A stretch of 64,000 nucleotides of DNA from Limnohabitans sp. (lineage in GTDB: Bacteria; Pseudomonadota; Gammaproteobacteria; Burkholderiales; Burkholderiaceae_C), in the NCBI RefSeq assembly GCF_030158565.1, contig NZ_JAOASQ010000057.1, positions 55,143 through 119,142 of the forward strand. The letters are read 5' to 3'. Of this stretch, positions 1 through 64,000 are shown in pieces. The position numbers were made by a program, and so were the translations under genes. Every line of letters begins with the position of its first letter. The stretch's first letter is position 1. A model generated the notes under the pieces. That model was not told the origin of the DNA and did not search any database. It worked only from the letters and a program-made list of their open reading frames with translations.

Positions 1-68
1 TTGCTGTGCGTCGGCATTTGGACAGCGGCCATCCTCCAGGCCCTGCGGGCCTGAACAAGCGCTTCGAC

Positions 69-656
69 ATGAAGGCACCTGCATTTTCCATCTGTGTTTA
101 CTGTGGCTCACGCAACGGCGATGAACCTCGCTTTGCCGAAATGGCAAGACAAGTCGGCACCTGGATCGGCGCGCACGGCGGGCAACTTGTTTACGGCGGT
201 GGCCGCAACGGCCTGATGGGCATCGTCGCTCAGGCCACCCTGGCCGCTGGCGGACAAGTCGTCGGCATCATCCCCACCGCCTTGGTCGAGAAAGAATGGG
301 CGCATCACGGCCTGACTGAACTGCATGTGGTGGACACCATGCATGAACGCAAAAGGATGATGGCCGAGAAAGCCGATGCGTTTTTGGCCTTGCCAGGCGG
401 CATCGGCACCTTTGAAGAGTTGTTTGAAGTCTGGACCTGGCGCCAACTGGGTTACCACGACAAACCCATTGGCATCTTGAACTGCCATGGCTATTACGAC
501 AGCCTGATGACCTTCATCGATCAGGTTGTGTCACATGACTTCATGGGCAAGTGGCAAACCGAACTGGTGACCACGGCCACAGAGCCTCTGGCTTTGCTCC
601 AGTCGCTGGTTGAACAATCGGGCATGAGCCTGCCCGCCCGCACTGAATTGATCTGA
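69..656 (+). CDS. LOG-family / TIGR00730 Rossmann-fold protein (putative cytokinin riboside 5'-monophosphate phosphoribohydrolase)
   Basis: ORF with CVYCGSRNG...GGGRNGLMG and LPGGIGTFEELFEVWTW, the PGGxGTxxE motif of the LOG family; start placed at MKAPAFS. Confidence 0.93.
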   Translation: MKAPAFSICVYCGSRNGDEPRFAEMARQVGTWIGAHGGQLVYGGGRNGLMGIVAQATLAAGGQVVGIIPTALVEKEWAHHGLTELHVVDTMHERKRMMAEKADAFLALPGGIGTFEELFEVWTWRQLGYHDKPIGILNCHGYYDSLMTFIDQVVSHDFMGKWQTELVTTATEPLALLQSLVEQSGMSLPARTELI

Positions 657-709
657 CCCACCCAGTTGGGGCCGTGGCAAAACGCCATAGCCCACTGCAT
701 TGGTGGGGA

Positions 710-2742
<2,033 letters not shown>

Positions 2743-2746
2743 ACAG

Positions 2747-3934
2747 GTGCTGGAAAATGTGAGCTTGAATTATGTCACCCGGGTGCAGGACGACCTGAGC
2801 GCCATCGCGCCTGAAGCCTGGGACGGCCTGCTCGCCCGACAAGACGCGCCAAGCCCCTTCATGCAGCATGCCTATTTGTCGGCCATGCAGACCAGCGAAT
2901 CGGCAGCGCCTGAGACCGGCTGGACGCTGCAAGTCATCAGCCTGTGGCGCAGCACCCCGCAAGGCGATGTGTTGGCCGCCGCCTGCCCGCTCTACATCAA
3001 GACCCACTCACGCGGCGAATACGTGTTCGACCACGCCTGGGCCGACGCCTACCAGCGCCACGGCCTCGACTACTACCCCAAAGCCTTGGTCGCCTCGCCC
3101 TTCACCCCCGTGCCTGGCAGCCGCTTGCTGGCCGAATCTGACGACGCCCGCCAAGGCCTGTTGGCCGCCCTACTGGACATTTGCCAAACCAACGATATCC
3201 CCTCGCTGCACATTTTGTTTGGCAGCGCGCAAGACCTGCAGGCCTGCGAACAAGCCGGGCTGCTGCAACGCGACCAAGTGCAGTTCCATTGGCAAAACCA
3301 AGGCTGGCGCGACTTCGATGACTTTTTGGCCAGCCTGACACAAGAAAAACGCAAAAAAATCCGGCAAGAACGCCGCAAAGTAGCCGAGGCGGGCGTCACG
3401 TTTCGCGCCGTGCGCGGCCCCGACATGACGGAAGGCGACTGGGCCCTGCTGCTGCGCTGCTACCAGCAAACCTATTGGGAACACGGTAACCCGCCCTACC
3501 TGACCCCGGCGTTTTTTGAATCCATGCGCACCGACATGGCCGCCAACTGGCTGTTGTTTGTGGCCGAACATGAAGCGCAGCCCATGGGCATCAGCCTGAT
3601 CGGCCTGCACCTGGACGCACATGGCCAGCCCGAAGTGGCCTATGGTCGCTATTGGGGCGCGCTGGCTCGGGTGGACTGCCTGCACTTTGAAGCCTGCTAC
3701 TACCAGCCCATCGAATGGTGCATCCAGCACGGCGTCAAGCGCTTTGAAGGCGGCGCACAAGGCGAACACAAAATGGCCCGCGCCCTGCTGCCCACCCCCA
3801 CCCACAGCGCCCACTGGCTGGCGCATCCGTCGTTTTCAGAAGCGGTGGCGCGGTTTCTGGAGAGGGAAAAAGCGGGGGTGGAGAACTACCTGGAAGCGCT
3901 CAATCAGCACTCACCCTTGAAGAAGGGACCATGA
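2747..3934 (+). CDS. GNAT/FemAB-like peptidogalycan biosynthesis/recognition protein (DUF482 family)
   Basis: PSPFMQHAYLSAMQTS, ...LYIKTHSRGEYVFDHAWADAYQRHGLDYYPKAL, RFEGGAQGEHKMARALLPTPTHSAHWL typical of the family; GTG start inferred. Confidence 0.88.
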   Translation: MLENVSLNYVTRVQDDLSAIAPEAWDGLLARQDAPSPFMQHAYLSAMQTSESAAPETGWTLQVISLWRSTPQGDVLAAACPLYIKTHSRGEYVFDHAWADAYQRHGLDYYPKALVASPFTPVPGSRLLAESDDARQGLLAALLDICQTNDIPSLHILFGSAQDLQACEQAGLLQRDQVQFHWQNQGWRDFDDFLASLTQEKRKKIRQERRKVAEAGVTFRAVRGPDMTEGDWALLLRCYQQTYWEHGNPPYLTPAFFESMRTDMAANWLLFVAEHEAQPMGISLIGLHLDAHGQPEVAYGRYWGALARVDCLHFEACYYQPIEWCIQHGVKRFEGGAQGEHKMARALLPTPTHSAHWLAHPSFSEAVARFLEREKAGVENYLEALNQHSPLKKGP

Positions 3935-3972
3935 AAAAACGCCTGCACGGTGTGTACCGCACAGGCGTTTTT
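3934..3972. terminator. Bidirectional rho-independent terminator between convergent genes
   Basis: AAAAAACGCCTG...CAGGCGTTTTT inverted repeat. Confidence 0.75.
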
Positions 3973-4016
3973 GGGAGATTTCAACGGCTTCCAGCAGAGG
4001 CCGTTGAGACCGGCAA

Positions 4017-4547
4017 TCAGGCCTTGTTGTAGTTGGCGATGCCGTCCAGGATTTCTTTATGGGCCGACTCAATGCCTTCCCAGCCCTTGACCTTGACCCA
4101 TTTGCCTTTTTCGAGGTCTTTGTAGTGCTCAAAAAAGTGGGCGATTTGCTTGAGTTGCAGCTCGTGGATGTCGTCCAGCGACTTGATTTTGGCGTAGCTG
4201 GCCAGGATTTTCTCGGTGGGCACAGCCAACACCTTGCCGTCCATGCCACCTTCGTCTTCCATCAGCAAAATGCCAATGGCGCGGCAAGGCACGACCACAC
4301 CTGGGGGCAGTGGGAAAGGGGTCATCACCAACACGTCGACCGGGTCACCGTCACCGGCGATGGTCTGGGGCACGTAGCCGTAGTTGGTGGGGTAGTGCAT
4401 GGCGGTGCCCATGAAGCGGTCCACAAACAAAGCGCCGGACTCTTTGTCCACTTCGTACTTCACAGGGTCGGAGTTCATCGGGATTTCGATGATCACGTTG
4501 AATGCATCGGGTACTTTGCTGCCGGGGGTGACTTTGTTCAGGGACAT
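4017..4547 (-). CDS. ppa: Inorganic pyrophosphatase
   Basis: [55 protein letters not shown]. Confidence 0.97.
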
Positions 4548-4699
4548 GGTGTCTCGTTGGAAAAGTTGAAAGGAATGTCAATCGCTAGGGATTAACCCCG
4601 ATTTTACTTTCACCGGGCTTGCGTCCCTTCCGCGTTGAGGGGTTTTGGGCTGTCTCTGGCGTGATTTCCAAATGCCGCAGGGGCATCACAATCGGGTCC

Positions 4700-6133
4700 A
4701 TGCAACTGAATTTCATCGCCAACCAATCCGTTCCGGCCCTGGCAGGGCAAACCATCGATGTACTCGACCCGTCTGACGGGCTGGTGTTCGATCAGATCCC
4801 GCGCAGCCAAGCCGCTGACATCGATGCCGCGGTGCAAGCGGCCCGTGCCGCTTTCAACGGCCCTTGGGGCAAGCTGACGGCTGTGGAGCGTGGGCGCTTG
4901 CTCATGAAGCTGTCTCAAAAAGTGAGTGAGCACGCAGCCGAACTGGCCGCCCTAGAGCTGCGCGACTGCGGCAAGCCCACCAAACAAGCGGCTGCGGATT
5001 CGGTGGCTTTGGCGCGTTACTTTGAGTTTTATGCCGGTGCCTGCGACAAGCTGCACGGTGAGACCCTGCCTTACCAAAACGGCTACAGCGTGCTGACCTG
5101 GCGCGAGCCGCATGGGGTGACGGGCCATGTGATCCCCTGGAACTACCCGATGCAGATTTTTGGGCGCAGCGTAGGTGGCGCTTTGGCAGCTGGCAATGCC
5201 TGCGTGGTCAAACCGGCCGAAGACGCATGCCTGAGCCTGATCCGCGTAGCGCAACTGGCGGCCGAAGTCGGCTTTCCGCCGGGTGCCATCAACATCGTCA
5301 CCGGTTACGGCCACGAGGTGGGCGACGCGCTGGCCCGCCACCCGGGCATTGACCACATCAGCTTCACCGGCAGCCCCCGCGTGGGCACGCTGATCCAGCA
5401 AGTGGCGGCTGAGCGGCACTGCCCCGTGACACTGGAGCTGGGCGGCAAAAGCCCGCAGATCATTTTTGACGACGCCGACCTGGATGCGGCCATTCCGGTG
5501 GTGGTGAATGCCATCGTGCAAAACTCCGGCCAGACCTGCAGCGCGGGCTCTCGCGTGCTGATCCAGCAAGGCATTTACGAACCGCTTTTGAAACGTCTGG
5601 GCGAAGCCTTCAGCCGCCTGCAAGTGGGCTCGGCCGCCATGAACCTGGACTTGGGGCCACTGATTCGCGCCAGCCAGTTGCAGCGCGTCACCGGCTTTTT
5701 GGACCAGGCCCGCGCCGATGGCATTGCCACCGTGGCACAAGGGCAAATTGCGGCGGGCGTGCCTGCGGGTGGCTTTTACCAAGCCCCCACCCTGCTGCGC
5801 GATGTGCCGGTGATGCACCGCCTGGCGCAAGAAGAAGTCTTTGGTCCGGTGCTGTCGGCGATGTCCTTCACCGACGAGGACCACGCTGTGGCTTTGGCCA
5901 ATGCCACCGAATTCGGTTTGGTGGCCGGTATCTGGACGCGTGACGGTGGCCGCCAGTTCCGCATGGCCAAGCGCGTGCGCAGCGGCCAGGTGTTCATCAA
6001 CAACTACGGCGCAGGTGGTGGCGTGGAGCTGCCTTTTGGGGGTGTCAAGTCCTCGGGCTATGGACGCGAAAAAGGCTTTGAGGCGCTGCTGGGTTTTACC
6101 ACCCTCAAGACGGTGGCCATTCAGCACGGTTGA
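4700..6133 (+). CDS. Aldehyde dehydrogenase family protein
   Basis: VTLELGGKSPQIIFDDADLDAA, QNSGQTCSAGSRVLIQ, ELPFGGVKSSGYGREKG. Confidence 0.95.
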   Translation: MQLNFIANQSVPALAGQTIDVLDPSDGLVFDQIPRSQAADIDAAVQAARAAFNGPWGKLTAVERGRLLMKLSQKVSEHAAELAALELRDCGKPTKQAAADSVALARYFEFYAGACDKLHGETLPYQNGYSVLTWREPHGVTGHVIPWNYPMQIFGRSVGGALAAGNACVVKPAEDACLSLIRVAQLAAEVGFPPGAINIVTGYGHEVGDALARHPGIDHISFTGSPRVGTLIQQVAAERHCPVTLELGGKSPQIIFDDADLDAAIPVVVNAIVQNSGQTCSAGSRVLIQQGIYEPLLKRLGEAFSRLQVGSAAMNLDLGPLIRASQLQRVTGFLDQARADGIATVAQGQIAAGVPAGGFYQAPTLLRDVPVMHRLAQEEVFGPVLSAMSFTDEDHAVALANATEFGLVAGIWTRDGGRQFRMAKRVRSGQVFINNYGAGGGVELPFGGVKSSGYGREKGFEALLGFTTLKTVAIQHG

Positions 6134-6222
6134 AGCCACTGGGTTCAACCCCTTTGTGTACCCCCACTTCATGGGCGCTCCAAGCTTTGGCTCCCTCGAT
6201 TTGAGCTGGGATCCATACTGCT

Positions 6223-6387
6223 GTCCTCCCGAACTTGATCCGGGATCCATGCATTCGTCATCCTGGACTTGATCCGGGATCCATGGCATGCAAGTGAGAT
6301 GAACCCCGGGTCTTCGCCCGGGGTGACAAATGCAAGGTCTTCGCCTGGGATGACAAATCAAGGGTCTTCCCGCGAGGTGATCCATGG
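6223..6387. repeat. Dispersed palindromic repeat array, locus 1
   Basis: GTCATCCTGGACTTGATCCGGGATCCATG and CCCCGGGTCTTCGCCCGGGGTGACA modules; related modules at 47.6 and 56.7 kb. Confidence 0.8.
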
Positions 6388-6416
6388 GGCGCGGAGGCTG
6401 GGGCACAATCGAGGCC

Positions 6417-7559
6417 ATGTCTGAACGCGTCATTCCGCTGGTTGACCAGCGCCACCCCAGCTTGCCTTTGCCCCCCTTGTCGGCGGGGCATGACCTGAGC
6501 ACCCTGCCGCTGGACGGGCTGCGTCGCCCGCTGACCGATCTGCGCATCAGCGTGACCGACCGCTGCAACTTCCGCTGCAGTTACTGCATGCCCAAGGAGG
6601 TCTTTGACAAAGACTACGCCTACTTGCCGCACAGCCACCTGCTGAGTTTTGAAGAAATCACCCGCATCGCCACCGTGTTCGTGGGCCGTGGGGTGCGCAA
6701 AATCCGACTGACGGGCGGTGAACCGCTGCTGCGCAAGAACATCGAAATCTTGATTGAACAATTGGCCGCCCTGCGCACGCCCGATGGTCAGCCGCTTGAT
6801 TTGACGCTGACCACCAACGGCTCACTGCTGGCGCGCAAAGCCCAGAGCCTGAAAAACGCGGGCCTGCAGCGCGTGACGGTGAGCTTGGACGGGCTGGACG
6901 ACGCCGTCTTCCGCCAGATGAACGACGTGGACTTTCCGGTGGCCGATGTGTTGGATGGCATTGCCGCTGCCCAAGCAGCAGGCTTGGGGCCGATCAAGGT
7001 CAACATGGTCGTCAAACGCGGCACCAACGAGCATGAAATATTGCCCATGGCCCGGCATTTCCGGGGCACAGGCATCGTGCTACGCTTCATTGAATACATG
7101 GACGTGGGTGCGACCAATGGCTGGTGCATGGACGAGGTGCTGCCCAGCGCAGACGTCGTGCGCCTGCTGCATGCCGAGCTGCCGCTGGTGCAGCTGGACC
7201 CAGCCGCCCCGGGCGAGACCGCCGAGCGCTGGGGCTACGCCAACGCCCAAGGCGAGCACGACCCAAGTTTGGGCGAGATCGGCGTGATCAGCAGCGTGAC
7301 GCAGGCCTTTTGCGGCGACTGCAACCGCGCCCGTTTGTCCACCGAAGGCCGCTTGTACCTGTGCCTGTTTGCCAGCCAGGGCTATGACCTGCGCCAGCTC
7401 TTGCGTGATCCCACTCAAGACGATACGGCGCTGGCCGCCACGGTGGACGCCATCTGGCGCGGACGAACCGACCAATATTCGGTGCTGCGCAGCCTGCGCG
7501 GCCCCGACACCGCCAGCGGCCCCGGGCGCCGGGTGGAAATGAGCTATATCGGAGGCTGA
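6417..7559 (+). CDS. moaA: GTP 3',8-cyclase MoaA
   Basis: [21 protein letters not shown] radical-SAM motif, [32 protein letters not shown]. Confidence 0.97.
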
Positions 7560-7564
7560 ACGCC

Positions 7565-8188
7565 ATGAACCACACAGCACCGGCCATCACGGGCCTGATT
7601 TTGGCGGGCGGGCGCGGCTCACGCATGGGCGGCATCGACAAGGGCCTGCAAAACTTTCGCGGCATGCCGCTGGCGCTGCAAACCCTGATGCGCCTGCAAC
7701 TGCAAAGCCTGCCGCTGCAAGAAATTTTGATCAATGCCAACCGCAACCTGGCCGCCTACGAGTCCTTGGGCGTGCCGGTCTGGCCCGACAGCATCGATGG
7801 CTATGCGGGGCCATTGGCGGGCTTTCTCACGGGCCTGGAGCGCTGCGAAACCCCGCTCTTGCTCACTGTGCCCTGCGACTCGCCGCTGTTTCCACTCGAT
7901 CTGGTTGAACGCCTGTACAAAGCCATGGATGAGCAAGACGCCGACATGGCGATGGCGGCTGCACCCGAGACCGATGGCGCGGTGCGCCCACAGCCGGTGT
8001 TTTGCCTGCTCAAAACAGAGCTGCTGGAGAGCCTGGTCAAGTTCACCCAAAGCGGTGGCCGCAAGATCGACGCATGGACGGGCCAGCACCGCTGCGCCAT
8101 CGTGCCGTTTGACCAGAGCGGCGACAGCGCCCACGCTTTTGCCAACGCCAACACACTGGCCGAATTGCAAGAACTCGAATCACTTTGA
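7565..8188 (+). CDS. mobA: Molybdenum cofactor guanylyltransferase MobA
   Basis: [28 protein letters not shown]. Confidence 0.96.
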
Positions 8189-8234
8189 ACCGCGCGGCAC
8201 GGCAGCGCCGTGCCCCATCGCCATTGTTATTGCC

Positions 8235-9524
<1,290 letters not shown>

Positions 9525-9539
9525 CGACCGCAGCGCCAC

Positions 9540-9571
9540 AAAAAAGGGGCTGAATTTCTTCAGCCCCTTTG
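9540..9571. terminator. Bidirectional rho-independent terminator between moeA and the RND gene
   Basis: AAAAAAGGGGCTGAATTTCTTCAGCCCCTTT. Confidence 0.75.
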
Positions 9572-9596
9572 GATTTGAAACCTCCATCGGAACGGC

Positions 9597-12500
9597 TCAA
9601 TGCGCGCCTGTCGCAGGCTCCTCCAGCGCAAGCGCCTTGTTCGGGCCAGGCACGCTCTTGCGGGCCAACAGCGAGTACATGGTGGGCACCACAAAGATGG
9701 TCAGCAATGTGCCCAAACTCATGCCGCCCACAATGACCCAGCCGATTTGCGTGCGGCTTTCAGCGCCAGCCCCTTTGGCCAAGGCCAGGGGCACAGCACC
9801 CAACACCATGGCACCCGTGGTCATCAGGATCGGACGCAGACGTTGGCCACTGGCTTTGACCAAGGCCTGCATGGTCTCCACGCCTTGTTCACGCAATTGG
9901 TTGGTGAACTCGACAATCAAAATGCCGTGCTTGGTGATCAAACCGACCAAGGTGATCAAGCCAATCTGTGAGTACACATTCAGTGAGCCCCCCGTCCATT
10001 TGAGTGCCAGTAAAGCACCGATCATGGACAGCGGCACCGACAACATGATGATGAAAGGGTCGATGAAGCTCTCAAACTGCGCGGCCAGCACCAAAAAGAT
10101 GAAGAACAGCGCCAACACAAAAACGATCACCAAGGCACCTTGGGAATTGCGAAATTCGCGCGAGGTGCCATTGAGCTCGGTGGTGTATCCCGGCTTGAGC
10201 ACCTTGGCTGCGGTGGCATCGAGGAACTGGAGGGCCTCACCCAATGAATAGTCCGGCGACAAGTTGGCGGTGATCGACACCGATCGGCGCTGACCAAAGT
10301 GGTTCAACTCACGGGGAGAAACACTTTCACGGATTTTCACGAGGGCTGACAACGGAATCATCGCGTCGTTACGTCCCCGGATGTAAATGCTTTCCACATC
10401 GTCTGGCGTGTTGCGGCCAGAGGCCTGTGTTTGCACGATCACATCGTACTGCTCGGCATCCCGCTTATAACGGGTGACCACGCGCCCGCCCAGCATGGTC
10501 TCCAATGCTTTGGCCACAGCATCCACACCGACCCCCAATTCGGCCGCTTTGGCGCGGTCGACTTCGATGCGCAATTCAGGCTTGTTCAAGCGCAAATCAA
10601 CATCGGGCGCAACGATGCCGGGGTTCTTGGCAATTTCATCCAGAATTTCGCGCGTCACCGCATTCAAGTTCTGGTAACTGTCCGAAGTTTGGATCACAAA
10701 ATTGACGGGGCGCTCACGAAAGCCTTGCCCCAACGATGGCGGGGTGATGGCAAACGCGTTCACACCGGGCAAACCATTGAATTTCGGGCCCAACTCACGG
10801 GCAATTTCCAGTGTGGTGCGCTGGCGTTTTTCCCAATCAACAGCACGGTAAATGACCGATCCTTGGGCCACTGTGGGGTTACCAATGTTGGCAAAAATGC
10901 GGTCAAATTCAGGGTAGGCCTCGCCCATGCGCTCCAACACTTTGGCATATCGGTCGGTGTAATCCAGGGTCGAGCCATCTGGCGCTGTGACGGTGGCCAA
11001 CAAAGTGCCGCGATCTTCCATCGGGGCCAACTCTTGCTTCATGCTGGGATAAACCAGCGCAATTGCCACGCCACTGCCCACCATGATCAACAGCACCAGC
11101 CAACGCGCTTTGCGCAAGACCCAGCTCAACAAGCGCTCATAAGCATCTGACAAAGCCGTCAACAAGCGCTCCATCGTGCGGTCAAACCAGCCCGGGTTGG
11201 GGTTGTGCTTGAGCAACTTAGAACTCATCATGGGTGACAGCGTCAAGGCCACAAAGCCAGAGACGATCACAGAGCCGGCCAAGGCCAGCGCAAACTCCGT
11301 GAAAAGTTTGCCTGTACGACCGGGCGTAAAGGCCAAAGGCGCGAACACCGCAGCCAAGGTCATGGTCATCGCGACCACCGCAAAGCCAATTTCACGGGAG
11401 CCCTTGATGGCAGCCGAAAATGGGTCCAAGCCTTCCTCAATGTGACGGTAAATGTTCTCCAGAACCACGATCGCATCATCCACCACCAGACCAATCGCCA
11501 GCACCAGCGCCAGCAGTGTCAAGGTGTTGATGGTGAAACCCGCCAAAGCCATCATGGCAAAGGTGCCAATCAAGCTGACCGGGATGGTGATGATCGGGAT
11601 GATCGATGCGCGAACGGTACGCAAGAAAACAAAGATCACCAGGGCCACCAAAACCACGGCTTCCACGATGGTCTTGAACACACTCTTGATGGAGCGGTCA
11701 ATGAACACCGAGTTGTCGTTGGCCACCGTGATGGTGATGCCAGGGGGCAAGTCAGCTTCCAAACGCGGCATCATGTCGCGCACGCCTTTGGACAACTCCA
11801 GAGGATTGGCCGTGGCCTGACGAATCACACCTGCAGCTACAGCATGGCGACCGGCCAAACGAACTGCGCTGCGTTCATCGGCTGCAGCCTCTTCCACTTT
11901 GGCGACATCCCTGATTTTGACGGGAAAACCATTGACCGTTTTGAGCACGATGTCGGCAAACTGAGCCGGACGCGTGAGGTCGGTTTGCGAGGTCACCGTG
12001 AACTCGCGGTTGCTTGACTCAATGCGTCCTGCGGGCAACTCCAGATTGCTGCGTCGGATCGCATCTTCCACATCTTGTGGTGTGAGTTTGTAGCCTGCCA
12101 GACGTTCGGGCTCCAACCAGACCCGCATGGCGTATTTGCGTTCACCGTAGATGCGCACATCGGCCACACCCGTGACGGTTTGCAACCGGGGTTTGACCAC
12201 CCGGTTGATCATGTCGTTGATCTGCAAGGGGTTGAGCGTGTCGCTCGAAAACGCGAGCCAAATCACCGGGAAAGCATCGGCCTCGACCTTGGCAATCACC
12301 GGCTCTTCGATGGCTTGAGGCAAGCGGTTGCGCACGCGTGAAGTGCGGTCACGCACTTCGGCGGCAGCCGTGTCAGCGTCTTTTTCGAGTCGAAAACGGA
12401 CCGTGATCTGCGACTGCTCGGCACGGCTGATGGACGTGATCACATCCACAGCGTCAATCCCAGCAATCGAGTCTTCGAGGGGTTTGGACACTTGCGTCTC

Positions 12501-12677
12501 AATCACCTCGGCCGAGGCGCCTGGGTATTTGACACTCACAGTGACCGTCGGCTCATCGATCTTGGGATATTCACGCACCGACAAACGGTCAAAACTGACC
12601 GCGCCGATCAGCAAGATCAGCAGCGACATGACGACGGCCAGAACGGGCCTGCGGATGGATGTCTCAGCGAGTTGCAT
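9597..12677 (-). CDS. RND efflux pump inner-membrane permease (AcrB/MexB-like)
   Basis: MQLAETSIRRPVLAVVMSLLILLIGAVSFDRLSVREYPKIDEPTVTV; about 1026 aa; duplicated RND architecture. Confidence 0.95.
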   Translation of the reverse strand: MQLAETSIRRPVLAVVMSLLILLIGAVSFDRLSVREYPKIDEPTVTVSVKYPGASAEVIETQVSKPLEDSIAGIDAVDVITSISRAEQSQITVRFRLEKDADTAAAEVRDRTSRVRNRLPQAIEEPVIAKVEADAFPVIWLAFSSDTLNPLQINDMINRVVKPRLQTVTGVADVRIYGERKYAMRVWLEPERLAGYKLTPQDVEDAIRRSNLELPAGRIESSNREFTVTSQTDLTRPAQFADIVLKTVNGFPVKIRDVAKVEEAAADERSAVRLAGRHAVAAGVIRQATANPLELSKGVRDMMPRLEADLPPGITITVANDNSVFIDRSIKSVFKTIVEAVVLVALVIFVFLRTVRASIIPIITIPVSLIGTFAMMALAGFTINTLTLLALVLAIGLVVDDAIVVLENIYRHIEEGLDPFSAAIKGSREIGFAVVAMTMTLAAVFAPLAFTPGRTGKLFTEFALALAGSVIVSGFVALTLSPMMSSKLLKHNPNPGWFDRTMERLLTALSDAYERLLSWVLRKARWLVLLIMVGSGVAIALVYPSMKQELAPMEDRGTLLATVTAPDGSTLDYTDRYAKVLERMGEAYPEFDRIFANIGNPTVAQGSVIYRAVDWEKRQRTTLEIARELGPKFNGLPGVNAFAITPPSLGQGFRERPVNFVIQTSDSYQNLNAVTREILDEIAKNPGIVAPDVDLRLNKPELRIEVDRAKAAELGVGVDAVAKALETMLGGRVVTRYKRDAEQYDVIVQTQASGRNTPDDVESIYIRGRNDAMIPLSALVKIRESVSPRELNHFGQRRSVSITANLSPDYSLGEALQFLDATAAKVLKPGYTTELNGTSREFRNSQGALVIVFVLALFFIFLVLAAQFESFIDPFIIMLSVPLSMIGALLALKWTGGSLNVYSQIGLITLVGLITKHGILIVEFTNQLREQGVETMQALVKASGQRLRPILMTTGAMVLGAVPLALAKGAGAESRTQIGWVIVGGMSLGTLLTIFVVPTMYSLLARKSVPGPNKALALEEPATGAH

Positions 12678-13968
12678 CTGCACCTCGCAAGCAAGGGTTG
12701 GGGCCACTCAGCGGCTTGGCCGCTGGTGCTGCACGGGCCACATTCGGATTGCCCGTGTTGTTCACCACACCGGCTGGGGACAAACCCGCTGAAGGCGCAG
12801 GCGGGACTGCTGCGACTGCAGGCGTTGAAGCGGTGGCAGCAGCACCTGCCACAGGCTTGCCACTGGCTGGACGAGACATGTCCACCACGCGCACGGGCGT
12901 ACCGTCTTTTTGCAAGCGTTGATGACCGGCGACCACCACGGTGTCATCGAGTTCCAGCCCTTCCAGAATTTCCACTTTGCCAGGTTGGCGCAAACCCACT
13001 TTGACAGGCACACGCTGAGATATCAATGTCTCGGGTTTGTCACCGGGAATGACCTTGACCACGAAAGTGCGCCCGCCCTGCGGCACGATGGCTTCTTCAG
13101 GAATGACCAAGGCCGAGGGTCGAGAACCAAACACGGCATTGACGCGTGCAAACATGCCAGGGCGCAACTGCTGCTGGCGATTGTCAATGCAGCCACGCAC
13201 ACCCACCGAACGTCCATTGGCATCAATCAATGGATCGACAGCCTGCACCACAGCGGCAAATGAGCGCCCGGGCAAAGCATCCAAGGTCAGCTGTGCGCTC
13301 TGACCTGCGCGTACTTTGGCCTGAAAACGCTCAGGCAACCGAAAGTCCACCAGCACAGCATCGATGTCTTCGATGTTGACCACATCGGCGCCATCCTTGA
13401 GGTAATCGCCCACGTTGATTTGGCGCAGACCCGTGACGCCATTGAATGGAGCGATGATCTTCAGGCGCTGCAAGGTCGCCTGCGCCAAATCCAATTTGGC
13501 CTGGGCGACCTCCAAAGCGGCCGCACTTTCATCGAGCGAACGTTTGCTGATGAAATTTTGAGCCACCAACTCTTGGTTGCGCTTGTGGTTGGCGGCAGCA
13601 ATCGACATTTCGGCTTTAGCTTGCGAGAGCTGAGCGGCCTGCAGCTGATCATCCAGTTGCACCAGCAGCTGCCCTTTGCTCACGCGCTGGCCATCGTTGA
13701 ACAGGATTTTGGCCACACGCCCTGCCACTTCCGGGCGGAGCATGACGCCTTGGCGGGACCGCAAACTGCCCACCGACTGGGCTTCATCGACCAAAGTGAT
13801 CGATGTGACTTTGGCGACCTCCACCGCTGGGGCCCTGGCTGCAGCTGGCGCTGTCGCCGCACTGGGCGGCTGATCACCCGAAGAAGGGCGCTGTGCCCAC
13901 CAAGCCACACCAGACGCCACACACACACCGATCACTGCGATCAGCACGTACTTCTTTTGATAAGCCAT
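12664..13968 (-). CDS. RND efflux periplasmic adaptor subunit (membrane fusion protein)
   Basis: GRVAKILFNDGQRVSKGQLLVQLDDQLQAAQLSQAKAE lipoyl/hairpin signature; overlaps the RND gene by 14 bp. Confidence 0.94.
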   Translation of the reverse strand: MAYQKKYVLIAVIGVCVASGVAWWAQRPSSGDQPPSAATAPAAARAPAVEVAKVTSITLVDEAQSVGSLRSRQGVMLRPEVAGRVAKILFNDGQRVSKGQLLVQLDDQLQAAQLSQAKAEMSIAAANHKRNQELVAQNFISKRSLDESAAALEVAQAKLDLAQATLQRLKIIAPFNGVTGLRQINVGDYLKDGADVVNIEDIDAVLVDFRLPERFQAKVRAGQSAQLTLDALPGRSFAAVVQAVDPLIDANGRSVGVRGCIDNRQQQLRPGMFARVNAVFGSRPSALVIPEEAIVPQGGRTFVVKVIPGDKPETLISQRVPVKVGLRQPGKVEILEGLELDDTVVVAGHQRLQKDGTPVRVVDMSRPASGKPVAGAAATASTPAVAAVPPAPSAGLSPAGVVNNTGNPNVARAAPAAKPLSGPNPCLRGADATR

Positions 13969-14111
13969 TGCAGAAATCCCGCTACATTGAAGACGCAAAC
14001 AGTTTCCGAATGTAACAGTCTTGTGCCCGATTCCCGCGAGGGAAAACGACAGGCTTGGCAGCCAAACACCTGTGTTTTCAGGTCTTTACATGAGGTTTAC
14101 ACGCCAAGAGT

Positions 14112-14558
14112 TCAGCGTTGGAGAACCTTGTCCACCCCTTTATTGGCCAATGCGTCGGCCCTTTCATTACCGGGGTCTCCCGCATGGCCTTTGACCCAGC
14201 GCCACTCAATTCGATGTCCCGCACTGGACACCACATGGTCCAACGCTTGCCACAACTCGACGTTTTTGACCGGTTGCTTGGATGCGGTACGCCAGCCTTT
14301 GGCTTTCCAGCCGTGGATCCACTCGGTGATGCCTTTGCGAACGTATTCGCTGTCCAAATAAAGCGTGACTTGGCAAGGCCGCTTGAGCGCTTTGAGACCT
14401 TCAATCACGGCCGTGAGTTCCATGCGGTTATTGGTGGTACCCAATTCGCCGCCAAAGAGTTCGTGGACATGCTGGCCAGATTGCAGGCGAACGCCCCAGC
14501 CTCCAGGACCAGGGTTGCCCTTGCAAGCCCCATCGGTATGGATAACAACGTGATTCAA
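14112..14558 (-). CDS. rnhA: Ribonuclease HI
   Basis: [19 protein letters not shown]...[12 protein letters not shown]...[24 protein letters not shown] start overlapping the upstream TGA (TTGA). Confidence 0.94.
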
Positions 14559-15388
14559 GAGATATCTTTCGAGGCCGTCCGGCCGCTGATAGGAGAGTCT
14601 GATCTGGCCAAGGGCACAGCAGTTGCAGCGGGCGATCGTACAGTGCGCCAGCGACGACCGTCGAGCCAACGGCTACCGGACACCCGCTTGGTGGCCACAA
14701 TCAAATAAACACCACCCAAAATCGGCCACCACCGCGGCCCTAATGCATCCAACCGGTCGAGTCGCCGCATCCAGCGTTCACTGGCCAAAGCCGGTGGCCA
14801 ACCCATGAAGCGGCTGACCTGAACTTCAAATCCAAGCAAACGCAGCCAATCCCTTAAACGCCGGTAGCCAATCAGATGCGACTCAAAACTGCCCAGGTCA
14901 CCCGTTTTACGCTGCGCTCGCTCATATTGCCACCCCCAAAAGCTCACGGGGTTCAAACCAGTAATGAGGACTTGGCCCTCCGGGATCAGGACCCGCTCTA
15001 CTTCGCGCAAACAAGCGTGCGGATCGGCCGATCTTTCCAGCGCATGCGGCAAAACGACCAAATCCAGGCTATCGGCAGACCAAGGCCATGCCCGGCTGTC
15101 AAAACCCACATGCGGGTGCATCGGTGCATCGGCCCCGCTTGTGTTTGTATTGACTGAGGACTCGGCTTCAAATTCAGTCTGTGCCAACCAACGGTGCGGC
15201 ATGCGGTTGCTTCGTAAACTGTGCAAATCTGGCCAGCCCAATTGCAAGGCGTGGTACCCAAAGACATCGGACAGCAGTTCGTCGGCTTGGGTCTGTTCCC
15301 AAGCCAGCAAGCGTCCAGCCACGGGCTGACCCAAATGGCCCAGCCAAGACGAGGCTGAATACTTACTTTCTATAATCGGGGACTCCAT
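14555..15388 (-). CDS. Class I SAM-dependent methyltransferase
   Basis: [46 protein letters not shown]. Confidence 0.9.
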
Positions 15389-16160
15389 GAAACTCATCCC
15401 TTTGCCCGCATTCACAGACAACTACATTTGGTTGTTGCACGATGACCATCATGCCCTGGTGGTCGACCCCGGCGACAGTGCCGTGGTGTTGACTTGGCTG
15501 GCAGAAAATCCCGGGATCAAACTGGACACCATTCTAGTCACGCATCACCATGCCGATCACACGTCAGGGCTGATCGAGCTGACAGAAAAAACACAAGCTC
15601 AAGTGCATGGACCCGCCATGGAAATCATGCCACGGCCAGTCCATGGTGTTCAAGATGGGGATGAAATTGACTGGCATGGCCTTCGTCTGCAAGTGATCGA
15701 TGTCCCCGGCCATACGGCAGGGCATATCGCTTTTTGGACCCAACAGGCAAACCAAGCGCCCCTGCTGTTTTGCGGTGACACCTTGTTCTCCGGTGGCTGT
15801 GGTCGCTTGTTTGAAGGCACGCCTGCACAGATGCTCAAGTCTCTTGACCGCTTGGCAGGTTTACCCGGCAACACACTTGTCTGTCCGGCGCACGAATACA
15901 CCTTGTCCAACTTGAAATTCGCATTGGCGGTTGACCCTGATAATGCGGCACTGCAGACTTACTTTGATGCCTGCACACAGATGCGCCAAGAAGGCCTGCC
16001 CACTTTACCCGTGAGCCTGTCTACCGAGTTGGCAATCAATCCTTTTTTGCGAAGCCGCAGCCGTGCCGTGGCTGCCGCAGTTCAGCAACGCCAAGCATGG
16101 GCTGTGGACGATGTCTCCACCTTTGCCGCATTGCGTGCATGGAAAAACGAATTCAAATGA
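15387..16160 (+). CDS. gloB: Hydroxyacylglutathione hydrolase (glyoxalase II)
   Basis: LVTHHHADHTSGL, DVPGHTAGHIAFW, FCGDTLFSGGCGRLFEGTPAQM. Confidence 0.96.
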   Translation: MKLIPLPAFTDNYIWLLHDDHHALVVDPGDSAVVLTWLAENPGIKLDTILVTHHHADHTSGLIELTEKTQAQVHGPAMEIMPRPVHGVQDGDEIDWHGLRLQVIDVPGHTAGHIAFWTQQANQAPLLFCGDTLFSGGCGRLFEGTPAQMLKSLDRLAGLPGNTLVCPAHEYTLSNLKFALAVDPDNAALQTYFDACTQMRQEGLPTLPVSLSTELAINPFLRSRSRAVAAAVQQRQAWAVDDVSTFAALRAWKNEFK

Positions 16161-17680
16161 ACCTGATTTTTCAGATGTGGTTTTCAAGCCGTCCTGCCGT
16201 TTTGGCGGTGACAGCAGGTTTTTGCCTGTTTCTCACCGGTTGCGCAAGTACTGCGCCAAACGCTGAATCGCCACCAGCGCCCGTGCAGGCTCCCGTGGTC
16301 AAGCCCAAGCCCGCCCAGACCGTGCAGGTCACCAGCAATGACACCTCTGTCTCACTCAAGCCCCGAGCCAACCTGGGCCTGACCCCCGTGACAGACATCT
16401 GGGAGCGCATTCGCCGAGGCTTTGCCATGCCAGACCTCGACGATGAGTTCGTGCGCAATCGAGAGCAGTGGTACGCCAGTCGGCCAGACTACATCTTGCG
16501 CATGACCGAACGTTCACGGCCATACCTCTTTCACATTGTTGAAGAGCTTGAGCGCCGCAATATGCCCACAGAGCTCGCTTTGCTGCCGTTCATCGAATCG
16601 GCCTTCAACCCGAACGCTGTGTCTTCAGCCAAAGCCGCGGGCATGTGGCAATTCATGCCGGCCACTGGCAAGTATTTCGACTTGAAACAAAATCTCTTTC
16701 GCGACGAACGCCGTGACGTGCTTGAATCTACTCGGGCCGCACTGGATTACCTGCAAAAACTCTACGGCATGTTTGGCGACTGGCACCTCGCTCTGGCTGC
16801 CTACAACTGGGGCGAGGGCAGTGTCGGTCGTGCTTTGGCTCGCAACAAAGCGCAAGGCAAGCCCCTCACCTACAGCGACTTGAACATGCCCAACGAGACG
16901 CGCTATTACGTCCCCAAGTTGCAAGCCGTCAAAAACATCGTGGCGCAACCTGAAGCGTTCAACACCCAATTGCCATTGATCCAGAATCACCCCTTCTTCA
17001 AGAGCGTGCAAATCGACCGCGACATTGACGTGACCGTCGCAGCACGACTGGCGGGCATCAGTGTTGAGGACTTCAAAACATTGAATCCTTCGATGAACCG
17101 CCCTGTGATACTTGCTGCAGGGACACCCCAGGTCTTGCTGCCTTGGGACAACGCCACAAGCTTTGAAATCAACTTGCAAAACCATGCCAACCAACGATTG
17201 GCCACTTGGACCGCTTGGCAAGCACCCCGCACGATGAAGGCGGACGAAGCGGCAAACTTGGTGAACATGCCCACAGATCTGCTTCGCTCCGCCAATGGCA
17301 TTCCGCCCAACATGATGGTCAAAGCTGGATCGACCTTGCTGGTCCACCGCAAAGGACAACTGGACAACGATGTGACCGAACACACAGCCGACAACGCCCA
17401 GTTGGCCTTCGCACCAGAAATTGTCTTGCGCCGCATCATGGTCAGCGCCCGCAAAGGCGACTCACTGGCCAGCCTGGCAGCCCGACATGGTGTGAGCGCA
17501 GCAAGCATGGCCACTTGGAACAAGCTCAAACCCAATGCCCATTTGAACGCCGGCCAAAGTTTGGCGGTTTTGGTGCCCACATCCCAATCACCACGGCTGA
17601 GCGCCAAAGCCGCAACGCACAAGAGAACAGGGTCTGCGCCCGTGGCACGTCGACCCGCACCCAAGCTCGCCAAACGCTGA
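16157..17680 (+). CDS. mltD: Membrane-bound lytic murein transglycosylase D (SLT plus LysM)
   Basis: LALLPFIESAFNPNAVSSAKAAGMWQFMPATGKYF...HLALAAYNWGEGSVGRAL; C-terminal LysM; ATGA overlap with gloB. Confidence 0.93.
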   Translation: MNLIFQMWFSSRPAVLAVTAGFCLFLTGCASTAPNAESPPAPVQAPVVKPKPAQTVQVTSNDTSVSLKPRANLGLTPVTDIWERIRRGFAMPDLDDEFVRNREQWYASRPDYILRMTERSRPYLFHIVEELERRNMPTELALLPFIESAFNPNAVSSAKAAGMWQFMPATGKYFDLKQNLFRDERRDVLESTRAALDYLQKLYGMFGDWHLALAAYNWGEGSVGRALARNKAQGKPLTYSDLNMPNETRYYVPKLQAVKNIVAQPEAFNTQLPLIQNHPFFKSVQIDRDIDVTVAARLAGISVEDFKTLNPSMNRPVILAAGTPQVLLPWDNATSFEINLQNHANQRLATWTAWQAPRTMKADEAANLVNMPTDLLRSANGIPPNMMVKAGSTLLVHRKGQLDNDVTEHTADNAQLAFAPEIVLRRIMVSARKGDSLASLAARHGVSAASMATWNKLKPNAHLNAGQSLAVLVPTSQSPRLSAKAATHKRTGSAPVARRPAPKLAKR

Positions 17681-17688
17681 AGCAAAGC

Positions 17689-18729
17689 TCAAACGGCAAA
17701 TCGGAGTTTTGATTTGCCTGCAAAATTGTTGGTGTAAAGACGCTCAAGTGATTGCCGACTCATCGGACCATAGCCCGTTAAACGGGCATGGGCCTGCCAC
17801 GCGTTGAGTACAGGCTCGGCGTCGAACAAACCATCCATGGCGTACGATTCGCGCAGCTTCTCAAAAGCACCCAAGTACAGCGCTCGGTCACCCATCCAGT
17901 ACGCTGGAGGAACATGTTTCAAAATGTCCGTCAAGCCAGCCGTCTGAAGCCATTTGAGTGCGTGGATCACCGCATCGCTCAAGGCCTGAGCCACTTCTGG
18001 CTGGCGTTGCAAAAATTCAGTCCGTGTGAACAAGCATGCGCCAGGCACATCCCTCGTCATCACCTTGCGCGTTGAAGTCATGGACCGAGCATCCCCCAAT
18101 ATGCGGATTTCGTTTTTTTGCTCAAGGCCATGCATCATAGGATCGGGGTTGCACAAGGCATCAATCGTGCCGTTGCGCAAGGCCTCTGAAACGCTGGCGG
18201 AAGTCCCGACTTCCACGAAAGTCACATCTTCGGGCAGCAAGCCGTGCTGCAACAACCATTGGCAAGACATCCAGTGGGTAGACGAGTCGAGGGCAGAAAC
18301 GCCAATGCGGGCCCCCTTGAGTTCCATCACCGACCGCATGGCGGCGCCTTTGCGAATGGACACACCCAGCGCAATCTGAGGCGCGCGCCCCAACTGCACA
18401 AACCCTTGGTAACCCAGTCCTTTTTGCTGAAGGCCAAACAAATGCTCAAACGCGCCGGCTACAACATCGGCTTGGCCGTTGATGACGCTGCCCAAGGCTT
18501 TGCCGCCCCCCTCTTGAGAGACCCACTCCACGACCAAGCCCGCTTGCCGAAAATACCCGAGTTGCTCGGCCAGCGTCAAAGGCAAATGGTAGAGGCTTTG
18601 CCTTGCTGCCAATGAGATTTTGACCCGCAAGTTGGCGCGTGGGGCCTCCGCTGCTGACAACGCGCCACTGGCCAGCGACCCCAAGGATGCCAGCATGAAT
18701 AAACGTCGTGGACGGATCAACCGCGACAA
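17689..18729 (-). CDS. ABC transporter substrate-binding protein (SsuA/NMT1-like)
   Basis: Signal peptide; LAEQLGYFRQAGLVVEWVSQEGGGKALGSVINGQADVVAGAFEH. Confidence 0.87.
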   Translation of the reverse strand: MSRLIRPRRLFMLASLGSLASGALSAAEAPRANLRVKISLAARQSLYHLPLTLAEQLGYFRQAGLVVEWVSQEGGGKALGSVINGQADVVAGAFEHLFGLQQKGLGYQGFVQLGRAPQIALGVSIRKGAAMRSVMELKGARIGVSALDSSTHWMSCQWLLQHGLLPEDVTFVEVGTSASVSEALRNGTIDALCNPDPMMHGLEQKNEIRILGDARSMTSTRKVMTRDVPGACLFTRTEFLQRQPEVAQALSDAVIHALKWLQTAGLTDILKHVPPAYWMGDRALYLGAFEKLRESYAMDGLFDAEPVLNAWQAHARLTGYGPMSRQSLERLYTNNFAGKSKLRFAV

Positions 18730-18894
18730 ATTTGCACTCCCATTGAAACGACCGATGATTCGATGTTCAGAGCTTAAATGCGCAGATATAAGTTCGCATC
18801 AGGATCAATCCTGAGCGGGTTTTCACGTAATGGATTGCAAGTATTGGAAAGGGTCGTTTGCCGAGCGCCTGGCACCATTCACGTGGTTGCCAAC

Positions 18895-19485
18895 TCAGCG
18901 CCTGTCGACCAGTGCATGCGCGATGGTGCCCAAATCGACATATTCCAGTTCACTGCCCGCAGGCACGCCACGTGCGAGCCGGGTCACCTTGATGCCCTGC
19001 TGGCGAATCATCTCTGAGATGACATGTGCCGTCGCCTCACCTTCGGCCGTGAAATTGGTGGCCAAAATCACTTCCCGCACCAGACCATCACCCACTCTTT
19101 TTTTGAGTTTGGCCAAACCAATATCGTGTGGACCAATCCCATCGAGGGGACTGAGTTTGCCCATCAACACAAAATACAAACCGCGGTATGTGTCCGTTCG
19201 CTCGATCGCAGACTGGTCTGCAGGCGTTTCGATCACACACAACTGACTGCGCTCGCGCGTCGCATCCTGGCACGTGTCGCAAAGCTCTGCTTCGGTGAAA
19301 GTGTGGCAACACGCACAGTGCCGGACGTTGTCCACTGCATTTTGCAAAGCGACTGCCAATTGACGCGCTGTAGCCCTGTCGTTTTGCAGCAATTGAAATG
19401 CCATGCGCTGTGCGGATTTGATGCCCACACCCGGCAAGCCCTTGAGGGCTTGAACCAAAGTGGCGAGTGCGTGGGTATCAGCCAT
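18895..19485 (-). CDS. recR: Recombination mediator protein RecR
   Basis: [21 protein letters not shown]4 zinc finger [16 protein letters not shown]; Toprim [13 protein letters not shown]. Confidence 0.97.
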
Positions 19486-19510
19486 GAACAGCAGCGCTTT
19501 CGATGAACGG

Positions 19511-19834
19511 TCAGAAAGGCAGTTTCATGCCCGGTGGCAATCCAGCCGTCAGCTTGCCCATTTTTTGCTGGGACACTTCTTCGGCGTGACGCACCGCATC
19601 GTTGAATGCAGCGGCCACCAAGTCTTCCAGCATGTCCTTGTCATCGGCCAGCAGACTCGGGTCAATGGTCACGCGGCGCACATTGTGCTTGCAGGTCATC
19701 AAGACCTTGACCATGCCCGAACCGGACTGGCCTTCGACTTCCACATTGGCCAATTCATCTTGGGCTTTTTTCAAGTTGTCTTGCATGGCTTGCGCTTGTT
19801 TCATCAAGCCAGCGAGTTGTCCTTTGTTGAACAT
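19511..19834 (-). CDS. YbaB/EbfC family nucleoid-associated protein
   Basis: [44 protein letters not shown]; between dnaX and recR. Confidence 0.96.
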
Positions 19835-19873
19835 GGAATTTCCTTCAATTTCAGTTGTTTCAGTGAGAAGAGG

Positions 19874-21796
19874 TCAGATCACCTGCAAGCTGCCGGGCAC
19901 AATGCGCGCGCCGAAATCCCGCACCATGGTCTGCACCAGCGGATCGTTTTCAATCAATTCCTGAGCGGCCACCATCTTGGCGGCAGCAGCGACAGCCAAG
20001 CGCTTGGCTGGACAGTCGAGCACAGGACCGAGCTCGATTTGCAAGCGCACTTGACCATGCCCTGCTGCGGCCAAAGCCATTTGCAAGCGTTCACGGCTGG
20101 CCGGGTGGTTCAAGGATTCACGCTCAATGCGCAGCATCCACTGGTCAACATCACGCGCCACCAGTTGCGACTGCAAAGCCAATTCGCGCACCAGTGCTGT
20201 GATGGCTTCTTGCGCCAACAAGCCCTGCACCACGCCAAACCAGACATCGCCTTCTGCGGTGGTCTGCAAGGGTGTGGTGGGCGCAGTCTTGGGCACATCC
20301 ACACGCACAGAGTCAGAGGCTTCACGCACAGGCAAAGAACGCAAACCCGACTCGACTGGCACAGACGGAGGCAAGGACGCCACAAACGCATCTGCGGCAT
20401 CGTCGCCGAAATAATCGGAGGCGTCAGGCAGATCCTCCCAAGGTGGCGGCTCAGACACCGGCGCCATTGGAGGCGCTGCCGAAGGCGCAGCACTGGGCGC
20501 AATCGCTGCTTGTGACGCTGCTTGTGACGCTGCTTGTGACGCGGATGGTGGAGCTGGTGGAGACTGCGGGGCTGGTGCTGGCCTGGGCGCGACCACCGCA
20601 GGCGAAGGCGCTAAAGATGGCTGCGCAGGTGTGGCCGGGACTTCAGTTACTGGGCTACGGCTGATTCGCGGACTTTTTTTTTCAGCCGATCCTGCTGTTG
20701 GTTTGAACGCCAACAAGCGCAGCAAAACCATGGTCAAAGCAGCATACTCATCAGGCGCCAAACCCAACTCGGGACGCCCATGCAGGCACAAGCTGTAAAG
20801 CAGCTGTGTTTCCTCTGCGGGCATGGCGTGGGCCAAATCGGCCAAACCCTGGGTATCGGGATCATCGCCGTCTTGCGCCATGCCTGGCACCATCTGCATC
20901 ACGGCCATGCGTTGCAACAGCATCGCCATGTCTTCCAGCGTGGCCGCAGCAGATACACCTTGCAGACGCAAAGCATTGACCTGCCCGACCACGGTCGCAC
21001 CATCGCCTTCGGCCAAAGCACCGATGAGCTGCAACACATGGGTGCGGTCCACACTGCCCAGCATTTGACGCACGCCCGCTTCTTGCAGTTGGCCGTTGCC
21101 GAAAGCGATGGCCTGATCGGTCAAGCTCAAGGCATCACGCATCGAACCCCGTGCGGCCCGAGACAACAAGCGAAGTGCTTGCGGTTCAGCACTCAATTGT
21201 TCGGTGGCCAGCACGCGTGTCAGGTGTTCAAAAACGGTCTCTGGCGCCATCGGACGCAGATTGAACTGCAGGCAACGCGAGAGCACCGTGACGGGCACCT
21301 TTTGCGGATCGGTCGTTGCCAAGACAAATTTCAGATATTCAGGGGGCTCTTCCAGCGTCTTCAACATCGCATTGAAAGCGGTGTTGGTGAGCATGTGCAC
21401 TTCGTCGATCATGAAGACCTTGAAACGCCCCTGCACAGGCTTGTAAACCGCTTGCTCCAGCAGGCTTTGCACCTCGTCAACGCCGCGATTGGACGCGGCA
21501 TCCAGCTCGGTGTAATCGACAAAACGACCGGCATCGATGTCACGGCAAGCCTGGCAAACGCCACACGGCTCAGCGGTGATGCCGCCTTGCCCGTCTGCAC
21601 CTTGGCAATTGAGCGATTTGGCCAAGATCCGGGACACCGTGGTCTTGCCCACGCCCCGCGTGCCCGTGAACAAATACGCATGGTGCAAACGCTGTTGCAC
21701 CAAGGCATTGGTCAAGGCCTGAACCACGTGCTCCTGCCCCACCATTTCGGTGAAATTGCGAGGGCGGTATTTGCGCGCGAGAACAAGGTAAGACAT
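19874..21796 (-). CDS. dnaX: DNA polymerase III subunit gamma/tau
   Basis: MSYLVLARKYRPRNFTEMVGQEHVVQALTNAL...GTRGVGKTTVSRILAKSLNC; Pro/Ala-rich linker; tau C-terminal domain. Confidence 0.97.
   Translation of the reverse strand: MSYLVLARKYRPRNFTEMVGQEHVVQALTNALVQQRLHHAYLFTGTRGVGKTTVSRILAKSLNCQGADGQGGITAEPCGVCQACRDIDAGRFVDYTELDAASNRGVDEVQSLLEQAVYKPVQGRFKVFMIDEVHMLTNTAFNAMLKTLEEPPEYLKFVLATTDPQKVPVTVLSRCLQFNLRPMAPETVFEHLTRVLATEQLSAEPQALRLLSRAARGSMRDALSLTDQAIAFGNGQLQEAGVRQMLGSVDRTHVLQLIGALAEGDGATVVGQVNALRLQGVSAAATLEDMAMLLQRMAVMQMVPGMAQDGDDPDTQGLADLAHAMPAEETQLLYSLCLHGRPELGLAPDEYAALTMVLLRLLAFKPTAGSAEKKSPRISRSPVTEVPATPAQPSLAPSPAVVAPRPAPAPQSPPAPPSASQAASQAASQAAIAPSAAPSAAPPMAPVSEPPPWEDLPDASDYFGDDAADAFVASLPPSVPVESGLRSLPVREASDSVRVDVPKTAPTTPLQTTAEGDVWFGVVQGLLAQEAITALVRELALQSQLVARDVDQWMLRIERESLNHPASRERLQMALAAAGHGQVRLQIELGPVLDCPAKRLAVAAAAKMVAAQELIENDPLVQTMVRDFGARIVPGSLQVI
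20505..20540. repeat. Three perfect tandem copies of a 12-bp unit (GCTGCTTGTGAC) inside dnaX
   Basis: gctgcttgtgac x3; encodes repeated AASQ in the linker. Confidence 0.9.
20655..20692 (-). promoter_or_regulatory. Candidate dnaX slippage/frameshift site (SD-like AGGA, A9 run, downstream stop in the shifted frame)
   Basis: Coding strand CAGGATCGGCTGAAAAAAAAAGTCCGCGAATCAGCCGTAG; A9 maps to 20674-20682. Confidence 0.75.
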
Positions 21797-21925
21797 GCTT
21801 CTGATTCTATCGGGCCGCAAAGCCATTCCGGGAAATGCAGCCATCAAAGCCCCAAGTCCTGCGCATAAAAAGGGAAAAAGTATGGCCAGGCACAGAAAGC
21901 CTCCTAAGCTCGCCTACAATTAAAG

Positions 21926-22024
21926 GCGACGGGCCTTCCCGCATGGTGAAGCGGCCAACCGGGTCAGGTGGGGAACCAAGCAGCCCTAACTGTGGAGCCA
22001 GTGCCGGGGTCAAGGCTCGTCAAC
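21926..22024 (+). ncRNA. ffs: Signal recognition particle RNA, small bacterial type (4.5S)
   Basis: GGGTCAGGTGGGGAACCAAGCAGCCCTAACTGTGGAGCCAGTGCCGGGG matches the SRP domain-IV core; GACGGGCCTT pairs with AAGGCTCGTC; divergent from dnaX; TACAAT at 21914. Confidence 0.92.
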
Positions 22025-22132
22025 TTCTTGCGTTAAAGTGAATTAGATCAACAGGTTACCGTGAATTCGGACCTGAACTCTGTTCATTTGTATCACTCAA
22101 CTGTGTCACCTTGTATCTAACAGGAAGGTCAC

Positions 22133-22557
22133 ATGGCACAGTTAACCGGTCTTTTCGAACGTGGGGGCGCTTACTACCTCCGAGTCGTTCTTCCTCTTCA
22201 CCACCCTCTCTTAGACCGCTACAAAAGCGGCAAAGTAGTCAGTTCTCTTGGCCGTTGTAGCCATCGTGAAGCCATACGCTTGGGGATGATCAAACGAGCT
22301 GAGATTCTTTGGGGCGAATTACGCCATCCGAAAAGAATAGACATAGCGACAGACGTCAAGCACCATCAAAGAGCAACGCCCAATACAGTAAAACTTGTGT
22401 TGCTTCGTGATGTGTACGACCTCTGGGTTAAAGCAAGCCGTAGAACTGCAGATTCAATTGCTGCCTGCAATCGTGCAGTGAAGCTCTTTGAGCAGTACAC
22501 ACACAACCCACCATTGAACCAAGTGACTCGAAGCTTGGGGAATGAATTTCGCTCATT
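22133..22557 (+). pseudogene. N-terminal fragment of a phage/tyrosine integrase-like protein (DUF6538-like N-terminus), truncated by an IS
   Basis: MAQLTGLFERGGAYYLRVVLPLHHPLLDRYKSGKVVSSLG resembles integrase N-termini; similarity appears to end where IS-like sequence starts. Confidence 0.6.
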
Positions 22558-23275
22558 TGACCTGCCCCCATTGAGCCATACCAAACCGATGGAACTGAGT
22601 CCGCTAATTTTGGAGAATGGCGGATATGAAGACCACACGATTTACCGACGAACAGATCATCGGATTCCTCAAGCAAGCTGAAGCGGGCATGGCCATCAAG
22701 GACATTTGCCGCTCTGGCGGCTTTAGCCAGCCGACCTTTTACAAATGGCGCTCGCGCTTTGGCGGCATGGAGGCCTCCGATGCGGCCAAGCTGCGCGACC
22801 TGGAAGCGGAGAACAACAAGCTCAAGAAACTGCTGGCCGAGGCGCATCTGGACATCCACGCCCTCAAAAGCGTCTTCGGCGTAAAGCGCTAGCCCCGCAG
22901 GTCAAACGCGAGGCCATCACCCAGATGATCCAGACCCATCTTCTGTCTGAGCGCCATGCGTGCTGCCTTGTGGGGCTAAGCCGTGACAGCTTTCGCCACC
23001 CGCCTAAGCGTGATGCGCTGACGCAGGCCCTGGGCGAACGCATCGTGGACATTGCCCACGTACGCCGCAGATTTGGCTACCGCCGTATCCACGATCTGCT
23101 GCGCCCGGAGTTTCCGGGCGTCAACCACAAGCGGATCTACCGCTTGTACAAAGATGCCAACTTGGCCGTGAGAAGGCGCAAGAAGGCCAAGCGCCCACCG
23201 TGTGAGCGGGTGCCCTTGCAACTGGCGCAAAAGGTCAACGATGTTTGGAGCATGGATTTCGTCTCGGACATCTCT
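22558..23275 (+). mobile_element. Truncated IS3-family insertion sequence (left end, orfA, partial orfB)
   Basis: Candidate left end TGACCTGCCCCCATTGA; orfA and partial orfB below; right end missing. Confidence 0.82.
22626..22892 (+). CDS. IS3-family transposase OrfA
   Basis: MKTTRFTDEQIIGFLKQAEAGMAIKDICRSGGFSQPTFYKWRSRFGGMEASDAAKLRDLEAENNKLKKLLAEAHLDIHALK. Confidence 0.92.
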   Translation: MKTTRFTDEQIIGFLKQAEAGMAIKDICRSGGFSQPTFYKWRSRFGGMEASDAAKLRDLEAENNKLKKLLAEAHLDIHALKSVFGVKR

Positions 23276-23278
23276 TGA
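22880..23278 (+). pseudogene. IS3-family transposase OrfB, C-terminally truncated
   Basis: HLLSERHACCLVGLSRDSFRH...RRFGYRRIHDLLRPEFPGVNHKRIYRLYKDANLAVRRRKKAKRP...VNDVWSMDFVSD, then abrupt end; catalytic DDE remainder absent. Confidence 0.88.
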
Positions 23279-23398
23279 AGTTCGATGCAGGATACCGCCG
23301 TCAAGCAGGGCATAGAAATTGAAGCCTTCCGCTTGGGCTGACAAACCCGCGCTGCCGAGCAAACACACGAGCAATGATTTTTGAAACACAGTTTTCAT
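23276..23398 (-). pseudogene. 5' remnant of a Gram-negative porin gene (signal peptide plus first residues)
   Basis: MKTVFQKSLLVCLLGSAGLSAQAEGFNFYALLDGGIL on the minus strand, running into truncated IS orfB. Confidence 0.65.
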
Positions 23399-23670
23399 GA
23401 GACCTCCAGGTGGATGACAAAGGAATGCAAATCGCATCCATTGCTGCACCGCAACAAACATGCCAAGGTCTCAGACCATTCATTGCACCGTGAAAGGTCT
23501 TTTTCGGCAAATTGCGCACACCGAAAGTGCGCAAAAAACCAAAATTACGGAAATCAAGTGTGCTTCATCAAAAACTTGGGGCATTCCCGTTGGAGTCATT
23601 CAACAGAACAAATGCCCCGCAACAAGGCACGCCAACCTGCCCCAGGCACTTGATAGGACTCAGAAAAAGA

Positions 23671-23700
23671 AATAGGCGCCGCATGGGCGCCTATTCAAAA
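23671..23700 (-). terminator. Probable rho-independent terminator of the 23.7-24.0 kb gene
   Basis: Minus strand AATAGGCGCCCATGCGGCGCCTATTTCTTTTTC. Confidence 0.65.
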
Positions 23701-23731
23701 TACCCCACCGAGTGGTGAGGGTCTTCCCCGA

Positions 23732-24040
23732 TCAAGCCATACGGCGACGCAAAGAAGGAAATGGCAAAGCTTTGACCTTGTTGGAGCTCACCAAGCGGGG
23801 GGCCTGAGGCGCTGCGCGGAGCAAGTCCGCGACCAGCGCGTCCGCATTGGCGTGTGCGCCTGTTCGGTTGGATTCAAACGCCAAACGGGTTTGCTGGGCC
23901 ACTTGGGCCACAAAATTTTGAGGGTAATCCCGAACATTGAAACCTCGCAGGGCCATCACTTTCATGAAGGCGTTGGCCGCCTCTTCAACGGCACACTGGT
24001 ATTCTTTGGATGCATCTGGAGTCATGTCGACCTCGTTCAT
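23732..24040 (-). CDS. Hypothetical protein
   Basis: 102-aa ORF followed by a terminator; no recognised domain. Confidence 0.6.
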   Translation of the reverse strand: MNEVDMTPDASKEYQCAVEEAANAFMKVMALRGFNVRDYPQNFVAQVAQQTRLAFESNRTGAHANADALVADLLRAAPQAPRLVSSNKVKALPFPSLRRRMA

Positions 24041-24099
24041 TGGATGAAGTTACTCACACATCCACAACGCAGCACAAGACCATTAGGAATACATCGATT

Positions 24100-25419
24100 T
24101 CAAGTTTTTTTGAAAATATTTTCCAAAACACCGTGCGCTGCCTGTTTTCCACTGGCCAGACAGGCCGTCAGCAAGTAACCGCCTGTGGGGGCCTCCCAGT
24201 CCAACATCTCCCCTGCGCAATAGACATGGGGACAATTTTGGAGCATTAAGTCTGCCGTCAGCCCTTCGAATGCCACGCCCCCTGCCGTGCTGATCGCTTC
24301 GTCCACAGGTCTAGCCGCCTTGAGTGGCACACGCAATCCTTTGATGTGACGGGACAGTTTTTCGGCTTGGCTCAAGTCCTCTGGAGGACAAAGCTCATGC
24401 AAAAGCCCCATCTTGACCCCATCCAGACCCAAACGGCTCTTGAGATGACTGGACAAACTGCGACTGCCGCGAGGCCATTTGACTGCAGACAACACCTGAT
24501 CGATAGACTTGTCCGGCAGCAAGTCCATCACCAGCTCGGCCTGGCCGTGGGCTTGGAGGTCATCTCGCAAGCCAGCGGATGCGGCATACACCAAACTGCC
24601 CTCGATGCCAGACTCGGTGACCACAAACTCGCCTTTGCGGGAAAGCCGGGCTGGCGCCTTGTCGTCACCCACCACCGGCACAAAAATCGCCACGGACTTC
24701 ATGGGGTGCCCGGCAAACCGGGTCCGGAAGTGATCACTCCAACCTGCGCCGCCCCGTCCAAGGACATCAAAGCCGCAATTGGCTGGCTTCAGGGCATTGA
24801 CGGCAACGCCTTGAGCACCCAACAAAGGCACCCAGGCGCCATCCGAGCCCAAGCGTGGCCAACTCGCACCGCCCAATGCCAACACAGTGGCACGGGCGCT
24901 CACGGCCAACATGGTCGATGTTGCAGAAGACTTGAAAAACAAGCGATCGCCCTGCCAACCCAGCCACCGATGGCGCATATGAAACTGGACGGGCACGCCC
25001 GAGGCCGGATGCCGCAACCTGTGCAGCCAGGCCCGCAGCAGCGGTGCAGCTTTCATCTCAGTCGGGAAAATACGGCCAGATGTCCCCACAAAAGTCTCTA
25101 CGCCCAAGTCATGGGCCCAGTCCCTGACCCCTTGCGCATCCATCACATCCAGCCAGCGCCCGACTTCGCAGACCTTATCGCCGTAGCGCTGACGAAATGA
25201 AGCCGCATCTTCAGAATGGGTCAGATTCAAGCCGCCCCGCCCCGCCAGCAGAAACTTGCGTCCCACCGAAGGCATGGCATCAAACAGATGCACGCGCACC
25301 CCGGCCTGAGACAAGACATCGGCGGCCATCAGGCCCGCAGGCCCGCCTCCGACGATGGCGACATCCACAACAAGATCGGATGATGGGGTGGCTGGGGGAG
25401 TTGGGGTGATCAAAGACAT
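24100..25419 (-). CDS. TIGR03862/HI0933-like NAD(P)/FAD-dependent oxidoreductase
   Basis: DVAIVGGGPAGLMAADVLSQAGVRVHLFDAMPSVGRKFLLAGRGGLNLTHSE; C-terminal YCAGEMLDWEAPTGGYLLTACLASG. Confidence 0.92.
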   Translation of the reverse strand: MSLITPTPPATPSSDLVVDVAIVGGGPAGLMAADVLSQAGVRVHLFDAMPSVGRKFLLAGRGGLNLTHSEDAASFRQRYGDKVCEVGRWLDVMDAQGVRDWAHDLGVETFVGTSGRIFPTEMKAAPLLRAWLHRLRHPASGVPVQFHMRHRWLGWQGDRLFFKSSATSTMLAVSARATVLALGGASWPRLGSDGAWVPLLGAQGVAVNALKPANCGFDVLGRGGAGWSDHFRTRFAGHPMKSVAIFVPVVGDDKAPARLSRKGEFVVTESGIEGSLVYAASAGLRDDLQAHGQAELVMDLLPDKSIDQVLSAVKWPRGSRSLSSHLKSRLGLDGVKMGLLHELCPPEDLSQAEKLSRHIKGLRVPLKAARPVDEAISTAGGVAFEGLTADLMLQNCPHVYCAGEMLDWEAPTGGYLLTACLASGKQAAHGVLENIFKKT

Positions 25420-25523
25420 CAAAACAAAGGGTGGCAACACACGCGTGACAGATGCGTATGTCTGGATTCTGTCAAAATAGCTGTAACTTTAGCCGCATCT
25501 TCAATGTTCACAAGGAAAAGGCC

Positions 25524-25856
25524 ATGGCCAGCGATTTGATCAAACACATCACCGACACCAGTTTTGACGCCGACGTCCTCCAGTCGAGCCAACCGGTGGT
25601 TGTCGACTTCTGGGCCGAATGGTGCGGCCCCTGCAAAATGATCGCCCCGATCTTGGACGAAGTGGCTGGTGCCTACGAAGGCAAACTGCAAGTGGCCAAA
25701 ATGAACGTGGACGAGAACCGCGACATCCCAGCCAAGTTCGGCATCCGTGGCATTCCCACCTTGATGATTTTCAAGGACGGTCAACTGGCAGCCACCAAAG
25801 TCGGCGCCATGAGCAAATCTCAATTGACAGCCTTCATCGACCAGCAATTGGCCTGA
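25524..25856 (+). CDS. trxA: Thioredoxin
   Basis: [24 protein letters not shown]. Confidence 0.97.
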
Positions 25857-25894
25857 TGGCGCATAGCGGCGGCATGAACCGCAGGCCAACAGAT

Positions 25895-25928
25895 AAAACC
25901 GGGACATTCGTACCCGGTTTTTCTTTTT
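25895..25928 (+). terminator. Rho-independent terminator downstream of trxA
   Basis: AAAACCGGGACATTCGTACCCGGTTTTTCTTTTT. Confidence 0.8.
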
Positions 25929-26102
25929 CTGGCCTTGCAAAAAACCTGTCATAATTTCCAGCAAGGCATCCCCAACAGGGAAATTCGCCTTACTCACCGG
26001 TCGATCCTGCCCCTGACCTCGGGCGACGCCCGGTTCTGAACACCTCCACTCGGTTCACTGATGACGATCCACAACGGGTCGTTGATATACAGGCCAACTC
26101 CC

Positions 26103-27365
26103 ATGCATTTGAACGAACTCAAGGCACTTCATGTGTCCGAACTCCTGAAGCAAGCCGACACGCTCGAAATCGAGAACACCGGCCGCATGCGCAAACAGGA
26201 GCTGATGTTTGCCATCATCAAAAAGCGCGCCAAAGCGGGCGAACAGGTCTTTGCCGATGGCGTGCTCGAAATCTTGCCGGACGGTTTCGGCTTTTTGCGC
26301 AGCCCAGACTCCAGCTACACGGCCAGCACCGACGACATCTACATCAGCCCCAGCCAGGTGCGACGCTTTAACCTGCACACCGGCGACATGATCGAAGGTG
26401 AAGTGCGCATCCCCAAAGATGGCGAGCGCTACTTTGCCCTGACCAAGCTCGACAAGGTCAACGACGACCTGCCCGAGAACAACAAACACAAGGTCATGTT
26501 CGAAAACCTGACGCCCCTGTTCCCCAAAGAGCAGATGCGTCTGGAGCGTGACATCAAGGGCGAAGAAAACATCACCGCCCGCGTGATCGACATCATTGCC
26601 CCGCTCGGCCGTGGCCAGCGCGCCCTGATCGTGGCGCAGCCCAAGTCGGGCAAAACGGTGATGATGCAGCAGATCGCCCACGCCATCACCGCCAACTACC
26701 CCGATGTGCACCTGATGGTGTTGCTGGTCGACGAGCGCCCGGAAGAAGTGACCGAAATGCAGCGCAGCGTGCGCGGCGAAGTCATTTCGTCCACCTTTGA
26801 CGAGCCCGCTTCGCGCCACGTGCACGTGGCCGAGATGGTGATCGAGCGCGCCAAGCGCCTGGTCGAGCTGAAAAAAGACGTGGTGATCCTGCTGGACTCG
26901 ATCACCCGCCTGGCCCGCGCCTACAACAACGTGGTGCCTTCCTCGGGCAAAGTGCTGTCTGGCGGCGTGGACGCCAACGCCCTGCAGCGCCCCAAGCGTT
27001 TTTTTGGCGCGGCCCGCAATGTGGAAGAAGGCGGCAGCCTGACCATCATCGCCACCGCCTTGGTCGACACCGGCAGCCGCATGGACGAAGTGATCTTTGA
27101 AGAATTCAAGGGCACCGGCAACTGCGAAATTCACCTGGAGCGCCGCCTGTACGAAAAACGCGTGTTCCCGGCCATCAACTTGAACCGCAGCGGCACCCGA
27201 CGCGAAGAGTTGCTGCTCCAGCCCGAAGTGCTGCAAAAAACCCGCATCTTGCGTCAATTCATGTACAACATGGACGAAATCGAAGCAATGGAGATGGTCT
27301 TGAAGAGCATGAAAGCCACCAAGAACAACTCCGAGTTCTTCGACATGATGCGACGCGGCGGTTGA
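26103..27365 (+). CDS. rho: Transcription termination factor Rho
   Basis: [40 protein letters not shown]...[25 protein letters not shown]. Confidence 0.98.
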
Positions 27366-27450
27366 TGCTCTATAATCGACAGGTTTTGCGGAAAGTGCAC
27401 TCAGATAGGCTGAAGTGTGGCTACCGTAGCGAAAATAAAAGGATTTCCCC

Positions 27451-27711
27451 ATGAAAGACGGCATTCACCCCAACTACCGTGAAATTTGCTTCCAGGACAT
27501 GTCCAATGGTTTCAAGTTCGTGACCCGCTCATGCGCTAACACCAAAGAAATGATCACCATGGAAGACGGTCGCGAGTTGCCTCTGTACAAGCTGGACACG
27601 ACCAGCGAGTCGCACCCCTTCTACACCGGCACACAAAAGTCGGTCGACAACATGGGCGGCCGTGTGGAGAAATTCCGCAACCGTTTCGGCAAGATTTCCA
27701 GCGGCAAATAA
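27451..27711 (+). CDS. rpmE2: 50S ribosomal protein L31, type B
   Basis: [31 protein letters not shown]...[27 protein letters not shown]; downstream of rho. Confidence 0.95.
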
Positions 27712-27816
27712 TCGGCTGGTCGCAATCCCCACAAGGGCAGTCCGGGCAACCGGCCTGCCCTTGTTGCATTGGGAAACCACTTTTCACAACCTCCAGACCT
27801 GCTATCTTCTGATTCT

Positions 27817-29526
27817 GTGAACCACCCTACCCCAGCCATCGTTGCTCAAAATGCTGTGCGCCGACTGCCGCGCCTGGCTTTGATTTTGCTTTGTGCAGCC
27901 TATGTGCTGCCTGGTTTTTGGGGACGTACGCCCTGGAAATCCAACGACATCGAATCGTTTGGCTACATGCTCCAACTGGCCCAACCCGCTTTGGGTGAAA
28001 TGGTCAGTTGGCTCAGACCCACCTTGCTGGGACAGGTGGACGACAACCTGAGTTTGCTGCCCTATTGGCTGGGTGCCGCCGCCATCCGTTGGGCACCCAC
28101 AGGCTGGGAAGATGTTTTTGCTCGCATACCGTTCATGGCCATGCTGGTGATCACATTGACCTCGACTTGGTATGCCGTTTATGCGCTGGCACGTCACCCT
28201 GCCGCACAGCCCATCGCCTTTGCTTTTGGCGGAGAAGCCAAGCCCAAAGACTACGCTTGCGCACTCGCTGACGGTGGTTTATTAGCCCTGTTGGCCTGCC
28301 TGGGGCTGGCACGTTTGTCGCACGAAACGACACCGGCGCTAACGCAGCTGTGTCTGTCCTCACTGCTTTTTTTCGGCCTCTCCACGTTACCGCGACACCG
28401 CATCCCAAGCGGCATAGCCATCGCCGGTGGCATGTTGGGACTGACACTGTCTGGGGCGCCCAGCTTGGCCTTGTGGCTGGGCGTTGGCGGTTCACTGATT
28501 CGCGCCGTCGCCCATCAAGATCCGACGCAACGCAAACTCAGCATGCTCGACTTGGGCACATTGGCATTGCTTTGTCTGCTGTGCATCACCACGGCGGGTG
28601 CGCTGGACCTTTGGCGCTGGCGCGTGGTCGCGCATCAGATGGTGGACGTCCATGTTCTCGCCAAACTGATCATGTGGTTCACTTGGCCTGCTTGGCCACT
28701 TGCGCTGTGGTCCCTGTGGCGCTGGCGCAATCAGCTTTCACAAGGCTGGCGCTACCCGCATTTGGGTTTGCCTATTTGGTTTGCGGCCGTCACCATTGGC
28801 GCCACATGGTTCACTGGCCTGTCCGATCGGGCCTTACTGGTTTCACTGCCTGCAGTGGCCACTTTGGCCGCATTTGCATTGCCCACCTTGCGTCGCAGTC
28901 TGAGCGCATTGATCGACTGGTTTACCCTCCTGTTTTTCAGCGTGTGTGCCCTGATCGTCTGGGTCGTCTGGATCTCCATCCAAACGGGTATACCAGCCCA
29001 GCCGGCCGTTAACGTCGCCCGACTGGTACCGGGCTTCACGCCGGAGTTTTCATGGCCCACCTTGGCGCTGGCACTGAGCGCCACAGTGGCATGGTTGGCT
29101 TTGGTCAAATGGCGCATTGGACATCACCGCACAGCCATCTGGAAAAGCATGGTTCTGCCCGCCAGTGGTGCTGTACTGTGCTGGCTGCTGGTCATGAGCC
29201 TGTGGTTGCCCATGCTTGATTTTTCGCGCAGCTATGCGCCGATGGTCAAAAAAGTCACCGACGTCACTGGCCCGATCGCCTGCCTGCAATATGCAGGGAT
29301 CACCAGGGCTCAAGGCACGGCTTTTCATTGGCATGCCAAAGTCAAACTTATGCCAGCCCAAGCCCCCCAATCGGAATGCCGCTGGCTGATCGTGGACAGT
29401 GCCAATCTGCCCTTGCTGTCAACCAAGCTTCAAATGCTTGGCTGGACACCAGCTGGCAAAGCACGCCGCGTCCAGAGCAAAGAAGAAGGCATGGTCATTT
29501 TTCGCCCAACACGGCCGCTGCCTTGA
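27817..29526 (+). CDS. Polytopic membrane protein, possibly GT39/ArnT-like glycosyltransferase
   Basis: Many hydrophobic segments; LPGFWGRTPWKSNDIESFGYMLQLA near the N-terminus resembles GT39-like membrane proteins; GTG start inferred. Confidence 0.7.
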   Translation: MNHPTPAIVAQNAVRRLPRLALILLCAAYVLPGFWGRTPWKSNDIESFGYMLQLAQPALGEMVSWLRPTLLGQVDDNLSLLPYWLGAAAIRWAPTGWEDVFARIPFMAMLVITLTSTWYAVYALARHPAAQPIAFAFGGEAKPKDYACALADGGLLALLACLGLARLSHETTPALTQLCLSSLLFFGLSTLPRHRIPSGIAIAGGMLGLTLSGAPSLALWLGVGGSLIRAVAHQDPTQRKLSMLDLGTLALLCLLCITTAGALDLWRWRVVAHQMVDVHVLAKLIMWFTWPAWPLALWSLWRWRNQLSQGWRYPHLGLPIWFAAVTIGATWFTGLSDRALLVSLPAVATLAAFALPTLRRSLSALIDWFTLLFFSVCALIVWVVWISIQTGIPAQPAVNVARLVPGFTPEFSWPTLALALSATVAWLALVKWRIGHHRTAIWKSMVLPASGAVLCWLLVMSLWLPMLDFSRSYAPMVKKVTDVTGPIACLQYAGITRAQGTAFHWHAKVKLMPAQAPQSECRWLIVDSANLPLLSTKLQMLGWTPAGKARRVQSKEEGMVIFRPTRPLP

Positions 29527-29529
29527 GCG

Positions 29530-30885
29530 ATGTCTGAGCTGGGCATCATCGCCCGTCACGCGGGCACAGTGCTCATCGGCCAATTGGCCGTCATGGCCTT
29601 TGGTGTGGCCGACACCTTGATCGCCGGCCGTTACAGCCCACAAGCCTTGGCAGTGCTCTCACTGGCCTCATCGATTTACATCAGCATTTATGTGGCGCTC
29701 AACGGCCTGCTTCAATCGGCGCTGCCGGTATGGGCTCAGTTGCGCGGCGCGGGCCGCTCGGTAGAGATTGGCCAATCCGTTCGCCAAGCACTCTATATTT
29801 GTGCGGGTGCAGCCCTCATCGGTTGCACTGGCTTGTGGTTTCCCGAACCTTGGTTGAGCTGGACCGACGTCCCCCCTGCACTTTGGCCCGATGTGCGCAA
29901 ATACCTTCGGGTACTGGCCATCGCGCTGGTGCCTTCCTTGCTGTTTCGCATGTACAGCACGCTCAACCAAAGCTTGGGCTACCCCCGGTTGGTGACTTTC
30001 TTGCAAGCAGGTGCCTTGCTGGTGAAAGTTCCTCTGTCCTGGGCTTTGACCTTCGGCATTGACCTGAGCCTCATCCAAACCGAGGGCATGGGAGTGGTGG
30101 GCTGTGCCTGGGCCACACTGGGCGTGAATACATTCATGTGCCTCACTGGCCTTTACTTGCTGCGCACGCAAGACATTTACCACCCGTACCAGTTGTGGAG
30201 AAAACTGGAGGCGCCACAGTGGCCTGCACTTTGGCGATTTCTGCAACTGGGTGTGCCCGCCGGCTTGTCCATCATGGTGGAAGTCACCTCATTCACTTTG
30301 ATGGCCCTGTTCATTGCTCGTCTGGGTGCCGTGTCTTCCGCCAGCCATCAAATTGCCGCAAATTTGGCTGCCGTGCTGTACATGGTGCCGCTGGCCCTGG
30401 GCATCGCCAGCAGCGCACGCACAGGCTTTTGGCTGGGCGCAGCGCAAGCACACAAGGCACGCCAAGCAGCGGGCCTGGGGATTGGACTGACCATACTGGC
30501 CGCACTCTTCGGTGCCGGCTTGCTGGGCACATTCCGGGCCGACATTGCACAAGCGTTCACCACCGATGCGGCCGTGGCACAGGCTGCAACTTTGTGGCTG
30601 GGCTGGGTCGCGCTTTACCACTTGGCAGACGCGGTACAGGCCGTGTGCGCTTTCTTGCTGCGTTGCTATGAGATCACCTTGGCGCCCTTGATCCTCTATG
30701 CCACATTGCTCTGGGGGCTTGGCCTGTATGGCGGTTACCGCCTCGCCTACCATGGCATCGGTCCTTGGGCACAGCGCCCCAGCGTGGACGCCTTCTGGAT
30801 GACCAGCACAGTGGCCTTGGCCATCGTGTCAGCCTTGTTTGCGGCGCTGGTTGGGCACGCTTCGCGCCCCAAGCACAAACCCTGA
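29530..30885 (+). CDS. MATE family efflux transporter
   Basis: HAGTVLIGQLAVMAFGVADTLIAGRYSPQALAVLSLASSIYISIYVALNGLLQSALPVWAQLRGAG. Confidence 0.92.
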   Translation: MSELGIIARHAGTVLIGQLAVMAFGVADTLIAGRYSPQALAVLSLASSIYISIYVALNGLLQSALPVWAQLRGAGRSVEIGQSVRQALYICAGAALIGCTGLWFPEPWLSWTDVPPALWPDVRKYLRVLAIALVPSLLFRMYSTLNQSLGYPRLVTFLQAGALLVKVPLSWALTFGIDLSLIQTEGMGVVGCAWATLGVNTFMCLTGLYLLRTQDIYHPYQLWRKLEAPQWPALWRFLQLGVPAGLSIMVEVTSFTLMALFIARLGAVSSASHQIAANLAAVLYMVPLALGIASSARTGFWLGAAQAHKARQAAGLGIGLTILAALFGAGLLGTFRADIAQAFTTDAAVAQAATLWLGWVALYHLADAVQAVCAFLLRCYEITLAPLILYATLLWGLGLYGGYRLAYHGIGPWAQRPSVDAFWMTSTVALAIVSALFAALVGHASRPKHKP

Positions 30886-30984
30886 AGCCAGCGCCTTGCA
30901 TCCCTGATCAGTCACGCAAGCAACCTCAACCTTTTGGAATTTGGGTTAAGGTCAATTCTTCACCAATAACTTTTCAAGTCCGCC

Positions 30985-31287
30985 ATGATCCTCGAAATCG
31001 CAGACATCCGCATCCAGCCAGGCCAGCAAGCCGCATTTCAAAAAGCCATCGAGCATGGTCTGAGCACGGTCGCCAGCCAAGCCAAGGGCTTTCGCGGCGC
31101 CAAAGTCAACCACGGCATTGAAAATCCCGAACGCTATGTGCTGCAAATTTTCTGGGACACGCTGGAAGACCACACCGTCGGTTTTCGTGAATCGGACTTG
31201 TTCACCCAATGGCGAGCGATCGTCGGCCCCTTCTTTGCAGCGCCACCGCAGGTCGAACATTTCAACCTGACTTTCCAGTCAACCTGA
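30985..31287 (+). CDS. Antibiotic biosynthesis monooxygenase (ABM) domain protein
   Basis: MILEIADIRIQPGQQAAFQKAIEHGLSTVASQAKGFRGAKV...PERYVLQIFWDTLEDH. Confidence 0.85.
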   Translation: MILEIADIRIQPGQQAAFQKAIEHGLSTVASQAKGFRGAKVNHGIENPERYVLQIFWDTLEDHTVGFRESDLFTQWRAIVGPFFAAPPQVEHFNLTFQST

Positions 31288-31306
31288 TCCAATAACCTGA
31301 TCGGCT

Positions 31307-31789
31307 TCACTGCGCTTCATGACCGGCCACCAAGCGGGTCAGTAAATCGACAAACTGCAATTGGTCGGCAGCGCTCAAGGGCGCCAAAATTTGCGTTTGG
31401 ACATCCGCCACCGCAGCCTGCATGTTGGCCAAGGCTTCCACGCCTTGCTGCGTGACAACCAGAAGTTTGCGCCGACGGTCCGTGGCATGGGGCTGTCTGC
31501 GCAACCAACCTTTGGACTCCAAACGGCCAATCACCGATCCCGAGGTGGCAGGATCAAAAGCAACACGTTTGGCCAAGGTGACCTGATCAATATCAGGTGT
31601 GTCTTGCAAGGCGTTCAAGATGGCAAATTGCACCGGCGTGATGTCGGCCTCGGCCAGGCGTTGCGCAAAAATACCTACCGCTATTTGCTGTGCACGCCGA
31701 ATCAGGTGCCCCGGTGCAGTGGCCACATCCAAACGCTTCGTCATGCTGTCAAGGCTTCCGTATTTTTTAGGGTTATTGCGGGGCGGCAT
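31307..31789 (-). CDS. MarR family transcriptional regulator
   Basis: QFAILNALQDTPDIDQVTLAKRVAFDPATSGSVIGRLESKGWLRRQPHATDRRRKLLVVTQQG. Confidence 0.93.
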   Translation of the reverse strand: MPPRNNPKKYGSLDSMTKRLDVATAPGHLIRRAQQIAVGIFAQRLAEADITPVQFAILNALQDTPDIDQVTLAKRVAFDPATSGSVIGRLESKGWLRRQPHATDRRRKLLVVTQQGVEALANMQAAVADVQTQILAPLSAADQLQFVDLLTRLVAGHEAQ

Positions 31790-31868
31790 TGCGATGCCCA
31801 GCCTCTATAGTAAGCCCACTTACGAACACATTTTCACGACGCCCTTCCTCCCTTCACAGAAAGTCACC

Positions 31869-32567
31869 ATGCGTTTTGTATTCGAACCCTCAGCACCAGT
31901 TTCTTTGCCGGTCACAGGCCAAGACGAGCGTTTCCCGGTACACCGTGTTTATTGCGTAGGACGAAACTACGAAGAACACGCCAAAGAAATGGGCTTCACA
32001 GGCCGTGAACCCCCCTTCTTTTTTCTCAAGCCCTCCGACAGCTTGGTGGTCGTGGATGCGGGACAAAGCGGCACCATGCCCTATCCCAGCCTCACCCATA
32101 ACCTGCACCACGAAATTGAACTCGTCGTGGCCATCGGTGTGGGCGGCAAAAACATCAAGGCAGCAGATGCCGAAAAGCACATCTACGGCTATGCCGTGGG
32201 CTTGGACATGACACGCCGCGATCTGCAAAACGACATGAAAAAACAAGGCCGACCTTGGTGCATCGGCAAAGCGTTTGACCAATCAGGCCCCATCGGCCCC
32301 ATCACCCCAAAAGACAGGGCTGGTGATGTGAACAACGCCGAGATCAGTCTGCAAGTCAATGGCGTCGACCGTCAACGCAGCAGCGTGGCCAAATTGATCT
32401 GGAACATTGCCGAAACCATCGAGCACCTCTCCGCTGCCTGGGAACTTCAAGCGGGCGACCTGATCTTCACGGGCACCCCCGAAGGTGTTGCAGCAGTCGT
32501 ACCAGGTGACCGACTGGTGGGCCAGGTGGCTGGACTGGGCAGCTTGAGCATTGTTGTTCAGCAATGA
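31869..32567 (+). CDS. Fumarylacetoacetate hydrolase family protein (possibly fumarylpyruvate hydrolase)
   Basis: YCVGRNYEEHAKEMG...PPFFFLKPSDSLV...HHEIELVVAIG...DLIFTGTPEGVAAVVPGD. Confidence 0.94.
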   Translation: MRFVFEPSAPVSLPVTGQDERFPVHRVYCVGRNYEEHAKEMGFTGREPPFFFLKPSDSLVVVDAGQSGTMPYPSLTHNLHHEIELVVAIGVGGKNIKAADAEKHIYGYAVGLDMTRRDLQNDMKKQGRPWCIGKAFDQSGPIGPITPKDRAGDVNNAEISLQVNGVDRQRSSVAKLIWNIAETIEHLSAAWELQAGDLIFTGTPEGVAAVVPGDRLVGQVAGLGSLSIVVQQ

Positions 32568-32745
32568 AAAAAAGTGCATGAAAATCCAAAATACCAGCAT
32601 TTACCCGCATAAATTCCGATTTGACTTGCAACATAATTCATGTCTAATTCATTCCGATCCCATGGCATTGGGTAAACACCAATTAACCGACCGCTTGGTT
32701 GGTTTTAAGATCCATCGCAAGACAAACCCCTTAGGAGCTCTCTGA

Positions 32746-33777
32746 ATGAAACAACTGTTGAAACAAACCGCCTTCGCCGCTGGCCTGGCGCTCATGGGCT
32801 TGGGCGTCAACGCTCAGACCGTCACACTGAAAGTTCACCACTTCCTGGGCCCACAGTCCATTCAGCACACCACGATGCTGGGCGATTGGTGCAAAAACAT
32901 CGCTCGTGACTCCAAAGACCGCCTGAAGTGCGACATCTTTCCTGCCATGCAATTGGGCGGCACACCAGTGCAGTTGTATGAACAAGCCCGTGACGGCGTG
33001 ATCGATGTGGCTTGGACTTTGCAAGCCTACACACCCAAACTGTCCAAACTCGAAGTGTTCGAGTTGCCTTTCATGATGACCAACGCTGAAGCCACCAGCC
33101 GCGCCGCTTGGGACTTTGCACAAAAGTATGCACAGGAAGACTTCAAAGACGTGAAGATGCTGGCCGTCCATGTGCATGGACCAGGCAACATCTACTCCAA
33201 GTCCAAGGCCGTCACCAGCATGGCCGACCTCAAAGGCATGAAAGTGCGCGCCCCTACGCGTCAAGTGAACAAGATGGTCGCTATGATGGGTGCCACGCCA
33301 GTGGCCATGCCTGTGCCACAAGTGCCTGAAGCCTTGTCCAAGGGCGTGATCGATGGCGCCGTGATTCCCTACGAAGTGGCACCTGGCCTGAAGGTCAACG
33401 AGTTGACCAACTTCACGGCAGAAACCGACCGCAGCTACAACGCGCTCTACACCACCGTGTTCGTGGTCCCCATGAACAAGGCCAAGTACGAATCTTTGCC
33501 TGCCGATCTGAAAGCCGTGATCGACAAAAACTCTGGCCGTGAAATGTCTGCCTTCTTTGGCAAAACACAAGCAGGTCAAGACGTGCCCAGCAAGAAGGTG
33601 TTCGAAGCTTCCGCCAACCAGAAGATCAGCATCATCCCCAAGGCTGAACTGGAAAAGTGGAAAAAAGCCACCGACCAGCTGGACGATGCTTGGGTGGCTG
33701 AAATGACCGGCAAAGGCATGGACGGCAAGGGCATGTTGCAATCTGCCACCGACCTGATCAAGCAATACACCAAGTAA
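32746..33777 (+). CDS. TRAP transporter substrate-binding protein (DctP family)
   Basis: Signal peptide; TVTLKVHHFLGPQSIQHTTMLGDWCKNIA...; adjacent to DctQ/DctM genes. Confidence 0.94.
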   Translation: MKQLLKQTAFAAGLALMGLGVNAQTVTLKVHHFLGPQSIQHTTMLGDWCKNIARDSKDRLKCDIFPAMQLGGTPVQLYEQARDGVIDVAWTLQAYTPKLSKLEVFELPFMMTNAEATSRAAWDFAQKYAQEDFKDVKMLAVHVHGPGNIYSKSKAVTSMADLKGMKVRAPTRQVNKMVAMMGATPVAMPVPQVPEALSKGVIDGAVIPYEVAPGLKVNELTNFTAETDRSYNALYTTVFVVPMNKAKYESLPADLKAVIDKNSGREMSAFFGKTQAGQDVPSKKVFEASANQKISIIPKAELEKWKKATDQLDDAWVAEMTGKGMDGKGMLQSATDLIKQYTK

Positions 33778-33789
33778 GTCAACGACTGA

Positions 33790-33832
33790 GAACCTGAGCA
33801 AAGGCTGATGGCAGCTGGCTCAGGTTTTTTAT
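33790..33832 (+). terminator. Intercistronic terminator/attenuator between dctP-like and dctQ-like genes
   Basis: AACCTGAGC...GCTCAGGTTTTTT. Confidence 0.7.
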
Positions 33833-33916
33833 CGCCTATAGTTTGAGTCTTTGCCAGCGTCTTCGCTACCCGTCGAACTGGTTCTTGCGCTCATCTTTTA
33901 TATACCTGCAAACACC

Positions 33917-34408
33917 ATGATGTTTTCAAACTCTCTGGAGCGGATTGCCCGGCTCTGCAGCATATTGGGAGGGTTGGTCATGACCGGCCTGATGCTGATG
34001 ACTTGCTACAGCCTGATTGGCCGCAACTTTTTCGACACCGCCCTGATCGGCGACTTCGAGCTGACTGGGGTCGGCGCTGGCGCCGCCATTGCGCTGTTCA
34101 TGCCGCTGTGCCAACTCAAGCGTGAAAACATCATCGTTGACTTCTTCACGGCCAAATGCAGTGAGGCCTTCAACTTCAAGCTCGACCGCTTGGGCGACCT
34201 GTTCATGACCATCATTTTTGTGTTGCTGGCCTGGCGTTGCGGCGCTGCAGCCATCAACGCCAAAGAGACCATGGGTGCCTCCATGCTGCTGGGTTTCCCT
34301 GACTGGATCGTGTTCACCAGCATGTGCATCCCCTTCGGAATCACCGCACTCATTGCTGCAATGCAAGTTCTCACCAAATTTGAAAACAACGATAAGGCCT
34401 CGTCATGA
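33917..34408 (+). CDS. TRAP transporter small permease (DctQ family)
   Basis: Small four-helix membrane protein between DctP and DctM; overlaps dctM by 4 bp. Confidence 0.9.
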   Translation: MMFSNSLERIARLCSILGGLVMTGLMLMTCYSLIGRNFFDTALIGDFELTGVGAGAAIALFMPLCQLKRENIIVDFFTAKCSEAFNFKLDRLGDLFMTIIFVLLAWRCGAAAINAKETMGASMLLGFPDWIVFTSMCIPFGITALIAAMQVLTKFENNDKASS

Positions 34409-35721
34409 CCCCGATCACTTTGGCTTTGCTGATTTTCGGCATCATGCTGCTGCTCATGATCGTGCGCGTCCCCATCGCAGGCGCCATGTTCCTGGCCGGT
34501 ACGGCCGGCTTCATCCTGCAGACCGGCGTATCGCCTTTCCTGAACTTCCTGAACAACCTGGCCTTTGCCCGTCTGGCCAACTACGACTTGTCGGTGATTC
34601 CCTTGTTCATCTTGATGGGCCACTTCGCCACGCAAGGCGGCATCAGCAAGGCCCTCTTTCAATTTGCTGCTGCGGTGATGGGTCGCTTCAAGGGCGGCTT
34701 GGCCATGGGCGCTGTGCTCGCCTGCGGTGCATTCGGTGCGATCTGCGGCTCATCCGTGGCCACGGCCGCCACCATCACGGGTGTCGCCTTGCCTGAAATG
34801 AAACGCCACGGATATTCAGGTCGCCTGTCCACAGGCACACTTGCTGCGGGCGGCACCTTGGGTATTTTGATCCCCCCCTCTGTTCCCTTGGTGATCTATG
34901 CGATCCTGACAGAACAGAACATCGCCAAACTGTTTGCTGCCGCCATGATGCCCGGCATCATCGCGATGGTGGGTTACATGATCGCCATCGCGATTTATGT
35001 GCGCTTGGTCCCTGGTCAAGCACCTGACCAAGAAGAGCGTGAAAGACTGACGCTCGAATCTCTCAAAGGCATCTTGCCCATCGCCACCATCTTCATCATC
35101 GTCTTCGGCGGTATTTATGCGGGTTACTTCACACCCACTGAAGGTGCCGCTGTTGGCGCAGCGTCCACTTTTTTGGCGGCCCTTTTGAAACGTGAATTGA
35201 CTTGGGAAAAATTTCTCAATTGCTTTCACGCCACCGCACTGAGCAGCGCCATGATCTTCATGATCTTCATGGGTGCTGACGTGATGAACGCTTCATTGGC
35301 GCGCACCCAAGTGCCCGGTCAATTGGCAGAACTGGTGGTCTCGATGAACCTGGCGCCATTGATGGTGGTCTCCGGCATTTTGTTGCTCTACGTTTTGCTG
35401 GGCGCTGTGATGGACGAGTTGTCCATGCTCTTGCTGACCATCCCGATCTTCTTCCCCATCATCATGAAGCTCGACTTTGGCATGACCCCGGAATACACCG
35501 CCATTTGGTTCGGCATCATGGTGCTGATGACCGTGGGCTTTGGCATGCTGGCTCCCCCGGTGGGCCTGAACGTGTATGTGGTCAACGGCATGGCCAAAGA
35601 CGTACCGCTGAGCGAAAGCTACAAAGGCATCATGCCTTTCCTGATCAGCGACACCATCCGGACCTTGCTGCTGCTGTTCTTCCCGGGCATCACGCTGTTC
35701 CTGATCCCGTACCTGACCTGA
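34405..35721 (+). CDS. TRAP transporter large permease (DctM family)
   Basis: CGAFGAICGSSVATAATITGVALPEMKRHGYSGRLSTGTLAAGGTLGILIPPSVPLVIYA. Confidence 0.96.
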   Translation: MTPITLALLIFGIMLLLMIVRVPIAGAMFLAGTAGFILQTGVSPFLNFLNNLAFARLANYDLSVIPLFILMGHFATQGGISKALFQFAAAVMGRFKGGLAMGAVLACGAFGAICGSSVATAATITGVALPEMKRHGYSGRLSTGTLAAGGTLGILIPPSVPLVIYAILTEQNIAKLFAAAMMPGIIAMVGYMIAIAIYVRLVPGQAPDQEERERLTLESLKGILPIATIFIIVFGGIYAGYFTPTEGAAVGAASTFLAALLKRELTWEKFLNCFHATALSSAMIFMIFMGADVMNASLARTQVPGQLAELVVSMNLAPLMVVSGILLLYVLLGAVMDELSMLLLTIPIFFPIIMKLDFGMTPEYTAIWFGIMVLMTVGFGMLAPPVGLNVYVVNGMAKDVPLSESYKGIMPFLISDTIRTLLLLFFPGITLFLIPYLT

Positions 35722-35740
35722 TCCCATACAGTCTCGACAA

Positions 35741-35776
35741 AAGCCTCCACGGTCAAAGACCCTGGAGGCTTTTTTC
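35741..35776 (+). terminator. Rho-independent terminator of the TRAP operon
   Basis: AAGCCTCCACGGTCAAAGACCCTGGAGGCTTTTTTCT. Confidence 0.8.
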
Positions 35777-35826
35777 TGAGGGAAATGGTTAGACTTGCAG
35801 CCAGCCCACACACTTGAAGCACCCAC

Positions 35827-36375
35827 ATGATGTTTGACCGCACCATTCGATACTGCCGGCAATGCGGCGCACCCGTCGCCCGCCGCCTGCCCGATGACGG
35901 TGACACCCGTGAGCGCGCCATTTGCACCGTCTGCCACACCGTGCACTACGAAAACCCGCTCAATGTGGTGGGCACCGTGCCATGGTTGGGCGACAAAGTC
36001 TTGCTGTGCAAACGCAACATCGAGCCGCGCAAGGGCAAATGGACCTTGCCGGCAGGCTTCATGGAACTGGGTGAATCCACTTCGCAAGGCGCTGCCCGAG
36101 AGACCACAGAAGAAGCCGGCGCGCAATTCATCATGGAAGACCTGTTCACCGTGATGAGCGTGCCCCGAGTGGGCCAGGTGCATTTGTATTACCGCGCCCG
36201 CCTGACCAGCGACGTGTTCGACCCTGGCCATGAAACGATGGAAGCACAGCTGTTCAGTGAATCCGAGATTCCCTGGGATGAACTGGCATTTCGCACCGTG
36301 CGTGAAACACTGGAACATTACTTTGTGGACCGGGCGCGTGGTGCATTCGGCACACACGCTTTTGACATCGAATAA
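35827..36375 (+). CDS. NUDIX hydrolase with N-terminal zinc-ribbon-like segment
   Basis: YCRQCGAPV...CTVCHTVHYENP; NUDIX box GFMELGESTSQGAARETTEEAGAQ. Confidence 0.93.
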   Translation: MMFDRTIRYCRQCGAPVARRLPDDGDTRERAICTVCHTVHYENPLNVVGTVPWLGDKVLLCKRNIEPRKGKWTLPAGFMELGESTSQGAARETTEEAGAQFIMEDLFTVMSVPRVGQVHLYYRARLTSDVFDPGHETMEAQLFSESEIPWDELAFRTVRETLEHYFVDRARGAFGTHAFDIE

Positions 36376-36465
36376 AAAATCCACGACAGCCCCGGATTTC
36401 CCGCTGACCACTTGGATAATGAAGTCGTTGACTTCACTTTTTTTCGAAATTCAAAAAGGCTTCGC

Positions 36466-36738
36466 ATGATCAAATCCTTCTGTGCCCTTCTGACCAGCAG
36501 CTTGGTGGCTGCTGCCGCCATGGCTCAAACTGCAGCACCGGCTGCAGCCCCAGTGCCCACCATCGTGCCCGCAGTGACCACCGCACCTGCGACTGCCCCA
36601 GCGGCTGCAACGCCAGCCAAAGCAGAAGCACCGGTGAAGAAAAAGCACGCACAAAAGGCGGACAAAAAAGCGGACAAAAAGGCTGAAAAGAAAACAGCCA
36701 AAAAAGCCAAGAAAAGCAAGAAAAAAAGCAAAAAGTGA
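36466..36738 (+). CDS. Small exported Ala/Pro- then Lys-rich protein
   Basis: Signal peptide MIKSFCALLTSSLVAAAAMAQ, then A/P/T-rich and KKKHAQKADKKADKKAEKKTAKKAKKSKKKSKK. Confidence 0.7.
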   Translation: MIKSFCALLTSSLVAAAAMAQTAAPAAAPVPTIVPAVTTAPATAPAAATPAKAEAPVKKKHAQKADKKADKKAEKKTAKKAKKSKKKSKK

Positions 36739-36783
36739 TCGCTTGGACCATCTCCGATGAGGCATGACGCTTGCAGCGCAGCC

Positions 36784-36814
36784 GCAAAAAAGGCCACCGC
36801 GAGGTGGCCTTTTG
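36784..36814. terminator. Bidirectional rho-independent terminator
   Basis: AAAAAAGGCCACCGCGAGGTGGCCTTTT. Confidence 0.8.
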
Positions 36815-36837
36815 CATGGACAAGATGAGCGGTCTAC

Positions 36838-38484
<1,647 letters not shown>

Positions 38485-38598
38485 GACTTTTCCTGTGGCG
38501 ATCAATGGGCTGATTGGACACAGTTTGCCTGACCCGAGGCTGAAACCCCATGAGGGCCATCCCGCAGGTGTGGTCCGCTTATCGGCGAAAATAGCCCG

Positions 38599-40653
38599 AT
38601 GGCCATCCCCCAGTCTTTCATCCAGGAGTTGCTGTCCCGCGTCGACGTGGTCGACATCGTGGGCAAGTACGTGCAGCTCAAGAAAGGCGGCGCCAACTTC
38701 ATGGGCCTGTGCCCTTTCCACGGCGAAAAATCCCCCAGCTTCAGCGTCAGCCCCACCAAGCAGTTTTTCCACTGCTTTGGCTGCGGCAAAAACGGCAACG
38801 CCATCGGCTTTTTGATGGAACACGCGGGCATGACCTTCATCGAGGCGGTGAAGGACTTGGCCCAGCAAACCGGCATGGTGGTGCCTGAAGAACAACAATC
38901 GCCCGAAGACCGTGCACGCGCTGCAGCCCAAAAGGCCAAGCAAGACAGCCTGAGCGATGTGCTGGAAAAAGCCGGTCAGGCCTACCGCGAGCAGCTCAAA
39001 ATCACCCCACATGCCATTGACTACCTCAAGGGCCGGGGCCTGTCGGGCCAGATCGCCAAGCGCTTTGGCCTGGGCTACGCACCCGAGGGCTGGCGCAGCC
39101 TGGCCAGCGTCTTCCCCAAATACGACGACCCGCTGTTGGCCGAATCGGGCCTGGTCATCGTCAACGAAGAAGACGACAAACGTTACGACCGTTTTCGCGA
39201 CCGCATCATGTTCCCGATCCGCAACATCAAGGGCGAATGCATCGGCTTTGGTGGGCGGGTGATCGGCAGCGGCACACCCAAGTATTTCAACTCGCCCGAA
39301 ACCCCTGTCTTTCACAAAGGCCGCGAGCTGTACGGCCTGTACGAAGCCCGCGAAGCCCTGCACAGCGCGGGCTATGTGCTGGTGACCGAAGGCTACATGG
39401 ACGTGGTGGCCCTGGCCCAGCTCGGCTTTGCCAACGCCGTGGCCACGCTGGGCACAGCCTGCACGCCCGACCATGTGCAAAAGCTGTTCCGCTTCACCGA
39501 CTCGGTGGTCTTCAGCTTTGACGGCGACGGCGCAGGCCGCCGCGCCGCCCGCAAGGCGCTCGACGGTGCCCTGCCCTACGCCACCGATGTGCGCAGCATC
39601 AAGTTTTTGTTTTTGCCCGCCGAGCACGACCCCGACAGCTATGTGCGCGAGTTCGGCCAAGACGCCTTTGCCGAGCAGATCAAGCAAGCCATGCCCCTGT
39701 CGCGCTTTTTGATCGAAGCGGCCAGCGCCGACTGCGACCTGCAAACCGCCGAAGGCCGCGCACGCCTGTCCAGCCAAGCCCGCCCGCTGTGGCAACTGTT
39801 GCCCGAAGGGGCACTCAAGCAGCAATTGCTGTCGGAGCTGGCGCAACTGATCCAGTTGGAAACCTCAGGGCTCGAAAAACTCTGGGGCCAGCAAGCCGCC
39901 AGTGACCAGCGCTTTGCACCCGCAGCCCGCCCTGCGGCGGCATCCGCCTCCCAGTCGGCCAACGCGGCCTTCAGCCAAGCCAGCAGCGCAGGGCATGACG
40001 ATTACCCCCACTTTGAGCCGCACTACGTCGAGCCGCCTGCTTGGTCAGGCGCAAACACCTTTACCCCCTCGAACGGCAGCAGCTGGAAAAACAAGAACCC
40101 CAACTGGACACCCGGCTTCAAGGGCAACAGCCGCTTCAAGCGCGACCAAGCACCGCCCTACACCGGTCCGCGCACCATACCGGCCAGCCGGGCCGACCAC
40201 GCGGCACGCCTGCTGCTGAGCAATATGGCGTTGTGGGAAACGCTGGCTGGAGAAGACCACGCCATGCTGTGCGCCCTGCCAGAGCCGCACGGTCCCCTGT
40301 TCGCTTGGCTCGAATCTCAGTTCCACGAACACGGCGCACTGGGCTGGTCTGCGCTGCAAAGTGAGATGCAAGCCCAAGCCTTTGCAGATGACGCCAAACG
40401 CTGGATGGCGCAGGACAATCTGGGCACCACACCCGGCCAAGAAGACGCCACCCCGCCCGAGCCACACGAAGCACGGCAAGAGCTGCGCAGGCTGCTCAAC
40501 ATGATGTTGATCGACCGCTTGAAACAACTCGAAACCGAGGCGCTGACCCAAGCCAGCTCAGGCCAAGACCCCGAAGCCCAGCAACGCTGGCGCAGCCTGC
40601 ACGAGCGGCGCAAAGAACTCATGGCCGCAGCGGCAATCACCTCCGTTCAGTGA
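38599..40653 (+). CDS. dnaG: DNA primase DnaG
   Basis: FIQELLSRVDVVDIVGKYVQLKKGGANFMGLCPFHGEKSPSFSVSPTKQFFHCFGCGKNG; Toprim VTEGYMDVVAL. Confidence 0.97.
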   Translation: MAIPQSFIQELLSRVDVVDIVGKYVQLKKGGANFMGLCPFHGEKSPSFSVSPTKQFFHCFGCGKNGNAIGFLMEHAGMTFIEAVKDLAQQTGMVVPEEQQSPEDRARAAAQKAKQDSLSDVLEKAGQAYREQLKITPHAIDYLKGRGLSGQIAKRFGLGYAPEGWRSLASVFPKYDDPLLAESGLVIVNEEDDKRYDRFRDRIMFPIRNIKGECIGFGGRVIGSGTPKYFNSPETPVFHKGRELYGLYEAREALHSAGYVLVTEGYMDVVALAQLGFANAVATLGTACTPDHVQKLFRFTDSVVFSFDGDGAGRRAARKALDGALPYATDVRSIKFLFLPAEHDPDSYVREFGQDAFAEQIKQAMPLSRFLIEAASADCDLQTAEGRARLSSQARPLWQLLPEGALKQQLLSELAQLIQLETSGLEKLWGQQAASDQRFAPAARPAAASASQSANAAFSQASSAGHDDYPHFEPHYVEPPAWSGANTFTPSNGSSWKNKNPNWTPGFKGNSRFKRDQAPPYTGPRTIPASRADHAARLLLSNMALWETLAGEDHAMLCALPEPHGPLFAWLESQFHEHGALGWSALQSEMQAQAFADDAKRWMAQDNLGTTPGQEDATPPEPHEARQELRRLLNMMLIDRLKQLETEALTQASSGQDPEAQQRWRSLHERRKELMAAAAITSVQ

Positions 40654-40701
40654 ACATCTCCTGAGGTCTCACGCGCACGGCGCAACGCCCGAAGACGGGT
40701 T

Positions 40702-41469
40702 TTACTTGCCCACCAGCTGATTGAGCTTGTCGGCCTCAAAGTTTTCGTGCGTGGCGGCGTCGCGTGGCAGCTGCACCTGTTGGTGCGCGCAGAGTTGCTC
40801 CAGCGCTTTCCAGATCATGGCGATCTGGTGTTCCTGTCCGGCGGCATTGTCGATCAAGCCGCGCATGGCCTGGCTCAGCGGGTCGTCGTTTTGCGTCACG
40901 CCATAGGCCGAAAAACCCATTTTGGACGCCACTTCTTCGCGCTTGGCATCCTGCTCGGCCTGGATGATGCGGGCCGGGTTGCCCACGGCCGTGGCCCCTG
41001 CAGGCACCGGCTTGGTCACCACCGCATTGGAGCCCACCTTGGCGCCATCGCCCACCGTGAAGCCGCCCAGCACTTTGGCGCCAGCGCCGATCACCACATT
41101 GCGGCCCAGCGTCGGGTGGCGCTTGGCCCCTTTGTAAAGCGATGTGCCGCCCAGCGTGACGCCGTGGTAAATCGTGCAGCCCTCGCCAATCTCGGCCGTC
41201 TCGCCAATCACGATGCCCATGCCGTGGTCAAAAAACACGCGCTCGCCAATCTGGGCGCCCGGGTGAATTTCAATGCCCGTCAACCAGCGCGAGATGTGCG
41301 AGATGAAGCGCCCCAGCCACTTGAAGCCGTGGTTCCAGCACCAGTGCGCACGGCGGTGCAACACCAAAGCGTGCAAACCCGGATAGCAGGTCAAGACCTC
41401 CCAAGCGGTGCGGGCCGCAGGGTCCCGGTCAAGGATGCACTGGATGTCGGAGCGAAGGCGAGAAAACAT
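40702..41469 (-). CDS. cysE: Serine O-acetyltransferase
   Basis: [58 protein letters not shown]. Confidence 0.95.
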
Positions 41470-41479
41470 AGCCTCTAGT

Positions 41480-42211
41480 CTATCGCTTGGCCTGAGTGGC
41501 CTGGATCATGGCCTTGGCCACCCCACGCAGGATGTGGATTTCTTCGGGGCTCAGCTCCGCCCGGTTGAACAACTGGTTCAAACGGGGCATCAGTTTTTTG
41601 GGCGCGGCCGGGTCCAGAAAACCAATGTCGGTCAACGCCTGCTCCCAATGCGTGAGCATGCCCGCGACCTGCTGCGCATCGGCCTTGTCTGCCGGTGCGA
41701 TCACGTCTTGCACCGGAAAACCGCCCAAAGCCACCCGCCAGTCGTACGCAATCACCTGGATGGCCGAGCCCAGATTGAGCGAGCCGAACTGCGGATTCGT
41801 CGGGATCGACAGCGCCACATTGCAGCGGTAAACGTCTTCGTTTTTCATGCCGAAGCGCTCGGAGCCGAACAAAAACGCCACGCTCTGCGCGGGGGCTCCC
41901 GCTTTCGTCAGCTCGGCAAAGTGCTCACGGGGCGAGCGGGTGGGCGGGCCAAAGTCGCGCGGCGTCATGGCCGTGGCACACAAATGGGTCACGCCGTCCA
42001 AAGCTTCTTCGAGCGTCTCAACCACGCGGGCTTTGGCCAGCACATCGTTGGCACCGCTGGCGCGCTGGATGGTTTCTTCCTTGCGCAGCACATTGGGCCA
42101 GCGCGGTTTGACCAGCACCAGGTCGTCAAAGCCCATGACCTTCATGGCCCGGGCGGCCGCCCCCACATTGCCGGCATGGCTGGTTTCTATCAGGATGAAT
42201 CGCGTTTGCAT
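41480..42211 (-). CDS. trmJ: tRNA (Cm32/Um32) methyltransferase, TrmJ-like SPOUT protein
   Basis: [40 protein letters not shown]...[18 protein letters not shown]. Confidence 0.93.
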
Positions 42212-42358
42212 GCCCCGATTGTCCATGCAAGACCTGCTGCCCCCGGGACAAACCGCCCCATCTGGCGCAAAAGTGCGCCACAAAAGCCCAATTTCGTGGG
42301 AAAATCATGGCTTGCCTGCGTGATCGTGCGTGGGCCCATCCCGTTCTTCACACAATTC

Positions 42359-43303
42359 ATGTCGTCCAATCTCCACCCCATGCTCAACGTGGCCATCAAG
42401 GCTGCGCGCGCCGCTGGCGCCATCATCAACCGCGCCGCGCTCGACGTTGAGGCTGTTCGCATCTCGCAAAAGCAAGTCAACGACTTTGTGACCGAGGTCG
42501 ACCACGCGAGTGAAAAAGTCATCATCGACACCCTGCTGACCGCCTACCCTGACCACGGCATCCTGGCCGAAGAGTCGGGCAGCCAGCACGGCAACCCCAA
42601 CGCTGACCACATCTGGATCATCGACCCCCTGGACGGCACGACCAACTTCATCCACGGCTTCCCTGTTTATTGCGTGAGCATTGCCCTGCAAGTGCGCGGC
42701 AAGATCGAGCAAGCCGTCATTTACGACCCCACCCGCAACGACCTGTTCACCGCCACCAAAGGCCGTGGCGCGTTCATGAACGACCGCCGCCTGCGCGTGA
42801 GCAAGCGCATCCGCCTGCAGGAATGCATCATCTCCACAGGTTTCCCCTTCCGCAAGGGCGACAACTTCAACCAGTACCTGCGCATGATGGGCGACGTGAT
42901 GCAACGCACCGCTGGCCTGCGCCGCCCAGGTTCCGCCGCCCTTGACCTGGCCTATGTGGCTGCTGGTTTCACCGATGGTTTCTTTGAAACCGGCCTCTCG
43001 CCTTGGGACGTGGCTGCAGGATCGCTGCTGGTCACCGAAGCCGGTGGCCTGATCGGCAACTTCACCGGCGAGTCCGACTTTCTGGAACAAAAAGAATGCC
43101 TGGCCGGTGCGCCGCGCATTTACGGCCAATTGGTCACGATTTTGGGCAAGTTCAGCAAATTCGCCAGCGCTGGCGACAAAGCCGCTGCGCGCAGCGCCGT
43201 CGATACGCTGAGCCGCGAACGCACCTCGGACAGCCACGACCCGGAGGCCGAAGCGCCTGACGCAGCGGCTGATGGCAGCGAACCCAAAGACGCACCGTTT
43301 TAA
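42359..43303 (+). CDS. suhB: Inositol monophosphatase family protein
   Basis: [74 protein letters not shown]. Confidence 0.94.
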
Positions 43304-43306
43304 GCC

Positions 43307-45940
43307 ATGAGCGCGCTCGACCTGAGTGCCCACACCCCCATGATGGCCCAGTACCTGGGCATCAAGGCGGAGTTTCCTGACACGCTGGTGTTCTACCGCA
43401 TGGGCGACTTTTACGAGTTGTTCTTTGCCGACGCCGAAAAAGCCGCCAGCCTGCTCGACATCACCCTCACGCGCCGTGGCCAGTCGGCAGGGCAACCGGT
43501 GGTCATGGCGGGCGTGCCCTTCCATTCGGTCGAGACCTATCTGGCCCGCCTGATCAAGCTGGGCGAATCGGTGGCGCTGTGTGAACAGGTCGGCGACGTG
43601 GCCACGGCCAAAGGCCCGGTGGAGCGCAAAGTGGTGCGCGTGGTCACCCCCGGCACCCTGACCGACACCGAGCTGCTGCCCGACAAGAGCGAAGCCATCT
43701 TGCTGGCCGTGCACCAGGCGGGCAAAAACCGCTGCGGCCTGGCGTGGCTGAGCGTCACGCAAGGCGTGGTGCATCTGGCCGAATGCGCACAAGACGAACT
43801 GGCCGACTGGATCGACCGCATCAGCCCCAGCGAATTGCTGGCCAGCGCAGGCATGACGCCCACGTTTGAGCAAAAGCTGCGCGCCCTCAAAACCACCGGG
43901 CGCGGCAGCTGGGCACTGGCCCTGCGGCCCGATTTTCAGTTTGACGCGGGCCTGGGCCAGCGCAAGCTGCTGGAGCAACTGCAAGCCGCATCACTGGCCG
44001 CCTGGAGCGCCGACACGCTGAGCGACGCCCAAGCCGCCGCTGCGGCGCTGCTCACTTACGCCGAACACACCCAAGGCCGCAGCCTGCCGCATGTGCAGCG
44101 GGTGCAGGTGCAGCGCTCGGACGCGCTCATTGACCTGCCCGCCAGCACCCGCCGCAACCTGGAGCTGACGCAAACCCTGCGCGGCGAGGATTCACCCACG
44201 CTGTTTTCGCTGCTGGACACCTGCATGACCGGCATGGGCAGCCGCCTGCTCAAAAGCTGGCTGCTGAGCCCACCGCGTGACCGCCAAGCCGCGATGGACC
44301 GCCTGCAAGCCCAAGCCGTGTTGCGCGGCGAAAGCGGTGCTGGCGTGTGGAGCAGCCTGCGCGAACAGCTCAAAGGCGCGAGCGATGTGGAGCGCATCAC
44401 CGCCCGCACCGCGCTGCGCCAGGTGCGCCCGCGCGAGCTGGTCGCCCTGCGCCATGCGCTGGCGCGTGCGGCCTCGCTGTCCACGCAACTGCAAGCCCTC
44501 AAGCCCGAGCCCGGCAGCTTGCTGGCCGGTATGGCCCGCTGGCTCACGCCGCCCACCAACTGCGCCGAGCTGCTGCAAATGGCCCTGCTTGAAGAGCCCG
44601 CTGCGCTGGTGCGCGACGGCGGCGTGATCGCCGACGGCCTGGACGCCGAGCTGGACGAGCTGCGCGGCATCCAGACCAACTGCGATGCGTTTTTGCTCGA
44701 CTTGGAAACCCGCGAAAAAGAGCGCACCGGCATTGCCAACCTGCGCGTGCAGTTCAACAAGGTGCACGGCTTTTACATCGAGGTCACGCAAGGGCAACTC
44801 GACAAAGTGCCCGACGACTACCGCCGCCGCCAGACCCTGAAAAACGCCGAGCGTTTCATCACGCCCGAGCTCAAAACCTTTGAAGACAAGGCCTTGTCGG
44901 CGCAAGAGCGGGCTCTGGCCCGCGAAAAATGGCTTTACGAAGGCCTGCTCGACCAGCTGCAGCCCTATGTGCCCGCGCTCACCGCTTTGGCGCAGGCCAT
45001 GGCTTCGCTCGACGTGCTGTGCGCCCTGACCGAGCGCTCGCTCACCCTGAATTGGTGCGCGCCCGAGTTCACCAAAGAGCCCTGCATCGAAATCCGCCAA
45101 GGCCGCCACCCGGTGGTCGAGGCGCGGCTGGCTGAAATGTCAGGCGCCAGCTTCATCGCCAACGACACGGTGCTGGGCCCGCGCCAGCGCTTGCAGATCA
45201 TCACCGGCCCCAACATGGGCGGCAAATCGACCTACATGCGCCAGGTGGCACTGATCGTGCTTTTGGCCAGCATCGGCAGCCATGTGCCCGCCAGCCGCTG
45301 CCGACTCGGCCCCATCGACGCCATCCACACCCGGATCGGCGCGGCCGACGACCTGGCCAACGCCCAATCGACCTTCATGCTGGAGATGACCGAAGCCGCG
45401 CAAATCTTGCACAGCGCCACGCCGCACAGCCTGGTGCTGATGGACGAGATCGGGCGCGGCACCTCCACCTTTGACGGCCTGGCGCTGGCCAGCGGCATCG
45501 CCACGCACCTGCACAACAAAACGCAAGCCTTTGCGCTGTTTGCCACACACTATTTCGAGCTGACCGAATTCCCGGCCACGCACAGCGCCGCCGTCAACAT
45601 GCATGTGAGCGCGGCCGAGTCCGGCGCGTCCATCGTGTTTTTGCACGAGCTACAACCCGGCCCCGCCAGTAAAAGCTATGGCGTGCAGGTGGCGCGGCTG
45701 GCGGGCATGCCTGCTGCCGTGCTCAACCACGCCCGCCATGCGCTTAGCGCGCTCGAGTCGGGCGCGCAAGATGCTCGCGCCCAAGTGGACCTGTTTGCCC
45801 CGCCGCCCGAAGCCGAAGCCGCTGGCCCCACCGCTGTCGAAGCGGCCCTGGCCCAAATCAACCCCGACGCCTTGAGCCCCCGCGAGGCGCTCGATGCCCT
45901 GTATGCCTTGCAGCGCCTGCTGCCGAAAAATCAAGAGTGA
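43307..45940 (+). CDS. mutS: DNA mismatch repair protein MutS
   Basis: [74 protein letters not shown]. Confidence 0.98.
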
Positions 45941-45944
45941 ATTC

Positions 45945-46772
45945 ATGACTTATTGCGTTGCCGTCAAAACCCGAGCAGGTCTGGTGTTCCTCTCAGATTC
46001 CCGCACCAATGCGGGCCTGGACCAGATCAGCACCTTCCGCAAAATGATCGTCTATGAAAAAGCGGGCGACCGCTTCATGACTTTGTTGTCAGCGGGCAAC
46101 CTGAGCATTTCTCAATCAGTGCGCGAAGTGCTGCAGATTGAAAAACTGGTCGAGCCTGGCCAAGACGAACCGCTCACCATCTGGAACGCCAAGAGCATGT
46201 TCGATGCGACCCGCGTGCTGGGCGCAGCCGTGCGCCGCGTGTACGAGCGCGATGCCGCAGCCCTCAAAGCCTCGGGCGTGGAGTTCAACGTGTCCATGAT
46301 CTTCGGCGGCCAGATCGGCGGCGAGGGCATGCGCTTGTTCCAAGTCTATTCGCCCGGCAACTTCATCGAAGCGACTGACGAAACGCCTTACTTCCAGATT
46401 GGCGAGTCCAAATACGGCAAGCCCGTGCTCGACCGCGTCATCACGCCCGACACCCCGCTGGACGAAGCCGCCAAGTGCGCCCTGGTGTCGATGGACTCGA
46501 CCCTCAAATCCAACCTGTCAGTCGGCTTGCCGCTGGACATGGTGGTCTACAAAGCGGGCAGCCTGCAAACCGACCGCATCATGTGCATCGACGAGCACAA
46601 CCCCTACTTTCAGATGCTGCGCTCCAGCTGGGGCGACAAACTGCGCCAGATGTTCGACAGCATCGAAGACCCCATGTGGAACGGCGGCGCGACCGACATC
46701 CCGCTCATGGTGCCGCCCACCCGCAATGCCTTGCTCAAGAAAATCACCACACCAGACGAAAAACTGATCTGA
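45945..46772 (+). CDS. Proteasome-type protease, Anbu-like
   Basis: MTYCVAVKTRAGLVFLSDSRTNAGLDQISTFRKMIVYEKAGDRFMTLLSAGNLSISQSV; beta-subunit/Ntn-hydrolase fold signature with Thr2. Confidence 0.88.
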   Translation: MTYCVAVKTRAGLVFLSDSRTNAGLDQISTFRKMIVYEKAGDRFMTLLSAGNLSISQSVREVLQIEKLVEPGQDEPLTIWNAKSMFDATRVLGAAVRRVYERDAAALKASGVEFNVSMIFGGQIGGEGMRLFQVYSPGNFIEATDETPYFQIGESKYGKPVLDRVITPDTPLDEAAKCALVSMDSTLKSNLSVGLPLDMVVYKAGSLQTDRIMCIDEHNPYFQMLRSSWGDKLRQMFDSIEDPMWNGGATDIPLMVPPTRNALLKKITTPDEKLI

Positions 46773-47575
46773 TGGCCGCCCGCATCGTCTTCTCGCACGG
46801 CAACAGCTTTCCGGCCAGCACTTACCGGGTCTTGTTCGACAGCCTGCGTCAGCGCGGGTTTGAAGTCGATGCGGTCGAAAAATTTGGCCACGACCCGAAA
46901 TACCCGGTCACCAACAACTGGCCGCACCTGGTGCAGCAGTTGGCTGACTTTGCGCGTGAAAGACAAAGTGACAGCGAACCCGCCTTTTTGGTGGGCCACT
47001 CACTGGGCGGCATCCTGAGCCTGATGTGCGCAGCCCGTCACCCCGAGCTGGCGCGTGGCGTGGTGCTGATCGACTCGCCCGTGCTGGGCGGCTGGCGCGC
47101 CACCACGCTGGGCCTGGCCAAACGCACCCCTTTGATCGGGGCGCTTTCACCCGGACGCATCAGCCAAAAGCGCCGCCACCACTGGCCCAGCGCACAGGCC
47201 GCGCTGGAGAGTTTTCAGCACAAAAAATCCTTTGCCCGCTTGGACCCGCAGGTCTTGCGCGACTACATCGAGCACGGCACGCACGACGAAGGCGGCCAGC
47301 GCGTGCTCAGTTTTGACCGCGATGTGGAAACCGCGATCTACAACAGCCTGCCGCACAAACTCGACAGCCTGCTCAAGCGCCACCCGCTCAAATGCCCTGC
47401 GGCCTTCATCGGCGGCACGCACTCGGCCGAAATGCGCCAGGCGGGGGCAGAACTGACCCACAAGGTGGTCAAGGGCCGCATCATGATGCTCGACGGCTCA
47501 CACCTGTTCCCCATGGAAAAGCCCCTGGCCACGGCAGCGGCCATCGAAGCAACGCTGCGCAACATCGGGGCCTGA
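46772..47575 (+). CDS. Alpha/beta hydrolase
   Basis: MAARIVFSHGNSFPASTYRVLFDSL; FLVGHSLGGILSLMCAA; overlaps the preceding stop (TGATG). Confidence 0.9.
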   Translation: MAARIVFSHGNSFPASTYRVLFDSLRQRGFEVDAVEKFGHDPKYPVTNNWPHLVQQLADFARERQSDSEPAFLVGHSLGGILSLMCAARHPELARGVVLIDSPVLGGWRATTLGLAKRTPLIGALSPGRISQKRRHHWPSAQAALESFQHKKSFARLDPQVLRDYIEHGTHDEGGQRVLSFDRDVETAIYNSLPHKLDSLLKRHPLKCPAAFIGGTHSAEMRQAGAELTHKVVKGRIMMLDGSHLFPMEKPLATAAAIEATLRNIGA

Positions 47576-47594
47576 TCCGTTCGTGAAAGTCACC

Positions 47595-47800
47595 ATCCCG
47601 GACTTGAAGCCAAACTCGTCATCCTGGACTTGATCCAAAACTCGTCATCCCGGACTTGATCCGGGATCCATGACTTGCAGGAGAGATGGCCCCCGGGTCT
47701 TCGCCCGGGGTGACAGAACAAGGTCTTCGCCCGGGGTGACAAAAACAAGTTCCTCGTCGAGATGACAAGACAACTTTTCAGCCGGGGGTCACAAAACAAC
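47595..47800. repeat. Dispersed palindromic repeat array, locus 2
   Basis: GTCATCCCGGACTTGATCCGGGATCCATGACTTGCAGG...CCCCGGGTCTTCGCCCGGGGTGACA; several degenerate copies. Confidence 0.8.
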
Positions 47801-47830
47801 GTCTCTGACCGACTCAAGCCCCGAAAAAAC

Positions 47831-48655
47831 TCATGGTGCCCAAGTCACCAAACCGCTGTAGCTGGTGCCCAGAACCACCAAGCCGAACACGATCCGGTAC
47901 CAGGCGAAGACCTCAAAGCTGTGGCTGGAGATGAACTTGAGCAGCCAGCGCACGCACACCCAAGCGCTGATGAAAGAGAACAACAAGCCGACACCAAACA
48001 TCGGCGCATCGGCCATGCTGAGCAAGGCGCGTTCTTTGTACAGGCTGTAAGCCCCCGCGCCAATCAGCGTGGGAATCGCCAGGTAAAAAGAAAAGTCCGT
48101 CGCCGCCTTGCGCGACAAGCCCAACAGCATGCCGCCAATGATGGTGGCGCCGCTGCGGCTGGTGCCCGGGATCATGGCCAGGCACTGCACTAGGCCCACC
48201 TTGAGCGCATCGCGCCCGCGCATGTCTTCCACCTCGTGGATGCGCACCGTGCTGGCGGGACGACGCTCAGCCCACAAGATGATCAAACCGCCCACGATGA
48301 ACGTGCTGGCCACAACGCCCGGGGTGAACAAATGCGCCTTGATGGCCTTGCCCAGCAGCAAGCCCAAAATCACTGCGGGCACAAAGCCGATGAACACATT
48401 GAAAGCAAAGCGCTGCGCCGCCGCGCTGTGTGGCAAGGCCTGGATGGTCGAGCTGATCTTTTGCCAATACACGATGATCACCGCCAGGATGGCCCCGGTC
48501 TGAATGGCAATTTCAAATACCTTGGACTTGTCATCATGCAGCCCCAGCAAATGACCGGCCAAGATCAAATGCCCCGTAGAAGAGATCGGCAAAAACTCTG
48601 TCAAACCTTCGACCAGCCCCATCACGGCGGCTTTGATCAGCAATAAAGAATCCAC
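47831..48655 (-). CDS. uppP: Undecaprenyl-diphosphate phosphatase
   Basis: [76 protein letters not shown]. Confidence 0.96.
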
Positions 48656-48875
48656 AAGTACTCCAGAAATTTGGAATGGATTATCGCTCGCAGGGCTGCG
48701 CATCAGACTCAATGAAGGAATCATCATCAGAACCTGTGTCAAAGTACTGTTTAAAAAATCAAGGAGGAACCATGCAGTGGATTGATGTATCGGCTTGTTT
48801 GGTGACTGGCGCATTCACTTTGCTGCCAGGACGCTTGTTGGGCCAATGGCTTTGGTTTGGGTCTGTGGGGTGAGT

Positions 48876-49391
48876 ATGTCCAAGCCAACCCTCCAGCAAA
48901 CCACCCGCCTTGGCGCTCTGGCCATCACCGCCGTGTGGCTGGCAGTGGCTGCGGTGCTGTACCTGGTGTTTGATCGCATTGAGCAAAACCGCCAGGCGAG
49001 CCTCAAGCCCTATGCACTCAGCTCGGGCGATCTGGTCATACCGCGCCAGAGGGACGGTCATTTTCATGTGGAAGGCGAAGTCAACCGCCAGCCTGTGACG
49101 TTTTTGGTTGACACCGGCGCCAGCCATGTGAGCGTGAGCCAGGCACTGGCGCAACAAGCGGGACTGCCTTCGGGGCAGGACATCACTTTGCACACCGCCA
49201 ACGGCCAGCGCCCCGGCCAATTGGTGCGAAACGTGCCGGTGCGTGCTGGCCACTTGGTGCTCAACGATGCCGGTGTGACCGTGGGTCTGAACGGACTTCG
49301 GCCTGAACAGGCACTGCTGGGCCAGAACTTCCTGAAACACTTCGATGTGGAAATCCGCCGCGACGAGATGATCCTGCGTCAACGCCCCTGA
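48876..49391 (+). CDS. Retropepsin-like aspartic protease (clan AA, TIGR02281-like), membrane-anchored
   Basis: N-terminal TM helix; VTFLVDTGASHVSVSQALAQQAGL; ALLGQNFLKHFDVEIRRDEMIL. Confidence 0.9.
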   Translation: MSKPTLQQTTRLGALAITAVWLAVAAVLYLVFDRIEQNRQASLKPYALSSGDLVIPRQRDGHFHVEGEVNRQPVTFLVDTGASHVSVSQALAQQAGLPSGQDITLHTANGQRPGQLVRNVPVRAGHLVLNDAGVTVGLNGLRPEQALLGQNFLKHFDVEIRRDEMILRQRP

Positions 49392-49430
49392 GGGCCTGCA
49401 AGCTCAAGCGGCAGCTGAAGCGCCATCAGC

Positions 49431-49496
49431 GGCGGCTTTGAGCAGCAACAAAGAATCCACAAGTACTCCAGAAATTTGAAGTGGGTTATCGCCGCT
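49431..49496 (-). pseudogene. Duplicated fragment of the uppP upstream region and N-terminal codons
   Basis: Shares AAAGAATCCACAAGTACTCCAGAAATTTG with 48626-48690; reads [20 protein letters not shown] versus [20 protein letters not shown] at uppP. Confidence 0.8.
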
Positions 49497-49866
49497 GGCC
49501 CCATACGCCACGTCCGGCGCCGCGTACAGCGTCTCGTCCATTGTGAACACTGGGCGCCACACGCCCATGTCCACCCCATACAGGGCGAGGCAAAGCATGA
49601 CCGTGGTGCTGCTGAATGGATGGCGGTCTGTAGATCGGCATCATCTGAGGGGCATACATGGGCGCCGGCCTGACCATGACCTGCGGGTAATAGACCACCG
49701 ATGGCGCCGGGTGGGCATAAACCTGCGGATGCCCTATGCGTGAGTGGATCACCACCGAAGGCTCCACCATCACGGGGTGGGCACAGCCGGTCTGCGCAAA
49801 AGCGGCCCCCAGCAAACCCAACAGGTACGCCGCTCTGGAAATGGCATTTGGGACTGAAAAACGCAT
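49486..49866 (-). CDS. Small His/Pro/Tyr-rich putative lipoprotein
   Basis: MRFSVPNAISRAAYLLGLLGAAFAQTGCAHPVMVEPS (lipobox-like QTGC) then PVMVEPSVVIHSRIGHPQVYAHPAPSVVYYPQVMVRPAPMYAPQM. Confidence 0.55.
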   Translation of the reverse strand: MRFSVPNAISRAAYLLGLLGAAFAQTGCAHPVMVEPSVVIHSRIGHPQVYAHPAPSVVYYPQVMVRPAPMYAPQMMPIYRPPSIQQHHGHALPRPVWGGHGRVAPSVHNGRDAVRGAGRGVWGQRR

Positions 49867-50029
49867 GGTTGGACTCCTTGGATCACGTTGGCTTTTCTTG
49901 AAAGCAGACTCCCCTTGTGCCTTAGCGCGCCAGCCACGCCATGCGAGGACAAACAACGCTTCACAATGGTGTCCATTCGTAACGCCGCCCAGCGGGATTG
50001 CCCTTTGGCAAGCCCTAAAATCAATCGCT

Positions 50030-51856
50030 ATGACCACCCCCACCAACAACGACACTTCCGCTGACCACAAAGTCAGCAACTTCCTGCGCCAGATCATCGA
50101 AAACGACCTGGACAAAGGCACCTACGCCAGCCGCCGCTGGGCCGGCAGCCCCGGCGACGCCGCGCACCACGCTGCGGGCGAGCCCGACCCGGCCAAGATC
50201 CGCACCCGCTTTCCGCCCGAGCCCAACGGCTACCTGCACGTGGGCCACGCCAAAAGCATCTGCATCAACTTCGGGCTGGCCCAGGAATACGGCGGCGTGT
50301 GCCACCTGCGCTTTGACGACACCAACCCCGAAAAAGAAGACACCGAATACGTCAACAGCATCATCGACGCCGTGAAATGGCTCGGTTTTGACTGGGCCCA
50401 GCTCGGACAAGCCGCTGGCAGCGCCGCACCCTACCAAGCCAGCGACTACTTCGACTTCATGTACCGCGCTGCCGAGGCCTTGATTGAAGCCGGACACGCC
50501 TATGTGGACGAACAAAGCGCGGAAGACATGCGCGCCAACCGGGGCGACTTTGGCAAGCCCGGCGTGGACAGCCCCTTCCGCACCCGCACCGTGGCAGAAA
50601 ACCTGACGCGATTCAGAGAAATGCGCGACGGCCAACTGGCCGACGGCGCGGCCGTGCTGCGCGCCAAGATCGACATGGCGTCGCCCAACATCAATATGCG
50701 CGACCCGGCCATCTACCGCATCCGCCGCGCCACCCACCACCACACGGGCGACACCTGGTGCATCTACCCGATGTACACCTTTGCCCACCCCATCGAAGAC
50801 GCGCTGGAGCAAATCACCCACAGCATTTGCACGCTGGAGTTTGAAGACCAGCGCCCGTTTTACGACTGGCTGATGGAGCGCCTGTGCGAATGCCAGCTGC
50901 TGGCCGCGCCCAGCCCCAAACAATACGAATTTGCCCGCCTGAACCTGACCTATGTGATCACCAGCAAACGCAAGCTGGCGCAACTGGTCAATGAAGGCAA
51001 AGTCAGCGGCTGGGACGACCCGCGCATGCCGACCATCGTGGGCCTGCGCCGCCGGGGCTACACGCCCGAGAGCCTGCGCCTGTTTGCCGACCGCATTGGC
51101 GTGACCAAGAGCGACAGCTGGATCGACTACAGCACGCTCGAAGGCTGCCTGCGCGAAGACCTGGAAAACAAAGCCCACCGCGGCATGGCCGTGCTCGACC
51201 CCGTCAAGCTGGTGCTGAGCAACTGGGCCGAAGCCTTTGGCTCAGAGGCCTACACCGAAGACTGCACCCAGCCCGCCCTGCCCCACAGCGCCATCGCAGA
51301 GGGCCAAACGCACCCGGCTGAGCGCGTGTTCAAAATCGGCAAAGAGGTGTGGATCGAACGCGAAGACTTTGAAGAAGTGCCGCCCAAGGGCTACAAACGC
51401 CTCTTCCCCGGCAACGTGGTGCGGCTGAAAGGCGGCTACGTGATCGAATGCACCGGCTGCGCACGCGACGCGGCGGGCAACGTGACCGAGGTGCACGCCA
51501 AAGTCATCCCCGGCACCAAGAGCGGCACCCCCGGCGCCGACAGCGTCAAAGCCAAAGCCGCCATCACCTGGGTGTGCGTGGCCGACGGCGTGCAAGCCGA
51601 AGTGCGCCTGTACGACCGCCTGTTTGCCGACGCTCACCCCGACGCGGGCGGCAAAGACTTCTTGCAGTCACTCAACCCGAACAGCCTGAAAGTGGTGACG
51701 GCCTACGTGGAGCCGTCACTGGCCCAAGCGCAGCCGGACCAGAAGTTTCAGTTTGAGCGCTTTGGGTACTTTGTGGCGGATCGCGCGGATCACGTGGCTG
51801 GAGCGAAGCCGGTGTTCAACCGGGTGACGGGGTTGAAGGACAGTTGGGGCAAGTGA
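50030..51856 (+). CDS. glnS: Glutaminyl-tRNA synthetase
   Basis: RTRFPPEPNGYLHVGHAKSICINFGLAQEYGGVCHLRFDDTNPEKEDTEYV. Confidence 0.97.
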   Translation: MTTPTNNDTSADHKVSNFLRQIIENDLDKGTYASRRWAGSPGDAAHHAAGEPDPAKIRTRFPPEPNGYLHVGHAKSICINFGLAQEYGGVCHLRFDDTNPEKEDTEYVNSIIDAVKWLGFDWAQLGQAAGSAAPYQASDYFDFMYRAAEALIEAGHAYVDEQSAEDMRANRGDFGKPGVDSPFRTRTVAENLTRFREMRDGQLADGAAVLRAKIDMASPNINMRDPAIYRIRRATHHHTGDTWCIYPMYTFAHPIEDALEQITHSICTLEFEDQRPFYDWLMERLCECQLLAAPSPKQYEFARLNLTYVITSKRKLAQLVNEGKVSGWDDPRMPTIVGLRRRGYTPESLRLFADRIGVTKSDSWIDYSTLEGCLREDLENKAHRGMAVLDPVKLVLSNWAEAFGSEAYTEDCTQPALPHSAIAEGQTHPAERVFKIGKEVWIEREDFEEVPPKGYKRLFPGNVVRLKGGYVIECTGCARDAAGNVTEVHAKVIPGTKSGTPGADSVKAKAAITWVCVADGVQAEVRLYDRLFADAHPDAGGKDFLQSLNPNSLKVVTAYVEPSLAQAQPDQKFQFERFGYFVADRADHVAGAKPVFNRVTGLKDSWGK

Positions 51857-51884
51857 GCTCGTTCTGCTAATTTGCCAAGCTGTC

Positions 51885-52643
51885 ATGAAAATTGTCACGT
51901 GGAATTGCAATGGTGCACTTCGCAATAAAACCGAAGCACTAGACGAGCTCCGCGCGGACGTTTATGTCGTCCAAGAATGCGAGAACCCGGCCCTGTCAAC
52001 TTCTACATTTCAAAACTGGGCTGGCGATTACTTGTGGATTGGAAACTCGAAACACAAAGGCTTAGGGATCTTTCCAAAGAACGGCAATCACGTTCGCGCG
52101 GCGGACTGGTTTGGAACGTTTTCTCAACCAGGCGTGGTTAATAGCAATCAAGCATCGCAATGGTCAACAACGGACCTCAAACTGTTTGCCCCCTTTATCC
52201 TGAACGAAAAATACCAAGTACTTGGCTTATGGACTAAGGCTGAAAATGCCGACGCCTTCCGCTACATTGGGCAACTTTGGAAATACCTGCAAATCCACAG
52301 AGACCAGCTTCGTAATGGCAACACCATTGTGTTGGGTGATTTCAATAGCAATCGAATATGGGACAAGCCAGATCGCTGGTGGAACCACTCTGATGTGGTC
52401 GAAGAATTAGCTGACATTGGGCTCCAAAGTGTTTATCACCATCAAAAGTGTGAGCGCCAAGGAGAAGAAACTACACCCACTTTCTTTCTCCAACGCAACT
52501 TGAACAAGTCCTATCACATCGACTATGTTTTTGTGTCCGATGACTTGCTGCAACATTGCAAAGTTCAAATCGGTGACAGTCGTCAGTGGCTTAGCGTGAG
52601 CGACCATATGCCAATGTCATTGGATATCAACGCAGCAGCCTGA
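51885..52643 (+). CDS. Endonuclease/exonuclease/phosphatase family protein
   Basis: MKIVTWNCNGALRNK...VVQECENP...VLGDFNSNRIWD...HIDYVFVSDDLL...SDHMPMSLDI. Confidence 0.88.
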   Translation: MKIVTWNCNGALRNKTEALDELRADVYVVQECENPALSTSTFQNWAGDYLWIGNSKHKGLGIFPKNGNHVRAADWFGTFSQPGVVNSNQASQWSTTDLKLFAPFILNEKYQVLGLWTKAENADAFRYIGQLWKYLQIHRDQLRNGNTIVLGDFNSNRIWDKPDRWWNHSDVVEELADIGLQSVYHHQKCERQGEETTPTFFLQRNLNKSYHIDYVFVSDDLLQHCKVQIGDSRQWLSVSDHMPMSLDINAAA

Positions 52644-52655
52644 TCTGTTGGCAAT

Positions 52656-53195
52656 ATGACTCCAGAAAAGATCCTCCACTTCTGGTTCACCGAACTCACC
52701 TCCAAGCACCACTTCGCCAAAGACCCCGCCTTGGACGAAGCCATCCGCACCCGCTTCGGGGCCACGCTGGAGACGGCGGCGCGGTGTGAGTTGTTTGCCT
52801 GGCGCGCCACACCCGAGGGACGCTTGGCCGAGGTCTTGGTGCTGGACCAGTTCTCGCGCAACGTCTACCGCGACACGCCCCGCGCCTTTGCGCAAGACGC
52901 TCTGGCCTTGGCGCTGGCGCAAGAGCTGGTGGCCAGTGGGCAAGACCGCAGCCTGCCCCTGGCGCAGCGCAGCTTTGCCTACATGCCCTACATGCACAGC
53001 GAGTCCGCCCTGGTGCACGCGCAAGCGGTGGTCCTGTTTGATCAGCCGGGCATGGAAGACACCTTGCGCTTTGAACTGCGCCACCAAGCCATCATCGAGC
53101 GCTTTGCCCGCTACCCCCACCGTAACGCCATCCTGGGCCGCGAGTCCACGCCCGAGGAGCTGGTGTTTTTGAGTGAGCCGGGGTCGGGGTTTTGA
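52656..53195 (+). CDS. DUF924 family protein
   Basis: MTPEKILHFWFTEL...VLVLDQFSRNVYRDTPRAFAQDALAL...RSFAYMPYMHSE. Confidence 0.92.
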   Translation: MTPEKILHFWFTELTSKHHFAKDPALDEAIRTRFGATLETAARCELFAWRATPEGRLAEVLVLDQFSRNVYRDTPRAFAQDALALALAQELVASGQDRSLPLAQRSFAYMPYMHSESALVHAQAVVLFDQPGMEDTLRFELRHQAIIERFARYPHRNAILGRESTPEELVFLSEPGSGF

Positions 53196-53209
53196 GCCTG
53201 ACCGGCAAG

Positions 53210-53260
53210 TGTTGTCATTCTTGACAACATGCAAGCCATGTTGGCACAATCGCCAACATG
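53210..53260. promoter_or_regulatory. Putative autoregulatory operator of the toxin-antitoxin pair
   Basis: TGTTGTCA-ttct-TGACAACA followed by CATGTTGGC-acaatc-GCCAACATG; the second overlaps the start codon at 53258. Confidence 0.7.
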
Positions 53261-53542
53261 CCCGCTGAGCTGATCACCCGATTCAAGAACATCACGCCCG
53301 ATGGTGGCGTGATTGAACTGGTGGTCTGGCGGGTGCCCACCCCGATTCCACCCACCGAGCACGGTTTCAAATACCGTGCGGTCTATGCCAAGGATGGCGT
53401 TCGCATCGTTGGCTTTGACAACGAGCGGGGCAAAGGCGACCACTGCCATTTGGACGGGCAAGAACTGTCATACACATTTGCAGGCGTGGATCAACTGGTG
53501 GAAGACTTCATTGCTGCCGTCGCAGCCAGGAGAGCAACATGA
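53258..53542 (+). CDS. TumE/DUF6516-like candidate toxin
   Basis: 94 aa; MPAELITRFKNITPDGGVIELVVWRVPTPIPPTEHGFKYRAVYAKDGVRIVGFDNERGKGDHCHLDG; four-bp overlap with an HTH gene. Confidence 0.72.
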   Translation: MPAELITRFKNITPDGGVIELVVWRVPTPIPPTEHGFKYRAVYAKDGVRIVGFDNERGKGDHCHLDGQELSYTFAGVDQLVEDFIAAVAARRAT

Positions 53543-53892
53543 CCGAACGTTTTTTGACCATCACTTTGCAACCCGACTGGCAAGCCGGTTTGCGTGCCGC
53601 CGCACAAGCGGCCCAGCAAAGCACTTACCAAGGCGAGGTGCTCAACTTTGAAAGCCCCGGCCATTTCTTTGGCCAGCTGACCGAAAAGCGCTGGGCGCTG
53701 GTACGCACCGCTCAAGGCAAGGGAGAGCTGTCAGTGCGCGAATTGGCACGCTTGGTGGACCGCGACGTCAAGCGCGTGCACGAAGACGTGGTGGTGCTGG
53801 CCGACCTGGGCCTTCTGGAACGCACCGAGTCTGGTGGGGTGGTCTGCCCCTATTCGTCCATGCACATCGACATGTACCTCAAGGCGGCATGA
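53539..53892 (+). CDS. Winged-HTH candidate antitoxin/transcriptional regulator
   Basis: LSVRELARLVDRDVKRVHEDVVVLADLGLLERTESGGVVCPYSSMHIDMYL; ATGA overlap with the preceding ORF. Confidence 0.75.
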   Translation: MTERFLTITLQPDWQAGLRAAAQAAQQSTYQGEVLNFESPGHFFGQLTEKRWALVRTAQGKGELSVRELARLVDRDVKRVHEDVVVLADLGLLERTESGGVVCPYSSMHIDMYLKAA

Positions 53893-53895
53893 GCC

Positions 53896-54522
53896 ATGAC
53901 CGCCCAACACATCACCACCATCCCCGCCCTTCGCGCCCTCTACGGCCCCGCACGTGAGCGTTCGCTCAAAAAGGAAATCCTGGCGCTGGATGCGCATGCG
54001 GTGCAGTTCATTGGCCTGTCGCCGTTTGTGGTGCTGGCCAGCAGCGATGCAGATGGGCACATGGACGCCTCGCCTCGCGGGGGTGAGCCGGGTTTCGTCA
54101 AGGTGTTGGACGCACAGACGCTCTTGGTGCCCGATGCGCCGGGCAACAACCGCTTGGACACGCTGGAGAACATCATCGCCACTGGGCGTATTGGCTTGTT
54201 GTTCATGGTGCCGGGCTTTGACGAGACTTTGCGGGTGAATGGCCGCGCTGTGCTGTCCACCGACCCGGCTGACTTGGCGCTGTGTGCCGATGCGCGGCGT
54301 ACGCCTGCGCTGGCCATTCGCGTGGCGGTGGCGTCGGTGTATCTGCATTGCGCCAAGGCCTTCATGCGCTCGCAGTTGTGGGACGCCTCACGCCACGCCG
54401 ACCGGGCGCAGCTGCCCAGCATGGCCGAGATGATGCGTGACCAGATCCGCGCTTTCAAAGGCGAAGAGATCGTGGCCGAAACGCAGGCCCAGATGCTGGA
54501 GCGTTATCGGCAGACCTTGTGA
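53896..54522 (+). CDS. Pyridoxamine 5'-phosphate oxidase-like FMN-binding protein
   Basis: FVVLASSDADGHMDASPRGGEPGFVKVLDAQTLLVPDAPGNNRLDTLENIIATGRIGLLFMVPG. Confidence 0.9.
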   Translation: MTAQHITTIPALRALYGPARERSLKKEILALDAHAVQFIGLSPFVVLASSDADGHMDASPRGGEPGFVKVLDAQTLLVPDAPGNNRLDTLENIIATGRIGLLFMVPGFDETLRVNGRAVLSTDPADLALCADARRTPALAIRVAVASVYLHCAKAFMRSQLWDASRHADRAQLPSMAEMMRDQIRAFKGEEIVAETQAQMLERYRQTL

Positions 54523-54661
54523 ACGCGTGCACCGTTGCGGTGCAGCAAGTTGTTCCGTGCTTCTGTGAATGAAGCTGTGGACAAGTCCATGAACATCCCT
54601 GCGAAGCCTTGCCCAGCGGGGCTTGGCGCGCATTGCCTTTTTAAGAGGCAGCCGAGTCGGC

Positions 54662-55339
54662 TTATTTTTTCTGCACCGGATTGGCCAGCAGCAAGTTGGC
54701 CGGATAGGCCCGCATGAATTCACGTGCTTTGTCGATCGGTGCGCTCAGCCAAGCGGCCAAGGCCCCTTCGTTCAGGATGGCGGGCATGCGTTTTTCGTTG
54801 CCGTTTTGGCCGTAGCGGTTCATCAGCGCGTGGCTGTTGGCGTTCACCGTGAGCAAGGTGAAGCTGGTGATGCTTTCGCCGTCTTTGGCCCAGTGTTCCC
54901 ACAAACCAGCCACGCCCATGGGTTTGCCGTCCACGCGAGCGATGCGGGTGGGCACGGCTTTGCCGCTGCGCCAGTCGTCTTCCAAAAAGGCTTGCATCGG
55001 GATGATGCAGCGCTGGCCCTTGAGCCAGGTGTCGCGCGTAGGCGTGGCGGTGCTCATGGTTTCGTAGCGGGTCACGGCCAGTTTGGTCGAGCGCAGTTTG
55101 GCGTCCGAGGTGGACTTGACCCATCCGGGCACCAGGCCGAATTGGCCCTGGGCGAGTTCCATCACCAGCGGCTGCTGGGCGTCTGCTGTGGCGGTGTCGC
55201 CCTCAGCCTGTGCCTTGCGGATGAAAAAGCCCTGTTTGCGTGGCCAGACTTCTTTGTCCAGCAGTGTTTCGGGGGCCGAGACGCCAAAGGCCTCGGCATA
55301 AAGGTCGGCGCTTTTCAGGCATTCGTATTGAGAGCTCAT
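54662..55339 (-). CDS. SRAP/YedK-family (SOS response-associated) protein, Cys2 absent
   Basis: FGLVPGWVKSTSDAKLRSTKLAVTRYETMSTATPTRDTWLKGQRCIIPMQAFLEDDW; N-terminus reads MSSQYECLKS. Confidence 0.82.
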   Translation of the reverse strand: MSSQYECLKSADLYAEAFGVSAPETLLDKEVWPRKQGFFIRKAQAEGDTATADAQQPLVMELAQGQFGLVPGWVKSTSDAKLRSTKLAVTRYETMSTATPTRDTWLKGQRCIIPMQAFLEDDWRSGKAVPTRIARVDGKPMGVAGLWEHWAKDGESITSFTLLTVNANSHALMNRYGQNGNEKRMPAILNEGALAAWLSAPIDKAREFMRAYPANLLLANPVQKK

Positions 55340-55441
55340 GCGGGGGATGCTAACCCACGCATCGTGGGGCGCCACACATTGTCGGACCTGAAGGGGCCGA
55401 CCTCAAGGAGCCAGATGGTGTGACCTGATACGCTCACGGCC

Positions 55442-55975
55442 ATGCTGATCCGCTTCAACAAACCCTATGGCGTGCTCAGCCAGTTCACCCCCGAGGGGCG
55501 CTGGCAGGGCCTGAAGGACCACATCGACCTGCCCGGTGTGTACGTGGCCGGGCGGCTGGACGCAGACAGCGAGGGTTTGCTGCTGCTGACCGACGATGGT
55601 CAACTGCAGGCGCGCATTGCCGATCCGCGCTTCAAGATGGAAAAGACTTACTTGGTGCAGGTCGAGGGCGTGGTGGACGACAAAGCACTGACGGCCCTGG
55701 CCCGGGGCGTGACGCTGAACGACGGCCTCACCCTGCCTGCCCGCGCCCAGGCGGTAGCGCCGCCAGCTGACTTGTGGCCGCGCAACCCGCCCATTCGCGA
55801 GCGTAAGAACATCCCGACTTCGTGGCTGGAGTTGTCCATCCGCGAAGGCCGCAACCGGCAAGTGCGCCGCATGACCGCTGCGGTGGGCTTGCCCACGTTG
55901 CGCCTGATCCGCACCGCCATTGGCCCGTACCACTTGCGTGACCTGCCTACAGGCACATGGCAGCAGGTGGAATAG
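55442..55975 (+). CDS. rluE: 23S rRNA pseudouridine synthase, RluE-like (RsuA family)
   Basis: [21 protein letters not shown]...[19 protein letters not shown]...[26 protein letters not shown]. Confidence 0.92.
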
Positions 55976-56023
55976 GGTTTCGGACACAATCTCGCATCCG
56001 CTCAATCACCAACAAGGAAAAAC

Positions 56024-56659
56024 ATGTCCGATTTGCTCCAGAAAATGCAGTGGCGCTACGCTTGCAAAAAGATGGACCCGACCAAAGTCGTGCCGCAAGA
56101 CAAAGTCGACCGCATCGTGGAAGCCGCACGCCTGGCCCCCACATCGAGCGGCTTGCAGCCGTTTGAAGTGATCGTGGTCAGCAACGCAGCTGTGCGTGCG
56201 CAGATCCAGCCCAAGGCCTACAACCAGGCCCAAGTGACCGAAGGCTCGCACCTGCTGGTGTTTGCCGCGTGGGACAACTACACGGCCGAGCGCATCAACC
56301 ACATGTTTGACCTGACCAACGCCGAGCGCGGTGGCACCAACGAAGGCTGGGAAAACTACCGCAAGATGCTGTTGGCCAATTACCCAGGCCGCGATGCCAA
56401 GGTGAACTTCGAGCACGCAGCTCGCCAGGCCTACATTGGCTTGGGCGCTTCCTTGATTGCGGCGGCTTTTGAAGAAGTCGACGCCACCCCGATGGAAGGC
56501 TTTGAGCCTGCCGCGGTGGATGAGATTCTGGGCCTGGCTGCGCGTAACCTGCGCAGCGTGGCCATCGTGCCGCTGGGCTACCGCGCTGAAGGCGACTGGC
56601 TGGTCGGTCTCAAAAAGGTCCGCCGCCCACGCGAGCAGTTTGTGACCGAAGTGAAATAA
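56024..56659 (+). CDS. Nitroreductase family protein
   Basis: MQWRYACKKMDPTKVVPQDKVDRIVEAARLAPTSSGLQPFEVIVV. Confidence 0.92.
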   Translation: MSDLLQKMQWRYACKKMDPTKVVPQDKVDRIVEAARLAPTSSGLQPFEVIVVSNAAVRAQIQPKAYNQAQVTEGSHLLVFAAWDNYTAERINHMFDLTNAERGGTNEGWENYRKMLLANYPGRDAKVNFEHAARQAYIGLGASLIAAAFEEVDATPMEGFEPAAVDEILGLAARNLRSVAIVPLGYRAEGDWLVGLKKVRRPREQFVTEVK

Positions 56660-56815
56660 GTCATGGATGCCGGATCAAGTCCGGCATGACATCTGATTGC
56701 TCAAGTCCGGCATGGCGTTGGTCTGTTCAAGTGCGACATGACGTTGACTTGTTCAAGCCTGGCATGACATCAAGCGATGGATATGTCACCCCGGGCTTGA
56801 CCCGGGGTCCATCGC
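56660..56815. repeat. Dispersed palindromic repeat array, locus 3
   Basis: GTCATGGATGCCGGATCAAGTCCGGCATGAC and degenerate copies; TGTCACCCCGGGCTTGACCCGGGGTCCATCG. Confidence 0.8.
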
Positions 56816-56923
56816 GTCACAGGGCATTGACGCTGGTCCAGTGCATTGCGGCAGCGCCCATCAACGAGTTTGTGCCTTACCATCGAAGACTTCCCAATCC
56901 GGGATGACCACCGAGGATGCATC

Positions 56924-57064
56924 ATGGCCAAAGGCGAACAACGCAGCAACAAAATGGCCAAGAAGCCTAAAAAAGACATGTCTGCACCGAAGACTTACAC
57001 CTCGGACCGCCCCATGGCACCGACCACTTTTGTGGCGCCTCGCGGCAAAGTCAAACCCTCCTGA
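56924..57064 (+). CDS. Small basic hypothetical protein (46 aa)
   Basis: MAKGEQRSNKMAKKPKKDMSAPKTYTSDRPMAPTTFVAPRGKVKPS; ORF between two well-defined genes. Confidence 0.55.
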   Translation: MAKGEQRSNKMAKKPKKDMSAPKTYTSDRPMAPTTFVAPRGKVKPS

Positions 57065-57110
57065 TCTGCTGCCCTGATGGGCCCGGGCTCACTGGCCCTT
57101 TGAGTTTTCG

Positions 57111-57782
57111 ATGACACCGATCCATGAAGATGAGCACCTGCTGGTGCTCGAAAAACCCAGCGGACTGCTCTCTGTGCCCGGTCGCGGCCCCGACAAGCAA
57201 GACTGCCTGTCCAAACGCGTGCAAGACGTCTACCCCGAAGCCCTGATCGTGCACCGGCTCGACCAGGACACCTCCGGCTTGCTGCTCATGGCGCGGGGCA
57301 TCGAGGCACAACGCCGCCTGAGCCGTTTGTTTGAAACCCGTCAGGTCAAAAAGCGCTACGTGGCCGTGGTGGCGGGTCATCCCGCACAAACGCAAGCCGC
57401 GCAGGCGGCCGACGAAGAGGGCTGGCGCACGATCGACGGCCCCATCTTGCTGGACTGGGAGCGTCGCCCCATCCACATCATCCACCCCGATGGCAAAGCC
57501 AGCCGCAGCCGCTGGCGTGTGCTGGATACGGGCGAGACGGTCACCTTGATCGAGCTGGAGCCCGTGACGGGACGCACCCACCAGCTGCGCGTGCACCTGC
57601 AAAGCATTGGCCACCCCATGCTGGGTGACTCGCTGTATGCGCCGCCCGACATCAAAGCGCTGAGCCCGCGCTTGATGCTGCATGCACAAGAATTGGCGTT
57701 TGCGCACCCCTTCACCGAGGCCGAAATGGCCTTCAAAATCCCCACTGCATGGTCGGCGTCGGCGCCTTATTGGGTCATCTGA
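57111..57782 (+). CDS. RluA family pseudouridine synthase
   Basis: LIVHRLDQDTSGLLLMARG...PVTGRTHQLRVHLQSIGHPMLGDSLY. Confidence 0.95.
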   Translation: MTPIHEDEHLLVLEKPSGLLSVPGRGPDKQDCLSKRVQDVYPEALIVHRLDQDTSGLLLMARGIEAQRRLSRLFETRQVKKRYVAVVAGHPAQTQAAQAADEEGWRTIDGPILLDWERRPIHIIHPDGKASRSRWRVLDTGETVTLIELEPVTGRTHQLRVHLQSIGHPMLGDSLYAPPDIKALSPRLMLHAQELAFAHPFTEAEMAFKIPTAWSASAPYWVI

Positions 57783-57859
57783 TCAACATCTCCATCTGGC
57801 CCAGGGAAGGCGCCTGCGACTGGCTACAATTCTCAGGTTCCAGAAATACCAATGAGGCT

Positions 57860-59032
57860 ATGTTTTTTGATCAAAAATCGCTGTCTTTGACGGCACCAAA
57901 GCATTCATATTCACGGATGATTTGGGCGCTGCAAGTAGCCCTGGGCTTGACCGGTGCAATGACCGCTCAGGCAGCCCTGTCTCCACAAGACAACATCAAA
58001 CAAGCCATTCAGACCGGTCAACTGGAGCAGGCCCTCAAGCTCGTCCAGCAAGAGCGCCAAGCCGCCCCCAAAGATTTGCAGCTGCGCTTTCTCGAAGGCG
58101 TGATCCAGGCCCAGCAAGGCCAAACCGACAAGGCCATCGACACGTTCAAGAAACTCACCGAGTCCAACCCCGACTTGTCCGAGGCCTACAACAACCTGGG
58201 CGTGCTGTATGCGTCCAAAGGCAAGCTCGAAGAATCCCGTGCCAACCTGGAAAAAGCCCTGCTGACGCACCCCAGCTATGCTGCGGCTCACCGGAATTTG
58301 TCCGACATCCAAAGTCAGTTGGCCAAACAAACCTATGCCAAGGCTTTGCAAGTGGACAGCAAAGTCAAAAACAGCACCCCGCAACTGACCTTGCTCGGCA
58401 GCATGGACCCCAGCAAGCGAGCACCCGCCCAAGCCACTGCGCCCACTGCACCTGTAGCAGTTGCTCCTGCTGCAACGCCAGTGGCCCCCCAGTCGCCAGC
58501 ACCCGAGGCAGCCAAACCCGCAGCGGTGGCGCCCGTGGCAGTCACTCCGAATCCAGCGGCCGCGGCGACAACAACACCCACAACACCCACTGCAGCCAAG
58601 CCAGCTGCTGCAGCGCCTGTTGCGGTTGTGCCCACGCCTATCGCCACGCCCAAACCTGAGCCCAAGAAAGACGATGCTCAGCAAAAGCAGGCCAAGGTCG
58701 ACAACACTGACGTTCGCAACGCCGTGCTGGCCTGGGCCAAGGCTTGGAGCCAAAAGGACATGACCCGCTATTTGGGTGCTTACGCCAGCAGCTTCACACC
58801 CGACAAAATGTCGCGCGCCAAATGGGAAAGCGATCGCCGCGCGCGCATCGTTTCCAAAAAAACCATCAGCGTGGAAGTGAACAATTTCAAGGTGGAGGTC
58901 AGCGGGAACAAGGCGACTGCGCGTTTCCAGCAAATCTACGAGTCGGACAACTTCAAAGGCAACAGCCACAAGACCCTTGAAATGGTCAAGCAAGGCGACC
59001 ATTGGCTCATCACGCGTGAGACGGTGAATTGA
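57860..59032 (+). CDS. TPR protein with Ala/Pro-rich linker and C-terminal SnoaL/DUF4440-like domain
   Basis: TPR-like repeats, A/P/T-rich linker, C-terminal VLAWAKAWSQKDMTRYLGAYASSFTPDKMSRAKWESDR. Confidence 0.85.
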   Translation: MFFDQKSLSLTAPKHSYSRMIWALQVALGLTGAMTAQAALSPQDNIKQAIQTGQLEQALKLVQQERQAAPKDLQLRFLEGVIQAQQGQTDKAIDTFKKLTESNPDLSEAYNNLGVLYASKGKLEESRANLEKALLTHPSYAAAHRNLSDIQSQLAKQTYAKALQVDSKVKNSTPQLTLLGSMDPSKRAPAQATAPTAPVAVAPAATPVAPQSPAPEAAKPAAVAPVAVTPNPAAAATTTPTTPTAAKPAAAAPVAVVPTPIATPKPEPKKDDAQQKQAKVDNTDVRNAVLAWAKAWSQKDMTRYLGAYASSFTPDKMSRAKWESDRRARIVSKKTISVEVNNFKVEVSGNKATARFQQIYESDNFKGNSHKTLEMVKQGDHWLITRETVN

Positions 59033-60381
59033 ACTTCCCGCGCTTTCCCACTCGACAACAACCGCACAAAAGCAAGGCATCCTGGCACTTGCGATGGGCT
59101 GTGCCGACCTTGTTGGTGGCCTCTTTTGGCCTGACCGGCTGGTGGCTGTCAAACCACAACCGTTTGCCCGCCAGTCTGCAAGACAGTTTCAAGGTTTCTC
59201 CAGAGCCCATGCGCTGGAAGCTCGAATTCGAGCCCAGTGCCACGGCCGCCGTCATCAACGCCAAAGATCCTGAGACGCTGGTCCGCCAGATCTACCAACA
59301 CTTGGGCGAAGGCGAGCGCGCTCAGGCCTTGGACACCGCACGTGCCTTGACCACCCGATTCCCCACATTCCAATTGGGCCAACTGCTTTACGCGGATTTG
59401 CTCAACATCAGCAGCCTGCAGCCCGTTGAAGGCTTCGATCTGGATGCCGACACCAAGCCCTCGGCCATGCGCCGGCTTGAAGAATTGGTCATGGAGGCCA
59501 AGCGCCGCATGACGCGCACAGCACCTCAGGCACTGGAAGGCCAGGTACCTGCCGCCGTGGCGTTTCTGGCCGCTCAGCAACCCTACCTCGCGGCGGTGGA
59601 TGCATCACGCTCACGCTTGTACTGGTTTGCCAATCGCACCGGCGCAGATGGGCAACTCAAGCTGGAGTTGCTCAAGGAAACCTATATCTCCGTGGGCATC
59701 AACGGTGTCGGCAAGGTCAAGGAAGGCGATGGCAAAACGCCCATTGGCGTGTATTTCATCCAGAAAAATTTGCCCGGCGCCACGCTGCCAGATTTGTTTG
59801 GATCGGGTGCTTTGACACTGAACTTCCCGAATGCTGTGGATGCCATGCGTAACAAGACGGGCTCGGGCATCTGGTTGCACGGCACGCCCAGCGCCCAGTA
59901 TTCACGCGCACCAGAGGCCACTGACGGCTGCGTCGTGCTGGCCAATGCCGAAATCGAAGAACTGCTCCGCTTGCCCGGCTGGCGCATGACGCCCGTGGTG
60001 ATCGCAGAAAAGCTCGATTGGATTCCCTCAGGCCAAGCGCCCACCACGTACACCCAATTTCAGCCCACACTGGACCAATGGTTGGCTGATCGCCAAAACG
60101 GCGATGCTGAGAAACTCAAGCGCTACTACAGCCAGCGTTTTGAGCGTGATGCACTGGATTTGGACCATTGGTGGCCCAAACTGGTTCAAGGTGTGCAAGG
60201 CGCACGCAAAGCCAAACCGCTCGAAGTCGTGTCGGTCCTGCACTGGAACGATGGCGAGGAGACCGTGGTCGTGACCATGACCGACCCCAACATGCGGGAC
60301 AAACGCCAAGCCATTTACCTGCGCACCTATTGGCAAAAGGAAGCCGACCAGTGGAAGCTTGTGTTTGAAGGCCCGACCTGA
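59029..60381 (+). CDS. L,D-transpeptidase (YkuD/YafK-like) with C-terminal SnoaL-like domain
   Basis: VGKVKEGDGKTPIGVYFI...GSGIWLHGTPSAQYSRAPEATDGCVVLANAEIEELL; likely TTG start in TTGA overlap. Confidence 0.9.
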   Translation: MNFPRFPTRQQPHKSKASWHLRWAVPTLLVASFGLTGWWLSNHNRLPASLQDSFKVSPEPMRWKLEFEPSATAAVINAKDPETLVRQIYQHLGEGERAQALDTARALTTRFPTFQLGQLLYADLLNISSLQPVEGFDLDADTKPSAMRRLEELVMEAKRRMTRTAPQALEGQVPAAVAFLAAQQPYLAAVDASRSRLYWFANRTGADGQLKLELLKETYISVGINGVGKVKEGDGKTPIGVYFIQKNLPGATLPDLFGSGALTLNFPNAVDAMRNKTGSGIWLHGTPSAQYSRAPEATDGCVVLANAEIEELLRLPGWRMTPVVIAEKLDWIPSGQAPTTYTQFQPTLDQWLADRQNGDAEKLKRYYSQRFERDALDLDHWWPKLVQGVQGARKAKPLEVVSVLHWNDGEETVVVTMTDPNMRDKRQAIYLRTYWQKEADQWKLVFEGPT

Positions 60382-60403
60382 TCGGCCCGAGCCTGCACCG
60401 CGC

Positions 60404-60697
60404 ATGAGCCAGGACATTCCATTCTTCAATGCCCACATCGCGCCCGATGGCGGCAGCTTTGACGCCTGGCGTGAACAAACTTTGCTGGACGCCTTGGAGC
60501 AAGGTGGCCTGCAGTGGCCCAGCTCCTGCCGCTCGGGCACCTGCCGCACCTGTATCGGCCACTTGGTCTCAGGCCAGGTGCACTACGAGATGGCCTGGCC
60601 CGGCCTGACCGCTGAAGAAAAAGCCGAAGGCTGCGTGTTGCCTTGCGTGGCGTACCCGATGGGTGACGTGGTGCTCAAAGACCCCTTCGCTGACTGA
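60404..60697 (+). CDS. 2Fe-2S ferredoxin-type protein
   Basis: WPSSCRSGTCRTCIGHLVSG...EGCVLPCVAYPMGDVVL. Confidence 0.93.
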   Translation: MSQDIPFFNAHIAPDGGSFDAWREQTLLDALEQGGLQWPSSCRSGTCRTCIGHLVSGQVHYEMAWPGLTAEEKAEGCVLPCVAYPMGDVVLKDPFAD

Positions 60698-60758
60698 GCT
60701 TCGTCGCGGCCATGTGCATGGGCACGCGGGGGCGTGCCTGCACGGCACGCCCGGCACC

Positions 60759-62261
60759 TCAGTCGCCGATGCCCAGCTCCTGGATCTTGCGGGTGATGGT
60801 GTTGCGCCCGATGCCCAGTTTTTGAGCCGCTTCGATGCGCCGCCCCCGCGTGGTCGACAAGGCCGCCTGGATCAGGCTGGTTTCAAAACGCCGCGTGAGC
60901 ACATCCCACACATCGGTGCGCCCCGCGTTGAGCAAAGCCAAGGCCTCTTCCTCCAGACCCGACTCCCACATGACGCCAGTGGCGATCGCAGGCGCTGCCA
61001 CCAGCGCACTCACGGCAGGCACAAACGCTGAGTCAGCCAACGGCGGGGCCACTGACGCTGTGGGCGCATCCCCTGCCGCCACAAGTGTGGGTGAGCCCGC
61101 TGCCAAGACCTCTGGCGGCAAGTCCTTGAGCTCAATGAGTTGCGATGGCGCCATGACAGTCAGCCAGTGGCAAATGTTTTCCAGCTGACGCACGTTGCCC
61201 GGAAACTGGAACTGCCCCAGCTTGTCCATGGCCGCTTCTGCCATGCGCTTGGGCTCTACACCCAGTTGCTGCGCACTGCGCTGCAGGAAATAACGCGCCA
61301 GCATGGGCACGTCTTCGCGGCGTTCGCGCAGCGCAGGCAAGCGCAAACGGATCACGTTCAGGCGGTGGAACAAGTCTTCACGGAAGACGCCTTGTTTGAC
61401 GCGCTCCTCCAGATCCTGGTGGGTGGCGGCGATCACGCGCACATTGGCCTTGACCGCGCTGTGACCACCCACGCGGTAGAAATGGCCGTCCGACAAAACA
61501 CGCAGCAAACGGGTCTGCAGGTCGAACGGCATGTCCCCGATTTCATCGAGGAACAAGGTTCCGCCATCGGCCTGCTCAAAACGGCCGCGCCGTGAAGCTT
61601 GTGCGCCCGTGAAGGCACCCCGCTCGTGGCCGAACAATTCACTCTCCAGCAAATCCTTGGGGATGGCGGCGGTGTTGATGGCCACAAAGGGCTGGTTGGC
61701 ACGCGGCGAATGCTTGTGCAGCGCATGCGCCACCAATTCCTTGCCCGAACCCGACTCACCGGTGATGAGCACAGTGACATGGCTTTGCGCCAAGCGACCA
61801 ATGCCCCGAAAAACGTCCTGCATGGCCGGGGCTTGCCCAAGCATCTCGGGCGCTTCCACCAACTTCTCTTCGGCCACGTCTTCGCGCTGGCTTTCGTCCA
61901 CCGCCCGGCGGATCAGCTCCACCGCCTTGGGCAAATCAAACGGCTTGGGCAGGTACTCAAAGGCGCCGCTTTGGAAGGCCGAGACGGCACTGTCCAGATC
62001 AGAGAAGGCCGTCATGATGATGACGGGCAAACCGGGCATGCGCTGCTTGATGGTGGCCAACAGGTCCAAGCCCGAGCCCCCGGGCATGCGGATGTCGCTG
62101 ACCAGCACCTGCGGGCCATCGCGACCTTCTTCCGAGTCGAGCGCTTTCAGGACCTCGCGGGGGTTGGTAAAGCTGCGCGTGGGCAGGCCTTCGCGCAGCA
62201 ATGCTTTCTCAAGCACAAAGCGGATGGATTGGTCATCGTCTACGATCCAGATCGGCTTCAT
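60759..62261 (-). CDS. ntrC: Nitrogen regulation protein NR(I), NtrC
   Basis: IWIVDDDQSIRFVLEKAL; GESGSGKELVAHALHKHSPRA; C-terminal Fis-type HTH. Confidence 0.97.
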   Translation of the reverse strand: MKPIWIVDDDQSIRFVLEKALLREGLPTRSFTNPREVLKALDSEEGRDGPQVLVSDIRMPGGSGLDLLATIKQRMPGLPVIIMTAFSDLDSAVSAFQSGAFEYLPKPFDLPKAVELIRRAVDESQREDVAEEKLVEAPEMLGQAPAMQDVFRGIGRLAQSHVTVLITGESGSGKELVAHALHKHSPRANQPFVAINTAAIPKDLLESELFGHERGAFTGAQASRRGRFEQADGGTLFLDEIGDMPFDLQTRLLRVLSDGHFYRVGGHSAVKANVRVIAATHQDLEERVKQGVFREDLFHRLNVIRLRLPALRERREDVPMLARYFLQRSAQQLGVEPKRMAEAAMDKLGQFQFPGNVRQLENICHWLTVMAPSQLIELKDLPPEVLAAGSPTLVAAGDAPTASVAPPLADSAFVPAVSALVAAPAIATGVMWESGLEEEALALLNAGRTDVWDVLTRRFETSLIQAALSTTRGRRIEAAQKLGIGRNTITRKIQELGIGD

Positions 62262-62280
62262 TTGAGGGGCTTTCTTGGGT

Positions 62281-63345
62281 TCAAGGCAACGGAATCAAAA
62301 TCTTGAAGTCCGTACGACCGGGCTCGCTGTCACACTCGATCATGCCGTGGTGCTGTTGCACAAAGGTTTGCGCCAATGTCAGCCCCAGGCCCGAGCCGCC
62401 TTCGCGCCCCGAAATCAGCGGGAAGAAAATGCGGTCCTTGATCGAGTCTGGAACACCAGGCCCGTTGTCCATCACATGCAATTCCAGTGCCAGGCGATAA
62501 CGCTGCTTGCCAAACGTGACTTGCCTCAAGATCCGGCTCTTGAATGTGATCTGTGCATCGCCTTGCGCGATGCGCTCTGCCAAGGCTTGCGCCGCATTGT
62601 GCGAGATGTTGAGCACCGTCTGGATCAACTGCTCGCGGTCGCCCCGGAACTCGGGGATCGAGGTGTCGTAATCGCGCACGACTTTCAAACCCTTGGGGAA
62701 CTCGGCCAGGATCAAGGACCGAACGCGCTCGCACACTTCGTGGATGTTCACATCCCCCACCACATGCGGACGGCGGTGCGGCGCCAACAGCCGATCCACC
62801 AGCGTTTGCAGGCGATCCGCTTCGTGGATGATGACCTGTGTGTATTCGGTGAGGTCTTTGTTGTCCAGCTCCATCTCGAGCAACTGGGCCGAACCTCGGA
62901 TGCCGCCCAGCGGGTTCTTGATCTCGTGGGCCAAATTGCGGATCAGCTCCTTGTTGGCCTGGGCCTGCTCCAGCAAACGCTCTTCGCGCTCCTGGCGGGT
63001 TTGCTGCTCCACCGGCAGCAGCTCGATGATCACTTCGTCGGCACGGTCCGAGGGCGCCACGATCATGTGCACCGGCAAGCTGTCGCCATGGTGCAAGCGG
63101 TTGAGCATGGCTTCGTAGCGCAGCGCTGCAAACTCGTTCGAGCGTGCGCCGACCAAGGCATTTTTCAAAGGTTGTGCATCGGCAAAAAAATCGGGCAAAT
63201 AAGCCCCCATCAAACTGCGTCGCGACATGCCCATCACGTCTTCCAGGGCCGCGTTGACAAAACTGATGCGCCCTTCGCCCTCGATCACGGCGATGGGGGT
63301 GGCCAACAAATCAAAGGCCTGAAAACGGGAAACGGGTGAAGACAT
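62281..63345 (-). CDS. ntrB: Nitrogen regulation histidine kinase NtrB
   Basis: RNLAHEIKNPLGGIRGSAQLLEMEL; PAS domain; upstream of ntrC (an alternative TTG start at 63357 is possible). Confidence 0.97.
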   Translation of the reverse strand: MSSPVSRFQAFDLLATPIAVIEGEGRISFVNAALEDVMGMSRRSLMGAYLPDFFADAQPLKNALVGARSNEFAALRYEAMLNRLHHGDSLPVHMIVAPSDRADEVIIELLPVEQQTRQEREERLLEQAQANKELIRNLAHEIKNPLGGIRGSAQLLEMELDNKDLTEYTQVIIHEADRLQTLVDRLLAPHRRPHVVGDVNIHEVCERVRSLILAEFPKGLKVVRDYDTSIPEFRGDREQLIQTVLNISHNAAQALAERIAQGDAQITFKSRILRQVTFGKQRYRLALELHVMDNGPGVPDSIKDRIFFPLISGREGGSGLGLTLAQTFVQQHHGMIECDSEPGRTDFKILIPLP

Positions 63346-63353
63346 GGTCTTGC

Positions 63354-63881
63354 TCAAGGGTTGGCCGCCACAGGGCGGCGGGAAAGCTCACGCTGAAGGC
63401 TGTCGATGTCACGCTGCTTGCGCTCGATGGCGGCTTTGGCGGCCGTCACTTTTTCGGGCGCTTGGCCTGCAGGCAGGTCCTTGAAGGCCTGCTGCAACTG
63501 CGCTTGTTGGCGCTGGGCCTGATCGAGCTCCTGCAGCAAGATGGCGCGGGCCTGCACATCGCGTTCGCGCTGCGTGGCCGTTGAATCATCCGTTTTGGTG
63601 CGCGTGGATGGCACCAAGGCAGTGCCCTCATCCGAAGTGGTGCGCACGGCCTGCGCCGCGCCCTTGGGGCGTGTGCCTTCGATCACCGTGACGGCAGACG
63701 AGATGGCCACGCGCACGCAGGCCTTGCCTTGCGGTGCATTGGTGTACTCCTGACCGCAGCGGTAAACGGCGTCCTGTGCCTGCACCTGCACAGCCATGCA
63801 GCCCACCAAGACCCACAACAAGCGGCAAAAAAAAGGACGGCCGAAGCCGTCCTTTTTTGCACTGAGCTGTGCAATCCGCAT
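63354..63881 (-). CDS. Exported protein with Cys-containing DUF4124-like N-terminal segment and coiled-coil
   Basis: RLLWVLVGCMAVQVQAQDAVYRCGQEYTNAPQGKACVRV...; Q/R-rich helix; between glnA and ntrB. Confidence 0.75.
   Translation of the reverse strand: MRIAQLSAKKDGFGRPFFCRLLWVLVGCMAVQVQAQDAVYRCGQEYTNAPQGKACVRVAISSAVTVIEGTRPKGAAQAVRTTSDEGTALVPSTRTKTDDSTATQRERDVQARAILLQELDQAQRQQAQLQQAFKDLPAGQAPEKVTAAKAAIERKQRDIDSLQRELSRRPVAANP
63827..63858 (-). terminator. Strong rho-independent terminator of glnA (cUUCGg tetraloop)
   Basis: Minus strand GGACGGC-TTCG-GCCGTCC-TTTTTTTT. Confidence 0.85.
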
Positions 63882-63889
63882 GGTGTGGA

Positions 63890-64000
63890 TTACAGCGAGT
63901 AGTACATGTCGTATTCGACAGGAGACACTTCCACGCGGCTGCGGTTGACTTCTTGCATCTTCAAGTCGATGTAAGCGTCGATCCACGAGTCGGTGAACAC
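63890..64000 (-). CDS. glnA: Glutamine synthetase type I, C-terminal end (partial, runs off the window)
   Basis: Minus-strand translation VFTDSWIDAYIDLKMQEVNRSRVEVSPVEYDMYYSL*; adjacent to ntrBC. Confidence 0.93.
   Translation of the reverse strand: MFTDSWIDAYIDLKMQEVNRSRVEVSPVEYDMYYSL

Follow-up and report, generated by a model that had tools for sequence, protein, structure and literature searches.

The dnaX gene in the 64-kb window (the whole stretch of DNA analysed here, part of a 3.05-Mb draft genome, G000) encodes full-length tau and contains nine consecutive A's. The initial annotation proposed that slippage or frameshifting on this run yields a second, gamma-like clamp-loader subunit. 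We asked whether the run and the stops around it behave as a selected signal in related genomes and, if so, whether RNA polymerase or the ribosome is the likelier agent.

The A9 run and the alternative frames of dnaX

The dnaX coding sequence (21796..19874, minus strand; P0001) is an open frame of 640 aa with Pfam DnaX domains, and its product aligns to E. coli tau with 407 bits. Domains I–III (AAA+ ATPase, lid and collar) occupy approximately residues 1–363 (20708..21796, minus strand) and are matched by PF13177 (residues 20–183, AAA+ module), PF22608 (189–235, lid) and PF12169 (238–363, domain III); the alignment with E. coli gamma (1jr3) covers residues 1–377. Domain V, the region that binds Pol III alpha, is matched by PF12170 at residues 512–632 (19901..20263, minus strand). 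The A9 run is located directly behind domain III at 20674..20682 on the minus strand, in codons 372–375 of 640, where the zero frame reads GAA AAA AAA A(GT). In the −1 frame, entered by the gain of one A in the mRNA or by a −1 ribosomal shift, the run is followed by K S A N Q P and a UAG stop (20655..20657, minus strand), which would give a product of about 380 aa ending in EKKKSANQP. In the +1 frame, entered by the loss of one A or the gain of two, it is followed by V R E S A V A Q and a UAA stop (20647..20649, minus strand), for a product of about 382 aa ending in EKKVRESAVAQ. Both alternative frames are closed within nine codons, and the run, its frame, the two near stops and the predicted length of about 380 aa were all confirmed as first annotated. 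The putative gamma-like product of 380–382 aa (20655..21796, minus strand), deduced from the run and the two stops, would retain domains I–III and lack domain V.

Downstream of dnaX on the same strand are ebfC/ybaB (19834–19511) and then recR (19485–18895). A small SRP RNA gene (21928–22024, plus strand; Rfam RF00169, 60 bits) is the divergent neighbor of dnaX, and the tau linker carries a short tandem repeat at 20500–20545, three copies of GACGCTGCTTGT coding for SQAASQAASQAA.

Taken alone, the A9 run is unremarkable within 64 kb, as the window contains a single A9/T9 and 0.99 are expected in shuffles. The 3.05-Mb genome has seven runs of A9 or longer on either strand, and those other than the dnaX run are mostly intergenic or at gene ends. 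The only other such run well inside a likely gene is an A10 in a yaaA-like gene (AVKKKITQP; L094, around position 1500; C34 of the same genome), which is probably incidental.

Conservation and selection at the site

Within the genus, 90 genomes were sampled and 85 dnaX genes were readable across the site. All 85 share a run of precisely nine A's and its phase, always in the context (G/C)AA AAA AAA A, with GAA or CAA as the preceding codon and AGT, AGC or ACT as the codon that holds the last A. The surrounding linker is variable: the distance from the LLAFKP sequence on the collar domain side to the run ranges from 16 to 55 nt, and the flanking codons differ. An apparent frame break in one dnaX gene (G039) was rejected as recoding and traced to an N-filled assembly gap accompanied by repeated sequence.

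A family sample of 151 genomes from 141 genera (about one per genus) provided 128 readable loci outside the genus, comprising 80 with A9, one with A10, one with A8, three with A_AAA_AAG and 43 with none of these. When the genomes were ranked by identity of residues 1–372 to the window protein, A9 or A10 was found in 73 of the 75 at 80% identity or above and in 8 of the 53 below; judged by these genomes, the site therefore characterizes a single large clade and becomes scarce outside it. A further 80 named Comamonadaceae-type loci, collected with DnaX of Acidovorax sp. MR-S7 as the query and partly from genomes that overlap the other samples, all carry the run (A9 in 77, A10 in 3); they include Acidovorax, Diaphorobacter, Extensimonas, Comamonas, Giesbergeria, Variovorax, Ramlibacter, Rhodoferax and Pseudorhodoferax. 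On this evidence the genus of the window belongs to Comamonadaceae and is likely to be Limnohabitans. The loci in these sets are related by descent, and the counts and proportions given here and below are not independent events or trials. Read in that light, the comparative evidence nevertheless makes the run far more than a product of chance. The cut-off always falls just after the end of domain III, at an offset of 7–121 nt and mostly 7–55 nt.

The residues E/Q-K-K are conserved in the A9 loci, as they would be if selection maintained an E-K-K-(T/S) protein motif and the A-run were incidental. We consider this explanation scarcely credible given the codons used. AAA accounts for 25–48% of Lys codons and GAA for 36–47% of Glu codons in these genes (25% and 36%, respectively, in the best-matching family genes). 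In LLAFKP, only a few codons upstream, the Lys codon is AAG in 55 and AAA in 12 of the family A9/A10 loci. GAG or AAG was never seen in the first three codons of the run, although these synonymous codons are preferred elsewhere, and a protein motif cannot explain such a pattern. Nor would a motif account for the conservation of both stops or for a choice of leucine codon that builds a stop (see below). By these comparisons, a constraint on the protein only is close to excluded.

The two stops were compared with codon shuffles of the downstream linker. A −1 stop is present within 10 codons in 96–100% of A9/A10 loci and in 26–35% of shuffles, and lies 3–10 codons downstream in nearly all loci. 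A +1 stop is present within 8 codons in 93–100% of these loci and in 15–18% of shuffles. Both stops fall within 10 codons in 91% of the genus, 94% of the family and 100% of the named loci, against 5–8% of shuffles. In the family and named sets the +1 stop is usually the first codon after the run (86% and 92.5%, respectively; shuffle mean 2%, maximum 9%), whereas in the genus of the window it more often lies at codon 2 or 8. The codon choice is particularly telling where a Leu follows the run-end codon: its codon and the following base together spell a +1 stop in 70/70 family and 72/73 named loci, whereas other leucines of the same genes do so in 11% and 14% of cases, and the rare CTA and TTA leucine codons are present only where UAA or UAG results. 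Both near stops are, on this comparative evidence, selected. One further preference concerns the codon that closes the run: ACT serves as the Thr codon at the run end in 47 of 81 family loci, compared with about 3% of Thr codons in the best-matching family genes, and its T is unnecessary for either stop.

The likely route to gamma

The alignment of related dnaX genes, which had been proposed as a check on the annotated gamma-like product, thus strongly supported the proposal, with conservation of the run and of its phase, and of a near stop in each alternative frame. That slippage occurs, how much gamma it yields and what this gamma does are inferred from sequence; production of gamma by slippage of some kind is very probable. 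Programmed transcriptional slippage on the A9 run is probably the main route. According to this mechanism, RNA polymerase would generate dnaX mRNAs with 8, 9, 10 or more A's at the run. Messages in which the run has nine A's, or differs from nine by a multiple of three, would encode the 640-aa tau, and all remaining messages would direct the ribosome to a stop a few codons on in one of the other two frames, giving a gamma of 380–382 aa. Such a gamma would consist of domains I–III and a short tail, and would be able to assemble into a clamp loader but not to bind polymerase alpha.

Programmed −1 ribosomal frameshifting at A_AAA_AAA in the style of E. coli dnaX, with gamma made from a uniform mRNA, would also account for the near −1 stop found 3–10 codons downstream in nearly all loci. 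The heptamer sits in the zero frame and ribosomes may contribute, 40% frameshifting was obtained in E. coli with an A9 cassette taken from a different gene (PMC3711429), and A_AAA_AAG followed by a nearby −1 stop occurs in some family members. However, the codon at the site is AAA, whereas AAG is more shift-prone (PMC5009743), and ribosomal frameshifting gives no reason for a run of nine over seven. It also leaves the strongly selected +1 stop unexplained: a −1 ribosomal shift needs only a −1 stop, while polymerase slippage needs both, since it places messages in both other frames. The four family loci with shorter runs, which provide a small contrast within the data, retained the near −1 stop but have their +1 stops at 38, 7 and 40 codons (L131, L227 and L266, all A_AAA_AAG) and at 36 codons (L241, A8). 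For comparison, an A11 run in tssM1 of enterobacteria causes about 20–25% frame change by transcriptional slippage (PMC4256274).

The stimulators expected for ribosomal frameshifting were not conserved either. The SD-like AGGA upstream of the run and the flanking CGGCTGA/TCAGCCG arms are present in the window as first annotated, but neither held up as a conserved element in the SD pairing and folding comparisons. No conserved SD-like stimulator was found in the family and named loci, for which mean anti-SD pairing was compared with that at control positions; the means were close to control (−3.0 and −2.3 kcal/mol for the family, −3.1 and −2.4 kcal/mol for the named loci). This comparison covers these two sets, the genus control mean having been spoiled by a bad value. 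A complementary flanking arm was detected in 3 of 85 genus sequences, and no conserved downstream stem-loop emerged from folding against codon shuffles, with mean z values of −0.04, −0.69 and −0.36 that are weak at best. Transcriptional slippage is favored by three features together: selection for the +1 stop, a run length of nine instead of seven, and the lack of a conserved SD or stem-loop. We regard ribosomal frameshifting as unlikely to be the main source of gamma at these loci.

Alternatively, no useful gamma might be made, and slippage could serve to lower tau output or to cause polarity on ebfC and recR, both of which are downstream of dnaX on the same strand. Prematurely terminated messages can cause polarity. 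This explanation is very improbable in our estimation, as the cut always comes just after domain III, where a functional gamma needs it; that position supports the slippage product being a working gamma.

Relation to known dnaX systems

A system of this kind is already known from Thermus thermophilus dnaX, in which the passages on Thermus in PMC1088944, PMC5009743 and PMC4320859 (citing Larsen et al., 2000) describe transcriptional slippage on an A9 run, with UGA stops that lie 2 and 16 codons past the run in the two other frames and produce two gamma forms. The dnaX gene studied here resembles it in having a single tau ORF, a linker with a nine-A run, a stop close by in each non-zero frame and a short product predicted to keep the clamp-loader domains. 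Thermus-type slippage is characterized by mRNAs of differing A-run length and by gamma and tau both made at about 1:1. The gene studied here, for which slippage is predicted, differs in belonging to a distant, mesophilic lineage and in a +1 stop that in most loci immediately follows as the first codon behind the run. Like E. coli dnaX, it has an A-rich slippery sequence within the linker, followed closely by a −1 stop that would yield gamma. It differs in having A9 instead of A6G, so that the run reads A_AAA_AAA followed by AGT rather than A_AAA_AAG, in its selected +1 stop, in the absence of a conserved SD and stem-loop, and in the position of the site, which is nearer to domain III by about 56 codons. 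The two-ORF dnaX genes of Chlorobi and others similarly contain a poly-A run of about 7–10, but their zero frame stops close to the run and they require a frame change to make tau (PMC3711429), whereas the 640-aa tau here is encoded in the zero frame.

Among family members without A9, A_AAA_AAG was found in L131, L227 and L266 only, each with a near −1 stop. These three loci have a G-rich SD-like sequence (GGAGG, GGGGGG and AGGAG, respectively) about 14–15 nt upstream and a GTGCCG element in common, and are candidates for an E. coli-type frameshift site in relatives. A broader reading, which we put forward tentatively and at slightly less than even chances, is that the A9/two-stop cassette has been selected across about 80 sampled genera and that relatives have switched between polymerase slippage, where A9 comes with two near stops, and −1 frameshifting by the ribosome, where A_AAA_AAG comes with a near −1 stop only, such that gamma would be conserved while the level of decoding changed.

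We found no paper in the open-access text on dnaX slippage in Comamonadaceae, Limnohabitans or Acidovorax, and the clade, the codon-scale two-stop design and the apparent switch to E. coli-type heptamers were likewise not found in the open-access literature. What gamma does is a long-standing matter of dispute (PMC5009743), and a review states that most bacteria beyond enterobacteria and Thermus are without a dnaX frameshift signature and possibly do not produce gamma (PMC3290774). In a family that is both large and culturable and in which such a signature is strongly selected, the general usefulness of gamma becomes directly testable, and its members supply many naturally varying versions of a slippage site. 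The test based on leucine codons, in turn, offers a sequence-only means of separating transcriptional slippage from −1 ribosomal frameshifting.

Outside the family, a search for A9 beside an LLRxLAF pattern returned three order and zero class genomes; these counts were not used, since the pattern overlooks TTG as a leucine codon and, of 11 known positives, retrieved only about 3. Scattered A9/A10 runs were observed in the dnaX linker of three loci from the order (L149, L166 and L168) and two from the class (L185 and L199), all in the same phase and in the context (G/C)AA AAA AAA A, some of them with a near −1 stop only. Independent origins of these runs are possible. L149 and L168 combine A9 with an immediate −1 stop only, so that A9 is not always accompanied by two stops, and the mechanism in these two loci may therefore differ.
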